A stretch of 64,000 nt of DNA from Ignavibacteria bacterium (GTDB taxonomy: Bacteria > Bacteroidota > Ignavibacteria > Ignavibacteriales > Ignavibacteriaceae): the NCBI GenBank assembly GCA_017302895.1, contig JAFLBV010000004.1, positions 62,001 through 126,000 on the forward strand. Direction: 5' to 3'. Below, in pieces: positions 1 to 64,000 of this stretch. The notes beneath the pieces are model-generated. The model saw nothing but the letters and a program-made list of their open reading frames with translations. It was not told the origin of the DNA and searched no databases. Position 1 is the stretch's first letter, and every line of letters starts with the position of its first letter. Position numbers and translations under genes: made by a program.

Positions 1-1
1 A

Positions 2-721
2 AACCAGTATGCCAAAGGAGGAGTGAAATTCCTCGAGTGCATGGTTGGAGGTTTACCGGCAGAAAGGAAATATCCATTTCAGTACAAAGCACCATTTTCA
101 CCCGTGGATGTGCTTGAAGAGTATACCCGTCCCGCCCGTGTGAAGGAAGGCGGCAGAATTGTAACCCGTGAAGCTCTTTCCGGAAGTGAAATGGTGGATT
201 TTGACGGTGTTGGTACTCTCGAAGCGTTCTATACCGACGGACTTAGATCAATTCTCGAGACAATTCCGGTTGATGACATGCGTGAAATGACACTCCGTTA
301 CCCGGGACATATCGACCTGATAAAAGCTCTTCGACATGTCGGTTTTCTCTCCGAGGATGAAATTGAATTTCACGGTAAGATGGTGAAACCAAGGGATTTT
401 ACTTCGAAATTACTTTTCAAGGACTGGAAACTTGGTGCGGCAGAGCATGAATTTACGGTGATGCGGCTTCGGTCCCAAAGAACCATTGCGGGTGAGGAAA
501 TTGAGATTGTACAGACACTTCTTGACAGGTATGACCCCGAAACGGGAGTTTCATCAATGTCTCGAACCACTGGATACACATGTACCGCCGGTGCAGGATT
601 GCTCCTGAATGGACTCTTCACCGAAAAAGGTTGTTTCCCACCCGAAATCATCGGCATGAAAGATACCTGCTTCGACTATGTCCTGAACCACCTGAAGGAA
701 AGGAACATCACCTTCTCTTAG
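2..721 (+). CDS. Saccharopine dehydrogenase family protein, C-terminal part (5' end outside window)
   Basis: The frame is already open at base 2, so the N-terminal NAD(P)-binding domain lies outside the window. The visible part resembles the C-terminal domain of saccharopine dehydrogenase/reductase-like enzymes: a VGGLP segment near the start, a YTRPAR segment, TDGLRS, then RYPGH. Family members reduce or oxidise saccharopine-type or carboxynorspermidine-type imines in lysine or polyamine metabolism; which substrate is used here cannot be told. A GTG at 23 is in frame but is internal to the domain, so it is not the real start. The 3' end overlaps the convergent M15 peptidase gene by 14 bases. 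Confidence 0.8.
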   Translation, partial: NQYAKGGVKFLECMVGGLPAERKYPFQYKAPFSPVDVLEEYTRPARVKEGGRIVTREALSGSEMVDFDGVGTLEAFYTDGLRSILETIPVDDMREMTLRYPGHIDLIKALRHVGFLSEDEIEFHGKMVKPRDFTSKLLFKDWKLGAAEHEFTVMRLRSQRTIAGEEIEIVQTLLDRYDPETGVSSMSRTTGYTCTAGAGLLLNGLFTEKGCFPPEIIGMKDTCFDYVLNHLKERNITFS

Positions 722-1550
722 CGGATTCTATTATTTCGGGGCGGTATTCAAAGTGCATCGTATCAAAATGGTACCACCTGCCGCCCCATATCCATCCGTG
801 CTTTTCAAAAATTTCAACAATCTCCATCGGGATGTTATTTCTGAACTTCAGAAGCCCGTCTTTCTCTTTTTTATAACCCCGCCAATAGTGACTCTGATTC
901 ACATTGATGTCAATTGCGATGGCAAAACTGTGGGCACTCAGATTATCAGTTCCGGCAATGTTTCTCCACATGAAAGTACCGGCAGGATTGTCGAGATACT
1001 TCATAAATTTTTTAGGCAGCTTGTCCAGTTCATCAGAAATTTTTTGAAGTGATGCAGCAGCGCCGTTCATCTTGTTGACCTGAAAAGACTTGTTAACATT
1101 TTTCCTGAGCCATTTCACGGTAACGAGATTTTTACCGACTTTACTTTGATTGGCACCATAGACTTTCTTTAAAAATTCGGTGTTCCTGAATCTACCCGGG
1201 TCCTCATTTTTACCGGGTGCCTTAATTTCTTTCAAATATGGATATTCGGGTGACAGCATCATGAATGGATCAGAGGTGGCGAGCAGTTTTTCAAATTCCT
1301 TGTCGCTTATTTTCTTGAGGTCGATCTCTTTTTTAGATGTGGTTTTTAACGGCATCTTCGTACCGTCTTTCCAATAGATGGTATTCGCGGAGACTGAATC
1401 GATAAATTCAGGATAGGCAATCACAAAAGGGTGTGGTTTCTTTCCTCCGGTCTCAACTTCTGATTTTGAAGAAGCATGTTTTGTTTCGGTCTTCACTTCC
1501 GACTGACAACACAGGGACAAAAACCCGAATACGACTAACCACTTAAACAA
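708..1550 (-). CDS. Peptidase M15 family protein (D-Ala-D-Ala carboxypeptidase-like), probable lipoprotein
   Basis: The C-terminal half carries the M15 zinc-peptidase signature: SAHSFAIAID supplies the first His and the Asp ligands, and MHFEYRP the last His, as in VanY/M15C L-Ala-D-Glu or D-Ala-D-Ala peptidases acting on peptidoglycan. The glycine usual in SxHxxGxAxD is alanine here. I place the start at a TTG one base after the stop of the upstream hydrolase gene; this gives a short signal peptide, MFKWLVVFGFLSLCC, with a poor but possible lipobox. An ATG at 1622 would add 24 basic residues ahead of the signal and a 71-base overlap, so it is less likely. Third gene of a leftward envelope set. 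Confidence 0.72.
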   Translation of the reverse strand: MFKWLVVFGFLSLCCQSEVKTETKHASSKSEVETGGKKPHPFVIAYPEFIDSVSANTIYWKDGTKMPLKTTSKKEIDLKKISDKEFEKLLATSDPFMMLSPEYPYLKEIKAPGKNEDPGRFRNTEFLKKVYGANQSKVGKNLVTVKWLRKNVNKSFQVNKMNGAAASLQKISDELDKLPKKFMKYLDNPAGTFMWRNIAGTDNLSAHSFAIAIDINVNQSHYWRGYKKEKDGLLKFRNNIPMEIVEIFEKHGWIWGGRWYHFDTMHFEYRPEIIESAKRR

Positions 1551-1551
1551 A

Positions 1552-2748
1552 TTACTGTTTCTTCTTTGCTGAAATAATCGTTGAAACAAATTTTTCACCT
1601 GTATTTTGGCTGTTAAATTCATGATTGCCTGATATTGTTATTATAATTTCCTGTTTTGGCAGATATGCGCAAAAAGAGTTCATCCCCGGATTTTTTCCGT
1701 AACAGTATAAATACTCATTTCCGGCAATCTTTCCTTTGTAAAATCCAAAAATGTAGTTTCTTGAATCCAGCGATTTATTCAGCCCGACATCGAGCAATAT
1801 CCCTGAATAATAGCCGTTTTTGAAGAAAAGACGGCATAGCCACTGATGAAGTTGTCCGGCTCTGAAATACAATCCACCCGATCCCTTCCTGTTGTCGAGA
1901 ATCCTTGTTGCACCGGCCGAGACTATTTGATATTTCTTTCCGGTTGAAGCATAAGCAAGAGCCACCTGTTTGGCAGAATCTTTCAATTCATTTTTAGAAT
2001 AGACAGGTGCACGATCGGGAATAAAAGAAATTGAATCCCGAAGATATCGCTCAAAAGAAATACCCGAGACATCCTCAATTATTGAAGAAAGGATAATATA
2101 ATTGATGTTTGAGTATTCAAAATTGCTTCCCGGAGTGAATTTTAATTTCACGGAGTTGGTCGAGTATAATCCAAAAATCTCACGATTGTTTGGTCCCGCC
2201 GCACCCTTAAAATACTTTTCTGCGAGACTAAAATAATCGGGTATTCCACTGGTGTGATTCAAAAGGTGCTTTATTTGAACATTGTTGTACGGCAGTCTTG
2301 ACTTCAAATGCTTTGTGAGGGGATCGGTATATTTCAGTTTCCCTTTTTTGGCGAGGTCATACACACCAATTGCTGTGAATATTTTTGTCAGGGAAGCGAT
2401 TTGGAAAAAGGTTGAATCACTGTTCCTGATCCCCTCTCCAAAGTTTGAGTAACCATAGGAACGGCTGAAAACCTTCCCGTCTTTCGAAGTGACTGTAACC
2501 ACACCTGAAAATGAAGCTGAATCCACCAGTTTCGAGAGAGCTTCAACAAGCGCTGAATCAAATTGCTCCGATGATTTGGGTTCTCCGGTTGATGAGAGTA
2601 TGCTGTCAGGCTTTGAACCGGCATCAGGAATTTGTTGCTGATCCTTGCTTTCAGAACAACCGCAAATCGATAACATTATTACCAGTGAAAGTAGCAGAAT
2701 TCTTACCGGACTGCACTTCGGTAACTTCTTATGTCCTCTAACGAACAT
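1552..2748 (-). CDS. Serine hydrolase, beta-lactamase/penicillin-binding protein class C fold, lipoprotein
   Basis: The protein begins with a lipoprotein signal (lipobox SICGC, lipidated Cys at about residue 31). The class C beta-lactamase-like fold is indicated by SLTK at residues 119-122 (catalytic Ser and Lys) and YSN at 212-214, with the usual LLNHTSGIPD segment between them. Such proteins include D-amino-acid peptidases, esterases and true beta-lactamases; nothing here favours resistance over cell-wall or ester hydrolysis. The ATG at 2748 overlaps the end of the YARHG gene by 11 bases, suggesting translational coupling. Confidence 0.85.
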   Translation of the reverse strand: MFVRGHKKLPKCSPVRILLLSLVIMLSICGCSESKDQQQIPDAGSKPDSILSSTGEPKSSEQFDSALVEALSKLVDSASFSGVVTVTSKDGKVFSRSYGYSNFGEGIRNSDSTFFQIASLTKIFTAIGVYDLAKKGKLKYTDPLTKHLKSRLPYNNVQIKHLLNHTSGIPDYFSLAEKYFKGAAGPNNREIFGLYSTNSVKLKFTPGSNFEYSNINYIILSSIIEDVSGISFERYLRDSISFIPDRAPVYSKNELKDSAKQVALAYASTGKKYQIVSAGATRILDNRKGSGGLYFRAGQLHQWLCRLFFKNGYYSGILLDVGLNKSLDSRNYIFGFYKGKIAGNEYLYCYGKNPGMNSFCAYLPKQEIIITISGNHEFNSQNTGEKFVSTIISAKKKQ

Positions 2749-3304
2749 AAGTGTTGCTGCCCTTTATATTGTTGATGTCATATTTCGGTGTATGAAGAAC
2801 GAGAAAATTGACATTCTTCTTTTCAAGGGGGGTAAGCATCTGATCCACATTATCATATCTTGGTGTGTACCATGGCTGTGAGTTGAAATGATCTTTCAAC
2901 TCCCAGCTCAATTTAAATTTGTAACCGTATCGTGCATACACTTCATTTCTCATTAATATCACTTCCCAAACATGCTTCCCTCTGATATCATCAAATGTCA
3001 ATTCTCTTAAACTTACTTCAGGGTATTTACCGGGCAGAGTACCGGTATAAGTATCCCCGTCTCCATTCTTCTTGTCCGTTTTTTCAACATAGACTGTTTC
3101 GGGTGTCTGAGTTCCTGATTTACTGCCTGGTGTATCCCCGGCTGACTGATTTTCCGTGCCCGGTTTATTTTGATTGGGTGAGTTGCTCAACACGATTATG
3201 AGCACTGTTGCTGTCAACACAACTATGATTGCGATGAGAATACCCATCATCTGCATCTGGTTGTTTTTTTTCTTTCGAACCGGTGTTTGACCTGATTGTG
3301 ACAT
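2738..3304 (-). CDS. Membrane-anchored YARHG domain protein
   Basis: One transmembrane helix lies at about residues 19-41 after a basic N-terminus, followed by a Ser/Thr/Gly/Pro-rich linker and a C-terminal YARHG domain: LMRNEVYARYGYKF, then WELKDHF, PWYTPRYDN and a conserved LTPLEKKNV. The YARHG domain is thought to be extracellular and to bind peptidoglycan or a similar ligand, but its role is unknown. The start has a good ribosome site (GAGGAG, about 5 bases upstream). It heads a set with the serine hydrolase and M15 peptidase, which suggests a cell-envelope role. Confidence 0.8.
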   Translation of the reverse strand: MSQSGQTPVRKKKNNQMQMMGILIAIIVVLTATVLIIVLSNSPNQNKPGTENQSAGDTPGSKSGTQTPETVYVEKTDKKNGDGDTYTGTLPGKYPEVSLRELTFDDIRGKHVWEVILMRNEVYARYGYKFKLSWELKDHFNSQPWYTPRYDNVDQMLTPLEKKNVNFLVLHTPKYDINNIKGSNTYVR

Positions 3305-3448
3305 ATCTCCTCAAAATTATTTTTGATCTTCCCGTTATATAAAAAACCACATCCTTAAAATAGAAAAAAAATATCCAATTCCGAAAAATCAGAATATCTT
3401 TCTTAAAATTCAGTGTAAACGGGATCAAATCGTCACCGGACTACCGGG

Positions 3449-4738
3449 TTACTTCAGCAATATCTCCTTAAACTCATCATATTCAGTTCCCATTAAAACA
3501 CTTTCTTTCGTCTTTTTCAGACAGACTTCAAGTCTTTCGGGAATATCAAAATTGATACCGGTTGCACTACTGACATCGCCATAAAATTTTGCAGGGTGAG
3601 CAGTGGACATCACAACAAAATTATCTTTGGGTAATTTAACTCCCAGATCTCTTGCATAAAGCAACCCCACGCTGGTATGGGGGTCTGCCAGATACCCGCA
3701 CTCGTTCCAGGTTGCCCCGATCATGGAGAATGTCTCATCATTTGAATAACTCTTTGCGGAAATGTCTCTTCGCATTGCAGTCAGATCACCGTGGTAAAGC
3801 GAAGTTATTCTTTCAAGATTGCTGGGGTTTCCCACATCCATGGCATTCGACAGGGTCTGAATTGTCGGCTGTGGAACAAACTCTCCCGTCTCAAGATACT
3901 TTGCAAAAACATCATTGTTGTTCAGGGCAGCGTAAAATTTCTTCACGGGCAGACCGGCGAATTTCGTCATCAGACCGGCGGTGATGTTACCAAGATTCCC
4001 GCTCGGCACAACAAAATTAATGTTATCAAGTTTTTCAAACAAATTGAGATATGTATAAATATAGTAAACAGCCTGAGGCAACAATCTTGCAATACTGATG
4101 GAGTTTGCAGATGACAGATTTACCCTGCTCCTCAACTCCTCATCAGCAAATGCCTGTTTTACCAGTCGTTGGCAGTCATCAAAATTTCCCTGAACTTCCA
4201 AAGCGGTAACATTCTTCCCGAGAGTAGTGAGTTGCTGTTCCTGAGACCAACTTACCTTTCCCGAAGGATACAAAAGCACCACATCAACACAGTCCATTCC
4301 AAGAAAACCATTGGCAACTGCACTTCCGGTATCACCCGAAGTGGCGACAAGAATCTTGCATCTTTTCCCCTCTTCGTGAAGGAAATACGACATCACATTT
4401 GCAAGGAATCTCGCACCAAAATCCTTAAAAGCGAGTGTGGGTCCATGGAACAGTTCCGCAGCCCAAATTCTGTCGCTGACATGTTTTATTTCAATATCGA
4501 AATTGAATGTCCGCTCAACAATACGCGTAAACTCCCTCTCCCCTATCCCTGTAACAAACGGATTCAGGAAATGGTGAGCAAGTTCCGTCAGCGAAAGTTC
4601 TTTTAATTCGTCCGGTTCTTCAAGAAGATGCGGAATACTCTCAGGGAGGAAAAGCCCGCCGTCCGGAGCCATCCCAAGATAGAGTGCATCCCTGAATTTA
4701 TATTGAGTTTGCGGATTTCGGGTACTGATATATCTCAT
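3449..4738 (-). CDS. thrC: Threonine synthase
   Basis: Converts O-phosphohomoserine to threonine with pyridoxal phosphate, the last step of threonine synthesis. HGPTLAFKDFG holds the PLP-binding lysine (about K105), followed by SGDTGSA and the phosphate-binding VPSGNLGN. At 429 residues it matches the ThrC class with the N-terminal YISTRNP segment. Its ATG overlaps the thrB stop as ATGA, so it is the last gene of thrABC. Confidence 0.96.
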   Translation of the reverse strand: MRYISTRNPQTQYKFRDALYLGMAPDGGLFLPESIPHLLEEPDELKELSLTELAHHFLNPFVTGIGEREFTRIVERTFNFDIEIKHVSDRIWAAELFHGPTLAFKDFGARFLANVMSYFLHEEGKRCKILVATSGDTGSAVANGFLGMDCVDVVLLYPSGKVSWSQEQQLTTLGKNVTALEVQGNFDDCQRLVKQAFADEELRSRVNLSSANSISIARLLPQAVYYIYTYLNLFEKLDNINFVVPSGNLGNITAGLMTKFAGLPVKKFYAALNNNDVFAKYLETGEFVPQPTIQTLSNAMDVGNPSNLERITSLYHGDLTAMRRDISAKSYSNDETFSMIGATWNECGYLADPHTSVGLLYARDLGVKLPKDNFVVMSTAHPAKFYGDVSSATGINFDIPERLEVCLKKTKESVLMGTEYDEFKEILLK

Positions 4739-5697
4739 CGAACCTCCAAAACTTTGACGCCATTGTTATTTACTTTTGAGATGAAAATATCCACCTCAAT
4801 TTTAAGTTTTTCATAATAATCTGTGATCACCGGCCTTAATTTTTCAGCCTTGATCTCATCATCAAAAAATGCAAACGAAGTGGGACCTGATCCCGAAATA
4901 TTGAAGGCACACGCACCATTTGCCAAAATTTCCCGCTTCAAGTCATGATAACCGGGTATCATCCCCGCTCTGTACGGTTCAGCAATAAAATCCTTCGAAG
5001 CCGCAGATATAAGTCCATAATCACTTTTTAATAGCCCTGTAACAAGCATCATAGCCGCAGATGTCTGCTTAATCGCATTTTTTGCCGGCATCATTTCAGG
5101 AAGAATCGACCTTGCATGACTGGTTTTAATCTCAACATGCGGATGGATCAGCAATACCACAAGCCCGGCAGGAGGGTCAATTTTAATAAATTCAAATTTC
5201 TCCGTATCGGTAATTAAAATGAATCCACCTGTGATGCACGGAATTATATTGTCACCATGTCGCGTCCCCGAAGCAACCATTTCACCATCAAGAGCATATT
5301 TTATCAGTTTTTCAGCAGGAAGTGGTGTCTCCAGCAACGCATTTGCAGCAGCAACTCCCGCGGCAGCACTCGCGGCACTCGATCCCATCCCGCTTCCGAT
5401 TGGCATGTTCTTAAATAGAGTGATGTCCACTCCTTCACCGGGTGCATTTTCAGCAAGAAAACTTTTTATCGCCATACCAGCGGTATTTTCTTCAAGTACC
5501 ATACTAAGGCTGGCGTTTCCAACTATGGAAATTATCCGGGAGACATCTTTTCCGTTCGGTTTCACTTCAACTTCATCTCCAATTCCAAAAACAGGAAATC
5601 CTATCAGGTCGAATCCGGGACCTACATTTGACACAGTTGCTGGTGCAAATGCCCTCGCAAATTTCCTGACCAGCCTAAGAGAAGTCGAATCTGTCAT
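4735..5697 (-). CDS. thrB: Homoserine kinase
   Basis: Phosphorylates L-homoserine with ATP, feeding threonine synthase encoded next. GHMP-kinase features are clear: FAPATVSNVGPGFD near the N-terminus and the glycine/serine-rich ATP loop PIGSGMGSS near residue 100. I chose the ATG at 5697, one base after the thrA stop; a TTG at 5709 would add four residues and an 11-base overlap. Confidence 0.94.
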   Translation of the reverse strand: MTDSTSLRLVRKFARAFAPATVSNVGPGFDLIGFPVFGIGDEVEVKPNGKDVSRIISIVGNASLSMVLEENTAGMAIKSFLAENAPGEGVDITLFKNMPIGSGMGSSAASAAAGVAAANALLETPLPAEKLIKYALDGEMVASGTRHGDNIIPCITGGFILITDTEKFEFIKIDPPAGLVVLLIHPHVEIKTSHARSILPEMMPAKNAIKQTSAAMMLVTGLLKSDYGLISAASKDFIAEPYRAGMIPGYHDLKREILANGACAFNISGSGPTSFAFFDDEIKAEKLRPVITDYYEKLKIEVDIFISKVNNNGVKVLEVR

Positions 5698-5698
5698 C

Positions 5699-8101
5699 TC
5701 AAAATCCAATCACTTTCAGTACATCATCGAGAACACCTGAAGCGGTAATGTCAACTCCTGCCCCGGGTCCCATTATAACCAACGGATACTTGTTGTATCT
5801 CTTTGTATAGAATATAAAAACATTTTTCACATCATCAACTGCAAACAAAGGGTCATCGGACGAACACACTTTCGGGTAAACCTTAAGCTCTCCCTCCGAA
5901 AATGAGGCAATGAACTTTATCTTGTTTCCGTCAGCACGGGCTTCCCCGACCATTTTGTCGATATCAAGATACTCCACTTCATCCTTGGCATTTCGTTTTG
6001 CGAGAGGGGTGATTTCAATATCAGACAACTCATACCTGAATCCGGCATCCCTGACAAGAATTAAAAGTTTTCTTGCAATATCCATACCCGAAAGATCTAT
6101 CACAGGATCCGGCTCGGTCAATCCCATCTCCTTTGCTTCACTCAGCGCCGTTGCAAAATCCTTCCCGTTCCATACGGCTGTCAGAATATAGTTGACGGAA
6201 CCCGACATGATTCCCTCTATTTTTATCAACTCATCACCCGTACCGAGCAGGTCTTTCATTGTCCGGATTACAGGAAGTGCTGCCCCAACATTTGTTTCGT
6301 ATAAAAACCTCGCATTGCTCTCTTTTGCAAGATTTTTGAGTTCAAACCAGTCCTCGAGGGATGAAGAATTTGCAATTTTGTTGGCTGCCACAATATTCAC
6401 ACCCTCTTTCAGAAGCGGTGCGTAAAAATCGATAACCTTGGCACTCGCAGAGCAGTCCACAAAAATCTTGAATGGATTTCGGTCACAGATAACAGCGTTT
6501 AAAAATTCTTTCTGGTTCGAAGATGTGGAAGAACTGTTTAATGCTCCAGGGATGTCCTCAGAAGTCAACAGGTTATCCGCAAAAACCATCTTTTTTGAAT
6601 TTATAATTCCTTTCAACTCGATGTTGTCATTCAAGTCCTTCTTTTGCGCAAGGAAGTTGATAAATTTTGATCCGACATTTCCAGGTCCTGCGACATATAT
6701 GCTCCAAACCTTTCTCCCCTTAAAGAAGAACTCGTTGTGGAGAGCATTCATTGCTTCCTTCAGTTCGGTGGTCGAGATGACAAACGAAATATTAAGTTCC
6801 GATGAACCCTGAGCAATAGCGTGAACATTTATTTTATGATTACCGAGGGTTTTGAAAACCCTTCCGCTGACTCCGTGGCGATGACGCATGTTGCCGCCAA
6901 CGACTGCAATTACAGATAAACCTTCCTCTTTCTCAACGGTGGAGATTTTCCCTGATCTGATCTCCTCTTCAAACTCCTTAGCGAGATGTTTTACTGCAAT
7001 TGATGCCGATTTAGGCTCGACAGCCACACAAATGGAGTGCTCTGATGAAGCCTGGGTAATAAGTACCACATTAATTCTGTTCAGTGCGAGTGTCCTGAAA
7101 AGTCTTCCGGCAATTCCAGTGACACCCACCATGCCACCTCCCTCAACCCGAAGCAACGCGATGTTGTCGATGCTTGCAAGTCCCGTAATCTCATTTGTGT
7201 TTTTTCCAGGAGTCTTCTTTATTATGGAGCCCGGGTGATCAGGATTAAAAGAGTTTTTAATTCTGACCGGGATTTCCAAATCCATCGCGGGTTGAATTGT
7301 AGGTGCATAGATTACTTTTGCACCAAAATATGAAAGCTCCATTGCCTCTTCATACGATAATTCATTCACGATGAAAGAATCGGTCACTTTCCTTGGATCC
7401 GCAGTAAGAACTCCGTCAACATCAGTCCAAATCTCAATCTCGTCCACTTCCAAAGCTGCTCCGAATATTGCTACTGTGTAGTCGGAGCCACCCCTTCCAA
7501 GGGTTGTCGTTTCGTTTTCATGAGTTGAGGCTATGAACCCCGTAATCACCCTGAGTTTGTTGATCCTCGAAAACTCTTCCTTGATGTAGTAATATGTTTC
7601 GGTCTTTAGAACCTGAGCACTTGTAAAATTATTGTCGGTTTTGATCACTTTTCTCGCATCGAGAAATTCAGCATCAATACCGGAATTTTTAAAGGCTATG
7701 GTGATAGTATAAGCTGAAAGAAGTTCACCAAAACTTTGCACATAATCGAGTGTTTTTGGTGTTAATTCCTTGATTAGATAAATTCCATCGAGAATCTCCT
7801 TCAGCTCGGTAAGCCTCATAGAAAGTCCCTCAATCAGCAGGTCCCGTTCCTTCCCTTCAGGAACGAGCTCCTTTGCAAAATCGATGTGCTTTTGTTTCAA
7901 TTCCTCAAATAAAGAAATGTAACTTTTATCACGCGACAGTGCCAGGTTCGCAATTTTTATAAGACTGTCCGTAACCCCCGAATAAGCCGAGAAGACCACT
8001 CCTGCAATGTTCTCATCCTGCTTTGCTCTTACAATTTCAATTACATTTTTTATTCTGTCAGGGCTCCCTACTGAAGAGCCGCCAAATTTCATTATCTTCA
8101 T
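5699..8101 (-). CDS. thrA: Bifunctional aspartokinase / homoserine dehydrogenase
   Basis: An 800-residue fusion of the first and third enzymes of the aspartate-to-homoserine path. The kinase begins MKFGGSSVG and has TTLGRGGSDYT; a regulatory ACT region follows (about 310-460, including VVGGNMRHRHG and GSSELNISF); then homoserine dehydrogenase with dinucleotide loop VAGPGNVGS near residue 468 and GIMSGSVNYI. The domain order equals E. coli ThrA/MetL. First gene of thrABC. The 91-base upstream gap has no threonine/isoleucine-rich leader peptide, so E. coli-type attenuation is not evident; feedback through ACT is likely from family knowledge. Confidence 0.95.
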   Translation of the reverse strand: MKIMKFGGSSVGSPDRIKNVIEIVRAKQDENIAGVVFSAYSGVTDSLIKIANLALSRDKSYISLFEELKQKHIDFAKELVPEGKERDLLIEGLSMRLTELKEILDGIYLIKELTPKTLDYVQSFGELLSAYTITIAFKNSGIDAEFLDARKVIKTDNNFTSAQVLKTETYYYIKEEFSRINKLRVITGFIASTHENETTTLGRGGSDYTVAIFGAALEVDEIEIWTDVDGVLTADPRKVTDSFIVNELSYEEAMELSYFGAKVIYAPTIQPAMDLEIPVRIKNSFNPDHPGSIIKKTPGKNTNEITGLASIDNIALLRVEGGGMVGVTGIAGRLFRTLALNRINVVLITQASSEHSICVAVEPKSASIAVKHLAKEFEEEIRSGKISTVEKEEGLSVIAVVGGNMRHRHGVSGRVFKTLGNHKINVHAIAQGSSELNISFVISTTELKEAMNALHNEFFFKGRKVWSIYVAGPGNVGSKFINFLAQKKDLNDNIELKGIINSKKMVFADNLLTSEDIPGALNSSSTSSNQKEFLNAVICDRNPFKIFVDCSASAKVIDFYAPLLKEGVNIVAANKIANSSSLEDWFELKNLAKESNARFLYETNVGAALPVIRTMKDLLGTGDELIKIEGIMSGSVNYILTAVWNGKDFATALSEAKEMGLTEPDPVIDLSGMDIARKLLILVRDAGFRYELSDIEITPLAKRNAKDEVEYLDIDKMVGEARADGNKIKFIASFSEGELKVYPKVCSSDDPLFAVDDVKNVFIFYTKRYNKYPLVIMGPGAGVDITASGVLDDVLKVIGF

Positions 8102-8163
8102 AAACTCATTTTTTTAATTGATTAAAAACTATTACCCAACAACCCGCACTCCTGATCCAAAAC

Positions 8164-8198
8164 ACTCATAACTAATAACTCACAACTCATAACTAATT
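8164..8198. repeat. Tandem heptamer repeat, 5 units
   Basis: On the plus strand five 7-base units follow one another without gaps: ACTCATA, ACTAATA, ACTCACA, ACTCATA, ACTAATT. On the minus strand this reads as TTATGAG-type units directly after uvrB. The uvrB stop codon (8193-8195) lies inside the last unit. It resembles the short tandemly repeated heptamers described in cyanobacteria, but no relationship is claimed. Confidence 0.8.
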
Positions 8199-10244
8199 AT
8201 CTATTCTCTCCGGAATCGATTTTTTCAGTTTCTCGATCTCATCCCTCAGAAATGCAGCTCTTTCAAATTCGAGATCCTTTGCAGCTTTTCTCATCTCGAC
8301 CGTAAGTTCTTCTATCATCGCTTTTCGTTCATCGATGCTCATGAACTTCAGGACGGGTTCAGCAACCTTTGAGAACTGTGATTGTGAACTCGAATGGTCA
8401 TAATCCTTTTTACGCATGTCTGCAATTGCAGTCGAACTCATAATCTCTTCGATGCTCTTGAACATCGTTTTCGGAGTAATTCCGTGTTTTGTGTTATAAT
8501 CCATCTGTATTTTGCGACGGCGTTCGGTTTCCTCAATTACGAGTCTCATCGATTCGGTTATCTTGTCCGCATACATAACAACGAGTCCGTTCGCATTTCT
8601 GGCTGTCCTGCCTGCCGTCTGCATAAGGGATCTCGCACTCCGCAGAAATCCTTCCTTGTCAGCATCTATAATGGCAACCAGCGACACTTCAGGCATATCG
8701 AGTCCTTCTCTTAGGAGGTTTACACCAACAAGCACATCAAAATCACCGAGACGAAGATCCCGAAGTATCTCAACTCTTTCAAGTGCATCGATGTCACTGT
8801 GAATAAACCTTACCGCAATACCAATTTTCGAGAGATAGTCGGAAAGGTCTTCCGCCATCTTCTTCGTCAGAGTGGTTACAAGTGTTCTTTCCCCTTTTTG
8901 CACTCTGACTCTTATCTCTGAAATCAGGTCATCAATTTGAGTTTTTACCGGTCTGATCTGAATTTCAGGATCAAGCAGTCCGGTCGGTCTGATGATCTGT
9001 TCGACAAATTTTCCGTTGGTCTTCTCAAGTTCAAAATCACCCGGGGTAGCAGAAACAAAAATTACTTTTCTCATCTTGGTTTCAAATTCCTCAAAGCGCA
9101 TGGGTCTGTTGTCAAGCGCGGAAGGGAGACGAAAACCGTGATGCACGAGAGTTTCCTTCCGCGATCTGTCGCCGTTGTACATCCCTCTTATCTGTGACAC
9201 TGTTACATGCGATTCATCAATTATCATGAGGAAGTCATCCGGGAAATAGTCGAGCAGACAGTAGGGTCTGGTCCCCTTTTCGCGAAGGTCCATATGCCTT
9301 GAATAGTTTTCAATACCGGCACAGTAGCCGACCTCTTTGATCATTTCTAGATCGAATCGTGTCCGCTGTTCAAGCCTCTGTGCTTCGAGATATCTCTCCT
9401 GCTCCCTGAAGTCGGCGAGCCTCTCCTCAAGTTCCGCTTCGATAAGTACAAGTGAGAGTTTCTGTTTTTCGGGATTTGTTACAAAATATTTTGCCGGATA
9501 AATGGCAGTTTCTTCTATCTCCCTTAGTACATCCCCTGTAATCGGTTCGATAACTGAAATTCTCTCGATCTCGTCATCCCAAAATTCAATGCGAAGCGCT
9601 TCTTCAATCTCATATGCGGGTATAATCTCGAGAACATCACCACGCATTCTGAATGTGCCTCGCATAAACTCCATGTCGTTTCTCGAGTAGTAGATGTTCA
9701 CAAGATTCCGCATCAGAGCTTTTTTCGTCACAACATCCCCTTTGTGCAGGAAGATGGTCTGCTCGGCATATTCATGTGGAGCACCAATTCCATAGATGCA
9801 ACTAACAGATGCCACAATAATTACATCGTTCCTCCCCTCGATGAGTGAAGTTGTGGCTTTCAGTCTGAGCCGGTCAATCTCTTCGTTGATGGAAAAGTCT
9901 TTTTCAATAAATGTATCGCTGCTGACTACATAAGCTTCGGGCTGGTAGTAATCGTAGTAACTGATGAAAAATTCCACCGGATTGTTCGGGAAAAAAGATT
10001 TCAATTCACCATAAAGCTGTGCTGCCAGGGTTTTGTTATGAGATATCACCAAAGTTGGTTTATTATGTTTGGCAATCACATTTGCCATTGTAAAGGTCTT
10101 GCCACTCCCCGTCACTCCGAGAAGTGTCTGATATTGCTCACCCCTCTCGATTCCCGCGGTGAGTTCCTTTATGGCGTTTGGCTGATCTCCGGCAGGTTCA
10201 TAATGAGCCTGTAGATCAAATGGTCTGAATGGTGCTTGTCGCAT
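8193..10244 (-). CDS. uvrB: UvrABC system protein B (excinuclease helicase subunit)
   Basis: The damage-verifying subunit of nucleotide excision repair, which is loaded by UvrA and recruits UvrC. Seen: Walker A GVTGSGKT near residue 44, the beta-hairpin region [10 protein letters not shown], helicase motif DESHVT, motif VI-like QTAGRTARN, and a C-terminal UVR domain ([13 protein letters not shown]) that contacts UvrC. Length 683 is normal. It stands alone; the heptamer repeat lies at its stop codon. Confidence 0.97.
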
Positions 10245-10282
10245 TTATTGGTGCTTGGTTTTTAATGATGGTTTTTGTGTAA

Positions 10283-10308
10283 AGGGTTGCTTTTGAACTT
10301 GCAACCCT
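10283..10308 (-). terminator. Inverted repeat after the methyltransferase gene, possible terminator
   Basis: Arms AGGGTTGC and GCAACCCT (8 perfect pairs) enclose a 10-base loop, 16 bases past the methyltransferase stop on the minus strand. Only TTT follows the stem, so termination would be weak or factor-assisted. Confidence 0.4.
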
Positions 10309-10323
10309 GAGACTGAATTGCGA

Positions 10324-10884
10324 TTATTTTCCTTTTACAACCCGCAGCTTGAAATAAACTTCCTCGGGAGAGAAAATTCCTCCGAAAAATCTTTCATACA
10401 TCACGGGTTCAATATTGACAAAGAAATCCATCCATTTTAATGCTGCAAAATGGGATGTGATGAATTTCTTTTCTATCACCTCAAACTGTGCCTGCCCCTC
10501 ATAGTTCGTGCGGTGATTCAACTTCCACTTCTCATAGAACTTCAGTTTTCTGTTGCCGATGTACTCATAGTTGTCAAATGTCCTGATCGAAAATGGAATT
10601 TTATGGTCGGGATCGCCAAAATATTTGGTATTAAGAAAGAAAGGGGCATAGACTATCATTGTTGCATCCGGTTTTGAGATGCGATACAATTCATTTATTA
10701 CCTTGTAAAAATTGTCGATATGTTCCAGAATGTGGGAGCAATATATCTCGTCGAAATAATTTTCGGGAAAGGGATAGGGAAATGTATTTATGTCATGAAT
10801 ATCGTTACCGCCGTAGTCAACTACATCGAGATTGACATACCCGGGACGAATATCCTTTCCACAACCGAGATTGAGTTTGTTCAT
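10324..10884 (-). CDS. SAM-dependent methyltransferase, class I
   Basis: NLGCGKDIRPGYVNLD at the N-terminus is a Rossmann-type SAM-binding loop (motif I) with an acidic end to strand 2. CSHILEHI and LYRISKPDATMIVYAP match the later motifs of the Methyltransf_11-like group. At 186 residues it is a bare catalytic domain with no signal or membrane segment. The substrate is unknown; such stand-alone enzymes often act in polysaccharide or lipid gene sets, but no such neighbours exist here. Its ribosome-binding site lies inside a predicted hairpin (see 10888-10923). Confidence 0.75.
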   Translation of the reverse strand: MNKLNLGCGKDIRPGYVNLDVVDYGGNDIHDINTFPYPFPENYFDEIYCSHILEHIDNFYKVINELYRISKPDATMIVYAPFFLNTKYFGDPDHKIPFSIRTFDNYEYIGNRKLKFYEKWKLNHRTNYEGQAQFEVIEKKFITSHFAALKWMDFFVNIEPVMYERFFGGIFSPEEVYFKLRVVKGK

Positions 10885-10887
10885 TAG

Positions 10888-10923
10888 AAATCCTTAAAAT
10901 TTAACTTGGCAATTTAAGGATTT
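10888..10923 (-). promoter_or_regulatory. Hairpin that would hide the methyltransferase ribosome-binding site
   Basis: Plus-strand arms 10888-10901 and 10911-10923 pair over 11 contiguous bases (AAATCCTTAAA with TTTAAGGATTT) plus two more across a bulge, with a 9-base loop. On the mRNA the downstream arm contains the Shine-Dalgarno AAGGAT just before the ATG. A second anti-SD copy (ATCCTTAAA on the mRNA) overlaps at 10921-10929. The pairing is seen directly; translational control is inferred. Confidence 0.5.
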
Positions 10924-10929
10924 AAGGAT

Positions 10930-11107
10930 AGTTATTAAAATATAATCGTAGTAACCCCTCCGGTGAACCAAATTAAGCACCTGATAGTTATTTAATTACT
11001 GAGGGAAAACAACACTCCTCCCGGATAGCACATGTAGCAGATCGGTAAATACGAAAGAGGCTCCCACCTTAAGAGACAGCCTTGAATGTTAAGCTACAGG
11101 ACACACA
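10930..11107. other. 178-base intergenic block with possible RNA structure
   Basis: No credible coding frame. Read on the minus strand it offers several nested pairings: TGTAGC with GCTACA, AGGCT with AGCCT, and GGGAGGA with TTTTCCC (two G-U pairs), followed by a GC-rich CACCGGAGGGG. This may be a small RNA or the 5' leader of the methyltransferase gene. I recognise no known family. Confidence 0.3.
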
Positions 11108-12205
11108 TCACCACATCCCTGTCCTCCTGTTAATAAGCCATTTACTGAACACCGGGTCATCCGTCTCATACTTGCCGTCAAGTTTGATGACCATTCCTCT
11201 TTCTTCAAGTTTTTTAAGGGCACTGAATGTTGTGCTCGTAGCCCCTGAATCGTACCGTTGACGGAAGGCATCAGACAGCGGTGGTAATTCTCCCTCAGCC
11301 AGGCCGATCATAATTTTCTGTTCGGTTTTTGTCATGGTACCCCAAAGTCTTTCATAGTCATTATCATGAATCCCGACCAGGTCATTCATGGCTGCTTGAA
11401 CAGGCGCCTTACTTTGCTTTCGTACTGAGAGTGCTTCCCACACACTGAACGCAAGGCACTGTGTATAGTAAGGATGTGATTTGGTGATCTTTAGGATCTC
11501 TTCGGCTATCGCGTGCGCGTCATCAGTGATATCTCTGAATCTTGAAGTTAAAAACTGCATAAACTCGTCGTCCGGGATTTTTCCGAGCGGCATCAGAAAA
11601 CCAAAATGATAAAAAGGGGATTTCTTTTTCTCAAAAATCTCTCTCATCAACGATTCCTTGCTGCCAAGAAAAACATAATTTACTTTTTTGTGGTGCTGAA
11701 TAATGGCTCTCAGCTTCTGCTCAAGCCAGGGTTCCAGCCTTTTAATTTCCTGAAACTCATCAATAATCACGATCAGTTTTTTATTCTCCGAACTGATATC
11801 CTCCAATAACCTCAGAACATCTTCAATTACAATTTCGGGCGTGCTTTGCGGATGGAATGTGATGTCGATATTGTTGGTCTGCACATTAAGAGTAATCGCC
11901 GGTGTTATCTTAAAATTTCTTAAAAATTGCTGAAATTTTTTGTAGGGATATAGTTTATGCACCTTTTTAAGCAATTGCGCCGCGAAATCGTTGGCTGAAG
12001 TAGTCAACTGCAGGTCCAGATATATTACCGGACGGTCCATTTTCAAGGCGACCTTCAGAATAAGACTGGTTTTACCAAATCTTCGCGGGCTTATAATTAT
12101 GAGGTGATTGCTGCTGCCCAGTACCGAATTGATACGGGCTATCTCCGGTTTTCTGTTTGTGAAATGTTCACCGTCAACCACACTGCCAAACTTGAAGGGG
12201 TTCAT
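11108..12205 (-). CDS. AAA ATPase, archaeal-type ATPase (STAND-like) family
   Basis: Walker A is ISPRRFGKTSL (about residues 38-48) and Walker B LIVIIDEFQEI (about 140), then a sensor-like VFLGSKESLM. The C-terminal third looks like a winged helix (TKTEQKIMIGLAEGE to LEERGMVIKLDGKYE). This matches the archaeal-type ATPase family (PF01637), many members of which are of unknown function and some linked to defence or regulation. No partner gene is adjacent. An 18-bp perfect palindrome lies 20 bases upstream of the ATG, a likely operator. Confidence 0.75.
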   Translation of the reverse strand: MNPFKFGSVVDGEHFTNRKPEIARINSVLGSSNHLIIISPRRFGKTSLILKVALKMDRPVIYLDLQLTTSANDFAAQLLKKVHKLYPYKKFQQFLRNFKITPAITLNVQTNNIDITFHPQSTPEIVIEDVLRLLEDISSENKKLIVIIDEFQEIKRLEPWLEQKLRAIIQHHKKVNYVFLGSKESLMREIFEKKKSPFYHFGFLMPLGKIPDDEFMQFLTSRFRDITDDAHAIAEEILKITKSHPYYTQCLAFSVWEALSVRKQSKAPVQAAMNDLVGIHDNDYERLWGTMTKTEQKIMIGLAEGELPPLSDAFRQRYDSGATSTTFSALKKLEERGMVIKLDGKYETDDPVFSKWLINRRTGMW

Positions 12206-12225
12206 CTAAACTCCGATAATTATCG

Positions 12226-12243
12226 TTGCGAAATATTTCGCAA
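12226..12243. promoter_or_regulatory. 18-bp perfect palindrome, candidate operator
   Basis: TTGCGAAATATTTCGCAA reads the same on both strands without mismatch. It ends 20 bases before the ATPase start codon at 12205, in the position expected for an operator over a promoter or leader. No matching regulator gene is next to it; autoregulation by the ATPase's own winged-helix end is possible but unproven. Confidence 0.55.
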
Positions 12244-12288
12244 TATACAAATTAATCACGAATCTGACACGGTATTCCTCATGAAATT

Positions 12289-12414
12289 TCAGGAAAAATC
12301 ATGCTCAAAAGAAGAAGACTCGATCTGTGAGAAGTAGTCGATTCCCGGCCTGTTCTGTGCTGTGACACAAAACGAAAAAAGAACAAAAAACAGAAAGAAC
12401 CTTGTCTGTTTCAT
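12289..12414 (-). CDS. Small secreted peptide, 41 residues, unknown function
   Basis: An ATG at 12414 is preceded by a purine-rich site (GGAG about 9 bases upstream) and opens a 41-codon frame. The first 19 residues, MKQTRFFLFFVLFSFCVTA, form a textbook signal peptide with cleavage before QN; only about 22 residues remain (QNRPGIDYF start, SSFEHDFS end). It starts 18 bases after the FG-GAP protein stop, so it is probably on the same transcript. It may be a genuine small exported peptide or the remnant of a longer secreted protein; an overlapping frame stays open to the ATPase gene, so a frameshift at the T5 run near its end is possible. Confidence 0.55.
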   Translation of the reverse strand: MKQTRFFLFFVLFSFCVTAQNRPGIDYFSQIESSSFEHDFS

Positions 12415-12432
12415 TTTACTTTTCTCCGATCT

Positions 12433-14001
12433 TTACTTTATATAGGCCACCTTTACGGTTGCAGCCATTTGACCGTTCTCCTTCTGAGAAGAAACCCTTA
12501 TCATGTATGTCCCGCTTGAAACATTCAGCAGGTTGAAATCAATCACCTCACTATGTTCACCTTTTGTTCTAAAGGTTGTATTTGAATAAATTTCCCTGCC
12601 CATTATGTCATAAATCGTCAGGTCAATCATGCCTTCGCCGGGGACTGTGTAGTTAACCTTTGTGCTCCCGTTAAAAGGGTTTGGGCTGGTTCTTATCTTT
12701 ATTTCAGGCGGAAGTTCTGCTCCAGTCTCATCCTCTACACCCGTTGGTTTTCTGACACCTTTCATAATATAGACACGGTTGTTTATAAGAGGATAAATGA
12801 GGTTGTATTCCGCTTCCTCTCCGATACAGATATCATCTACTCCGTCACCTGTCACATCGCCTATCCTGCCTGAAAAATTGGGACTGTTATCAATACTAAA
12901 GGCATATTCATCCGCCTTTTCTGTGGGTATTGGATTACCTCCAAGGAACAACCGTGCCAGATAGTAAGATACATGAACTATAAGATCATTGTATCCGTCA
13001 TGATTTACATCTCCCGGGGATGTGATGTAAGTATATGCACTGTTTTGAAGATTCAATCCAGCATCGGTAGAAAGGTTTGGAGGTTTTGCACCAAAAGACA
13101 TCACTATTGTGTACCAGTAAGGGTAGGGGGTCCCATAATTAAGAGTTATAAGCTCTCCCTTACCATCATCATTCATGTCCGGTATTGCTATTATATGTGT
13201 TGTATCATATATCTTAAAAGTGTCCGAGAAAGCGAATGAGGGATTACCGTAATAGAATTTCCGGAAGGGACGATCCGGGATGTTCATTGGCTGGTACCTC
13301 ATCGAAATATCGGTGAGTCCATCACCATCAATATCAACGAACTCTTGAGTTGTTGCCAGGTAGCTTCCCACATAATAGTAAGGTATGTTAGAATCTGAAA
13401 GCATATGACAGGTGGGTATTGTATCTGAGCTACCTGTTTCAAAGAAAACGATACTGCCGGATTTAGATGGTTTCAAAGGATGATAAGCAACTAACTCCTC
13501 CCACCCATCACCATTAAAATCAATTGGCCAGTTCTGTCCCTTCAACCATAGCAAATTGTCAGCAGTATTTTGGAATGTAAAATAGAACACATGATCTGGA
13601 ATGGTATCAAACGAAGCTCCACCATAATACACCAGAAATTTGACAAAATCGGGTTGCGCATAGTGAACTGTAATTATATCTCTGAACCCATCCCTATTCC
13701 AATCACAAGCTGTAACTGCTCTCGAATGGAGAATAGGAATAGAGAATGCAGCATTTTGATTAATGGGATCTCCACCCCTGAAAAAATAAGCCCTTGCATC
13801 CAATAGGTTCGTTGTTTCACTTAATGTTATCACAAAATCATCGTACCCATCGGAATCCTGGTCACCCATATAAATTATTGACTCGTATAAGAAATACCCT
13901 TGCTTGCTGAAAACAATTGTATCGAATTGTGCCTCGACAGCAGAATTCAGCAATAGAATTAATCCGGGTAATAGAGTCAATGGCTTCATGTATTTACTCA
14001 T
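12433..14001 (-). CDS. FG-GAP/VCBS repeat protein with T9SS C-terminal sorting domain
   Basis: A signal peptide (about residues 1-25, ending AVEA) leads into repeats with calcium-binding aspartate loops such as DQDSDGYDDF, DWNRDGFRD, DFNGDGWEE, DIDGDGLTD, DMNDDGKGE, DVNHDGYND and DVTGDGVDD, which imply an integrin-alpha-like beta-propeller. The last 85 residues are a type A sorting domain (SPNPFNGST, DIMGRE, SGTYMIRV) that directs export through the type IX system and surface attachment. The role is probably surface adhesion or structure; no enzyme domain is visible. Confidence 0.85.
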   Translation of the reverse strand: MSKYMKPLTLLPGLILLLNSAVEAQFDTIVFSKQGYFLYESIIYMGDQDSDGYDDFVITLSETTNLLDARAYFFRGGDPINQNAAFSIPILHSRAVTACDWNRDGFRDIITVHYAQPDFVKFLVYYGGASFDTIPDHVFYFTFQNTADNLLWLKGQNWPIDFNGDGWEELVAYHPLKPSKSGSIVFFETGSSDTIPTCHMLSDSNIPYYYVGSYLATTQEFVDIDGDGLTDISMRYQPMNIPDRPFRKFYYGNPSFAFSDTFKIYDTTHIIAIPDMNDDGKGELITLNYGTPYPYWYTIVMSFGAKPPNLSTDAGLNLQNSAYTYITSPGDVNHDGYNDLIVHVSYYLARLFLGGNPIPTEKADEYAFSIDNSPNFSGRIGDVTGDGVDDICIGEEAEYNLIYPLINNRVYIMKGVRKPTGVEDETGAELPPEIKIRTSPNPFNGSTKVNYTVPGEGMIDLTIYDIMGREIYSNTTFRTKGEHSEVIDFNLLNVSSGTYMIRVSSQKENGQMAATVKVAYIK

Positions 14002-14125
14002 ACTGTTTTCCCAAAAGAATAAGTATCTAAATAACGATTCAAAGACATCTTAATTGCTTAAAATGTCGTTACTCATCAGAATAGGTTTGTAAAGGTTTCC
14101 TGAAATCTAATTCACAAATTTATGC

Positions 14126-15208
14126 CTATTTCAAAAGACTCATTTTCCGACTTATCTTCACTCCCTCTGCCTGCAACTGATAAACATATACACCTGAAGG
14201 AAGGGCTGAGGCATCAAAAAATTCCGTGTAGTTTCCCGGAGAACGATTGCCTGAAACCACTGTTGCCACTTCTTTTCCAAGCAGATCGTAAACCTTAAGA
14301 GAAACAAATCCCGACTTCGGAATGGAGAACGATATCTTTGTCCCGGGATTAAATGGATTCGGGAAGTTCTGACCAAGAGTGAATTCTGAAGGTACCTGCA
14401 GATTTGAGATATCCTTTACATCCACAGGGTAATCTGAAAGTTTCCATTTCCTCGCCTGGTGAATTTCACTTTGATTCAACGGTGATTTCTTGGAATATAC
14501 AAAGGCATTCAGTGAAAGATTGTTCACAGATGCAACATTGGAAGGAAGATAATAAAAAGTGTCAACTACAGATGAATCGCCAATTTGCCAGCTACTTTTC
14601 GAAAGTTCATTTCCAAGTGCTCCATTCAACATCGAACGGACGACATTATCATGGATATAGTCTGTTCCGCCTATACAACCGGCACTTACACTTCCCGTTT
14701 GTGTAGCTACAAGTTTATCCTCAGTTAAAATAAAATTAATTACGGGGATTTCAGCAATTGCCGCGAGTGCCTTAACCACTATTCTGACATGGATTTTGTT
14801 GCTGTCTTTTTCGAAGCCGATGAATCCATCTATGCTTACTTTTGGTGGAGCATACGAACGGTTCGAAACCTGTCCTGCCCATGCACCTCTGCTTTGGGGA
14901 GCAGTAAGACGGTCAACAATTCCGGTAGGATAGCTCGAAAATCCCATGGCTGAAATGATCGTGTTTCCTGAAAATACCCTGAAAGGATCACTGGAGTTTG
15001 CGGGCCCGTGATACGACAAGACAACGGTATTCGGATTGTACAGCATGATCACATCATGTATCACCGCATGACCACAGGGGCAATACTGACACCATGTCCC
15101 CGTGCAGTATTCAAGAACGGGATTGCGAACTGCCTGAGCTTCGGATTCGAATGAGAAAAAGAGAGAGGAGAACGAGAAGAGAAATAGAAATTTGTACAGA
15201 TTTTTCAT
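14126..15208 (-). CDS. Omp28-like secreted thioredoxin-fold protein with T9SS sorting domain
   Basis: A signal peptide (ending about residue 25, SEAQA) is followed by EYCTGTWCQYCPCGHAV, a cysteine-rich segment like the start of Omp28-related outer-membrane proteins, whose fold is thioredoxin-like. The middle region is beta-rich. The last 85 residues are a type A sorting domain (NFPNPFNPGTK, DLLGKEVATV, PSGVYVYQL). The WCQYC pair could be redox active, but this is inference. Probably cell-surface or outer-membrane associated. Confidence 0.8.
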   Translation of the reverse strand: MKNLYKFLFLFSFSSLFFSFESEAQAVRNPVLEYCTGTWCQYCPCGHAVIHDVIMLYNPNTVVLSYHGPANSSDPFRVFSGNTIISAMGFSSYPTGIVDRLTAPQSRGAWAGQVSNRSYAPPKVSIDGFIGFEKDSNKIHVRIVVKALAAIAEIPVINFILTEDKLVATQTGSVSAGCIGGTDYIHDNVVRSMLNGALGNELSKSSWQIGDSSVVDTFYYLPSNVASVNNLSLNAFVYSKKSPLNQSEIHQARKWKLSDYPVDVKDISNLQVPSEFTLGQNFPNPFNPGTKISFSIPKSGFVSLKVYDLLGKEVATVVSGNRSPGNYTEFFDASALPSGVYVYQLQAEGVKISRKMSLLK

Positions 15209-15348
15209 CGAAGAAATCTTTTAATTAATGATGTACAAATTACTTACAGGAAAATCAACACACAATTAATACTTTTACAGTATAACTTCATCATTTCGGG
15301 AATTCTTCTTAAATTTCCTTTTCTGCTTGTTAATTTTAAAGGAACCAA

Positions 15349-15816
15349 ATGAAAAACCACTTAATCAATTTGATGAAACACATGGTTTGGGCTGACGCGA
15401 TACACTGGAAGATGATGGAAGGAAAACCTGAGTCATTCGACGACAAGGAAATTTCTGAAAGACTTTTCCATATACATTTTGTTCAGTTTGCTTTTCTTAA
15501 AATTCTCACAGGTCAACCGCTTGAAAGAAAAAGATCAACTGACTTTACATTGGAGGAACTAAAAAAACTTGGTGAAAATACCGGGAAAGAGCTTCTTTCA
15601 TTTGTTTCGAATCTGACTGATGAACAAATGAATAATGTCGTTCGTATTCCATGGTTCAAGGATGCGGGCGATGGCTTCTCATTTTTTGAGGCAATTAACC
15701 AGGTTGCCATGCACTCCCACTACCACAGAGGGCAGAATGCATCCCGTTTTCGCCAGCTAGGCGGAACCCCCGAAATGACTGATTATATCTACTGGCTTTT
15801 TCTCGACAGGAAATAA
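15349..15816 (+). CDS. DinB family protein
   Basis: A 155-residue four-helix-bundle protein. The first histidine is near residue 10 (MKHMVWAD), and near the C-terminus HSHYHRGQ supplies the two metal-binding histidines of the DinB/YfiT fold, with the usual FHIHFVQF helix between. DinB proteins bind metal and include thiol-dependent transferases; the substrate is unknown. It is the only rightward gene between 0.7 and 38.6 kb. Its ribosome site is AAAGGA before the ATG. Confidence 0.85.
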   Translation: MKNHLINLMKHMVWADAIHWKMMEGKPESFDDKEISERLFHIHFVQFAFLKILTGQPLERKRSTDFTLEELKKLGENTGKELLSFVSNLTDEQMNNVVRIPWFKDAGDGFSFFEAINQVAMHSHYHRGQNASRFRQLGGTPEMTDYIYWLFLDRK

Positions 15817-15861
15817 CAAAAAAAACAGGATGAGTAAAAACGAATTTCGCTCATCCTGTTT
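15817..15861. terminator. Bidirectional intrinsic terminator
   Basis: A 12-bp perfect stem, AAACAGGATGAG (15823-15834) with CTCATCCTGTTT (15850-15861), encloses a 15-base loop. A run of A on its left gives a strong U-run for the leftward transcript, while the rightward side has a weaker GTTTAATTTT. It sits between the convergent DinB and cytochrome-like genes. Confidence 0.8.
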
Positions 15862-15882
15862 AATTTTCTGAAAAAATAGCAG

Positions 15883-16545
15883 TTATTTCATCAGGTTCAT
15901 TTTTTTTACCTGAACATTTCCTGCTGATTCAAGCTTATAGAAATAAACCCCGCTCGCCACTGAGACGGCTGTAAAGTCAACTTCATATGTGCCTGCCTCC
16001 TGAAATTGATCAACCAGCGAGAAGACTGTCTCGCCGTTGAGGGAGTAGACATTCAAACTGACATTTCCGGCAACCGGTACTGAGTATCTGATCCTTGTCG
16101 AAGGATTGAACGGATTAGGATAATTATTGAATAATGCAAATCCCTCGGGTGTCCCGTTTAACTCTTTTATGGCATTTGGAGCCGGTTTGCTGTTGGGGTC
16201 GCCCGGATTGGTTACATCGGCAAATACTCCCGGATTACCCTGACCGGTTCTCCACGATCCATTGGGATCCTGTAATTCAACTCCATTGCTAAAACCATCA
16301 CCATCACTGTCAAGACTTGCAAGTGCAGCATCCCACATTACATTGTCATTTACAAGGAAACCATTTTCCACAGTCTGTCCGAATTGATTTCGTGCGTCCC
16401 CTCCCTGTGCTGACACATGACAGTTGGCACATGAAAATTTGGAACCATTGGGAATTTGTGTTACTCTGAAGCTGCGTGAATCCAGCTCAAAAAATATGGC
16501 GCCTGCAATTAAAAATACCACACCGAGTGATATTACATTTTTCAT
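15883..16545 (-). CDS. Secreted single-haem cytochrome-like protein with T9SS sorting domain
   Basis: A signal peptide precedes one c-type haem motif, CANCH, at about residues 39-43. Next comes a calcium-loop segment, DSDGDGFSNGVELQDP (about 98-113), then a type A sorting domain (NYPNPFNPST, LNGETVF, ASGVYFYKL). If haem is attached, this would be a surface-exposed electron carrier delivered by the type IX system; only the CXXCH and no distal Met or His ligand can be assigned. The gene has its own upstream terminator and so is probably monocistronic. Confidence 0.8.
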   Translation of the reverse strand: MKNVISLGVVFLIAGAIFFELDSRSFRVTQIPNGSKFSCANCHVSAQGGDARNQFGQTVENGFLVNDNVMWDAALASLDSDGDGFSNGVELQDPNGSWRTGQGNPGVFADVTNPGDPNSKPAPNAIKELNGTPEGFALFNNYPNPFNPSTRIRYSVPVAGNVSLNVYSLNGETVFSLVDQFQEAGTYEVDFTAVSVASGVYFYKLESAGNVQVKKMNLMK

Positions 16546-16611
16546 TAAAATCTCCGATTAAATTGAGGAGCAATATAATACCAAGAAATTATTAAAACAA
16601 ATCTTTAAAAC

Positions 16612-16651
16612 AAAAAACGCTTCATTCAGGTTAAAAAACTGAAATGAAGCG
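16612..16651 (-). terminator. Intrinsic terminator of the sigma/anti-sigma operon
   Basis: CGCTTCATTCAG (16618-16629) pairs with CTGAAATGAAGCG (16639-16651) over 12 pairs with one bulge. On the minus strand the stem is followed by a TTTTTTG TTTT run. It lies about 40 bases past the anti-sigma gene stop. Confidence 0.85.
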
Positions 16652-16693
16652 ATTTCTGTCACAATATGTAAAAATTTTAGGTCTCTAACTCCA

Positions 16694-17371
16694 TCAATTT
16701 TTGATATTTGTATCTCTGTTTTGATTCTTCAGCGAATCAAGCTTCTTCTGTATCTGATTTGCACTCTGCAGGGCTGCAACATTTCCTGATTTTGGGAACG
16801 ATTTCGATTTTGCCTTAAGGCTCTCCGGTTTAGCTTCATCGGCAACTGCCCCGTTGGGAACCGCAGCACTGGTCATCGCGGGCTGATCGGATGCCCCGCC
16901 TCTTTCGGCAGTTACGGCATCTTTGCTTTCACTGCTCTTGTACTCGTTAGCAGCATAGGCTTTCTGAGGTGGAGGTGTAGCCTTGTCAACAGGTTTTCTC
17001 TGCTCCTTGCTCTCAAATTCGGGACTTTTATCCTGATTGTCGCCTTTTTTCCCGATATCAGTAGCTGCCACTTGATCCTGGTTGAGAGGGGTGTCGGCTT
17101 TTTTCATTATCTCTTCACCGGGCTGGTTGACGAGCAGTACCACTGCCACTATTGCCACCGCACCCACTGCTATCGCAGATGGAAGTGGTTTTATAAAGGC
17201 TGCTATTCTTTCCCACAATCCGGGCTTTGCCGCTGCGAATTTCTCGGAATTGATCTTTCGCATCAAATCCGCCTCAAATCCGGGAGGAGCATCAAGCTTC
17301 GGCATCTCCTTCAGAAGATGCCTCAGTTCCTTGAACTGCTCATCATCATTAAGTAAGTTGTTGGTCTCCAT
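16694..17371 (-). CDS. Probable anti-sigma factor, single-pass membrane protein
   Basis: The gene begins 6 bases after the ECF sigma gene, the standard place for its anti-sigma factor. The cytoplasmic N-terminus (about residues 1-62, with APPGFEADLMRKI) precedes one transmembrane helix (about 64-82, rich in A/V/I), and the periplasmic part is charged and low in complexity, ending in a coiled-coil-like QIQKKLDSLKNQN. The zinc-binding HxxxCxxC of ZAS anti-sigma factors is absent, so the assignment rests on position and topology. Confidence 0.6.
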   Translation of the reverse strand: METNNLLNDDEQFKELRHLLKEMPKLDAPPGFEADLMRKINSEKFAAAKPGLWERIAAFIKPLPSAIAVGAVAIVAVVLLVNQPGEEIMKKADTPLNQDQVAATDIGKKGDNQDKSPEFESKEQRKPVDKATPPPQKAYAANEYKSSESKDAVTAERGGASDQPAMTSAAVPNGAVADEAKPESLKAKSKSFPKSGNVAALQSANQIQKKLDSLKNQNRDTNIKN

Positions 17372-17377
17372 AAAAAC

Positions 17378-17965
17378 TCATTCCTTAAAAATATCTTTCA
17401 ATAACTCTTGTAACTGAGAACGACCTCTGTTTATCCTCGATTTAACCGTGCCGATGGAGATATCCATCACTTCGGCTATTTCTTCATAAGACAACTCCTG
17501 AATATCCCGTAAAATGATCATTTCACGATAGACTTCCGGCAGCTTTAAGAGCGCATCCTGAATCATTTTGTTCTTTATTCCCATATCGACCAGTTTGTCA
17601 GGAAGAGGACCACCATCCGGAAGTTCCATCGTTTCCTCATCCTCTCCCCACGAGTTGATGGAAACCTGATTCTTCCTCTTTCTCCTTTGAAGCTCTGTCT
17701 TGGCAAGATTGCCGGCAATTGTGTAAATCCATGTGGAGAATTTTGCAAAGGTTTTGTAAGAATCTTTGTTCTTGTAAACCTTTATAAAAGTCTCCTGAAC
17801 CACATCTGCGGTGGAATCTCTGTCACCTAAAAAACGGAACACAAAGTTGAACAGTGGATTTTTGTAGCGCTGAACCAGCACTTCAAAAATATCTGTATCG
17901 CCTGTTTTCTGGAATTCGAGAATCAACTCTTCATCAGTTTGATCTCTTAACCTTTTGTCGCTCAA
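17378..17965 (-). CDS. RNA polymerase sigma factor, ECF (sigma-70 group 4) subfamily
   Basis: Region 2 is visible as FEVLVQRYKNPLFNFVFRFLGD then ADVVQETFIKVYKN and the FSTWIYTIAGNLAKTELQRRKRK recognition segment. Region 4 is LPEVYREMIILRDIQELSYEEIAEVMDISIGTVKSRINRGRSQL with its helix-turn-helix. It is RpoE-like. The start is a TTG: an in-frame TAA occurs three codons upstream and there is no nearby ATG. It is presumably held inactive by the next gene product until an envelope signal arrives. Confidence 0.92.
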   Translation of the reverse strand: MSDKRLRDQTDEELILEFQKTGDTDIFEVLVQRYKNPLFNFVFRFLGDRDSTADVVQETFIKVYKNKDSYKTFAKFSTWIYTIAGNLAKTELQRRKRKNQVSINSWGEDEETMELPDGGPLPDKLVDMGIKNKMIQDALLKLPEVYREMIILRDIQELSYEEIAEVMDISIGTVKSRINRGRSQLQELLKDIFKE

Positions 17966-18042
17966 TGTATCTTATACTCAACTTGTTAGGAAAATGTTTC
18001 AGAGGAGAAATTTTGAATATTTCGGAATTAAGATAAAGATTT

Positions 18043-19065
18043 TTAAATTAAAATTTCGTTTAGTGCAGTAAAGAGGACTGTTTTTTCATCAGTATCGCTG
18101 CTTTTTAAAGCTATGTCTGCCCTCAGAAGTGCTGCATAGACAAGACTTAAATCCTTAAACGAGAATTTTTTAAGTGCCGGCTTCAATTTGTCGAGTTGCC
18201 ATTTTTGAATACCTGCCTCTGACGCAGCTTCAAAATCGTTCCTGCCTGCAGAGAGTGACTCCCTCATGGCGAGAATTGTGGAAAACTGACGGTTCAGATG
18301 AAACAGGATAAGAAGTGCAGGCTCACCCTGATTCAAAATCTTACCGAGAAGTCTCAGCGCTGCCGGTTTATCTTTTATTAAAACCTTGTCGATAAAATCG
18401 AAGATGGTAAACTGCTTGGTCGGGGCGACAGAGCGTTTTATCATATCCGCAGATATCTCATCGAACTCACCTGAAAACTCGATCAGTTTTTCGAGCTGCA
18501 TCTCGATCATCAGTTTGTCATCACCCGTCAGACTGACAAGCAATTCCGCATCGTGTTTCTCCAGCCGTTTGCCTGAAAGCTTCGCTGTGGCAGCCACCCA
18601 CTCAACAAGATCATCAAAATCGGGTGTCCGTGCTACAAATACATAGTTCAGTTCAGCAAGAGTCTTGTAAGGCTCCTTCTCGGGGAATGCAGCGTCATCA
18701 TACAACATAACGAGTGTTGTATGAGGAGATGGATTTTTAAAGTAACTTATCAGATGAGAGTTATACTTCCGCCCGTCAAACTTTAGCGAATTGAAGTTCT
18801 TCACTATCGCCAGTCGTCTGTCGCCGGCAAGAGGAAATGACTGACAAAAGTCAAGCAGTTCGTCCACACTGGTTGACGACCCTTGAAACATCTGTATATC
18901 GAATTCAAAAGGAATCTCAGGCTCCACGAATTTCCGTATTGCCTGAGTCCTTTTTTCAATTTCGTAACTGTCTTTGCCGTAAAAAAAATATACAGGTTTT
19001 AATTTCTTTGCCCGGATATCCTGGGCAACAAGCGAAATTAACGGTGCCTGAAATTTTTTACTCAA
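18043..19065 (-). CDS. holA: DNA polymerase III delta subunit
   Basis: The 340-residue clamp-loader wrench protein that opens the sliding clamp. [16 protein letters not shown] near residue 25 and the domain pattern (AAA+-like N-terminal half with [32 protein letters not shown], then a helical collar with [14 protein letters not shown]) are typical of HolA. The start is a TTG that overlaps the upstream cyclophilin stop (TTGAGTAA). Confidence 0.88.
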
Positions 19066-19537
19066 CGACAGTAACCGAATTAATTACTACATCTACAACT
19101 GGACGGTCGAAAGGCTTGAATGTCTCGGTATTTCCAATTTCCTCAACTACATCCATACCTGTTATCACCTTACCAAACACAGTATGTTTGCCATCGAGCC
19201 ATGGTGTGGGAACCAGTGTAATAAAAAACTGACTGCCATTGGTATTCGGACCGGCATTCGCCATCGAGAGTATTCCGGGTCCTGTGTGCCTTAGGTCTTT
19301 AACAATTTCATCTTTAAACTTCGGTCCCCAAATGCTCTCACCACCACGACCTGTGCCTGTCGGGTCACCACCTTGAATCATGAAATTTGCGATTACTCTG
19401 TGGAAAATAACACCGTCGTAATACCCTTTTTTCGCAAGTCCAATGAAATTCTCCACGGTTTTTGGTGTCTTGTCCGCGTACAGTTCAACTTCAAACGAAC
19501 CCATACTGGTATTGAAGGTTGCAGTTGTTTTACTCAT
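19058..19537 (-). CDS. Peptidyl-prolyl isomerase, cyclophilin type, cytoplasmic
   Basis: A 159-residue cyclophilin with [19 protein letters not shown] (catalytic Arg and the Phe/Met/Gln pocket), NGSQFFIT and [11 protein letters not shown]. It has no signal peptide, so it acts in the cytoplasm. It follows the lipoprotein cyclophilin with an ATGA overlap; the two are near copies in sequence and probably arose by tandem duplication. Confidence 0.93.
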
Positions 19538-20124
19538 TTTTTCTTCCTTTTCTCTATTTTAATCTCTTGAATTACAACGGGCTCAACGGGTTTGTCCTGC
19601 GGACCTTTCTTGACTTTGCTGATTTTTTCAGCTACATCGTACCCGGTAATTACTTCACCAAATATGGTGTGTTTATAATTCAACCAGTCGGTCTTCCCTG
19701 TTGTAATGAAAAACTGTGAAGTGTTGGTATTCGGTCCTCTGTTCGCCATTGCGAGAAGTCCAGGTTTGTCGAAAACGAGTCCCATTACAAACTCATCGCC
19801 AAAGTCACTGCCATATATCGATCTTCCGCCCATTCCGGTACCGGTGGAATCACCACCCTGAATCATAAAATTCTCGATCACGCGATGAAAAATAATACCG
19901 TTATAGTATCCCTGAGTTGCGAGAGTGGTAAAGTTTTCAACTGTTTTTGGAGCCTCTTTCGGATACAATTGTATCTCGATAACACCCATATTGGTTTTCA
20001 TTACCGCAACAGTGAGGGTGTCATAATTAAAAACAGGTCTGTCTGAAACCGTGTTTTCTTTCTTCTGGGCACAGCCCGTAAAACTGATAAGCACAAAAAG
20101 AGTTGCCAATAAAAGGTTACGCAT
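19534..20124 (-). CDS. Peptidyl-prolyl isomerase, cyclophilin type, lipoprotein
   Basis: A lipoprotein signal (ISFTGC, lipidated Cys at about residue 18) and a short linker precede a cyclophilin domain with [27 protein letters not shown] and [11 protein letters not shown]. The lipid anchor puts it in the periplasm, probably at the outer membrane, where it would speed proline isomerisation during folding of envelope proteins. The gene lies 11 bases after uppP. Confidence 0.92.
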
Positions 20125-20135
20125 TCACTTCTCCG

Positions 20136-20984
20136 TTATGGTGTAATTGTTTTTGAAGCTAAAAGTGCCAGTATTATCAGACCGGCTACAATTCTGTAAA
20201 CAATAAAAAGGTTCGTTGAGTTTTTCTTCAGGAATTTTAGCAGAAAATCAATTGCAAGATAACCGCTGATTCCCGAAACTACTGTTGCCACCCCGATTGC
20301 AAACAAATAATCGTTGTTAAGGAATTTCAGACCTTCCTTGAGCTGAAGCAATCCACTCGCCAGTATGGCAGGAATGCTGAGCAGGAAAGAAAAACGAGCC
20401 GCCGCTTCACGGTTCATACCCATAAAAAGGCCGGCGGTTATTGTCGTGCCTGAACGGGATGACCCGGGAATCAGTGCTAAAGCCTGCGCAATTCCTACCA
20501 CGATGGCTTCTTTTATCCCAACATCTTCAATCCCATTTTTGAATTTTGCAGTTTTCTCGGCAATAAAAAGTACAATCGCCAAAACAATCAGGGATGTGGC
20601 AATAACATAAAGATTCTTGGTAAGGGCGCCTTCAATAATATCCTTAAAGCCGAGACCAATAATTACAACCGGAAGGGTTCCGATTATTACCAGCCAGCCA
20701 AGCCTTGAATTCAACGACTGCTTTTTGAAGCTTTTCCTCTGCACCAGGTTATCCCTGAAGAACTCTATAACAATGTTATATATGTCTTTTGCAAAATAAA
20801 TAAGAATTGAAGCGAGTGTGCCAAGCTGTATGATGGCGATGATCGCTGTCCATTCTTCCGGTTTATTGTTGTTTATCAACCCGAGCATCTTACCTGTGAT
20901 GGTAAGGTGTGCAGTCGAGGATATTGGTAAAAATTCGGTGATTCCCTGAACTATGCCAAGGATTATTGCTTCGAGAATTGACAT
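20136..20984 (-). CDS. uppP: Undecaprenyl-diphosphatase (BacA/UppP)
   Basis: An integral membrane enzyme that removes a phosphate from undecaprenyl diphosphate, recycling the lipid carrier of peptidoglycan and other envelope polymers. Both family signatures are present: GIVQGITEFLPISSTAHL at residues 9-26 and LIPGSSRSGTTI near 170. Length (282) and about eight hydrophobic segments are normal. Confidence 0.96.
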   Translation of the reverse strand: MSILEAIILGIVQGITEFLPISSTAHLTITGKMLGLINNNKPEEWTAIIAIIQLGTLASILIYFAKDIYNIVIEFFRDNLVQRKSFKKQSLNSRLGWLVIIGTLPVVIIGLGFKDIIEGALTKNLYVIATSLIVLAIVLFIAEKTAKFKNGIEDVGIKEAIVVGIAQALALIPGSSRSGTTITAGLFMGMNREAAARFSFLLSIPAILASGLLQLKEGLKFLNNDYLFAIGVATVVSGISGYLAIDFLLKFLKKNSTNLFIVYRIVAGLIILALLASKTITP

Positions 20985-20992
20985 TTAATTCC

Positions 20993-21646
20993 TTAAAAAG
21001 TAAAAGAAATTCCTAATTTAAGCCCGAATGAAAGGGAATTGATCGAGAGATCACTCCCCCGGTGTTTGAGACTGTTACCGTTGTTTTTTGGAGTTCCACC
21101 GGCATCATATCTAACATCCGCCCCTATATAGGCAAAAACTGTTTTCGATAAAGCCGTCGAGCCCGAGCCTTTTAATACCACTCCGAATCCGGTGGAAGTA
21201 TAGTCCAGACCGGTCACTACAAAAGGTTTTATTTCGTTTACGAGTAAAAATCTTGGTCCCAATCCACCGCCCAGTTTGAAACTGTATCCGTCTCCCCTGA
21301 TCATGTAATATGCCATGGCAGTTGGAGAAATAAATTTGTAATTCAACTCATATTTCCCGTTCATTGTGATATTCGTAAACGAATTGAACGAGTATGCCCC
21401 CTCGAGAGCGAGTTGAAGTTTGCTCCCCGCACTGTATCCGACTTCTCCTGAAAATTCGATCATGGAGTTTATGTCCGCCATGTAATCACCGGGTGAGGCG
21501 AAATTTTCATTTACATAGTCGCGTAAATTTGCTGAACTTGTCATGTTCAACCCCATGCTGATTCTTCCTTCCCACTGTGCAAAAAGACTTGCCGTAAGAA
21601 GGAAAAAGAAAAAAAACGGTTTGATTGAAAATTTAATCTTCTTCAA
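20993..21646 (-). CDS. Outer-membrane beta-barrel protein, unknown function
   Basis: A signal peptide (MKKIKFSIKPFFFFFLLTASLFA, cut before QW) is followed by about 190 residues of alternating polar/apolar strands that end in Phe (LGISFTF), as in OmpA/OmpW-like small barrels. The start is a TTG overlapping the flippase gene stop by 14 bases. No ligand or enzyme motif is visible. Confidence 0.75.
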   Translation of the reverse strand: MKKIKFSIKPFFFFFLLTASLFAQWEGRISMGLNMTSSANLRDYVNENFASPGDYMADINSMIEFSGEVGYSAGSKLQLALEGAYSFNSFTNITMNGKYELNYKFISPTAMAYYMIRGDGYSFKLGGGLGPRFLLVNEIKPFVVTGLDYTSTGFGVVLKGSGSTALSKTVFAYIGADVRYDAGGTPKNNGNSLKHRGSDLSINSLSFGLKLGISFTF

Positions 21647-22688
21647 TATCTATTATATCCTCTGTGTGAACGCCCGGAAGTCGAAACTTGAAATAAATGA
21701 GAAATATGATTGCAGCCAGCAAATGGAGAATATATGTAACACCGTGTAAAAATGTTGCATAGGCGAGACCGAGTGCCTCAGGGCAACCGTAAAGCATCAG
21801 CATCGCTGTTTTAGTGATGGTATGGTAGCTTCCTATGCCGCCCGGAGTGGGTATTATCACCCCTATCGAACTGATACTCATGATTATCCATGCAGCAGAA
21901 AGTCCGAGTGAATAGCTTGTATCCAAACCCAGTGCATAAAATCCTGCCCAGCTTGTAGCTGCGTAACCGAGCATGATAAGAACACTGTAGATTATCGTCT
22001 TGATGTAGCTTTTTGTTGTCTTGAGAGTCGAAAAGCCGATTATCATTTTATGAAAAATCTCTTCGAGCTTCGAGGATATTTTTGGTGAAAATTTGCCAAT
22101 CAAAGAAGTGATGAAACCAGAGAATCTCTCTTTGTACCTGATCAGCAAAACAACAAAAACAATCAATGCGAGAAATCCGCCTGTACCCAGTGTAATAGTC
22201 AGTTTAAGCCAGCTCAATTCACCGGAATAAATATCTCCCTCGTATATCCACCCGCTTAAGATAACTGCAAAAGCAAAAAGGAGAATGTCAATTATTCTTT
22301 CCACAATTACAGTTCCGAGAATGGAGGTTTTTGATAAATTCTCTGATTTTCCTACGGCAACAGCTCTTCCGATTTCTCCGAGTCTCGGGACAATATTATT
22401 CAACCCGTATCCGATAAGAACTGCCCCAAAAAGATTGAACGAACTTACATCGGGTTTCAGGGATTCCATGATGGCTTTCCATCTGAGAGCCCTGAACCAG
22501 TGCGCTGCCATCTGGAAAACAATAAGAGTAATTATCCACCAGGGAGAAGCTCCCTTTATAAATCCCCACAATTGAGTTGTGTCAACACCCTTGAATGCCC
22601 AATATAAAAAGAGAGCTGCAAGCCCTAATGATAACACATATACAATTATGTCTCGGGGTGAGAAGAATTTCTTCTTAGCGGAGGTCAA
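21633..22688 (-). CDS. Lysylphosphatidylglycerol synthase TM region/UPF0104 family membrane protein
   Basis: A 351-residue protein with about eight hydrophobic segments. NIVPRLGEIGRAVAVGK and PTPGGIGSYHTITKTAMLMLYG match the AglD/MprF membrane-domain family, whose members flip or modify lipids. The substrate here is unknown. The start is TTG, overlapping the LolA-like gene stop by 14 bases. Neighbours (LolA-like, OMP, UppP) point to envelope lipid work. Confidence 0.82.
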   Translation of the reverse strand: MTSAKKKFFSPRDIIVYVLSLGLAALFLYWAFKGVDTTQLWGFIKGASPWWIITLIVFQMAAHWFRALRWKAIMESLKPDVSSFNLFGAVLIGYGLNNIVPRLGEIGRAVAVGKSENLSKTSILGTVIVERIIDILLFAFAVILSGWIYEGDIYSGELSWLKLTITLGTGGFLALIVFVVLLIRYKERFSGFITSLIGKFSPKISSKLEEIFHKMIIGFSTLKTTKSYIKTIIYSVLIMLGYAATSWAGFYALGLDTSYSLGLSAAWIIMSISSIGVIIPTPGGIGSYHTITKTAMLMLYGCPEALGLAYATFLHGVTYILHLLAAIIFLIYFKFRLPGVHTEDIIDIEED

Positions 22689-23265
22689 CTACTTTAATAT
22701 CTCCGGATGGTTTAAAGGTAAAATCGCTGTCAGGTATTCCTTTGTTGAGTGAATACCCTGAAAAATTTATTTTCATCAACACTTTAGAATTGTCTTCAAT
22801 AATAATGGATGAAATCAGATCCTGCCCGTCTTTTGTTATCTCAACTGACTTGAAACCAAGCTGCTTCCCTTTTTTGGGGGTCATCTTAACCGTATTCCCA
22901 GATCCGGAAAGATCGCAGTCACCGGGGGTGTTGTTAATTAGTTTATTGACGCTAAGAAGAGAAACCGCTTTGTTATCGACTTTTGTGACGATCACTTTGT
23001 TCTGCTTCTTGTCATGATTCCAGTTTGTTTTGCCGTCACTGACTATCAGGTTGTTTCCAAATGTCAGTCTGACCTTGTTCTCTTTTTTATAGGAGAAGGT
23101 GCCTTTGGCAACAAGCGTTTTACCACTGTATTGCTGATATGAGGCTGAAATGTCGGTAAGACTGTTGAATTTCTTCTGGATTGCCTGAATTGTAGCATTC
23201 TGAGCGAAAAGTGGCAGAAACATGCCGGCTATCACCCAGCCAAGAATAAAAACTTTGCTTTTCAT
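22675..23265 (-). CDS. LolA-like outer-membrane lipoprotein carrier protein
   Basis: A signal peptide (about 20 residues, ending FAQN) precedes a LolA-type fold: KGTFSYKKENKVRLTFGNNLIVSDGKTNWNHD and later QLGFKSVEITKDGQDL and SGYSLNKGIPDSDFTFKP. LolA ferries lipoproteins across the periplasm. I chose the second ATG (23265), which has AAGGAA seven bases upstream; an ATG at 23283 would add six residues. Confidence 0.82.
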   Translation of the reverse strand: MKSKVFILGWVIAGMFLPLFAQNATIQAIQKKFNSLTDISASYQQYSGKTLVAKGTFSYKKENKVRLTFGNNLIVSDGKTNWNHDKKQNKVIVTKVDNKAVSLLSVNKLINNTPGDCDLSGSGNTVKMTPKKGKQLGFKSVEITKDGQDLISSIIIEDNSKVLMKINFSGYSLNKGIPDSDFTFKPSGDIKVVDLR

Positions 23266-23289
23266 AAAAATTTCCTTTTTCATGGTTTA

Positions 23290-25662
23290 CTACAGATTCC
23301 GCAATATTGTTTCAAGTTCATCATCTGATTCAACCAGTATTTCCCTTGCCTTGCTTCCTTCTCCTGCTCCGACTATTCCTGCAGCTTCAAGCTGATCAAC
23401 TATTCTGGCAGCTCTTGCATAACCGACCTTTAATTTCCTTTGAAGGAAAGAGACAGAACCCTGCTGACTTCTCACAACAGATTGTGCAGCCTCGGTAAAG
23501 AGCGGGTCAAGGTCATTCAATGCACCTGCATCATTTGCCTTTTTGTCAATAAGTGAAGGCAATTCATAAATTTCATCTGGATAAGGTTGCTCTGAAACCA
23601 CTTCGATCAGTTTTTCTATTTCATCTGTGGTGATGTAGGCATTCTGAATTCTTATCGGCTTCGGAGTGCCCGGAGGCAAATAAAGCATGTCACCTCTTCC
23701 GAGCAACTGTTCTGCACCATTCATATCAAGAATGGTACGCGAATCGGTTCTTTGGGCAGTCTGATATGCAATTCTTGCAGGGAAATTTGCTTTTATCACA
23801 CCTGTTATTACATCCACAGAAGGTCTCTGAGTTGCGACTACAAGGTGGATTCCAACGGCTCTTGCCATCTGAGCAAGTCTGGCAATCGGTTCTTCCACAT
23901 CCTTGCCAGCTGTAATCATAAGGTCCGCCAACTCGTCAATCACAACTACGATATAAGGCATGAATCTGTGAAGGAGGTTTTCATCCTCTCTCAGTTTTAC
24001 TGTACCTGACTTTATCTTGTTGTTGTAATCAACGATATTCCTCACTCCAATATTCGAGAGCTTGTCATAGCGAAGCTCCATCTCGAGCACAACAGATTTG
24101 AGCAAAATTACTGCACTCTGTGGTGACGAAACTATATACTCGCTGATATCGGGCGATTTTACAAGGAAGTGATGTTTTAAAGTCTCATAAACAGAAAGTT
24201 CCACTTTCTTGGGATCAATAATAGCAAACTTCACTTCTGATGGATACTTCGAAAAGAGGAGCGATGCAATGATCATATTGACACCGACCGATTTTCCCGA
24301 CCCTGTGGCTCCCGCAATCAGAAGGTGGGGCACCCGTGCAAGGTCATCCACAAAAGTCTGTCCCGAGATCGACTTCCCAAGGGCTATCGGCAATGAGCAT
24401 TTGCTGTTTTTAAGATCGGGCAAAACAGAACCGGCGAGTACGATCGATGGATTGTCGTTCGGAATCTCAACCCCGATGGTACCTCTTCCCGGCATTGGAG
24501 CAATTATTCTTATTCCTTTTGCTGCAAGAGCCAAAGCAATATCGTTCTCCAATGACAAAATTTTGCTGATCTTCACCCCGGGAGCAGGAACAATTTCAAA
24601 AAGCGTAACCACAGGTCCTGCTGTGGTATCTATTTTTTCAATTTCTATATCAAAAAGTGCGAGCTTTTCTTTTAATCTTATCTTTTTACTCTCAAGCTCG
24701 GCTTCCTCTGCATAATGACCGGAGTCATCAGCCTTAATGAGAAAATCTCCGTCCGGAATGTTATAATCATCTGTCGAAAATCTGGCTTCCGGTATTGCCC
24801 TTTCAACTCTTGGAGGTGGAGGCACAATATCAGCGTTGGTCTTGACTGAAGTGGTAAAAACAGGCTTTGGTCTTACCGGCTGAACCGGTTCCGGGATAAT
24901 CTGTTCGAATTCGAGTTCATCGGCATAAACGGGGGGTTTTTCCGATTTTTCGCCCTTAATTACTTTGCTGATTTTATCCTGACTTTTTTCGAGAGACGAT
25001 TTCCTTTCCTCTCTCTGTGAAGAAACCTTCTCCGATTTTTCCTTCACTTTATTCACACCTGATTCGAAGGCATCTTTTCCCTTGTCGGCAAGAAATACAA
25101 AGAATTTGTCTATCTTTAAATCAAATGTAATTACCAGTACTGTAACCATGAGTACCACAAATAGAGTAACGGAACCTATGCCTCCGAGAAACTGATAAGC
25201 GAGTCCGCCCATCGTCTTCCCAAGTCCGCCAGCAAGAACAACCGCAGTATCCTCGACCACTCCTCCGAGAGAATAAATTGTTCCCCAGAATGAAGCGAGA
25301 ATAAAAGCCGAACTTAACAGGAAATTTGTAATGTAAATCAGTCTGCGAATATCAAACTTTTTAAACAGCACGAAACCCCACATCCCGGTAATTACAGGAA
25401 TGACGAGGGAGAAATATCCAAATGCTGATTTGACAAAGAAAAGGGCAATGTAGGCTCCGGCTATTCCCAGCCAGTTTTTTGTGGGAAGTGCCTTTACCGA
25501 AGCATTTCTGATCTGCGGATCATCTGCGGGGGAAAATGATAGGATACTCAGGAAAAGGAGCACAGAAAACGAAATGATGAAAAGACCCAACAGCCTCTTC
25601 TTCTTCTCTTGCGATAACTCAAAATAAGTTCTGCCGCTGTCTTTTTTCGTTTTTCCGCTCAT
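23290..25662 (-). CDS. ftsK: DNA translocase FtsK/SpoIIIE
   Basis: Four N-terminal membrane helices (about residues 25-180), a charged linker (to about 300), and the hexameric motor with Walker A GATGSGKSVG near 450 and Walker B VVVIDELADLM. The C-terminal gamma winged helix (VSFLQRKLKVGYARAARIVDQLEAAGIVG) would read polarity sequences. It moves chromosome ends through the septum for dimer resolution. Length 790 is normal for a short-linker FtsK. Confidence 0.96.
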   Translation of the reverse strand: MSGKTKKDSGRTYFELSQEKKKRLLGLFIISFSVLLFLSILSFSPADDPQIRNASVKALPTKNWLGIAGAYIALFFVKSAFGYFSLVIPVITGMWGFVLFKKFDIRRLIYITNFLLSSAFILASFWGTIYSLGGVVEDTAVVLAGGLGKTMGGLAYQFLGGIGSVTLFVVLMVTVLVITFDLKIDKFFVFLADKGKDAFESGVNKVKEKSEKVSSQREERKSSLEKSQDKISKVIKGEKSEKPPVYADELEFEQIIPEPVQPVRPKPVFTTSVKTNADIVPPPPRVERAIPEARFSTDDYNIPDGDFLIKADDSGHYAEEAELESKKIRLKEKLALFDIEIEKIDTTAGPVVTLFEIVPAPGVKISKILSLENDIALALAAKGIRIIAPMPGRGTIGVEIPNDNPSIVLAGSVLPDLKNSKCSLPIALGKSISGQTFVDDLARVPHLLIAGATGSGKSVGVNMIIASLLFSKYPSEVKFAIIDPKKVELSVYETLKHHFLVKSPDISEYIVSSPQSAVILLKSVVLEMELRYDKLSNIGVRNIVDYNNKIKSGTVKLREDENLLHRFMPYIVVVIDELADLMITAGKDVEEPIARLAQMARAVGIHLVVATQRPSVDVITGVIKANFPARIAYQTAQRTDSRTILDMNGAEQLLGRGDMLYLPPGTPKPIRIQNAYITTDEIEKLIEVVSEQPYPDEIYELPSLIDKKANDAGALNDLDPLFTEAAQSVVRSQQGSVSFLQRKLKVGYARAARIVDQLEAAGIVGAGEGSKAREILVESDDELETILRNL

Positions 25663-25673
25663 CCTGTGCCGGA

Positions 25674-26420
25674 TCAGTTATTTGTTAAATGATGTGCAGG
25701 GTCATAAAGTTTAATCGAAGAATTCTCAAATACAGGAACTATGGCGGTAATGTTGGTCTGTGCACAGTATTCAAGGTCTTCAATAAACCCTTCAGTCTCG
25801 AGAATTTTGCCGTGCTCGCTTACTCCAAAAAGTGAACGCAAATCGGAACCGTACTTCTCATAAAGATCCAATGCAACTTTTGAAGCATCTGAAAGTGTAA
25901 GATCATTTTTTAATTTGAGCAATTCACTTATCAGCATTCCGGCACAAACGGTATCTTCCAGACTGAAATCTCCATTTCTGCCCGAGCAAACGATGTCGTA
26001 CTCTTTCCCAAGGTTCACCAGCACTTCCGCAACTTTTGAAACATTAAGAAATGAACAGATCAGGGTACCACTCCCATACTTGGTTTTTACGATGGCTTTC
26101 GAACCGTTCGTCGTAAAAAAGACAATCGATTTCCCTTTTACAACTGTTTCGACATATTCAAAAGGGGAGTTCCCGAGGTCAAATCCCTCGATCTTCTTCG
26201 AATTCTTTTCACCACCCCTCATGGTCCTTCCGCCAAAAGAACTTGCGGATGCTATTTTACTGAAATCAAGTGAGCCCACAGGCACAATCTCTTTCGCGCC
26301 ATTCATGATAGCCGTGGTGATTGTTGTTGTTGCTCTCAGCACATCAATCACGACAGCTATCCTTCCGGCAAAATACAGCTCTTCCACCATTAACGGAGTC
26401 AATATAGTATTAATTCGCAT
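25674..26420 (-). CDS. comB: 2-phosphosulfolactate phosphatase (ComB family)
   Basis: VVIDVLRATTTITTAIMNGAKEIVP near the N-terminus, VFFTTNGSKAI in the middle and CSGRNGDFSLEDTVCAGML later are the family signatures. In methanogens ComB makes sulfolactate for coenzyme M. In bacteria without coenzyme M the physiological role is unclear, perhaps sulfolactate production. It lies 11 bases downstream of gcvT and 11 upstream of ftsK. Confidence 0.9.
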   Translation of the reverse strand: MRINTILTPLMVEELYFAGRIAVVIDVLRATTTITTAIMNGAKEIVPVGSLDFSKIASASSFGGRTMRGGEKNSKKIEGFDLGNSPFEYVETVVKGKSIVFFTTNGSKAIVKTKYGSGTLICSFLNVSKVAEVLVNLGKEYDIVCSGRNGDFSLEDTVCAGMLISELLKLKNDLTLSDASKVALDLYEKYGSDLRSLFGVSEHGKILETEGFIEDLEYCAQTNITAIVPVFENSSIKLYDPAHHLTNN

Positions 26421-26431
26421 GTTAACCCTGT

Positions 26432-27514
26432 CTATTTTTTTATAAAGGGCAGCTTTGTAACGCTTACAGGGATTCTGTTCCCTCTAACCATCATCTCAAG
26501 TCTGCTGTCAGAATTTAAGTAATTAACATCGATGTACGCAAGAGCAATTCCTTGTTCGAGTACAGGACTTACTGTCCCGCTTGTCAGATGACCAACTACT
26601 GTATCGCCTGCCACTACTTCATAACCGTGTCTCGGAAATGATTTTGTAAGGCAAACAAGCGGAGTAAGTTTTCTCTTAAGACCGTCTTCTTTTATTTTCA
26701 GAAGTGAATCTTTACCGGTAAACTTCTCTTTTTTCAGTTTCGTGATCCAGCCAAGACCGGCTTCGAGCGGATTTGTCGTCGCATCGATATCGTTGCCGTA
26801 TAGACAAAATCCCATCTCAAGTCTGAGAGAATCGCGGGAACCAAGTCCACATGGCTTGATAAAATAATCATTGCCATGTTTCATCAAAGAATCCCACAAC
26901 TTGCATGCCATCTCTTCATTTCCCGTGAAGTAGAGTTCGTATCCAAGTTCTCCGGTATAACCGGTTCTTGAGATCAAAACTTTCTCTCCTGCAAACTCAC
27001 CATAAGTGAAATGGTAATACTCGATGTCGAGTTTAATACCAAACACTGCTTCAACCACTTTCTTTGAATATGGTCCCTGAACGGCAATAAGAGTAAACTC
27101 ATCGCTTACATCCTTAATGCTCACTCCATGAGTATTGTTCCTGTGCATCCATTCAATATCTTTTTCAATATTTGATGCATTGATAACGAGCATAAACTTT
27201 TTCTGATCGAGCTTGTAAACAAGCAGGTCATCCACGATACCACCATCCTCATAACACATGGCAGAATACTGAACCCTGCCCGGAAAGAGTGTGGATACAT
27301 CATTTATCGTAAGGTTCTGAACATACTCAAATGCTGCATCACCTTCTATAATTACTTCACCCATGTGGCTCACATCAAAGAGCCCCACGCTGTTCCTTAC
27401 CGCCTTGTGCTCGGCAATTATCGATTCATATTGAATCGGCATGCTGTAGCCGGCGAATTCAACCAATTTAGCACCATGTTTCACATGTTCTGAATAAAGT
27501 CTGGTCTTTTTCAC
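26432..27514 (-). CDS. gcvT: Glycine cleavage system T protein (aminomethyltransferase)
   Basis: Transfers the aminomethyl carbon of glycine from the H protein to tetrahydrofolate, releasing ammonia. Seen: GLFDVSHMGEV, GGIVDDLLVY, RTGYTGELGYE and the late GLGSRDSLRLEMG. At 360 residues it is normal. The start is GTG. No gcvH or gcvP is adjacent. Confidence 0.95.
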   Translation of the reverse strand: MKKTRLYSEHVKHGAKLVEFAGYSMPIQYESIIAEHKAVRNSVGLFDVSHMGEVIIEGDAAFEYVQNLTINDVSTLFPGRVQYSAMCYEDGGIVDDLLVYKLDQKKFMLVINASNIEKDIEWMHRNNTHGVSIKDVSDEFTLIAVQGPYSKKVVEAVFGIKLDIEYYHFTYGEFAGEKVLISRTGYTGELGYELYFTGNEEMACKLWDSLMKHGNDYFIKPCGLGSRDSLRLEMGFCLYGNDIDATTNPLEAGLGWITKLKKEKFTGKDSLLKIKEDGLKRKLTPLVCLTKSFPRHGYEVVAGDTVVGHLTSGTVSPVLEQGIALAYIDVNYLNSDSRLEMMVRGNRIPVSVTKLPFIKK

Positions 27515-27571
27515 GATTTACCTGTACTTATAATTTCGTTTTTCAAGTCTATAAATATAAAATTTCTTTCT

Positions 27572-27592
27572 CTCAATTCATACTAAATTGAG
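27572..27592 (-). terminator. Small inverted repeat between rng and gcvT
   Basis: CTCAATT and AATTGAG (7 pairs, 7-base loop) lie just past the rng stop on the minus strand. No U-run follows; it may be a weak terminator or processing site. Confidence 0.3.
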
Positions 27593-27602
27593 GAGCCGGA
27601 AA

Positions 27603-29171
27603 TCACAAATCTGTTATTATCCCCGTCAAATCCTGTTTGGTTTTACGGGCTATAACTTTGAACTGATCTGAATTGAATGCATTATCCTCTTCAATTCTGA
27701 TTCTTAGCATGTATCTCATCTGCATCTTGGCGAGTGTACTCGGGAATCCTTCCTTGAGTTTCTGCGCTACGAATGGATGGCATTTAATAATAATCGAGCG
27801 ATGCGGCGCCTCGGTTCTGTATTTTCCGAGCCATTCATCAATTTCATGAATGAGGTGCGACTTCTTCGTCAACAAACCGGTCCCCATGCAAACGGGACAT
27901 GTCTCGGTAAGAGCCTGCATGATATTCTGTCTTACCCTCTGTCTGGTGATCTGAACAAGACCAAAGTCTGACATGGGGAGAATGGATACCTTAGCGCGGT
28001 CTCTTCTGAACTCTTTCTTGAGTTCATCGTAAACTTTCTTTCTGTTCTTTTCATCCTCGAGATCGATAAAATCGATTACGATTAAACCGCCGATATCCCT
28101 TAACCGCAACTGATGCGCAATTTCGCGGGCTGCTTCCAGATCGGTTTTCAGGGAGTTCAGTTCCTGATCCTTGCTGGCTGCATATTTTCCGCTGTTTACA
28201 TCGATTACAACCATCGCTTCAGTATGCTCGATCACAATGTGACCGCCGCTCTTCATGGCAACTTTTCTTGCGAAGAGTTCTTTTATCTGCTCCTCAACCT
28301 TGAATGCTTCGAAGATCGGTTCCTCCGAACGCACCTGCTCAACTTTGTCGAGCAACTCAGGCTGTGAGACCGCGATGTAATCTTTAATCTCTTTGAATAC
28401 TTTTTTGTTGTCGATGTACACTTTTGAGATGTCAGAGGTGAAAAGATCCCTGATGACACTTGAAGTGGTGGAGACATCCTGATATATAATGGCAGGGGGG
28501 GTTCCGCTTCTCGCCTTTTCCTGAATCTTTTTCCAAAGTTTCAAGAGGCTTCTCAAGTCATCCTTTATCTGTTCCTCTGCCTGACCGCGGGCAACAGTTC
28601 TGATGATCAAACCGTAATTCTGTGGAAGAAGACTCTTGGCAATTATGCGAAGGCGCTTTCTTTCACGGAAGTCAGTTATCTTTTTTGAAACACCGATCTT
28701 GTTGTCGTAAGGGAGGAGAACACAAAATCTGCCCGGTATTGAAATAGCCGAACTGACCCGCACGCCTTTATTGACTACGGGCTCTTTTGTGATCTGCACA
28801 AGGATTGGTTCCCCCTTCTGTAAGATGGGGACACCATTTATGAATTTAGTCTGGACGATGGCATTTTCTTCATCTGCAGCAACGCGTGCTACATTATCAT
28901 CTTCATCATCCTCTTCATCTATCATTGCCTGAAGTTCTTTGGTTTTCTCTCCGATATCTGAAAAATGGAGAAAACCATCGTGCTTCATGCCGATGTCTAT
29001 GAATGCTGCTTTAATGCCGGGAAGTACCCTGGCTACTTTGCCAAGATACACATCTCCAACCATCCTCCGGTTTTCGGAGTAATCGACGAAGAAATCTACT
29101 AATTTCCCGTCTTCCGTTATCGCCACACGGGTCTGTGTGTTCGATGAATTTATAATAATTTCTTTTAACAT
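27603..29171 (-). CDS. rng: Ribonuclease G/E family endoribonuclease
   Basis: A 522-residue RNase E/G catalytic unit: an N-terminal S1 RNA-binding domain (about 38-130) with an acidic EEDDEDDN insertion, the RNase H-like/5'-sensor region, the catalytic VVIDVNSGKYA and LIVIDFIDLED aspartates, and the CPVCMGTG zinc-link pair that joins dimers. The length and missing C-terminal scaffold favour RNase G type over full RNase E. It processes rRNA and starts mRNA decay; it sits just after pnp, its usual functional partner. Confidence 0.94.
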   Translation of the reverse strand: MLKEIIINSSNTQTRVAITEDGKLVDFFVDYSENRRMVGDVYLGKVARVLPGIKAAFIDIGMKHDGFLHFSDIGEKTKELQAMIDEEDDEDDNVARVAADEENAIVQTKFINGVPILQKGEPILVQITKEPVVNKGVRVSSAISIPGRFCVLLPYDNKIGVSKKITDFRERKRLRIIAKSLLPQNYGLIIRTVARGQAEEQIKDDLRSLLKLWKKIQEKARSGTPPAIIYQDVSTTSSVIRDLFTSDISKVYIDNKKVFKEIKDYIAVSQPELLDKVEQVRSEEPIFEAFKVEEQIKELFARKVAMKSGGHIVIEHTEAMVVIDVNSGKYAASKDQELNSLKTDLEAAREIAHQLRLRDIGGLIVIDFIDLEDEKNRKKVYDELKKEFRRDRAKVSILPMSDFGLVQITRQRVRQNIMQALTETCPVCMGTGLLTKKSHLIHEIDEWLGKYRTEAPHRSIIIKCHPFVAQKLKEGFPSTLAKMQMRYMLRIRIEEDNAFNSDQFKVIARKTKQDLTGIITDL

Positions 29172-29342
29172 AGGTAGTTAAACTCTTTGTATTTAACAGG
29201 TTTTGAACTACTGCAAATATTCCAATTCCACTTAGATGTACGCCACCCGCGAGCCTTTTGGGTTCGGGTTCAAGGTAATAAAACATTAAGATGAAGTTTC
29301 CGAGAAACTCGATCATTCTTTTCAAAACTTGGTGATTGATGA
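29172..29342. other. Intergenic leader upstream of rng
   Basis: 171 bases without a gene of their own, mostly AT-rich but with a GC-rich island (about 29242-29275, with CGCCACCCGCGAGCC and GGGTTCGGGTTC). The island looks unlike its flanks and may be a dispersed extragenic repeat or a structured 5' leader of rng; no second copy is in the window. Confidence 0.3.
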
Positions 29343-29369
29343 GGATGTCCCCTTCTTCAGGGGACATCC
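29343..29369 (-). terminator. Strong hairpin after pnp
   Basis: GGATGTCCCCT and AGGGGACATCC form an 11-bp perfect stem with a 5-base loop, 7 bases past the pnp stop. No U-run follows on the minus strand, so it may be a 3'-stabilising or RNase-processing hairpin rather than a full terminator. Confidence 0.6.
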
Positions 29370-29376
29370 AATAAAT

Positions 29377-31491
29377 TTATTCTTCGTTATGTTTAACTTC
29401 AGCAGTTGCGGCTGCTTCTTTAAGAAGAGCTTTGCGGCTCAGACTGTATTTCCCGCCCTCGATGCGAAGAAGTTTTACTTTAACTTTATCGCCTTCTTTG
29501 AAGTAATCGGTAACTTTGTGCACTTTTTTCATATCTATTTCGGATATGTGCACGAGCCCTGACTTACCGGGGAGAATTTCCACAAGCGCACCGAATTCCA
29601 TAAGCTTGGTCACGACACCGTCGTATACTTCACCTACAACCGGTTGAGTGGTCATCAGTCTTATTCTTGTAGCTGCACCGTTTGCTGATTCTGCATTTGG
29701 ACCTGCTATCTGGATCGTTCCGTCATCATCAATCGAAATATCAACTCCGAATTCCTTCTGCATGCCCTGAATTGTCTTTCCACCGGGTCCTATGATCGAA
29801 CCGATAAGTTCGGTAGGAATCTGAAGTGTGGCAAGAGTTGGGGCAAAGGAACAAAGTTCGGGTCTTGGTGCTGAAATTGCACTATTCATTATTCCGAGAA
29901 TATGAAGCCTTCCCTGTTTTGCCTGTCTTAGAGCTATCTCCATTACTTCAAACGAAACACCCTTTATCTTGATGTCCATCTGAAATCCGGTGATACCCTC
30001 ATCAGTACCGGCAACTTTGAAATCCATATCGCCAAAATGATCTTCGTTTCCGAGAATGTCAGAAAGGACAGCAAACTGGTCGCCTTCTTTTATCAAGCCC
30101 ATCGCAATTCCTGCAACCGCTTTTTTTACAGGAACACCGCCATCCATGAGGGCGAGTGATCCGGCACAAACTGTTGCCATGGATGATGAACCGTTTGACT
30201 CAAGAATATCACTTACAAGACGGAGTGCATAAGGGAAATCCTTTTCAGCAGGGATCATTCTTTTGAGTGATCTTTCTGCAAGGTTTCCGTGTCCCACTTC
30301 TCTTCTGCCAACACCTGAATATCTTCCAACTTCACCAACGGAAAACGGTGGGAAATTGTAGTGAAGATTAAATCTTTTCACAGTCTCATCCATCAAACCA
30401 TCAATGGTCTGCTGATCATTTTTTGATCCAAGGGTAAGTGTTGTAAGACTCTGGGTTTCTCCTCTTGTGAAGAGTGCAGAAGCGTGTGTGCGGGGTAAAA
30501 TTCCGAGTTCGACAGTGATTGGTCTGATCTCGTGTGTTTTTCTGCCATCGAGGCGAAGATTTTCTTCAAGAATACATTTGCGAATCAGTTCATACTGGAA
30601 ATCGTGCAGAAATGTATTAATTGTTTTTTCCTGCTCAGGATATTTTTCAGCGAGTGTTTCGTTTGTCTCTGCAAAAATTGCATCGAAAGCATCACTTCTT
30701 TCCTGTTTTGCCATGACTGTGTAGATTGCAGCTTTAAGTCTGTCATAAGCCAGAGCTTTTACTTCTTCAAGAAGTGTCTGATCAATTTCCTTTGGTGTCA
30801 CAACCATCTTTGGTTTGCCGCACTCGGCAGCAAGTTCAGAAATGGCAGTTACAATTTTTTTGATCTGCTCCTGAGCAAATTTCAATGCTTCAAGCATCAC
30901 TTCTTCAGATACTTCCGAAGCTTCGCCTTCCACCATCATGATCGAGTCGTCTGTTCCTGCTACAATCAGCTCGATATCACTCTGTTCAACTTGTTCGAAT
31001 GTTGGATTAACCACAAACTCGCCGTTTACTCTTCCGACTCTTACTCCTGCAATAGGACCAAGAAAGGGAATATTCGATACTGCGAGAGCGGCTGAAGCAC
31101 CAACGATAGCAATTACATCGGGATCGTTTTCTTTATCAAACGAATGTGTGGTTGCTACAATCTGTGTCTCATTTCTATAGCTGTCATCAAACAGAGGTCT
31201 GATAGGACGGTCGATAAGCCTTGATGTCAGTACCTCTTTTTCCGATGGCTTTCCTTCTCTCTTGAAAAATCCACCAGGGAATTTTCCAACTGAGGCAAGT
31301 TTTTCCCTGTATTCAACCTGTAACGGGAAAAAATCGATCCCTTCAGGTGCTTTGGGAGAAGCCACGGCGGCGACCAATACCATCGTATCGCCATATCTGA
31401 CCATCACTGAACCGGCTGCCTGACGGGCATATCTTCCGGTTTCAAAGCTCAGTACTTTTCCGCCTATTTCAACTTCTTTTGTGTATATCAT
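29377..31491 (-). CDS. pnp: Polyribonucleotide nucleotidyltransferase (PNPase)
   Basis: The phosphorolytic 3'-to-5' exonuclease of mRNA turnover. Two RNase PH-like halves are joined by a helical domain; the catalytic second half shows GVGRREVGHGNLAERSL and GTDEGITGFQMDIK. A KH domain (LIGSIIGPGGKTIQG, near residue 560) and an S1 domain (VYDGVVTKLMEFGALVEILPG) follow. Length 704 is normal. It comes 10 bases after rpsO, the classic rpsO-pnp pairing, and ends the rimP operon. Confidence 0.97.
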   Translation of the reverse strand: MIYTKEVEIGGKVLSFETGRYARQAAGSVMVRYGDTMVLVAAVASPKAPEGIDFFPLQVEYREKLASVGKFPGGFFKREGKPSEKEVLTSRLIDRPIRPLFDDSYRNETQIVATTHSFDKENDPDVIAIVGASAALAVSNIPFLGPIAGVRVGRVNGEFVVNPTFEQVEQSDIELIVAGTDDSIMMVEGEASEVSEEVMLEALKFAQEQIKKIVTAISELAAECGKPKMVVTPKEIDQTLLEEVKALAYDRLKAAIYTVMAKQERSDAFDAIFAETNETLAEKYPEQEKTINTFLHDFQYELIRKCILEENLRLDGRKTHEIRPITVELGILPRTHASALFTRGETQSLTTLTLGSKNDQQTIDGLMDETVKRFNLHYNFPPFSVGEVGRYSGVGRREVGHGNLAERSLKRMIPAEKDFPYALRLVSDILESNGSSSMATVCAGSLALMDGGVPVKKAVAGIAMGLIKEGDQFAVLSDILGNEDHFGDMDFKVAGTDEGITGFQMDIKIKGVSFEVMEIALRQAKQGRLHILGIMNSAISAPRPELCSFAPTLATLQIPTELIGSIIGPGGKTIQGMQKEFGVDISIDDDGTIQIAGPNAESANGAATRIRLMTTQPVVGEVYDGVVTKLMEFGALVEILPGKSGLVHISEIDMKKVHKVTDYFKEGDKVKVKLLRIEGGKYSLSRKALLKEAAATAEVKHNEE

Positions 31492-31501
31492 TATTTAAGC
31501 C

Positions 31502-31765
31502 TTACTTTCTAATATTCAATTCTTTTATGATTGCTCTGTATCTGTTGATGTCTTTTGCGATAAGATAGTCGAGCAATCTTCTTCTCTTGCCTACCAGCAT
31601 GAGAAGTCCTCTTCTCGAGTGGTGATCCTTTGCATGTGCCTGAAAATGTGCGGTCAGGTCATTGATTCTCTTTGTCAAAAGTGCTATCTGCACTTCGGTC
31701 TTCCCTGAATCTTTTTCGTTTTCACCATACTTTTTGATTATCTCAAGTTTTTCTTGATTAGTCAT
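31502..31765 (-). CDS. rpsO: 30S ribosomal protein S15
   Basis: From ATG 31765 the product is 87 residues, the normal S15 length, with [23 protein letters not shown] as the signature. The start has AGGAAA eight bases upstream; an in-frame ATG at 31819 would add 18 unrelated residues and is rejected. S15 binds 16S rRNA helices 20-22 early in assembly. Confidence 0.96.
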
Positions 31766-31831
31766 TGTGTTTTCCTGTTTTTGTTTGTTCGATTCGACCC
31801 CAGAAACAACCGGAGCCAATTAATTAACTGT

Positions 31832-32764
31832 TTATAAACTTTTCAATACTTCGACAGCGGAATTTTTGTCCCTGTCTATCTGATTTGCGAGGTCCTGTTT
31901 TGTAATAAACCTCATCTCGCCTCTGATACGGTCGATGAATTTCACGCGAAGTGTCTTTCCGTAAAGGTCATGGCCCGGAAATTCAATGAGATGAACTTCC
32001 ACGGCGAGGTCCTTCAGGTTGAATGTCGGTCTTCTTCCAACATTCAAAACACCTTTGTAGATTTTCTCCTCCACTTCCACCATCACAGCGTAAACGCCGT
32101 TGGCGGGAAGCAACTTGTTCTCGGAGTCGCACTCAAGATTCGCTGTCGGATATCCGAGCTCTCTGCCTCTTTTGTCACCGTGAACAACCTCTCCAAATAT
32201 CTCATATTCGCGTCCCAGCAGTTCCGCAGCTCCTTTTACATTGCCTTCGGCGAGGAGTTTTCTTACTTGCGTGCTGCTGATATTGGTCTGATTTTGCATT
32301 ACAGCCTCAACATATGTTACTTTAAATCCGGTTTTATCTGCTAATTTTCTTATAAAATTTTCGTCACCGGTTCTCCCTTTTCCGAAACGGTGATCGTATC
32401 CGACAATTATTTCTTCTATTCCGGTGCCATTCAATATAAACTTTGTAAAGAAGGAGTCTGCATCCAGCTCCGAAAAATCGAGGGTAAAATTGATGATAAA
32501 AACTTCATCAATTCCGAGGTTCTCAAAAATACGCAATTTTTCATTTGTGGTTGTGAGCAATTTAATGTCACCACCTTTGAAAACCACCTGCCTCGGGTGC
32601 GGGTCGAAGGTAATCAGAAGCGACCTGCAGCCTGATTTTTTGGCATTTGCCATTAAAATATCGAGTAGAAGTTGATGACCCTTGTGAACGCCATCAAAAG
32701 TGCCGATGGTCAGCACTGTCTTGTCTGACTTTGGAACTTCGCTGAGGTCACGATAAATTTTCAT
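31832..32764 (-). CDS. ribF: Bifunctional riboflavin kinase / FAD synthetase
   Basis: The N-terminal FAD-synthetase domain has TIGTFDGVHKGHQ (the nucleotidyltransferase HxGH-like loop) and ITFDPHPRQV; the C-terminal flavokinase domain has GRELGYPTANLE and NVGRRPTF. Makes FMN then FAD. Its ATG overlaps the truB stop by one base (TGATG). Found in the rimP operon as in many bacteria. Confidence 0.96.
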   Translation of the reverse strand: MKIYRDLSEVPKSDKTVLTIGTFDGVHKGHQLLLDILMANAKKSGCRSLLITFDPHPRQVVFKGGDIKLLTTTNEKLRIFENLGIDEVFIINFTLDFSELDADSFFTKFILNGTGIEEIIVGYDHRFGKGRTGDENFIRKLADKTGFKVTYVEAVMQNQTNISSTQVRKLLAEGNVKGAAELLGREYEIFGEVVHGDKRGRELGYPTANLECDSENKLLPANGVYAVMVEVEEKIYKGVLNVGRRPTFNLKDLAVEVHLIEFPGHDLYGKTLRVKFIDRIRGEMRFITKQDLANQIDRDKNSAVEVLKSL

Positions 32765-33477
32765 CAGCTCACATCTCTTGTATCTGCATTGAATATCTCT
32801 CTGAACGATTCAATTGTAACTGCATCTTCCACTTTGAATTCACCGATCGCTGTCCTTCTTAAAGACGACAAATAAGCGCCACAACCGAGTTTTTCGCCCA
32901 TATCGTGTGCCAAAACCCTGATATATGTACCTTTTGAGCACACAACCCGGAAAGATACAACGGGATGCTCCCAGGATATTATCTCGAACTCCTCAACCGT
33001 TACCCGGCGGGTTTCCCTCTCTATGGTTTCACCTTTTCTGGCGAGAGTATAGAGGCGTTGCCCGTTTTTGCTTACCGCGGAATACATTGGAGGCAGTTGA
33101 TCAATCTCACCGGTGAGTTCGGCTGCCACTCTGAGTATGTCATCGATCCCGATGTGCGAACTTTCATTTCTGATGTGCACTTCGGTTTCGGTGTCCATCG
33201 AAGGAGTCTGCTCGCCCAGTACAATGGTTCCGGTATATTCCTTTGGAAGACCCATGTAACTGTCAATTTTACGGGTCGATTTCCCTGTACATATTATCAG
33301 AAGACCTGTAGCCTTTGGGTCGAGAGTGCCGGCATGTCCAATCTTTTTGAGATGAAGCACCCGCCTCAGTCTGTAAATCACATCGAATGATGTGATCCCC
33401 AACGGTTTATCAATCAGTATTGTCTGACCGGCAGAGAAATCAATTTCCTTGTAACTCGTTACCGGTCTGGTTATCAT
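32764..33477 (-). CDS. truB: tRNA pseudouridine(55) synthase
   Basis: Makes pseudouridine at tRNA position 55. Motifs: IDKPLGITSFDVIYRLRR, then KKIGHAGTLDPKATGLL with the catalytic Asp, and SKGTYIRVLAHDMGEKLG. The start ATG lies 38 bases inside rbfA; no better in-frame start is seen downstream. Confidence 0.96.
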   Translation of the reverse strand: MITRPVTSYKEIDFSAGQTILIDKPLGITSFDVIYRLRRVLHLKKIGHAGTLDPKATGLLIICTGKSTRKIDSYMGLPKEYTGTIVLGEQTPSMDTETEVHIRNESSHIGIDDILRVAAELTGEIDQLPPMYSAVSKNGQRLYTLARKGETIERETRRVTVEEFEIISWEHPVVSFRVVCSKGTYIRVLAHDMGEKLGCGAYLSSLRRTAIGEFKVEDAVTIESFREIFNADTRDVS

Positions 33478-33811
33478 TCTTATGTATCTGTTTTAGAAGT
33501 CCCTCGATCTTTTCAACATAGTCGGAAGTATCATCCACGAAGAACCTCAATTCGGGCATGAACCTAACTCTTATTTTAGAGGCAAGCTCATGTCTTATTG
33601 CCGGTACCTCCGCGGTTATCTTTTCGAGGGCATTCTTTCTCTGTTCTTTATCGAACACCGAAAAATATACCTTCGCCACTTTGAGATCGGGACTAAGCTT
33701 TACAGATGTAATGGTTATCAGTCCGAATTCCCTGTCATGATACCTTAGGAGCATAATCATGCTCAATTCATCTTTTATCTGACTCTCAAGTCGTGCAACT
33801 CTGTGTCCCAT
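33440..33811 (-). CDS. rbfA: Ribosome-binding factor A
   Basis: A 123-residue KH-like protein for late 30S maturation. RVARLESQIKDELSMIM at the N-terminus, then KVAKVYFSVF and RHELASKIRVRFMPELRFFVDD match RbfA. It is between infB and truB, the conserved order. Confidence 0.93.
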   Translation of the reverse strand: MGHRVARLESQIKDELSMIMLLRYHDREFGLITITSVKLSPDLKVAKVYFSVFDKEQRKNALEKITAEVPAIRHELASKIRVRFMPELRFFVDDTSDYVEKIEGLLKQIHKNDNQTGNELQGN

Positions 33812-33846
33812 CTCAGTTCCTCGATTCCGTCTTACAGATCAATAAA

Positions 33847-36618
33847 TTATTCGAGTTTTTTCTTGGTTTCAACAACTTTGAAGCCTTCGATAATGTCGCC
33901 GGTCTTTATGTCATTGAAATTCTGAACACTGATACCGCACTCATAGTTGGTATCCACTTCTTTTACATCATCCTTGAATCTCTTGAGTGAGGAAATCTCG
34001 CCCGTGAAGATTACAAGTCCGTCTCTGATTACACGGATTCTGTCGTTTCGGGTAATTTTACCTTCGATGACATAGCAACCGGCAACAGTTCCGATTTTCG
34101 GCACTTTGAATGTATCCCTTACTTCCACTGAGGAGGTAATTTCTTCGGAAAGTATAGGTGAGAGCATTCCTTCGAGCGCCTGTTTCACTTCGTTGATGGC
34201 GTCATAGATGATGTTATAAATTCTTATATCGACTTTTTGTGTCTCTGCAAGTTTTCTTGCGTTCATGTGCGGTCTCACATGGAAACCGATAATGATGGCA
34301 TTTGAAGCATTTGCAAGCAGAACATCGCTTTCAGAGATGGCACCGACACCTTTATGGATAACTCTTACTTTCACTTCCTCTGTGGAAAGCTTCATAAGCG
34401 AATCGGAAACAGCTTCTACTGAACCATCCACATCACCTTTTACGATGATCGGGAGTTCACTGACACCACCGATTGAAATCTGTCTCGAGATTTCATCAAG
34501 TGTGATATGATGAACCTGTTTGCTGTCGAGTTCTCTCTTCAACTGCTGTCTTCTTACTGCGATCTCACGGGCAGTTCTTTCAGTATCCACAACGATAAAC
34601 TGATCACCTGCCTGTGGAGCACCTTCAAACCCGAGTACAAGTACGGGTGACGAAGGTGGTGCTTCGTTCATTTTTTTGTTTCTCTCATCGAACATCGCTC
34701 TTACACGACCGTGCTGGTTACCGCAGACAAAGATATCTCCCTGTCTCAAGGTTCCTTTCTGAATCAGAACTGTTGCGGTGACTCCACGACCCTTGTCGAG
34801 CTGTGACTCGATAACAACACCTCTTGCCTCACGGTTTGGATTGGCCTTAAGGTCGAGTACCTCTGCTTCGAGGAGCACTTTTTCAAGAAGTGCATCGATA
34901 TGTAAACCTTGTTTTGCGGAAATTTCAACACTTTGATATCTTCCGCCCCATTCCTCGACAAGTACATTACGGTCAGCAAGCTGTTGCTTTATCTTTTCAA
35001 TATTTGCACCCGGCTTGTCAATTTTGTTGATGGCAACAATGATTGGAACATTTGCTGCCTGAGCATGTGAAATTGCTTCCACCGTCTGGGGCATCACCGC
35101 ATCATCTGCGGCAACAATCAGGATTACAATGTCAGTTACCTGAGCTCCACGGGCACGCATTGCGGTAAACGCTTCGTGGCCGGGTGTATCCAGAAATGTA
35201 ATATACTGGCCTTCGTTTACTTCAACTTTGTAGGCACCGATGTGCTGGGTGATACCACCCGACTCGCCGGCAACCACATTTGAGCTTCTTATATAATCGA
35301 GAAGTGAGGTTTTACCGTGATCCACATGTCCCATGATTGTTACCACAGGGGATCTTGGTTCAAGTTCATCTTCGCTGTCTCCGATATCCTCGAGGACATC
35401 GTTTGTGTATTCCTGCTCCACTTCAACTTCGAATCCAAACTCATCGGCAACAAGTGTGATGGTGTCAAGCTCAATCCTCTGATTTATCGAAACCATAAGA
35501 CCGAGTGCGATACATTTTGAAATGACCTCACCGACACTTACACCCATAACATTTGCAAGTTCAGAGACAGACATAAACTGATTTACTCTGATAATTTGTT
35601 CATCTATCCTGCGCTGCTCATCGAGTCTTTCCTGTGCTTCCATTCTCTCTTTGCGTTTTCTTTTTCGCATCGAGGCTCTGTTCGAAATAACAGAGTCTTC
35701 TGTGGTAAGCATGGTTTTTCTGATCGATTCCAGAACTTCTTTCTGATCGATCTCTAATTTTTTAACTTTGGCTTTTTTCTTAACCGTTTCGGTTTCTTCT
35801 ATAACCTGTTCCCTCTTTTTCGATTTGTTTTTCTTTTTCTTTTTAGCTTTTTTCTTTTCAGCATCCTCTGATGACTCAACGGCCGGTTTTTCTTCGGCTG
35901 TTCTTATGATCGATTCGGGCTTTGGTTCTTCCTTCTTCGGTTTGGGTGCCTCGCTCTCGAATCTTCCGAGAATCTTGAGACCCATCTGCTTTCCGGTACG
36001 GGGATCGAAACTGTATTTTCTGGGTGCGACTCCCTTGTCTTCGGCCGGTTTTTCGGGTGCCTGTTCTGTTTCTGCAGGCTCATCGGGTTTTATTAAAGCT
36101 TCTATTTCAGGAGATACCCGTTCTTCAACGACTGCTTCCTCAGCAGGTTTCACCTGAACAGGTTCACTTGCAACTGCCGGAGGTGCAACCGGTGCTTTCT
36201 CCTCCTCCTTCACTTCCACTTCCTGCGCAACAGGTGCTGCGGGAGCCGGTGTCACAGATTCAACCACGACAGGTTCGGAGACCACGACTTCCTCTTTCAC
36301 AGGAGGCACTTCGACTGTTTCTGTTTTGGCAACTTCCTCAACAGGAGCAGGCGCCTCTTCTTTTACTGGAGGTTTATCGCTTACACCGGAGAGTTTTCTG
36401 TTGAACTCTTCCAGTTTTGTGTAATGTTTTTCAGCCCGTTCAATGTCTTTTTTAAACTGCACCTTCACATCCTCGAGCATCACGGGAGTCAGAGGAGTGT
36501 TGATGGTCTTTACATCGTATCCTTTTTTCTTGAGATACTCAACAATAGCCTGTGCAGATACATTGAACTGCGACGCAAAATTGTGAATTCTAATCTTTTG
36601 CTCTTTTGGTTCAGACAT
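33847..36618 (-). CDS. infB: Translation initiation factor IF-2
   Basis: A 923-residue GTPase that brings initiator tRNA to the ribosome. An IF2_N domain (about 10-55) is followed by a long Pro/Glu/Val/Ala-rich region and Lys-rich stretches (to about 330), a second IF2_N (about 350-405), then the G domain with GHVDHGKTSLLD near 430, DTPGHEAF and NKID, and the IF2 C-terminal domains. The low-complexity region explains the proline-rich antisense frames seen opposite it. Confidence 0.97.
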   Translation of the reverse strand: MSEPKEQKIRIHNFASQFNVSAQAIVEYLKKKGYDVKTINTPLTPVMLEDVKVQFKKDIERAEKHYTKLEEFNRKLSGVSDKPPVKEEAPAPVEEVAKTETVEVPPVKEEVVVSEPVVVESVTPAPAAPVAQEVEVKEEEKAPVAPPAVASEPVQVKPAEEAVVEERVSPEIEALIKPDEPAETEQAPEKPAEDKGVAPRKYSFDPRTGKQMGLKILGRFESEAPKPKKEEPKPESIIRTAEEKPAVESSEDAEKKKAKKKKKNKSKKREQVIEETETVKKKAKVKKLEIDQKEVLESIRKTMLTTEDSVISNRASMRKRKRKERMEAQERLDEQRRIDEQIIRVNQFMSVSELANVMGVSVGEVISKCIALGLMVSINQRIELDTITLVADEFGFEVEVEQEYTNDVLEDIGDSEDELEPRSPVVTIMGHVDHGKTSLLDYIRSSNVVAGESGGITQHIGAYKVEVNEGQYITFLDTPGHEAFTAMRARGAQVTDIVILIVAADDAVMPQTVEAISHAQAANVPIIVAINKIDKPGANIEKIKQQLADRNVLVEEWGGRYQSVEISAKQGLHIDALLEKVLLEAEVLDLKANPNREARGVVIESQLDKGRGVTATVLIQKGTLRQGDIFVCGNQHGRVRAMFDERNKKMNEAPPSSPVLVLGFEGAPQAGDQFIVVDTERTAREIAVRRQQLKRELDSKQVHHITLDEISRQISIGGVSELPIIVKGDVDGSVEAVSDSLMKLSTEEVKVRVIHKGVGAISESDVLLANASNAIIIGFHVRPHMNARKLAETQKVDIRIYNIIYDAINEVKQALEGMLSPILSEEITSSVEVRDTFKVPKIGTVAGCYVIEGKITRNDRIRVIRDGLVIFTGEISSLKRFKDDVKEVDTNYECGISVQNFNDIKTGDIIEGFKVVETKKKLE

Positions 36619-36638
36619 CTATCTGTGATCCTATCTTT

Positions 36639-37880
36639 CTAATCCTGCATTCTGTTTTTGAGGATGTCCAAAATTCTGTCAACTTGTTCCTCATCATCCT
36701 CAAAAATCTCAAGCAGTTTTTCTTTTCCGGCTTTTATTGCATCTTTTACAGTGTCAAGCCGGTTGTTTATAAGAGTTTCGTAAACTTCGGCACCAAGCTC
36801 ACGCTTGCACTCGATAAGTTCCACTCCATCTTCATAATCTTCAATGTCTTTTTCAATCCGGTGGAAGTCGATGTTGTATCCGGTAACCTGCATTGCAAGC
36901 CTGATATTCACTCCATTTCTTCCAACTATCATCGCTGCCTGTGATGCTTCAGCAAAAATTACAGCGTTCTTATTAACTTCGTCGAGCTCAATCGATTTTA
37001 ATTTTCCGGGAGCAAGTGCTCTCTGGATCATGATAACCGGATCATCGGAATATGCGAAAACATCGATATTCTCGCCGGCGAGCTCTTTGATAATCGAATG
37101 AATTCTTACACCTTTCATACCAACACACGCACCCACAGGGTCAACGCGCTTGTCCATCGATTCAACAGCTACTTTAGCTCTCTCACCGGCCTGACGGGCG
37201 ATTTTTCTTAATTCTATAATTCCATCATAAACTTCAGGTACTTCAAGCTCGATAAGTCTTCTGAGGAGTTCGGTATCGGCACGGGAAATGATAATTTCAG
37301 GTCCGCTCTTCCCTCTTCTGACTTCCTTCACAATCGCTCTGATTGTGTTGCCTTTGTAATATCTCTCGTGAGGAATCTGTTCCTCGCGGGGGAGCATAAG
37401 TTCATTTTTGTTGTGGTTTACGAGAACATCATTCTTACGGATTTGATAAATATCGCCGATAACGATCTCTCCCACGAGTCTCTTGTACTCGTTAAGGATG
37501 ATTTCCTTCTCGATTTCACGAATCCTTTGGTTAAGATTCTGCTTCGCCAGATTTATGAGTCTGCGCCCGAAGGTTGCAAGCTTTAACTGCTCCACATACT
37601 CATCACCTACATCAAGCTCATCCTCGTTACCAAGTCTGTTCACTTCTTCGAGACTGATCTGTTTTTCAGGATTCTCAACTTCTTCGACTATTTCTCTGAC
37701 AAGAAATATTTCGATGTCGCCTCTGTCCATGTTAACGACTACGGAGTAGTTTGCTTCTTCACCATATTTTTTTCGAACAAGCAACCCGAAGATATCTTCA
37801 ATTATTCCATGAAGTACATCCTTGTCCACTCCTTTTTCTCTCACCATCGCCGCAAACGATTCAACTATGTCTGCGTTCAT
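36639..37880 (-). CDS. nusA: Transcription termination/antitermination factor NusA
   Basis: Order: N-terminal RNA-polymerase-binding domain (about 1-125), S1 (about 135-200, VGEIVIGDIYQI), then two KH domains including VDPVGACVGMKGVRIHSI and AAMIVGRNGVNIRLA. The C-terminal acidic repeats of E. coli NusA are missing, as in most non-proteobacteria. NusA strengthens pausing and intrinsic termination; its own operon leader contains a terminator-shaped hairpin. Confidence 0.96.
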   Translation of the reverse strand: MNADIVESFAAMVREKGVDKDVLHGIIEDIFGLLVRKKYGEEANYSVVVNMDRGDIEIFLVREIVEEVENPEKQISLEEVNRLGNEDELDVGDEYVEQLKLATFGRRLINLAKQNLNQRIREIEKEIILNEYKRLVGEIVIGDIYQIRKNDVLVNHNKNELMLPREEQIPHERYYKGNTIRAIVKEVRRGKSGPEIIISRADTELLRRLIELEVPEVYDGIIELRKIARQAGERAKVAVESMDKRVDPVGACVGMKGVRIHSIIKELAGENIDVFAYSDDPVIMIQRALAPGKLKSIELDEVNKNAVIFAEASQAAMIVGRNGVNIRLAMQVTGYNIDFHRIEKDIEDYEDGVELIECKRELGAEVYETLINNRLDTVKDAIKAGKEKLLEIFEDDEEQVDRILDILKNRMQD

Positions 37881-37893
37881 TTCTCTTCCTCCA

Positions 37894-38346
37894 CTAAAAA
37901 CTTACTTTAACCTTGGCACTCAGAATATTCTGAAAACCAATAATTCGTGATTCTTTGTTTAATTCAAATGTTAAAAGGTCATCTTCAACCTGAAGCAGTT
38001 TTCCTTTTATTTTCTTTTTCTCTTCACCTTCCGAGTATGTTACCTCGAATTCCCTGCCGATATGCTTTGTATACTGTTTCAAATGTATCAGTGGTCTGTT
38101 GACCCCCGGTGATGAAACATCAAACCTGACAGGTCCCTCAAAAAGGTCTTCCTCGTCGATTATCTTGCTGATATCACGGCTGACGGCCGCACAAATGTCA
38201 GCAGTCACGCCCTCTTCCCCGTCGATATACAATTCAACAACTTTTACCTTGCCTTCACCCTTCATAACAAAATCTATGAACAGCATCCCGTGCTCTTCAA
38301 CCGTCTGAAGGCATATCTCTTTTATTCTGTTGGTTGCGTCAATCAT
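37894..38346 (-). CDS. rimP: Ribosome maturation factor RimP
   Basis: 150 residues, needed for 30S maturation. GEGKVKVVELYIDGEEGVTADICAAVSRDISKIIDEED and FDVSSPGVNRPL (the DVSSPG signature) are clear. It is the first gene of the rimP-nusA-infB-rbfA-truB-ribF-rpsO-pnp operon; the promoter and hairpin lie directly upstream. The ATG has no Shine-Dalgarno. Confidence 0.94.
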   Translation of the reverse strand: MIDATNRIKEICLQTVEEHGMLFIDFVMKGEGKVKVVELYIDGEEGVTADICAAVSRDISKIIDEEDLFEGPVRFDVSSPGVNRPLIHLKQYTKHIGREFEVTYSEGEEKKKIKGKLLQVEDDLLTFELNKESRIIGFQNILSAKVKVSF

Positions 38347-38357
38347 AATTGCTTTCT

Positions 38358-38386
38358 AAAAAAAAACGCCCTGTGTCCGTAGGGCG
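38358..38386 (-). terminator. Terminator-shaped hairpin in the rimP operon leader (attenuator candidate)
   Basis: On the minus strand CGCCCT and AGGGCG (6 pairs, 8-base loop) are followed at once by nine U residues, the form of an intrinsic terminator. It sits between the operon promoter (38400-38431) and the rimP ATG (38346), 11 bases before the start codon. No other leftward gene lies upstream, so it would act on the operon's own transcript. Confidence 0.75.
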
Positions 38387-38399
38387 AATAATCAGATTA

Positions 38400-38431
38400 C
38401 AAATATAGCAATTTTCAAGGATTTTAACAAA
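38400..38431 (-). promoter_or_regulatory. Bacteroidota-type promoter of the rimP-nusA-infB operon
   Basis: On the minus strand a -33 TTTG is followed after 20 bases by a -7 TATATTTG, a full match to the TTTG/TAnnTTTG consensus of the Bacteroidota primary sigma factor. Transcription should start near 38390, a few bases before the leader hairpin. Confidence 0.7.
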
Positions 38432-38604
38432 TATACTATCTTTCTACATCATTAATTTTCACAGGCTAAACGGCATTTCACTCAATGTATGTCATTTTAG
38501 AAAAAACTGTACTGTAATGATATCTAAAATCATATTTCTGTTGGTTTTGTGACAATTATTAATTATTATTGTTGGTCACTTTCTTATCTACACAGGACAA
38601 AAAC

Positions 38605-41600
38605 ATGAAGTTCCGTGACTTTAAAATCGGCGCCCGCCTGGCAACCGGATTCGGCATAGTAGTATTTCTGATCCTCTGTTCTCTCGTTGTTTCCATTTAC
38701 AACATTAATACCCTTTCGGAGCAGACAACCCTTCTCTACAGACACCCTTTTACCGTTACAAATACAATCAAAATGGTAGATATTGAATCCGAGAGAATGC
38801 GAAGAATCCTGAATAAACTAATAATCTTTCCGGAAAGTCATGATTCTCTCATTGCGGAAATTGATTCATCCAATCACCGTATTCTTTCTTATTTCCCGGT
38901 CTTGAGGGAGCGGTTTCTCGGTGACAAACAGGATATCGATGACCTCGAATTCGCTTATTCAAAGGTGGAGAAGAGCTATCAGGCAGTGATTGATGCCCTG
39001 GAAGAGGGAAAGGTGGAAAAGGCAAAATCAATTCTTGTTACCAGTGAAGTTGTGGTAATAAAATTTGAACATGAATTAACGGATGTACTGAACTTCGCAA
39101 ACAACAAAGCCAATTCATTCTACGAAAATTCACAGGTCGTGGAAGCAGATACTAAAATTTTAACTTACTTTTTCCTCCTTGTTCTAATGCTGACCAGCGG
39201 TCTTACCGGGTACCTGATAACAAGAGGAATTCGTAAACCGGTTGATTTGATAAGTAAAAAGGTAAAACTGATTGAAGCGGGAGAGTTCTACTCCAAAATC
39301 GACTACGATTCAAAGGACGAGCTGGGAGCTCTCGCAAAGACAATTAATCAGGTGTCTGACTCACTTGGTGACTACACTGCCAAAGCTGAAATTCAGAACT
39401 GGCAAAAGTCGGGAATTAACAGTCTCAATGAAACTTTAAGAGGTGAACCAAAAGTTTCCGAACTTGCCGACAGGGCATCTGCATTTCTGTGCGAATACAC
39501 CGGTGCATTTATCTGTGCTTTCTATGTGACTGACAGCGATGAGGAATACCTTACGCTGGCAGGAGGTTTCGCTGTCAGCGATGTCGAACGGGCTAATAAT
39601 ACGGTTAAATTCAAAGAAGGTCTCACCGGCGAATGTGCCGCTTCACGCCGCCATCTTCATGTCAGGAATGTTAAAGACAGCCATTTCTTTATCTCATCTG
39701 CCACGGGAAAATCGCTGCCGAGTGAAATTTTCCTCTTCCCCCTTGTTTATGCAGAAAAACTTTACGGCATAGTCGAACTTGGGAAATATGGAATATTTTC
39801 CACCCGGGAGATCGAGTTCCTGTTAAGTACTTCTGCCATTATAGGAGCCGCTGTCAATTCCTCCAAATCGAGAGAATCGCTGACGGATCTCCTTATGAAG
39901 ACTCAACAACTCGCAGAGGAACTTCAGGTGCAACAGGAGGAATTAAGAAGCTCGAACGAGAAACTCGAAGTGCAGCAGGAAGAACTCCGTGCTGCCAATG
40001 AGGAACTAGAAGAGCAGACAACCGCCCTGAAATTTTCCGAGGAAAGACTGAAATCGCAACAGGAAGAACTCGAAGTAATAAATGAAGAACTCGAAGAGAA
40101 AAACGAATCCCTGCAGAAACAGAAAGCAGATATTCAATTAGCAAGAGAGGAACTTGAAATAAAAGCCGAGGAACTCGCTATCGCCAGTAAATACAAATCA
40201 GAATTCCTGGCAAATATGTCCCACGAACTGAGAACCCCCCTCAACAGTCTTCTTATACTGTCAAAAATGCTCGGTGACAATAAAAAGGGCAACCTCACAG
40301 AAGATGAGGTGGAATCGGCTGAAGTGATTTACAGAAGCGGTTCTGACCTCCTCAATCTCATTAATGAGATCCTCGACCTTTCAAAAATTGAAGCCGGCAA
40401 GATGGAACTCCATATTGAGAAGGTCCCGGTTGAAATTATACGAAGAAATGTTGAGTCAACTTTCAAACATTCTGCGGCTCATAAAGGACTGGAATTTGAT
40501 CTCTCCATCGGCGAGCACATACCCGATTCAATCGAAACTGACAAGCAACGACTGGAACAAATTCTAAAGAACCTCATCTCGAATGCAATAAAATTCACCA
40601 AAACCGGGAAGGTCACTGTCAGAATCGACATGCCAAAGGCTTCAGATAATCTCTTCCGAAGCGGATTGAACAGAAATGAATGTGTTGCCATTACAGTTGC
40701 CGACACCGGAATCGGCATCCCGCTCGAAAAGCAAAAAGTAATATTTGAGGCATTCCAGCAGGCTGACGGTGGCACATCACGCGAGTTCGGCGGCACCGGA
40801 CTTGGTCTCTCGATATCCAGAGAGCTTTCACATATCCTCGGTGGCGAAATCCAGGTCGAGAGTATTCCCGGCACCGGTTCCTCTTTCACACTCTTTCTTC
40901 CTCTTAAGTTTCCCGGACAGAATACTCCCAAAGCTGCTGCTGTGCCCGTGATTTTACCGAAGACCAAAGTACCTGAAGAAGTTGTGGTTGCCCCGGTTAA
41001 AATTGATAAACCACAAAAGATTTCAGTAACTGACGACAGAAAAGAGATCACGGAAAAAGACAAGGTCGTTTTAATTATTGAGGATGACCCCGACTTCGCT
41101 AAACTACTGTTCAAGGAATGTAAAGAGAAAAATCTTAAGGGAATAATTGCCCTCACCGGTTATGAAGGTCTGGAACTGGCACTGAGATTTCTACCCATGG
41201 CAATACTTCTCGACCTGGGTCTCCCCGATATCAATGGTATCGATATTCTGACCCGTCTGAAAGAATCCTCAAAGACCCGGCACATTCCTGTGCATATTGT
41301 AAGTGGCGCCAATACTGTAAGGGAAGCTCTGAACAAGGGAGCCATTGGATACCTCGCCAAACCGGTTGCAAAAGAAGATATCGATGATGCGATTACCCGG
41401 CTTGAAGAGTTTTCGAACAAAAAAGTAAAAGACATCCTTCTCATTGAAGATGATACAAATCTGCAAAGAAGCATCTCAAGACTTATCGGAGATTCGGATG
41501 TTAATATTTCAACGGTGGAAACAGGAGGCGAAGCGATCAAAGTGCTCGCCGATGGTCACTTTGATCTGATGATTCTCGACCTTGGATTGCCTGACATGAC

Positions 41601-42228
41601 AGGCTTCGAGCTACTTCAGTCGTTGGAACAATTTGAAACAAATCTTCCCCCGGTAATTGTCTATACAGGAAGGGACCTCTCCAAGGAAGAAGATGCAGAA
41701 CTTCGAAATTATGCCGATTCCATCATCATCAAAGGTGTTCGATCCGAGGAAAGACTCCTCGATGAAACATCTCTCTTTTTGCACAGACTTGTGAACAAAA
41801 TGCCCGAAAACAAAAAGAGAATGATCCTCGATCTGCACGAAACCGACCAGCTCTTCAAAGGGAAAAAAGTATTGATTGTGGACGACGATATGAGGAATGT
41901 CTTTGCACTGTCAAAACTACTCTCCGACAAAGGCATGAATATCCTGAAGGCTGAAAATGGCAGAAAAGCTATCGAGATTATCTCCTCCGAACCGGAAATC
42001 GATCTTGTGATTATGGATATAATGATGCCCGAGATGGATGGTTACGAAACGATCAGAAGGATCAGGGCAAAGGAAGAATTCTACGATATCCCGATTATCG
42101 CAGTTACCGCAAAAGCCATGAAAAAAGATTATCAGGATTGCATCGCTGCCGGTGCAAGCGACTATCTTCCGAAACCCGTTGATATCGAAAGACTCTTTTC
42201 AATAATGAGGGTCTGGTTATACAGATAA
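38605..42228 (+). CDS. Hybrid histidine kinase: HAMP-GAF-coiled coil-HisKA-HATPase-REC-REC-REC
   Basis: From ATG 38605 (AGGACA upstream) the protein has 1207 residues. Two membrane helices (about 12-32 and 182-202) flank a periplasmic helical sensor; then HAMP (about 203-255), GAF (about 270-420), a long Gln/Glu-rich coiled coil (about 425-530), HisKA with SHELRTPLN, HATPase with NLISNAIKFT and GGTGLGLSIS, and three receivers at about 820-935, 942-1062 and 1087-1205 with phospho-Asp in LLDLGLP, ILDLGLP and IMDIMMPEMDG. It is first in an operon with CheR, CheB and another hybrid kinase. There is no DNA-binding output, so phosphate probably passes within the cluster or to a distant regulator. 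Confidence 0.93.
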   Translation: MKFRDFKIGARLATGFGIVVFLILCSLVVSIYNINTLSEQTTLLYRHPFTVTNTIKMVDIESERMRRILNKLIIFPESHDSLIAEIDSSNHRILSYFPVLRERFLGDKQDIDDLEFAYSKVEKSYQAVIDALEEGKVEKAKSILVTSEVVVIKFEHELTDVLNFANNKANSFYENSQVVEADTKILTYFFLLVLMLTSGLTGYLITRGIRKPVDLISKKVKLIEAGEFYSKIDYDSKDELGALAKTINQVSDSLGDYTAKAEIQNWQKSGINSLNETLRGEPKVSELADRASAFLCEYTGAFICAFYVTDSDEEYLTLAGGFAVSDVERANNTVKFKEGLTGECAASRRHLHVRNVKDSHFFISSATGKSLPSEIFLFPLVYAEKLYGIVELGKYGIFSTREIEFLLSTSAIIGAAVNSSKSRESLTDLLMKTQQLAEELQVQQEELRSSNEKLEVQQEELRAANEELEEQTTALKFSEERLKSQQEELEVINEELEEKNESLQKQKADIQLAREELEIKAEELAIASKYKSEFLANMSHELRTPLNSLLILSKMLGDNKKGNLTEDEVESAEVIYRSGSDLLNLINEILDLSKIEAGKMELHIEKVPVEIIRRNVESTFKHSAAHKGLEFDLSIGEHIPDSIETDKQRLEQILKNLISNAIKFTKTGKVTVRIDMPKASDNLFRSGLNRNECVAITVADTGIGIPLEKQKVIFEAFQQADGGTSREFGGTGLGLSISRELSHILGGEIQVESIPGTGSSFTLFLPLKFPGQNTPKAAAVPVILPKTKVPEEVVVAPVKIDKPQKISVTDDRKEITEKDKVVLIIEDDPDFAKLLFKECKEKNLKGIIALTGYEGLELALRFLPMAILLDLGLPDINGIDILTRLKESSKTRHIPVHIVSGANTVREALNKGAIGYLAKPVAKEDIDDAITRLEEFSNKKVKDILLIEDDTNLQRSISRLIGDSDVNISTVETGGEAIKVLADGHFDLMILDLGLPDMTGFELLQSLEQFETNLPPVIVYTGRDLSKEEDAELRNYADSIIIKGVRSEERLLDETSLFLHRLVNKMPENKKRMILDLHETDQLFKGKKVLIVDDDMRNVFALSKLLSDKGMNILKAENGRKAIEIISSEPEIDLVIMDIMMPEMDGYETIRRIRAKEEFYDIPIIAVTAKAMKKDYQDCIAAGASDYLPKPVDIERLFSIMRVWLYR

Positions 42229-42248
42229 ATTTTCCGTGGAAAGCATAG

Positions 42249-43082
42249 ATGTTCAATAAATCAGAACTGGAAAACATCGAATTAAACCTCCTTCTCGAGG
42301 CAATATACCGAAGGTATGGTTATGACTTCAGAGACTATGCACGCTCATCCCTCCTCAGAAGGGCGAAGCTGTTTATATCCCATCTCGGTCTGCAGAATAT
42401 CTCGGAAGTGATTCCAAAAATTCTCCACCAGCCGGATCTTTTTTTGGATCTTGTACATCATTTTTCGATTACTGTTACCGATATGTTTCGTGACCCCTTT
42501 GTCTATTCCAAACTGATCGAGAAGGTGTTCCCCTTTTTGGAAACTCACCCGTACATTAAAATATGGCACGCAGGCTGTGCTACGGGGGAAGAGGTATATT
42601 CAACCGCAATACTTTTGAAAGAGGCAGGAATCTACGACCGTTGTACCATTTTTGCGACTGACTTCAACGATTCCGCCCTTGAAACGGCGAAAAACGGTAT
42701 TTACAAGATCGATAACATGAAACAATGCATCAAATCATATCAGGACGCCGGAGGTGTTCATTCGTTTTCGGAATATTACTCCGCGAAATATGATTCGATC
42801 ACTTTTTCCAAAGAGCTTAAAAAGAATATTACCTTTGCAAATCACAATCTCGTTCTCGACAGAAGTTTTGGTGAAATGCACCTGATTTTTTGCCGCAATG
42901 TGCTGATTTATTTCAACAAGGATTTACAGGACAGGGCTCTCGAGCTCCTGTCGGAAAGCCTCATTCCAGGTGGCTTTCTCTGCCTTGGCACAAAGGAATC
43001 CATTACTTTCAGCTCGGTGGCAAATCAGTTTGTTGTCGTGCAGGATAAGGAAAGAATTTTTCAAAAACGATACATCACTTAG
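42249..43082 (+). CDS. CheR-type protein-glutamate methyltransferase
   Basis: 277 residues. RYGYDFRDYARSSLLRRAKLF is the CheR N-terminal helical domain; IKIWHAGCATGEEVYSTAILL is the SAM-binding loop; LIFCRNVLIYFNKDLQ is the family signature. CheR methylates glutamates on chemoreceptors, but no receptor, CheA or CheW gene is here, so the target may be a coiled-coil kinase of the same operon (inference). Starts 20 bases after the first kinase. Confidence 0.92.
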   Translation: MFNKSELENIELNLLLEAIYRRYGYDFRDYARSSLLRRAKLFISHLGLQNISEVIPKILHQPDLFLDLVHHFSITVTDMFRDPFVYSKLIEKVFPFLETHPYIKIWHAGCATGEEVYSTAILLKEAGIYDRCTIFATDFNDSALETAKNGIYKIDNMKQCIKSYQDAGGVHSFSEYYSAKYDSITFSKELKKNITFANHNLVLDRSFGEMHLIFCRNVLIYFNKDLQDRALELLSESLIPGGFLCLGTKESITFSSVANQFVVVQDKERIFQKRYIT

Positions 43083-43093
43083 AGAGACCACCC

Positions 43094-43678
43094 TTGGAAA
43101 ATCGGGCTTTTTCAGGTATTATCGTTGTAGGTGCTTCAGCAGGAGGACTTAATGCACTCATTTCGCTCCTCTCTAAACTGCCGGCTAAGTTCAAGATTCC
43201 GATTCTGATTGTGCAACATACAAGCCCGTATCAGGAAAGTCTCCTTACCGATATACTTGGGAAAAGATCGGTGTTGCCCGTGGTTGAGGCAGAGGATAAA
43301 ATGATGATTTCACCCGGCTTGGTGATCGTAGCGCCTCCAAATTATCATATGCTCGTGGAGAGCGATGCGACAATATCACTCTCAACCGACGAAAAAGTGA
43401 AATATTCCAGGCCTTCGATTGATGTCCTATTCGAAAGTACCGCCTGGGTTTACGGAAAAAATTCCCTCGGGATTATCCTCTCGGGTGCGAATGACGATGG
43501 TGCAAAAGGCATCAGGGAAATTAGGGAAGCGGGCGGGATTACCCTGGCACAAAACCCCAAAACCGCTGAGTTCGCTTTAATGCCACAGGCTGCGATTGAG
43601 ACCGGCGCAGTCGATTTTATCCTGACTATTGATGAAATCGCGGCATTTATTTTAGAAAAAAACAAATCACACAACTAA
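43094..43678 (+). CDS. CheB-type methylesterase, catalytic domain only
   Basis: The TTG start gives 194 residues that are all methylesterase domain: VVGASAGGLNAL (catalytic Ser), LIVQHTSP (His) and ILSGANDDGAKG (Asp). The N-terminal receiver that controls classical CheB is absent, so activity would be set by partner proteins. Starts 11 bases after cheR. Together they would set a methylation state on an unknown target. Confidence 0.92.
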   Translation: MENRAFSGIIVVGASAGGLNALISLLSKLPAKFKIPILIVQHTSPYQESLLTDILGKRSVLPVVEAEDKMMISPGLVIVAPPNYHMLVESDATISLSTDEKVKYSRPSIDVLFESTAWVYGKNSLGIILSGANDDGAKGIREIREAGGITLAQNPKTAEFALMPQAAIETGAVDFILTIDEIAAFILEKNKSHN

Positions 43679-43698
43679 AAGTTCGATCAGGCAGATAC

Positions 43699-45657
43699 AT
43701 GTATAAACAAAAAATCCTTATTGTTGATGATATCGAATCCAATTTAATATCGCTCGAAAAAGTTCTCCATGAATTGGATGTAACTATAATCAGAGCCCGA
43801 AGTGGAAATGATGCTCTCATCGCAATTTTAAATCATGAATTTGCACTCGCGATCGTCGATGTTCAAATGCCGGGAATGGACGGATATGAACTCGTTGAGT
43901 ATATCAGAGGTGAAGAGAAAACAGCAAGTCTCCCGGTAATTTTTCTCTCTGCCGTCTATTCGGATGAGTATCATGTATTTAAGGGATATGAGTCGGGTGC
44001 TGTGGATTTTGTTACGAAACCCTTTAATCCATTCTTCCTGACAACCAAAGTGAGAATATTCCTCGATCTCGATAAAAAGCGATATGAGCTTCTTGAAAAG
44101 ATTGAACTCGAGAAATCGAAGAATTACCTCGAGAGTGTACTCAGTTCAATCAACGATTCGTTGATCGTTATCGATATGGATTCTGCCATCACCAATGTCA
44201 ATACCTCGGCAATACAAATTCTGGGATACTCCGAGACTGAACTTAAATCAATGAAGATTAACCGGCTGTTCGATTTCGATTTCTTTGCCGGTTGGAAAAA
44301 TCACCTTGTGGAAGACGGCAATCCGTTCTTTCCCAAAACAGAAATGGAAATAGTGAAGAAAGGCGGGGAGAAGCTACCCGTTGTTATTTCCGGCTCACCC
44401 CTCTTCGAGAATGGCAACAAACTTAAAGGATTCGTTCTCGTTGCTTTCGATATTTCTGAAAGGAAACTCTACGAGGGGGCAATTCTTGCGGCAAAACTTA
44501 AAGCTGAAGAGATAAGCAAAATAAAATCCTCCTTTCTTGCTAATATGAGCCATGAGATCAGAACTCCGCTCACCGGCATTGTTGGATACGCCGAACTCTT
44601 GAAGCAGGAAAGATTATCCGACTACCAGCAGTCTCTTATAGACAAAATCTACTCTTCGGGAAAAAGACTGGGAAACACTCTGAATTCCATCCTCGATCTT
44701 TCCAAAATTGAGAACAGCATTCAGAAACTGGAACTTAAGAAATGCAACCTGAAACTGCTCGCAGAGAGAGTTTTTAATTCCAATAAAAATGTCGCAAACG
44801 AAAAATCTCTGAGGTTCACACTGATCTGTAATGCCAGCGACACATCGGTTCTAATTGATGATCACCTGTTCGAGGAAATTCTACTCCACCTCCTCGACAA
44901 TGCCTTCAAATTCACACAAAGAGGCGAAATTACCGTAAAAATTGAGAACGAAAAATCGGACGGTTCTTCCTGGGTGTCGGTCAGTGTTATCGATACCGGT
45001 ATAGGCATAAAAGCGGAAGAGCTTGAGATTATCTGGGATGAGTTCCGTCAGGCAAGCGAAGGACTGAACCGGGGGTTCCAGGGGCTTGGTCTCGGACTCA
45101 CAATCTCAAAAAAGTTTACTGAAATTATGAACGGTAAAATATCTGTTTCCAGCACCTTTGGAGAGGGATCAGTCTTTACATTAAAATTCCCTGTATCGGA
45201 AGACGCAGCCGAGCAGGTTCCTCAGTCAAAGATGCCATCAAAAACTACAGCGTCGATACCCGGTGACAATGTCATCAGAACGGCACTTCCACGACTGCTA
45301 TATGTGGAAGACGAACCGATGAATCAGGATCTTATTACTCTCTTCCTCCGAAACCGTTGCGACATTGATTGTGCATCATCCGGTGAAATCGCCCTTAAAA
45401 TGGCTCAGGAGAAGCAATATGACGGCTTTTTGATGGATATCAATCTGGGACCCGGGATCTCGGGAATAGAGGTGACAAGACGATTAAGGGAGATGAGTCA
45501 TTACCAGGATGCTCCTGTGATAGCCATAACCGCGCTTGCCCTCGCCGGCGACAAGGAGACTTTCCTCGAAGAGGGGTGCAGCCACTATCTCGCTAAACCA
45601 TTCAGGAAGGATGAATTGCTTACACTTATAAAGTCGATATTCCCTAACGGTTCCTGA
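43699..45657 (+). CDS. Hybrid histidine kinase: REC-PAS-HisKA-HATPase-REC, soluble
   Basis: 652 residues with no membrane segment. N-terminal receiver (1-120; IVDVQMPGMDGYE and the KPFNP Lys), PAS (about 144-255), HisKA with MSHEIRTPLTG near 285, HATPase (about 377-499, LLDNAFKFT and GLGLGLTIS), and a C-terminal receiver (about 532-649; DGFLMDINLG, LAKPF). The N-terminal receiver could take phosphate from the first kinase of the operon. The 3' end overlaps the convergent CNNM gene by 14 bases. Confidence 0.92.
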   Translation: MYKQKILIVDDIESNLISLEKVLHELDVTIIRARSGNDALIAILNHEFALAIVDVQMPGMDGYELVEYIRGEEKTASLPVIFLSAVYSDEYHVFKGYESGAVDFVTKPFNPFFLTTKVRIFLDLDKKRYELLEKIELEKSKNYLESVLSSINDSLIVIDMDSAITNVNTSAIQILGYSETELKSMKINRLFDFDFFAGWKNHLVEDGNPFFPKTEMEIVKKGGEKLPVVISGSPLFENGNKLKGFVLVAFDISERKLYEGAILAAKLKAEEISKIKSSFLANMSHEIRTPLTGIVGYAELLKQERLSDYQQSLIDKIYSSGKRLGNTLNSILDLSKIENSIQKLELKKCNLKLLAERVFNSNKNVANEKSLRFTLICNASDTSVLIDDHLFEEILLHLLDNAFKFTQRGEITVKIENEKSDGSSWVSVSVIDTGIGIKAEELEIIWDEFRQASEGLNRGFQGLGLGLTISKKFTEIMNGKISVSSTFGEGSVFTLKFPVSEDAAEQVPQSKMPSKTTASIPGDNVIRTALPRLLYVEDEPMNQDLITLFLRNRCDIDCASSGEIALKMAQEKQYDGFLMDINLGPGISGIEVTRRLREMSHYQDAPVIAITALALAGDKETFLEEGCSHYLAKPFRKDELLTLIKSIFPNGS

Positions 45658-46909
45658 CAAGCCTGAATTCTGCCATTTTGTTCTTGACCCGTTTGGTCAG
45701 TTCGATTGTGTATTCACTATACTCGACCTTGTCACCCGGGTTAAGGATTTTTCCAGTAATGTCCGAAACAAATCCTGCAAATGTACTGTACTCGTCCGAC
45801 TCCGGAAATTCGGCTTCGAGGTGATCGTTCAAATCGGTGATGCTCATATTACCGAGTATCAGGAATGACTCATCGGGCAGGGGTGTTATCTCGGCAGGCT
45901 CACCTTCGGTGGTGTAGGTAATATCCCCGACTATCTCCCCGAGAATATCCTCAAGTTTTATTATCCCCTCTGTCCCGCCATACTCATCTGCAACTATAGC
46001 AGCCCTGATACCCTTTAATTGCATCTCTTTTAAAATCTCTGATATAAATTTGGTCTCGGGAACAAAATGAGGTGGGCGTATTGCCCTTTTAATCTCATAG
46101 TCATTGTTCACGATGTAATAACGCATAAGGTCTTTTACATTCACGATGCCGGTAATATTATCGAGCGAATCTTCAAAAATGGGTACGGAATTGTAGCCTG
46201 TTCTTATTATTTCCTTAAAATCTGTCTCAGGGTCGCCTGTCAGCTCCACGGCTGCCATTTCAGTCCTTGGAATCATAACATCGTATGCTGTCAAATCGTT
46301 AAATTCCAGCACATTTTCCAGGATTTCATGTTCCTCTTCATCAAGCTCCCCCTTCTTCAGCCCGGCATCCAGAAGCCTTTTTATATGTTCTTCCGAGACG
46401 AGTGTTACAGAATAGTTGGGAATGGCATTGAAGGGTTTCAGAAACAGCCCTGCTATATATTTCAAAGTTTTAGTAAATACTTTTCCGGTGATATCGAGAA
46501 TGATTAGTACATAATAAACCAGAGGGGACAGCTTTCCGGCGAATTTTTCACCAAAACCCCGCGGAATGTAAACTGAAAAAAGCCAAAAAAGTGATGCCAC
46601 AGGAACCGCAGAAAAAAGAACAGGAACCCACCAGCCATAGCCTTTCAAATCGATACCTACATCGTGAAGCCAGTCGATAAGGAAACTTTCTATAATTATC
46701 AAACCCACGGCAAAGACTGCATATCTGACTATCTCAGCGGTTTCGTAGATGCTTTCGGCAGATCCCTTAAATCTTTCCACCATACCTGCATTTTCATCAT
46801 CTTCCGTTACCCAGTCCTCACCCGGATTCGCCAAAAGCACCGTCTCCGCAAGGGTTACAACTGCTCCAATCAAAAATACCAGCAGGATTGACAATAAAAT
46901 TGAAAACAT
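45644..46909 (-). CDS. CNNM/CorC family protein (DUF21-CBS-CorC/HlyC domain)
   Basis: About four membrane helices in the N-terminal DUF21/CNNM domain (to about residue 170), then a CBS pair (DVMIPRTEMAAVEL, YNSVPIFEDSLDNITGIVNVKDLM, RAAIVADEYGGTEGIIKLEDILGEIVG) and a C-terminal CorC/HlyC domain (DESFLILGNMSITDLNDHL). Often annotated as haemolysin C but related proteins move Mg2+ out of the cell. A possible promoter (TTGACG, 17 bases, TATAAA) precedes it on the minus strand. Confidence 0.9.
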   Translation of the reverse strand: MFSILLSILLVFLIGAVVTLAETVLLANPGEDWVTEDDENAGMVERFKGSAESIYETAEIVRYAVFAVGLIIIESFLIDWLHDVGIDLKGYGWWVPVLFSAVPVASLFWLFSVYIPRGFGEKFAGKLSPLVYYVLIILDITGKVFTKTLKYIAGLFLKPFNAIPNYSVTLVSEEHIKRLLDAGLKKGELDEEEHEILENVLEFNDLTAYDVMIPRTEMAAVELTGDPETDFKEIIRTGYNSVPIFEDSLDNITGIVNVKDLMRYYIVNNDYEIKRAIRPPHFVPETKFISEILKEMQLKGIRAAIVADEYGGTEGIIKLEDILGEIVGDITYTTEGEPAEITPLPDESFLILGNMSITDLNDHLEAEFPESDEYSTFAGFVSDITGKILNPGDKVEYSEYTIELTKRVKNKMAEFRLVRNR

Positions 46910-46988
46910 TTTTCCGTTCGTTTATAATTGACTTAAAGATAAATGCAATTTATAAACAAATAGTTTAATTTCGTCAACTTTACTGAAT

Positions 46989-48128
46989 CTAAAAGTGCAA
47001 TCCTAAACTTAGACCAAAGCTGAAATTGCTGAACGACTTGCCGCTTTCTCCCGGCAAATTCGATGGAATCGTTTTCTCTGGGATCCAGATATAGTCGCCT
47101 GTCAAAGCGATTGATACTTTTGATGATGGATAAGCCCTGAGATCAACAGCAAGAAATCCACTGAAGACGGTTTTATTCAGGGATGCCGACTCACTTGTTA
47201 CGGTAGTGGTATATTTTACTGGATCATAGACGCTTTTGCTTCTTGCAATTGTATAGTCGATTGCTGCAAAGCCTGCCCCAGCTCCCGCTTTCACTTTTAT
47301 TCTCTTTTTTGGCTCATCGGGAAATGGATTGTAGAATGCTGTTGCATAGTATCCGTAAACACGATTAGACATCTCTTCATTTCCATATGTGTTTTGCGAA
47401 CCATACGAGTATTTAAGATTTGGTTCTGCTGCTGAATAAATTGCCACTCCTGCATCTATTTTCTCGTTAATATCGTATGTAAGTCTCACACTTCTGAAAA
47501 CATTCAGGGTTATATCATCATAACTGTAGTAATTTCCGGTTCCCTGCCTGTATGCCGGGTCTGACCGAGCATAAACCTTCGCAATTTCATAATGGATGTT
47601 CAGATGTGTCTCCTCCGATGATTGAAGGATATCACGCCTCATCCTCTGCACTTCTTTGGGATTCTCCAAATCATACTCAAGTTCTTTGTCACTGTTCGAC
47701 ATGTCTATTCCGATTCCAACCAGTCCGCCGGCAACTGCTCCAAGAGCCCCGACCAGAAAGTGAGTCCACAACCCGTCCGATTGAATAAACCTGTCAGATT
47801 GCCAATCCTGCTTCCTGAGCAAAAGCTGACATGCAAACGCACCCGCGATTCCGAGACTTAGCATATTATCCCTGTTAGTCTGTTTCGAGTCGATCTTAAG
47901 CAGCTTAAGCGAACTGATTGCAACTTTCTGAATCTTTGAGTTTAGCAACAGCTTCAGAGAGTCCCCTTCGAGATCAAGAAAGAGACCTCTCGTCAGAACT
48001 CCATTCCTGTCGACCATTATTACAGGATCGAAAGCGAATTTGTTCTGATAACTTGAATAATCCTTCACCTCTTGTGCCGGGATGAGCGTGGTAAGTAACA
48101 GGATAAAGAACAATGCCCGGTTTATCAC
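46989..48128 (-). CDS. Outer-membrane-type protein of unknown function
   Basis: I place the start at a GTG whose last two bases overlap the upstream stop (GTGA), giving a clean signal peptide, MINRALFFILLLTTLIPA before QE; an ATG at 48170 would put 14 charged residues ahead of it. The first third has an RNA/ligand-neutral beta segment plus a glycine-rich hydrophobic stretch (FLVGALGAVAGGLVGIGI); the rest is strand-like and ends FGLSLGLHF, typical of an outer-membrane barrel. No named family recognised. Last gene of the radical SAM cluster. Confidence 0.65.
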   Translation of the reverse strand: MINRALFFILLLTTLIPAQEVKDYSSYQNKFAFDPVIMVDRNGVLTRGLFLDLEGDSLKLLLNSKIQKVAISSLKLLKIDSKQTNRDNMLSLGIAGAFACQLLLRKQDWQSDRFIQSDGLWTHFLVGALGAVAGGLVGIGIDMSNSDKELEYDLENPKEVQRMRRDILQSSEETHLNIHYEIAKVYARSDPAYRQGTGNYYSYDDITLNVFRSVRLTYDINEKIDAGVAIYSAAEPNLKYSYGSQNTYGNEEMSNRVYGYYATAFYNPFPDEPKKRIKVKAGAGAGFAAIDYTIARSKSVYDPVKYTTTVTSESASLNKTVFSGFLAVDLRAYPSSKVSIALTGDYIWIPEKTIPSNLPGESGKSFSNFSFGLSLGLHF

Positions 48129-49849
48129 TGAGTTACTTGCTTTGTCTCTTTTTCTACCGAGAGTATCCATTTTTGATACCTTTCATTTGAGAATTTTATT
48201 ACTTCACCCGGTTTGCTCACTAACTTGAAGAGTGTCAATAAATCGGGATCCTTATCCAGTGCCGGCATGTCAATCTTATACCAGCCCTTTGTTTTCATGA
48301 ATATCGATCTTGCCATTCCGGATTTTAATTTTGGTGCATCATACTCTGCCATAAACCAGTCTCCCGTAGTCGGCATTTGATGATATGTTTCATCACTCTT
48401 ACTGACGATGGAGGAAATGTCCTTACCGTCATGAGTAACGGTCTTTGCCACTTTTACTTCTGTAGCTTTTGTTGTCCCCGGTTCGTCGAAACAAAGTGAA
48501 AAATTATCCAGAGTCCAGAATCCAACGGGTGGATTTACTTCAAACTCAACGATTTCTCCGCTTACTTTGGACAAATCAATTTCAAGAACTCTCCTCTCTG
48601 TTTTGAACGGACCTCCACCCTGCAAAATGCCTTTGCTCACCCACTCACCATTTTCCTTCATCAGCAAATTCATCTCATATAATTCTTCCCGCTGAAGGAA
48701 ATTCATGGTGGTTTTATAGTACTCCCCTTTTTTGTCAAGATTCCGGTAATGTTCTTCAAGATTCTTTCCCTGAAGCTCAAGCATTTCGGAAATCATCGTG
48801 GATCCCCAGTGAGTGGTTCCTACATTATAGACCAGCCACGCTTTACGGGCACCGGGTCTCTTCTTAAACCCAAATTTTATCTTGTGCTTCGTCAGTGTGT
48901 TATCTTTGAAAGGCATTTTGGTCTGCCACGAGATCATGTCATCCTCGATCAAAAACGGTTTTAGGTCGTTCCCTTTCTCATCCGAAGCATAGCTCACTTT
49001 TTCTCCCTCAGGAAGAGCGAAAACTTCACCGTCGTTGTTCATCAATGCAATTGTGTTCTGAGGGTGATCGACTGCGACAAGGCTCATCTCATCGATGTAC
49101 TCCGTCTCATAAACTTCGTTCGTTATCTTGAGTTTATATCTCCCGTCAACTTCTTTGAGATTTTCGAGTTTTGTATAGTCCGTCCTTTCGAACGCCTTTG
49201 ATATTGCTCCACCCAAAGGTTCGGCGTCGAATACATATTTTTCTCCGTCATATGAATAGATGAATGGACACGACTTTTTGGCAGCCAGGGCAATCAGCAT
49301 CGCAACCAGTGTCGTTGCGGCAAGAAATCCCACCGTAGCTACCAGCGACATAACCCCGTCGAATTTTTCGACCATAACATACAACGCATCAAGAGCATTT
49401 ATCTCGACCAGACTGTCGGCATCACTCAGCCCCTTTATCAAAAGGTTGGCATTTCTATATTGCCCGTATCCTTTACCGAAACTCATCTTTGATCCATTCT
49501 TCAATTGAAGTCCTGACAACAAAATGCTCGTATCAGACTTGAGTTGTTCAATCGTGAATGTAGCGGGCGGGTCTGTTCGGTAAGCCTCTTTTATTTGTTC
49601 CGCAAGGAAAAATACAGGTTTCCCTTCCATGTTATATCCGGAAACACCGGCACCCCTCAAAACCACCGTGGCACCATTTTTTTTAAACGAGTAAGTAAAA
49701 CCATCGGGCATTACAACCTTGGTGATCTTTGTATCTTTTCCCTCAAGTTTAACAACATCAAACTCTTTTCCTGTGTTATACACAGCACAACCAAGGAAGT
49801 AGTGAGTTGTTGCTACTATAAGACACGAGATAAATATCTTTCGAAACAT
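48125..49849 (-). CDS. Large lipoprotein of unknown function
   Basis: Signal MFRKIFISCLIVATTHYFLGC with lipobox FLGC. Around residue 150-190 a hydrophobic stretch is followed by SCPFIYSYDGEKYVFDAEPLGGA, a segment I have the impression recurs in Bacteroidota/Ignavibacteria surface proteins, but I know no assigned function. The ATG at 49849 has GAGG seven bases upstream; an ATG at 49861 (adding MRYH) overlaps the 23-codon ORF stop as ATGA and is the alternative if the two are coupled. Confidence 0.7.
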   Translation of the reverse strand: MFRKIFISCLIVATTHYFLGCAVYNTGKEFDVVKLEGKDTKITKVVMPDGFTYSFKKNGATVVLRGAGVSGYNMEGKPVFFLAEQIKEAYRTDPPATFTIEQLKSDTSILLSGLQLKNGSKMSFGKGYGQYRNANLLIKGLSDADSLVEINALDALYVMVEKFDGVMSLVATVGFLAATTLVAMLIALAAKKSCPFIYSYDGEKYVFDAEPLGGAISKAFERTDYTKLENLKEVDGRYKLKITNEVYETEYIDEMSLVAVDHPQNTIALMNNDGEVFALPEGEKVSYASDEKGNDLKPFLIEDDMISWQTKMPFKDNTLTKHKIKFGFKKRPGARKAWLVYNVGTTHWGSTMISEMLELQGKNLEEHYRNLDKKGEYYKTTMNFLQREELYEMNLLMKENGEWVSKGILQGGGPFKTERRVLEIDLSKVSGEIVEFEVNPPVGFWTLDNFSLCFDEPGTTKATEVKVAKTVTHDGKDISSIVSKSDETYHQMPTTGDWFMAEYDAPKLKSGMARSIFMKTKGWYKIDMPALDKDPDLLTLFKLVSKPGEVIKFSNERYQKWILSVEKETKQVTQ

Positions 49850-49857
49850 ATGATACC

Positions 49858-49929
49858 TCATTCATCCGGGCGGAATCCGCCGGTTATAAATGTGATTAAA
49901 AGGTGTGACGGGATCTTTGTTTTATTCAT
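49858..49929 (-). CDS. Possible 23-residue peptide between radical SAM and lipoprotein genes
   Basis: ATG at 49929 lies 16 bases after the radical SAM stop and has a Shine-Dalgarno (GAGG, 6 bases upstream). The frame has 23 codons (MNKTKIPSH start, GGFRPDE end) and its TGA overlaps an in-frame ATG of the lipoprotein (ATGA). Size and place recall peptide substrates of radical SAM/SPASM enzymes such as PqqA beside PqqE, but it has no Cys and no E...Y pair, and so short a frame can occur by chance. Confidence 0.35.
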   Translation of the reverse strand: MNKTKIPSHLLITFITGGFRPDE

Positions 49930-49945
49930 TTTGCACCTCGGGATG

Positions 49946-51205
49946 CTAAGGGAAGAGTTCCTTGAATTTGTTGGCAACTCTTTCGAATGGAACAGGATGG
50001 GATTCTTCTGCGGCAATCTCTTCTGAAATTGCGATGGCAGGGCATTCGGCTTTTAACGGGTAAGGGATATTTTTTCGCATCCTTGACAGGATAACTTCAA
50101 TATCCTCAGTAAGTATGTTACCGAAGGTCACGGGCATAAAAACACAGGGGTTGATATTCCCGGCGGAGTCAATATAAAAGTGTGACAGACCTCCCATGAG
50201 GCAACCAAGCCCATCCTTCCCTTCAAGGTGGGCAAGATAGTATATGACGGGATAGTCTAAATAGTTTTTATCGAGATTAATTTTTTTCATGAAATTCAGA
50301 AGTGCGGCTTTCTCTCCACCCCCCAAAAGTACGGAATAATCCCCCTTGTAACCACCACATTCCCTTGGTTCCAAAAGTTCAATCAGAGCTACTCCCTTCT
50401 CCTTGACAAATTCTGCGTATTTCATTAAATCGGACTCGTTTGCAATCTCTTTCACAGCGCAAAAATTTACATAGGTAAGAATGCCATGTTTCACAAAAAG
50501 ATCAATCGCCTTCAATGCACTTTTCCAGGAACCCTTTCCCCGAAGCCTGTCATTTTTTAATTCATCATTATGATCGATTCCGACACCGGCCGCTGTTAGT
50601 CCCGCTTCCTTTAACTGAACAACTTTTTCTTCAGTTACTGTCATCCCTGAAGTATGGATGTGAAAATCGGAGAGATTTTTGTCCCCACTTCTGAGAATTG
50701 CAAGCAATCGCTCAAAATCACTCAGCGGTTCACCACCGGTAAGCACGATTACTCCACAACCGTGTTCCTGAAGTGACCTGACAGTTTTCACCCAATCATC
50801 ATTGGTGAGTGAAATGTAGTTATTTATGTTCGCCTTTTCATAACAATGACTGCAGTTCAGGGGACAGTTTGAGGTGATTGCCAGAAGGGCTGTGTCAATT
50901 TGCCTTTTTTGAATAATGCCGGAGTCCAGGAGATGAAAAACTCCGTTTCTCACCGAATTTGCAAAAGCTTGAGAAGGAATGCCGGGAACGGCAAGTGAGG
51001 AATAAAATTTTCCGTTATGAAGGATCATTTTTGAAAAGTGAAGTTTTTTTCTGAGTTTGTAATTCGCACTTATCACTCTTATCGAAAGCGATTCCCTGAC
51101 TGCATTCCGGATACTCGAAGATTCCCGCTTTACCAGCATCCAGGAATACATCCTGATGATCTCCAAAAGATATTGCCGGTCCGGGACGATTTGCGATGAT
51201 TTCAT
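49946..51205 (-). CDS. Radical SAM protein with SPASM/twitch-like C-terminus
   Basis: The [4Fe-4S] motif is CPLNCSHC (about residues 114-121), followed by VLTGGEPLS, which binds SAM. The C-terminal region has further cysteines (LGCLMGG, NINPCVF, ECPAIA) in the pattern of a reduced SPASM/twitch cluster domain, as in peptide-modifying or lipid/cofactor radical enzymes. The N-terminal 100 residues are basic and helical, without a PqqD-like domain I can recognise. The substrate is unknown. It heads an operon with a tiny ORF, a lipoprotein and an outer-membrane-type protein. Confidence 0.85.
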   Translation of the reverse strand: MKSSQIVPDRQYLLEIIRMYSWMLVKRESSSIRNAVRESLSIRVISANYKLRKKLHFSKMILHNGKFYSSLAVPGIPSQAFANSVRNGVFHLLDSGIIQKRQIDTALLAITSNCPLNCSHCYEKANINNYISLTNDDWVKTVRSLQEHGCGVIVLTGGEPLSDFERLLAILRSGDKNLSDFHIHTSGMTVTEEKVVQLKEAGLTAAGVGIDHNDELKNDRLRGKGSWKSALKAIDLFVKHGILTYVNFCAVKEIANESDLMKYAEFVKEKGVALIELLEPRECGGYKGDYSVLLGGGEKAALLNFMKKINLDKNYLDYPVIYYLAHLEGKDGLGCLMGGLSHFYIDSAGNINPCVFMPVTFGNILTEDIEVILSRMRKNIPYPLKAECPAIAISEEIAAEESHPVPFERVANKFKELFP

Positions 51206-51278
51206 AAAAACTCCACAATTGACACCGGTAAATTAAGCCATGACCTCTGAATTGTTGTCACAAACTTGTCAAAAAGAT

Positions 51279-51316
51279 GTAAAGAGAATCACTTTCAGTT
51301 TTTACAATCTCTTTAC
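51279..51316. promoter_or_regulatory. Inverted repeat in the divergent radical SAM/nucleotidase region
   Basis: GTAAAGAGA and TCTCTTTAC are perfect 9-base arms 20 bases apart. Nearby TTGTCA occurs twice, 11 bases apart (about 51255-51271). Could be a regulator site for either divergent gene; no regulator assigned. Confidence 0.3.
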
Positions 51317-51321
51317 TCCCC

Positions 51322-51356
51322 TGTGACATCTCCTTTTGGGGTATAAATTAATTTTG
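51322..51356 (+). promoter_or_regulatory. Possible promoter of the T9SS nucleotidase gene
   Basis: TAATTTTG (51349-51356) fits the -7 TAnnTTTG consensus exactly; TGTG 23 bases upstream is a 3/4 match to the -33 TTTG. The implied leader is about 20 bases. Confidence 0.4.
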
Positions 51357-51383
51357 ACCCAAACAAAAACGGAGATTATCCCA

Positions 51384-53264
51384 ATGAAAGCACGCACATA
51401 TTTAACCGTTGTCCTCCTCGCAGGACTTTTTAATTTCTCATTCGCAGCAGACAGCCTTACAATTCTGTTTGTTAATGATACCCACACAAACCTCGCCCCT
51501 CAGGCACCAAGAAATTCCGACTTGTCAGGGAAAATTGGCGGGATCGCCAGAGCTGCCTCTGTTATCGGCATGACAAAGATGACAGAAACAAATGTCCTTA
51601 CGCTTCATGGCGGCGACGCCTTTATAGGTGATCCGTTCTTTTCACTGTTTTTTGGTGTTCCGGAACTTCAACTAATGGGAGCTTTAGGCTTCGATGCAAT
51701 GGTTGTTGGTAACCATGAATTTGATCTCGGTCCCGACAACCTGTTTAATATTTTTGCAACTGCTTTTCCACAAGGGGCACCATTTTCAATCATTTCGAGT
51801 AATGTCCAATTCCCAAATGAGACCAACACAGGATTGGACAACTATATAAAAGGTTATGCCATAAAGGAATATGGAGGATTAAGAGTCGGAATCTTCGGAC
51901 TGACTACGCCAAGTGCAAACTACTTCTCTCAACCGGGTTATGTCAAAATTATTGAATCAGACTCAGCTTTGGCAGCTTGTGCGATGACACAAATAACAGC
52001 GTTGAAGGAAGCTGGATGCGAACTGATTGTTTGCCTTTCGCATCTTGGTCTTAATATCGACAAACAGTTCTTTGCAATGGTACCTGGTGTTGATATAGTC
52101 ATCTCGAGCCACGACCATCTTAAACTTGATACACCGGTGGAGATTGTGAATCTTTATACAGGCGGTAAGACCTATGCATTCCAGGCAGATGCATTCCTGA
52201 AGTATGTTGGTAAAATAAATGTGGTTGTGAACAATGGCCAGGTTCAACCACCACTTTTCCATCTGATTCCGCTGGATGAGAACATCCCGGAAGAGCCAAC
52301 AACCAAAGCAATTATCGATACTCTCATTGTTCAACTCGAACAGGTTTACGGACCAATGTTCAGAACCCAGGTGGGTGTCGCTTCCGGATTCTTCAGTGAA
52401 ATTGATACGAATCTGACCGATACTTCAACCCACCATAATACACCTGTCGGTAATCTCGTAACGACTGCCTTTAAATGGAAAACAGGTGCAGAAATTGCAA
52501 TCACTGTGGGTGGTTCCACTTCCCAACCGATACAGGCTGGACCCATAGTTCCGGCAGATCTTTTCAGATGCATAGGATATGGCGCCAACCCCGTCAATAA
52601 TCTTGGGTTCAGGCTTGCAAAAATCAATATCTCAGGCGCAAATCTTTGGTACGCGATGGAGAATGTTGTCAGCATGATAGCAACCGACGATGAGTTTGTA
52701 CCTCAAACCGCAGGACTGTCGTTCGGAATGAATGTGCAAAATCCTCCGGGATCCAGAATTACATCGATTACGGTTAACGGACAACCAATCGATCCATCTC
52801 AGTCATATAACCTGGTCATGAATGAGTTCCTCTTAATGGCTATGCAGAATTTATTCATGATACCTTTTGATGTTGATACACTTTATTCTGAACTTACTGA
52901 ATTCCAGGCGTTGACCGAATATGTAATATCCCAGGGGGTAATTAATCCCGGGTCAGGTAACACAATGAGTGACGAATCAAACAAGGAAAGTTTTCTGCCA
53001 GAGAAAGTTAAGCTTTTGCAAAACTACCCGAATCCTTTCAACCCTTCAACCAGTATTACATATTTGCTCCCCGCGACTTCAAATGTAAACCTGAAAGTTT
53101 TTAATTCGCTTGGAGAAGAGGTAATGGAACTGGTAAATGAGTTACAGGGTGCCGGTGAGCACAGGGTAACCTTCGACGCCAAAAACCTTCCAAGTGGAGT
53201 CTATATTTACAGGTTGTCTGCTGGTTCTTTTGTCCAATCCAAAAAAATGATTCTCGTGAAGTAA
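51384..53264 (+). CDS. Secreted 5'-nucleotidase/metallophosphatase with T9SS sorting domain
   Basis: Start ATG 51384 (CGGAGA upstream) gives signal peptide ending FSFAA. The metallophosphatase domain has LFVNDTHTNL, LHGGDAFIGD, VGNHEFDLG and SSHDH as the two-metal ligands; the 5'-nucleotidase C-terminal substrate domain follows (NTPVGNLVTTAFKWKTGAEIAI to SYNLVMNEFLL). The last 85 residues are a type A sorting domain (NYPNPFNPST, PSGVYIYRL). It would release phosphate from extracellular nucleotides at the cell surface. An earlier in-frame ATG at 51336 is rejected because it precedes the signal peptide. Confidence 0.93.
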   Translation: MKARTYLTVVLLAGLFNFSFAADSLTILFVNDTHTNLAPQAPRNSDLSGKIGGIARAASVIGMTKMTETNVLTLHGGDAFIGDPFFSLFFGVPELQLMGALGFDAMVVGNHEFDLGPDNLFNIFATAFPQGAPFSIISSNVQFPNETNTGLDNYIKGYAIKEYGGLRVGIFGLTTPSANYFSQPGYVKIIESDSALAACAMTQITALKEAGCELIVCLSHLGLNIDKQFFAMVPGVDIVISSHDHLKLDTPVEIVNLYTGGKTYAFQADAFLKYVGKINVVVNNGQVQPPLFHLIPLDENIPEEPTTKAIIDTLIVQLEQVYGPMFRTQVGVASGFFSEIDTNLTDTSTHHNTPVGNLVTTAFKWKTGAEIAITVGGSTSQPIQAGPIVPADLFRCIGYGANPVNNLGFRLAKINISGANLWYAMENVVSMIATDDEFVPQTAGLSFGMNVQNPPGSRITSITVNGQPIDPSQSYNLVMNEFLLMAMQNLFMIPFDVDTLYSELTEFQALTEYVISQGVINPGSGNTMSDESNKESFLPEKVKLLQNYPNPFNPSTSITYLLPATSNVNLKVFNSLGEEVMELVNELQGAGEHRVTFDAKNLPSGVYIYRLSAGSFVQSKKMILVK

Positions 53265-53283
53265 GGTACCCGGAGATTTTTGA

Positions 53284-53305
53284 TTCCCGGTGCAGGGACC
53301 GGGAA
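53284..53305 (+). terminator. Hairpin after the nucleotidase gene
   Basis: TTCCCGGT and ACCGGGAA (8 pairs, 6-base loop) lie 20 bases after the stop. No U-run follows, so it is a weak or processing hairpin. Confidence 0.4.
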
Positions 53306-53330
53306 CCAAAAAATATATTTTCAAGAGGAA

Positions 53331-53360
53331 TTGACTTTTAAAGAAAAATATTATAATTTG
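53331..53360 (+). promoter_or_regulatory. Possible promoter of the two-component gene pair
   Basis: TTGACT (53331-53336) and TATAAT (53352-53357) with a 15-base spacer; the -10 continues as TATAATTTG, close to the Bacteroidota -7 form. The spacing is short for either class, so this is tentative. Confidence 0.4.
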
Positions 53361-53383
53361 GGGAAGACTTAATCGAGACTTTA

Positions 53384-53866
53384 ATGACTGATAACAGGAC
53401 GCTCGTCGTGGCAGGTATCTTTGCCCAATTGATCGTCCTTTCTCTCTTTATACCGGCAACAAATCAAATGCTTTCAAAAGCTGATCTTCCCGTTACGCTT
53501 CTAAATAATACAGGGAAACTGGTGATTGAAGACCCTGCTTTCGAAAAGACAACCACCGTTCTTGCAGTTAATAGTACCCATGTTCACGAGAGAGAGGAAG
53601 TTGAAATTGTTTGCGACTTTTTCAAACCGGGAGACCACATTTCCCTTACTCTTCTTTCAGGAGATAAAATCACAACAAAAGACTTTGTTTTGGTGCCGTT
53701 CTACTCTCTGTTCCATGTTGTTGTACAGGTAATTATTGCACTCGTCTTTATACTTATCGGCAATTTTGTGGTGATTAAAAAACCGGGTAACCTGCACGCA
53801 CAACTCTTCTTTTTGTGCTGCTTCGGAGTAGCGGCAATCGTGATTACAACCTGGGGGTCTGTATAG
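53384..53866 (+). CDS. Membrane histidine kinase, N-terminal fragment before an in-frame TAG
   Basis: 160 residues: membrane helix (about 8-26), a periplasmic domain (about 27-105) and two more helices (about 106-129 and 139-157), then TAG at 53864-53866. The frame continues open through the stop into the kinase at 53882 in exactly the same phase, and the membrane-domain pattern continues across it. So this is very probably the front end of one 801-residue kinase split by an amber codon, not a separate gene. The start ATG has no strong Shine-Dalgarno. Confidence 0.7.
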   Translation: MTDNRTLVVAGIFAQLIVLSLFIPATNQMLSKADLPVTLLNNTGKLVIEDPAFEKTTTVLAVNSTHVHEREEVEIVCDFFKPGDHISLTLLSGDKITTKDFVLVPFYSLFHVVVQVIIALVFILIGNFVVIKKPGNLHAQLFFLCCFGVAAIVITTWGSV

Positions 53867-53881
53867 GTTGACATTCCCCTT

Positions 53882-55789
53882 TTGGCTGATTTAACAAGAG
53901 CAATTTTCCACCTCTCTTATGTTGTCACTCCGGTATTTTTTATTCATTTCGCACTGGTCTATCCGGTAAACAGAACGAAGGACCCGGGATATGTCCTTTT
54001 TCTGCTCTATTTCTTCGCTTTTGCGGTTTCTTTTGGCAACTTTTTCTCTTATCTTTCAGTTAAAACTTCCCTGACCCAGGAAAGCCTTTCCGACTATATC
54101 GACTGGTTTAACATCAGTAGAATTGCGACCGTGGTACTGGTGATTGCCTCAACATCGATTTTTATAAATTCCTACAGGAAATCGACTACTCGGGAAGATA
54201 AACAGCGGCTTCTCTGGCTGATTACAGGATATTTTATCGGACCATTTGCATTTGTATTGCTTTGGGTAATCCCTCAGGGGTTAACAGGGCGTGGAATTAT
54301 CCCCGAGTCCGTGGTTTCAGTACTGATGCTCTCAATTCCTGTCTGTTTTACTATCTCAATCGTTAAATACCATTTCCTTGATATCCAGTTTATTTTAAAT
54401 CGAAGCATTGTTTATACCACGGTTGTTTCAATTCTTACGGCAATCTATTTTGCCTCACTCTTTCTGGCTTCCACCTATATCACCAGGGATTTTGAACTCG
54501 AATTTGCGACGATCACAACCCTTGTACTGGCATTCTTCTTCCAGCCGCTTAAGACCAGAGTACAAGTGGTGGTGGATAAAAATTTTTTTATGGTGCGTTA
54601 TAACTTCAAAGAAATGGTGGTACAATTCCGCAATCTGCTGGAATCCGCAATCACTGTCAAGGAAATCGGAATTTGCCTCGGGGATTTTATCCTGAAAAAT
54701 ATCCCTTATAAATTTTTTGCGATTTCGTTGCTTCAGGAAAACTCATCCCCTCGCTTGCTCTACCAAAATCGCGAGTTTACATTCATATTTCCCGAAAATG
54801 TGAGACTCGAAGAAAAAATCTACGCCCGTAGAGATGCTTTGGAACAGGGCATTAATTTTGAAGATATGAGTCCACTGCCGTTTAGTGATGAAGTAAAAGT
54901 GATCATTAATGAAAATGCGCACACCGCAAACTTCCATGCTGTCGTATTGCTCGGGGAGAAAAAATCGGAATTCAAGACTTCGAGGGACGATATCGATTTT
55001 ATCGAGACACTTGCAAAATCAGCTATCGATGCCATCGAGGCTGCATCGCTAAAGGAATCTTTGATCAGGAAAGAACTTGAAGCAGAGAAACTCGTCGAGC
55101 TGAATGCACAGAAGTCGCTCTTTGTCTCTTCCGTCTCCCATGATCTGAAGACACCCCTCACTTCCATCAATCTCCTTGCTCAACAGATGAAAAGGAAGAA
55201 AAACATTCCGGAAGATAAGGTGAACCATTATCTCGATGTAATTACCGGTGAAACTGAACGGCTCACAAGACTGATTGACAATGTACTCCATTTTTCACAG
55301 ATGGAAAGAGGTGTGAGGCAATATGTCATGGCGCCCCTGGTGCTAAATGATACGCTGCAGAACTCTCTCGATTTGATGGAGTACCAGATAAAAAGTGAAG
55401 GATTTAAGCTAAAAACCTCTATTCCGGAGAAAATTTTTCAAATAAACGGAAATCACGACGCCCTTGTTGAATGCATGATTAATCTCCTCTCCAATGCCCT
55501 CAAATTTGGGAAACCGGGCAATGTAATCGAAGTGTCGCTTATACAGGCAGGCGGTGATGCTTGCGTCACCGTAAGGGATCATGGAATCGGGATGCGGGAA
55601 GAGGAGATGAATGAAATTTTTAACCCCTTCTACAGAACAGCCACTTCAACTTTTAAAAAGATTCCCGGGACCGGGCTTGGTCTCTCGATCGTAAAACATA
55701 TAATTGACTCTCATAGAGGGAAAATTGAGGTCGAAAGCAAACCGGGTGAAGGAACAGCATTTAAGTTATATTTTAAGGAAATTTTATGA
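53882..55789 (+). CDS. Membrane histidine kinase, remainder after the in-frame TAG
   Basis: About five or six membrane helices, a poorly conserved GAF-like region, then HisKA (SVSHDLKTPLTS; His near residue 419 of this part) and HATPase (NLLSNALKFG, DHGIGM, GTGLGLSIV). The nominal TTG start at 53882 has no ribosome site and lies five codons after the TAG, in frame, so translation probably began at 53384 in the intact allele. It ends with an ATGA overlap to the response regulator gene, which still looks intact. Confidence 0.85.
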   Translation: MADLTRAIFHLSYVVTPVFFIHFALVYPVNRTKDPGYVLFLLYFFAFAVSFGNFFSYLSVKTSLTQESLSDYIDWFNISRIATVVLVIASTSIFINSYRKSTTREDKQRLLWLITGYFIGPFAFVLLWVIPQGLTGRGIIPESVVSVLMLSIPVCFTISIVKYHFLDIQFILNRSIVYTTVVSILTAIYFASLFLASTYITRDFELEFATITTLVLAFFFQPLKTRVQVVVDKNFFMVRYNFKEMVVQFRNLLESAITVKEIGICLGDFILKNIPYKFFAISLLQENSSPRLLYQNREFTFIFPENVRLEEKIYARRDALEQGINFEDMSPLPFSDEVKVIINENAHTANFHAVVLLGEKKSEFKTSRDDIDFIETLAKSAIDAIEAASLKESLIRKELEAEKLVELNAQKSLFVSSVSHDLKTPLTSINLLAQQMKRKKNIPEDKVNHYLDVITGETERLTRLIDNVLHFSQMERGVRQYVMAPLVLNDTLQNSLDLMEYQIKSEGFKLKTSIPEKIFQINGNHDALVECMINLLSNALKFGKPGNVIEVSLIQAGGDACVTVRDHGIGMREEEMNEIFNPFYRTATSTFKKIPGTGLGLSIVKHIIDSHRGKIEVESKPGEGTAFKLYFKEIL

Positions 55790-56466
55790 AAAAAATACTC
55801 TTGATTGAAGATGACCCGGCAATCAGCCTTAGCCTGACCGATATACTCGAATCTGAACATTATGAAATTTCCACCGCGAGGGACGGGAATGAAGGGTTAA
55901 AAACGGCTATCGATGGATATTTTGATTTGGTACTGCTCGATCAGATGCTCCCGACGATGAACGGTATTGATGTTTGCAGAGAACTCCGCGCAAAAAATTC
56001 TGATGCCCCCATTATAATGCTCACCAGTAAAAATGACGAGGTTACCAAAGTACTGGCATTCGAGATTGGAGCCGACGACTACATAACGAAACCTTTTAGC
56101 ATCAATGAACTTCTCGCAAGAATTAAAGCAGTTTTAAGAAGGACTGGAAACAAAATACCTCAGATTCAATCCAATCAATCAGGCGACTTGATATTGAACG
56201 ACAAAGAGATGACATTGAGCAAAAACGGTGAGGTTTTCCCTCTCTCTCCCATAGAGTATAAACTTATAAAATTCTTTTTCGAACATCCTAATGAGATTTT
56301 CTCCCGAAACAAACTGCTGGATGAAGTGTGGGGATACGACAGTTTCCCGACCACTCGTACAATAGACAATTTTATACTTTCCCTTAGGAAAAAGTTCGAG
56401 GATGACCCCTCAAACCCAAAACACTTTGTTACAATCCATTCTGCCGGCTATAAATTTGTCCCGTAA
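55786..56466 (+). CDS. Response regulator, OmpR/PhoB family
   Basis: 226 residues: receiver (1-118; IEDDP acid pair, phospho-Asp in LVLLDQMLP, KPFS Lys) and a C-terminal winged helix (about 130-226; LSPIEYKLIKFFFEHPNEIFSR and TRTIDNFILSLRKKFEDD). It would bind DNA when phosphorylated by the kinase encoded just upstream. Target genes are unknown. Confidence 0.95.
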   Translation: MKKILLIEDDPAISLSLTDILESEHYEISTARDGNEGLKTAIDGYFDLVLLDQMLPTMNGIDVCRELRAKNSDAPIIMLTSKNDEVTKVLAFEIGADDYITKPFSINELLARIKAVLRRTGNKIPQIQSNQSGDLILNDKEMTLSKNGEVFPLSPIEYKLIKFFFEHPNEIFSRNKLLDEVWGYDSFPTTRTIDNFILSLRKKFEDDPSNPKHFVTIHSAGYKFVP

Positions 56467-56482
56467 AACCTAATCGACCCCC

Positions 56483-56594
56483 ATTATTGCATTATTGGAT
56501 TACTGCATTACTGCATTAAAAAAAAGGGCTCCGAAAACCAAAGCCTCCGGAGCCAAATATTACTGCATTATTGGATTATTGCATTACTGCATTA
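56483..56594. repeat. Two octamer-repeat arrays flanking the nrdJ terminator
   Basis: Two 36-base direct copies, 56483-56518 and 56559-56594, differ at only two positions. Each is itself four and a half 8-base units of the form ATTA(T/C)TG(C/G). They lie on either side of the nrdJ terminator, and the nrdJ stop codon (56592-56594) is the last three bases of the second copy. Confidence 0.85.
56518..56554 (-). terminator. Intrinsic terminator of nrdJ
   Basis: GGCTCCG (56527-56533) pairs with CGGAGCC (56548-56554) in a 7-bp GC-rich stem; on the minus strand a TTTTTTTT run follows. It is 37 bases past the nrdJ stop, between the two octamer arrays. Confidence 0.88.
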
Positions 56595-59500
56595 ACTGCA
56601 TCCGCTTGTTGAACCACAGGTCATGCACTTCAGACAGGTACCGTTTCTTACCATTGTCATGCTGTTACATTCGGTGCAAATGTCACCGGTGTAGCCTTTT
56701 TCTATGGCTCTCTGAACCTGATGCTTAATCGCTGTCGACTGTTTGTTCAGAAATTTTGAAGTAGTGTCCTTCGTTTCTGAAGTTGCAAGTTTTGAACTGT
56801 AGCCGGGAGAATCCCTTGGTTCGAGTTCATAAATGCTCTCGCTGACAAGTTCCTCGCTCTCAAAATCCTCGTTGGCCTTGCTTACTTTCGTGGATGAAAG
56901 GAGGTCATCCGCACTGACATGTGCAAGATCATATCTGTTCAGATAAGTGACTGCCAGTTCACGGAAGATGTAATCGATCACGGAGGTTGAGAACTTGATT
57001 CTCTGGTTTCCGGTGACCACACCCGATGGTTCGAATCTTGTGAAAACAAAAGCATCCACAAACTCTTCGAGAGGCACACCATGTTGCAAACCGAGTGAAA
57101 TAGCTATGGCAAAACTGTTCAGAAGGCTTCTTACAGTGGCTCCCTCACGGTGCATATCTATGAAAATCTCACCAATCTGTCCATTGTCATATTCACCCGT
57201 TCTGATATAGAGCGATTGCCCGTTAATCTTTGCTTTTTGGGTGTATCCTTTTCTGCGATCGGGAAGTCTTCTTCTTTTTGCGATGTAACGGTGAATGATT
57301 CTTTCAGCTACCTTTACAATGTTGTTTTCTTCGTGGGATTCGTAAATTTCCTGGAAGTCATCATCAATTAGTGAATTTAGCGGCTGCGAAAGTTTCGATC
57401 CGTCTCTGTAGAGAGCATTTGCCTTCAAACAGAGGTTCCACGATTGCATATAGGCATCTTTAACATCATCAACCGTCGAGTGGTAAGGCAGATTGATGGT
57501 TTTTGAAATGGCACCCGAAATGAACGGTTGAGCCGCAGCCATCATTTTGATGTGAGCCATGGCTTTCAGGAATCTCGTTCCCTTTTTACCGCATTTGTTT
57601 GCAGTGTCGAAAACAGGATAGTGTTCGAATTTCAGATAGGGAGCACCCTCAACCGTCATTGTACCGCAGATGTAATCGTTTGCGGATGAGATTTCCTGTC
57701 TTGAAAAACCAAGTTTCCGCAGAAGATTGAAATCCATCGAATCCATCTCTTCTTCCGTCACACCAAGTTTCTTCAGGAAATCGACTCCCAGGGTGTATTT
57801 GTTGAATGCAAAGGAAATGTCGAAAACCGAGGGCATCTGTTTCTCGATGATTGAGATGGTCTCATCGGTGAATCCTTTCGATTTCAGCGATTCTGCATTG
57901 ATGTAAGGACATCCTGTGAGGGATCCGGCACCAACAGCATATTTGATGATCTCATCTATCTGATGCTCGTTGTAGCCAAGTTTCTTGAGTGCCGGGGGTA
58001 CCGACTGGTTTATAATCTTAAAATATCCGCCACCGGCAAGTTTTTTGAATTTCACCAGCGCAAAATCAGGTTCAACTCCCGTGGTATCGCAATCCATTAG
58101 CATACCGATTGTACCGGTTGGAGCTATTACTGTCACCTGAGCATTTCTGAATCCGTGTTTTGTGCCGAGGTCGAGAGCACGATCAGCATCCTCTCTCGCA
58201 GCTTCAAGCAGGTCAGAGGGACATTTCGTGGGGTCGATTCCCATCGGCTTTATTGTCAATCCTTCATACTCCTCGACGGGTACATTGTAGGCGGCACGGC
58301 GATGATTTCTCATTACCCGGAGCATGTGATCCTTGTTTTTCTCATATTTTACAAATGGACCAAATCCCTTTGCCATTTCAGCACTGGTGGCATAGGCGCT
58401 GAAGTGCATAATTGCCGTCAAGGCTCCTGTAATGGCTACAGCTTCTTCACTGTCGTAAGGAATGCCCTGCTGCATCAGAAGAGCTCCGAGATTGGCGTAG
58501 CCGAGTCCCAGTGTTCTAAACTCGTAACTTAGCTGTGCGATTTCCTTGCTCGGAAATTGTGCCATCAGGACACTTGTTTCAAGCGTGATTGTCCACAAAC
58601 GGGCAGCGTGCCTGTATGCTTTAATATTAAATTTATTCGTTTCAGGATTGTAAAATCTCAAAAGATTCAACGATGCCAGGTTACATGCTGTATCGTCGAG
58701 GAACATATACTCACTGCAGGGATTGGAGGCATTAATCTCTCCATCCTCGGGACAGGTGTGCCATTCGTTTATTGTTGTGTGGAATTGCAGTCCGGGATCG
58801 GCACAGTTCCATGCGGCAAACGAAATGTCTTCCCAAAGCTCTCTCGCTTTAAGCACTTTTGACGGCTTCGGTTTCCTGTTTTCCTTTTTGGCTTTCTTCT
58901 TTTCAACTCTCCAGTAAAGGTTCCATGGTCCATCTTCGAGAACGGAATTCATAAATTCGTTGGTAACCCTGATGGAGTTGTTCGAATTCTGTCCGGAAAC
59001 GGTTGTGTAAGCCTCGGAATTCCAGTCGGTATCGTAAATAGGGAATTCTATCGATTTGTAACCGAGCTTTGCGAGTTGTATCACTCTCTCAATGTAATTA
59101 TTCGGAATAAGAGCCTTCTTTGCCTCTATTACAGCTCTCTGCAACTTTATGTTTAATTTCGGATTAAACCTGTCATTCTCAGGATGCTCTGCGTAGCAGG
59201 CTTTCATTATGTTGTTGAGGTGAAGGTTGTTCAACTTTGATCCGGTTACCAGTGAAGCAACTTTTTGCTCTTCGATAACCTTCCAGTTTACAAATTCTTC
59301 GATGTCAGGGTGATCGAGATCGAGACACACCATCTTGGCAGCTCTGCGTGTGGTACCGCCTGATTTTATCGCTCCTGCCGACCTGTCACCTATCTTCAGA
59401 AATGACATCAGACCTGAAGACCTGCCGCCTCCACTGAGCGGTTCTTCTGATCCGCGAATCTGACTAAAATTGGTTCCGGTTCCCGATCCGTATTTGAACA

Positions 59501-60170
59501 GACGGGCTTCGCGAACCCATAAGTCCATGATTCCGCCATCGTTGACAAGGTCATCACTGATTGACTGAATGAAGCATGCATGTGGCTGCGGGTGGGTGTA
59601 AGCATCATCGGAGGAAACTAGCTGTCCCGTCTGATAATCAACATAATAGTGCCCCTGTGAGGGACCTGTAATTCCATAAGCCCAGTTTAAACCGGTATTG
59701 AACCACTGTGGTGAATTGGGTGCAGCCATCTGGGTAGCGAGCATGTAAAACATCTCGTCGTAATAGGTCTTGGCGTCTTCTTCTGTATTAAAGTAGCCGG
59801 CTTTCCAAGCCCAGTAAGTCCAGTTTCCGGCGAGTCTGTGAAATACCTGACGACTGTCTGACTCAGATGTAAATCTTTCATTTTGGGGCAATTTCGCAAG
59901 ATTATCAGTATCAGGTTCTGATGGCAACAACCATTCAGGAACCCCGGCCTCCTCAACTTTCTTAAGCAGTTTCGGCACTCCGGCTTTTCTAAAATACTTC
60001 TGTGCGAGAATGTCAACCGCAACCTGCGACCAGGTTGAAGGCACCAGTATGTTCTGCATCGAAAATATCATTTTCCCGTCGGGATTGCGTATTTCCGAGT
60101 TGCGTGGTACATATTCAATTAAATTTTGTACATCTGTCTCATTTTTGGTAAACAGTCGTGAAATCTTCAT
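56592..60170 (-). CDS. nrdJ: Vitamin B12-dependent ribonucleotide reductase (class II)
   Basis: Reduces ribonucleotides to deoxyribonucleotides using adenosylcobalamin. 1192 residues. Seen: [28 protein letters not shown] (active-site Cys), [21 protein letters not shown] (radical-site Cys and catalytic Asn/Glu), [29 protein letters not shown], and a C-terminal cysteine set ([20 protein letters not shown]) that passes electrons and binds zinc. Preceded by an unusually long (386-base) leader with three dyads, and followed by its own terminator, so probably monocistronic. Needs no oxygen, fitting a facultative or anaerobic life. Confidence 0.96.
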
Positions 60171-60557
60171 AAATAAAAGTAAATCCTGTTAATTAGTTGA
60201 ACTAATTGTATAAAAATTTAAAAAACATCCTTCTCAGGTTAGTGATCACTAATCTAGAAATTTCTATTGAAAACTTGCCTCTTGTCGCAGGGCGACCCGG
60301 GCGGTAGGGAAACTTTTATCTGTCAGCCGGCAGATTTTGGTATCGAAAATTAACCCTCTTTGGGGACTTATACAAATTAAATTTTTGCCACTTTTGAAAT
60401 TGATGCAAAATCGAAAGATATTTTTTTTCGCTCCCCTCCTTTCACCGACTTCTTCCACCACTTCACCGATTTTCCTTTTGCACTCTTTCATTTTTTCACT
60501 AAAATCGGTTAGAAAATTTTAAGATTTATCCGGACACACAACAGAAGGAGAACTGTC
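60171..60557. other. 387-base gene-free region between divergent nrdJ and LiaF-like genes
   Basis: No credible gene. From left to right it holds: three perfect dyads (60191-60207, 60239-60252, 60255-60266); a GC-rich hairpin block (60274-60345) that stands out against AT-rich flanks; an AT-rich stretch that probably carries the nrdJ promoter; and, before the LiaF-like gene, a good ribosome site (AAGGAG) for that gene. Confidence 0.7.
60191..60266. promoter_or_regulatory. Three perfect dyads upstream of nrdJ (candidate operators)
   Basis: AATTAGTT-g-AACTAATT (60191-60207), TTAGTGATCACTAA (60239-60252) and TAGAAATTTCTA (60255-60266). The first two share TTAGT/ACTAA half-sites with 3- and 4-base centres. 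They do not match the NrdR box. Binding of any regulator is inference. Confidence 0.5.
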
Positions 60558-61286
60558 ATGGCTAAAGTACAATCGCAAACAGCCCGGGTTTTTATCGGTG
60601 TCGGGCTCATAGTGCTCGGTATCCTTTACTTCCTTAAAGAGGTGGATATCATAAGCTACCGAATCAACGATATCCTCTTTTCACTTCCGACCATCGTTCT
60701 GGTCATAGGAATTATCCTCTTCGTAAACTCACGCAGGAAATCACTTTCATGGCTGCTTATGGGTCTTGGTGCAGCGGGTATCGTGATAAAAAGTTTTAAT
60801 CTCGACTACTCGGATTTTATCGTCCCTGTCATTCTGCTGGCACTCGGTTTTTACATAATCTACCGGCATGTTGAGAAACAGCGGGAAGCTGAACTCGGTG
60901 GCGGCACTGATGACTACCGAAAACAATACACTTCAGAATATGATGTTATAGAGGAAGTGTCGGTCTTCGGAGGAAGCAAAAGGATAATCAACAGTAAAAA
61001 CTTCCGTGGTGGCAATATAACGATTATTTTTGGTGGCTCCGAGTTATTTATGCGTGACTGCGAACTTTCTGACGGAGAAAATGTCCTCGATCTCTTTGTC
61101 ATTTTCGGGGGCTGCGACCTCACAGTACCGAGCAACTGGAATGTTAAAATTGATGTGGTTTCGCTTTTTGGCGGTTTTTCAAGCAAAAAATACAACTATT
61201 CCAAACTTGACGATGTCGATGAGAATAAAACCCTCATTATCAAGGGACTTGTCCTTTTCGGTGGCGGAGAAATGAAAGTTTTCTAA
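60558..61286 (+). CDS. LiaF-like membrane protein (LiaF transmembrane plus cell-wall-active antibiotic response C-terminal domain)
   Basis: Four membrane helices (about 10-110: two in FIGVGLIVLGILYF and LVIGIILFV, then LLMGLGAAGIVI and IVPVILLALGFYIIY) precede a cytoplasmic-side beta-helix-like domain with repeated FGG turns (VSVFGGSKR, IIFGGSELF, VIFGGCDLTVPSNW, LFGGFSSK, LVLFGGGEMKV), as in LiaF/DUF2154 proteins, which restrain cell-envelope stress kinases in Gram-positives. Here it sits next to a LytS-type kinase but is separated by a terminator. Good ribosome site (AAGGAG). Confidence 0.82.
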   Translation: MAKVQSQTARVFIGVGLIVLGILYFLKEVDIISYRINDILFSLPTIVLVIGIILFVNSRRKSLSWLLMGLGAAGIVIKSFNLDYSDFIVPVILLALGFYIIYRHVEKQREAELGGGTDDYRKQYTSEYDVIEEVSVFGGSKRIINSKNFRGGNITIIFGGSELFMRDCELSDGENVLDLFVIFGGCDLTVPSNWNVKIDVVSLFGGFSSKKYNYSKLDDVDENKTLIIKGLVLFGGGEMKVF

Positions 61287-61319
61287 ATTGATGGTTTGAA
61301 TTGTTGTTTGATTGCAGAT

Positions 61320-61355
61320 AGAGGTTGTCCCAAAAAGGCAGCCTCTTTTGTTTTT
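61320..61355 (+). terminator. Intrinsic terminator of the LiaF-like gene
   Basis: AGAGGTTG (61320-61327) pairs with CAGCCTCT (61339-61346), 8 pairs including one G-U, followed by a TTTTGTTTTT run. Confidence 0.85.
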
Positions 61356-61419
61356 CAGAAAAACTCCTGTTTTTAGTTATATTTCACGAGTTCAATTTAT
61401 TTAATCCGGCATAAAGAAT

Positions 61420-62457
61420 TTGACCAAAAAAGCCCTGAACATCATAATACTGCTGATCACGCTCGCTGCAGTCTCCACCCTTTACCTCCACTATACGACC
61501 GGAATTACTGTACTTCAGGCAATTACCGATTCAGTAATTTCGACAATGCTCCTGACCGGTTTTTCAGGCGGGTTGCTGCAACTCTGCCGTTTCGTGAAAT
61601 TTGAACTTGACGGGCTTATAAAATTTATCGTGATCCACCTGATTGCAGGTATCATCGTCTCCGTTTTCTGGGTGATTACTTCCAAACTGATTATTTTCAA
61701 TCTTCTGATAAGCGACACTTTTTATCAGTCCTTTTTCCAAAAGAATTTTATCACCCGCTTCTTCATCGGACTGATTCTTTACTTTACTTTTACAGCATTC
61801 ATCTATCTGATTCAGGCATACTTCAAGAATATCGAGAACATAAAAAATCAGGAGGCTCTGAAAACAAAACTTCTCGAGTCGGAATTGAACATGATGAAGC
61901 TCCAGATCAACCCCCACTTTATTTTCAACAGCCTTAACTCAATCTCGGCTCTGACGCACATCGATCCCAAACTTTCGGTGGTCATGACGGAAAAACTTGC
62001 AGGGTTTATCAGACTCGCTCTCGCATCACACGACAGGGAGCTAATACCCCTTCATGAGGAAATCGAAAATATAAAGCGCTATCTCGATATCGAACAGGTC
62101 AGATTTGATGAGAAAATGATCGTTAAGATATCAGTTTCTAAAGATTCTGAAATGGTGCCCGTCCCATCTTATATTCTCGTACCGGTTCTTGAGAATGCCA
62201 TTAAACACGGTGTTCAACCGTCAACCGTACCCGTGGAGATAGATATCACCTCTGAAATCATGAATGAAATGTTGAAAATTGAGATACGAAACGGACTTGA
62301 GACTGTGCAGGATGTAAAAAAAACCGGATTGGGTGTGGGGTTGCAAAATGTGCGGGACAGAATCAGGCTCCACTTTCCCGAGAATGGCTCTTTCTCAGTC
62401 TCGAAAAAAGAAAATTCATACACTGCAACAATCCTGATCCCCGTGGAGAATAAATGA
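61420..62457 (+). CDS. LytS/YehU-type sensor histidine kinase
   Basis: From a TTG start: four membrane helices (about 5-140), a short linker, then the His_kinase domain with LQINPHFIFNSLNSISAL (phospho-His) and the HATPase with VLENAIKHGV and TGLGVGLQNVRDRI. No extracellular sensor domain of any size. It overlaps the regulator gene as ATGA, so the two form a pair. Confidence 0.9.
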   Translation: MTKKALNIIILLITLAAVSTLYLHYTTGITVLQAITDSVISTMLLTGFSGGLLQLCRFVKFELDGLIKFIVIHLIAGIIVSVFWVITSKLIIFNLLISDTFYQSFFQKNFITRFFIGLILYFTFTAFIYLIQAYFKNIENIKNQEALKTKLLESELNMMKLQINPHFIFNSLNSISALTHIDPKLSVVMTEKLAGFIRLALASHDRELIPLHEEIENIKRYLDIEQVRFDEKMIVKISVSKDSEMVPVPSYILVPVLENAIKHGVQPSTVPVEIDITSEIMNEMLKIEIRNGLETVQDVKKTGLGVGLQNVRDRIRLHFPENGSFSVSKKENSYTATILIPVENK

Positions 62458-63200
62458 AATTAAAAGCTCTCGTTGTCGATGATGAATCTCTCGCAAGGTC
62501 GCTTGTAAAAAAATATTGCATCGACTCGGGGATTGTGGAAGTTGCCGGCGAAGCACGCAACGGCATGGAGGCTCTGACTCTCATCAATGAATTGCAGCCG
62601 GATGTCGTTTTTCTCGATATCCAAATGCCCGGTATTTCAGGACTCGGTCTGCTTGAACTCCTCGAGAATCCCCCGTTTATTATCTTTGTCACTGCATACG
62701 ATGAATTTGCCGTAAAAGCATTCGAGAAAAATGCCGTCGATTACCTCCTGAAACCGGTTGAGTACGAGAGGTTTATTGATGCTGTCAACAAATTAATTTC
62801 ACGAATAGCCGTTAAAAACATAAATTCCGAATACGCCGCCTCACTTGAAAGTCTCAGAAAGGAAACAGCGCCATTCATCTCCACTATCTCGGTAAAAGAC
62901 AAAGGCGATTTCGTAATCATTAAAGTTGAGGATATTCTCTTTTTCGAGGCGATGGATGATTATGTCTCAATTCATACCAAAAATAAGAAATTTCTGAAAA
63001 AAGGGACACTGAGAAATCTGGAGGAAAAACTGGATGGAAAGGTTTTTTCACGAATTCACAGATCCTTTATTCTTAATCTGGACTTTCTCGATAAAGTTTT
63101 GAATGATGGAAATGAGAACTACAGGGTAATTTTAAAGAATGGTGGCGAGCTGCCTGTCAGCCGTACCGGTTTTAAAAATTTAAAAACAATTATTTCCTGA
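62454..63200 (+). CDS. LytTR family response regulator
   Basis: 248 residues: receiver (VVDDES acids, VVFLDIQMPGISG phospho-Asp, LLKPV Lys) and a C-terminal LytTR DNA-binding domain (about 145-248; DILFFEAMDDYVSIHTKNKKFL, FSRIHRSFILNLDFL, LPVSRTGFKNL). Acts with the kinase just upstream; the binding site and targets are unknown. Confidence 0.95.
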   Translation: MKLKALVVDDESLARSLVKKYCIDSGIVEVAGEARNGMEALTLINELQPDVVFLDIQMPGISGLGLLELLENPPFIIFVTAYDEFAVKAFEKNAVDYLLKPVEYERFIDAVNKLISRIAVKNINSEYAASLESLRKETAPFISTISVKDKGDFVIIKVEDILFFEAMDDYVSIHTKNKKFLKKGTLRNLEEKLDGKVFSRIHRSFILNLDFLDKVLNDGNENYRVILKNGGELPVSRTGFKNLKTIIS

Positions 63201-63208
63201 TTTGTAAC

Positions 63209-64000
63209 TCATATATTGAGATTCAACCTCGTAATGTCAATCTCTCCCGATATTTCGCGGTAATCCGGTTGGCTCAACGCGACAGTTGACATTTTTTTGA
63301 AAAGCTGAATTTTTGTCTGATACTCGGAGAGATAGTAAATCTTTACCCGGTCACGGTTTTGAGCTGCCCAGTTCAGAATAATTCGCATCCTTTCGTAATC
63401 CTCATCGGTTGGCTGCAAATCAAGTCTTTCGTTTCCTTCAAACCAGTCATCAAGAGCATTTTCGAAATTATCGTAACCCCCTGATGAAAAATTTCTGATA
63501 TAAACTTTCCCCTGAAGCAGAAGGAAATGATCCATTACTCCCCCGTCTCCCGAAACTGATATCCAGACATTCGCTTTGTTAACCGGCTCCCTCAACAGTG
63601 ATGATTTATGTACCTGCTGCAGGAGCAAATCAACGGTTTTCTTCACTTCCGCTGCCTGCTCAAACTTCAGTTCGGCTGAATATGCGGACATCCTTTGTAT
63701 CAATTCTGCGAGCAGATCACTTTTCCTGCCCGACATAAAATCATAAAACTTCCTGAGTTCTTCCCTGTATTCACTGTAATTATCTTTCTCGCAGGGAACA
63801 ACACACCGGTCGATTGTCGCCATAAAACAGGCTCTTGATTTGGAAAACTCCTTCTGGTCACATGTACGCAACCTGAAAGATTTCTCGGCAATTTCCATCA
63901 CTTCCTCGGCTTTTTTCCTCGTCCCAAACAAACCGAAGTAATCATTTCCGTCAAGTTCAAACTTGTTTACCAACTCAAGTTTGGGATAGGGGTGCCGTAA
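63209..64000 (-). CDS. UvrC/Cho-like nuclease, C-terminal part (5' end outside window)
   Basis: The frame is open to the last base of the window. Visible: HPYPKLELVN at the edge, YFGLFGTRKKAEEVMEIAEKSFRLRTC, a Cys-rich segment (RACFMATIDRCVVPC, the UvrC FeS-type cysteines), a UVR-like helical hairpin (ELKFEQAAEVKKTVDLL) and a C-terminal beta/alpha region. It ends without the UvrC RNase H-like domain, so it is more like the DnaQ-GIY-YIG or Cho-type protein than full UvrC. A TTG at 63973 is in frame but internal to the domain. Confidence 0.7.
   Translation of the reverse strand, partial: LRHPYPKLELVNKFELDGNDYFGLFGTRKKAEEVMEIAEKSFRLRTCDQKEFSKSRACFMATIDRCVVPCEKDNYSEYREELRKFYDFMSGRKSDLLAELIQRMSAYSAELKFEQAAEVKKTVDLLLQQVHKSSLLREPVNKANVWISVSGDGGVMDHFLLLQGKVYIRNFSSGGYDNFENALDDWFEGNERLDLQPTDEDYERMRIILNWAAQNRDRVKIYYLSEYQTKIQLFKKMSTVALSQPDYREISGEIDITRLNLNI

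Follow-up and report, generated by a model that had tools for sequence, protein, structure and literature searches.

Does a single in-frame TAG in an otherwise open sensor kinase gene reflect a recent mutation, a wrong base in the assembly, a gene working in two pieces, or a stop codon that is read through? The question is raised by a locus in the window, a stretch of 64,000 nucleotides of an Ignavibacteria bacterium genome that was analysed here together with the rest of the genome and its relatives.

A membrane sensor kinase gene with one in-frame stop

Re-reading of the sequence bore out the layout given in the initial annotation, which had proposed a membrane histidine kinase gene interrupted by one stop. 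ATG 53384 opens the frame, TAG occupies codon 161, and the same phase continues through 640 sense codons, with no further stop, up to TGA 55787-55789 (Table 1). The unbroken product, put at 801 residues, corresponds to 801 codons with the TAG counted, and the overlap reported with the regulator gene is indeed intact, the end of the kinase gene and the start of the regulator gene sharing the bases ATGA.

Table 1. Features of the kinase locus, in positions of the window
Feature	Position	Strand	Remark
Kinase 5' piece, ending in the premature TAG: hydrophobic segment 1, an extracytoplasmic stretch of ~75 residues, then hydrophobic segments 2-3	53384..53866	+	No Pfam match on its own
In-frame TAG, codon 161	53864..53866	+	Sister genome: AAG (Lys); remaining 15 orthologues: other sense codons
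Kinase 3' piece: remaining membrane segments, linker, HisKA (H586), HATPase_c	53867..55789	+	Open; weak restart possible at TTG 53882
Response regulator (Response_reg + Trans_reg_C), partner of the kinase	55786..56466	+	ATGA overlap with the kinase gene

The read-through product matched HisKA (PF00512, E 1.3e-15) and HATPase_c (PF02518, E 2.5e-26), and both the phospho-acceptor H586 and the N- and G-box residues N700, N704, G764 and G766 are invariant, which identifies it as a HisKA-type sensor histidine kinase. An open frame of 640 codons that encodes both domains behind the TAG cannot be due to chance. HisKA_7TM (PF16927) fell short of its gathering cut-off in the read-through product (21.9 versus 28.6 bits); the sub-threshold N-terminal match covers residues 116-334 and spans the TAG. 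The same domain was matched in 3 of 17 orthologues (E up to 0.01), and a PDZ_2 match was found somewhere along the protein in 5 of the 17 aligned orthologues.

Downstream of the regulator gene, tandem octamer arrays (ATTACTGC/ATTATTGG-like) at 56482-56518 and 56559-56601 flank a terminator-like hairpin. The 18-mer TATTGGATTACTGCATTA has 74 matches in the genome at up to two mismatches, versus none for the reversed control, and is also present in the sister genome; it is a dispersed intergenic repeat.

The gene is unbroken in all full-length orthologues

In the sister genome, from the same genus (G003), the kinase gene forms one ORF of 807 codons, encodes a protein 89% identical and again has the 5'-nucleotidase-like gene and the regulator gene as its neighbours; it reads GCG AAG GTT, with a lysine codon, where the Ignavibacteria genome reads GTA TAG GTT. 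Alignment of orthologues at the stop, a check proposed in the initial annotation, returned a sense codon in each of the 16 full-length orthologues, that is, the sister and 15 others drawn from the same family and order. All 16 are single genes with no internal stop, none shares the TAG, and the residue at codon 161 varies freely among them (K, S, N, Q, R, T, D or I). Because every one of these orthologues is unbroken, the two halves are normally one gene, and the contrary possibility that they are ordinarily separate genes, which the initial annotation had named as fatal to its reading, is ruled out. The regulator gene is retained 3' of the kinase in most of the 15 further orthologues.

Among the matches listed, about 17 of the 59 relatives have a full-length kinase orthologue, including one of three congeners, the other two being incomplete genomes; given this patchy distribution, the kinase gene looks dispensable. 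A search of genome_contigs returned distant kinases only.

Two regions of the comparison with the sister stand apart from the stop itself. At the 3' end of the kinase gene (55322-55790, the HATPase_c part), identity drops to 68-74%, versus ~85-92% in the surroundings, and synonymous sites are saturated; the segment looks like a patch of recombination or gene conversion in one of the two genomes. Elsewhere in the window, an AAA ATPase gene and a gene for an FG-GAP protein with a Por secretion tail (11108-14001) have no counterpart in the collinear sister stretch, a difference that would correspond to either an insertion in the Ignavibacteria genome or a loss in the sister.

Recent nonsense mutation versus a wrong base

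Relative to the sister copy of the kinase gene, dN/dS is 0.15 for codons 1-160 and 0.10 for codons 162-400. Amino-acid changes polarised by outgroups number 6 here versus 15 in the sister over codons 162-550, and 19 versus 16 over codons 551-801; with no excess of changes 3' of the TAG, a gene in decay is unsupported. The outgroups share 45 invariant residues; this copy retains 42, and at the three exceptions the sister has the same residue as this genome. The absence of accelerated change behind the TAG, together with the retention of conserved residues, indicates that the stop is recent. In-frame stops in bacterial genes have been described as common and mostly short-lived (Belinky et al. 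2021, PMC7918605).

As expected of a recent nonsense pseudogene, relatives have the corresponding gene whole: 16 of 16 orthologues are unbroken, and the syntenic sister copy carries AAG. The locus is thus probably a two-component (HK-RR operon) membrane kinase gene hit by one recent, ordinary nonsense mutation. If the sister's AAG is ancestral, a first-position substitution at a variable loop codon would have created the TAG. The ribosome would then terminate after 160 residues, inside the membrane region. All that remained would be an N-terminal stub of three helices that lacks the kinase, and kinase activity would be lost or strongly reduced. The regulator gene 3' of it is intact. A trickle of kinase without the outer sensor part might persist through restart at TTG 53882, which would yield a product missing membrane segments 1-3 along with the outer stretch, or through background read-through. 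The data show the stop, the unbroken orthologues and a normal decoding machinery; that the TAG base is real and that kinase function is lost we infer. In the assembled sequence a wrongly called base would appear identical to a mutation.

Such an assembly or base-calling error, with the gene intact in the cell, is the chief competitor of a nonsense mutation and has an appreciable, if clearly smaller, chance of being correct. A single substitution suffices, the rest of the kinase gene is intact, and ~3.6% of random substitutions within it would create a stop, so that about one such gene would be expected if 4 Mb of sequence held a few tens of base errors. Against this explanation stands the quality of the compared sequence. 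When ~206 kb of the contig containing the window was set against the collinear contig of the sister, ~188 kb in extent as compared, the kinase gene was the sole real gene interrupted here among 135 shared ORFs; all further interruptions flagged were upstream (5') ORF extensions or spurious ORFs in non-coding frames. No frameshift was found in the stretch compared with the sister, and an error-ridden assembly is unsupported over the ~188 kb. The cluster of differences between GTATAG and GCGAAG may seem unusual but is not, since the first 1938 bases of the kinase gene include 13 comparable four-base windows with at least three mismatches to the sister.

Restart behind the stop and decoding of TAG

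The claim that the downstream half lacks a ribosome site held only roughly: no strong site is present, but an in-frame TTG, the sole codon nearby at which translation could restart, lies at 53882, 15 nt 3' of the TAG, with just a weak AGG upstream, the next in-frame ATG after it being codon 315. Low-level re-initiation may occur at this TTG. In a split working gene, translation would terminate at the TAG and restart at TTG 53882, giving a separate N-terminal piece and a kinase whose remaining helices pair in the membrane or which functions without the outer sensor part. The TAG falls between membrane segments, in a variable loop, and both pieces are conserved, which is consistent with such an arrangement; recency of the stop accounts equally for the conservation, and none of the 16 full-length orthologues has the gene in two pieces. 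We regard the split gene as improbable. Slightly more doubtful still is a real, tolerated switch, in which the TAG would set the level or signal dependence of the kinase by permitting a little full-length product through read-through, or a sensor-less one from TTG 53882.

The genome itself decodes TAG conventionally. Release factor 1 (prfA) is intact, the tRNA search proposed at the outset recovered 44 tRNA genes (found by Rfam model, read by ARAGORN) with no UAG-reading anticodon among them, and TAG terminates 10 of the 41 ORFs longer than 600 nt within the window; together these rule out genome-wide recoding of TAG. Three RNA folds around or behind the stop were no better than shuffles (z +0.92, +0.43 and -0.41), and none of the further histidine kinase genes matched across the genome had an otherwise intact frame broken by TAG. 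The release factor, tRNA set, TAG usage and RNA folds all indicate that this genome reads TAG as a stop and that nothing marks the codon-161 TAG as special. At a separate locus (G000:C4:275790-276014, L103), part of a histidine-kinase ATPase domain persists with internal TAA stops, an older kinase relic.

Programmed or otherwise functional UAG read-through yielding full kinase at a regulated level, although the frame 3' of the TAG is open and conserved and many bacterial in-frame stops have been argued to be tolerated (Belinky et al. 2021, PMC7918605), is not supported and is the least probable reading of all, as the TAG occurs in no relative found, suppressor tRNA and stimulatory structure are absent from the sets searched, and both RF1 and ordinary termination at TAG are present. 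A functional read-through gene would likewise show low dN/dS, a value that by itself is no argument for read-through. The initial annotation had placed mutation or error above read-through, a ranking with which the orthologues, the sister genome, the tRNA set and release factor 1 all agree.

Significance and relation to known systems

A recent nonsense mutation in this kinase gene would be an ordinary event, and a single sensor gene that is broken (or misread) is of small importance in a genome with several dozen histidine kinases. The locus does counsel caution: a single in-frame stop should not be taken for recoding if the closest relative carries a sense codon there. Were read-through or restart true, it would offer a small natural case of a kinase tuned by a stop codon.

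In domain order and catalytic motifs, the protein resembles other membrane sensor kinases that have HisKA and HATPase_c domains and a multi-helix N-terminal region, and like them it is encoded in an operon with a Response_reg/Trans_reg_C regulator; unlike them, the Ignavibacteria copy is broken at codon 161. The break itself resembles the single-nonsense pseudogenes and polymorphic stops described by Belinky et al. 2021 (PMC7918605), with one in-frame stop in a gene otherwise conserved, and it fits the short life of such stops on an evolutionary scale; whereas their set was limited to stops found in at least two species, the codon-161 TAG is known from one genome.
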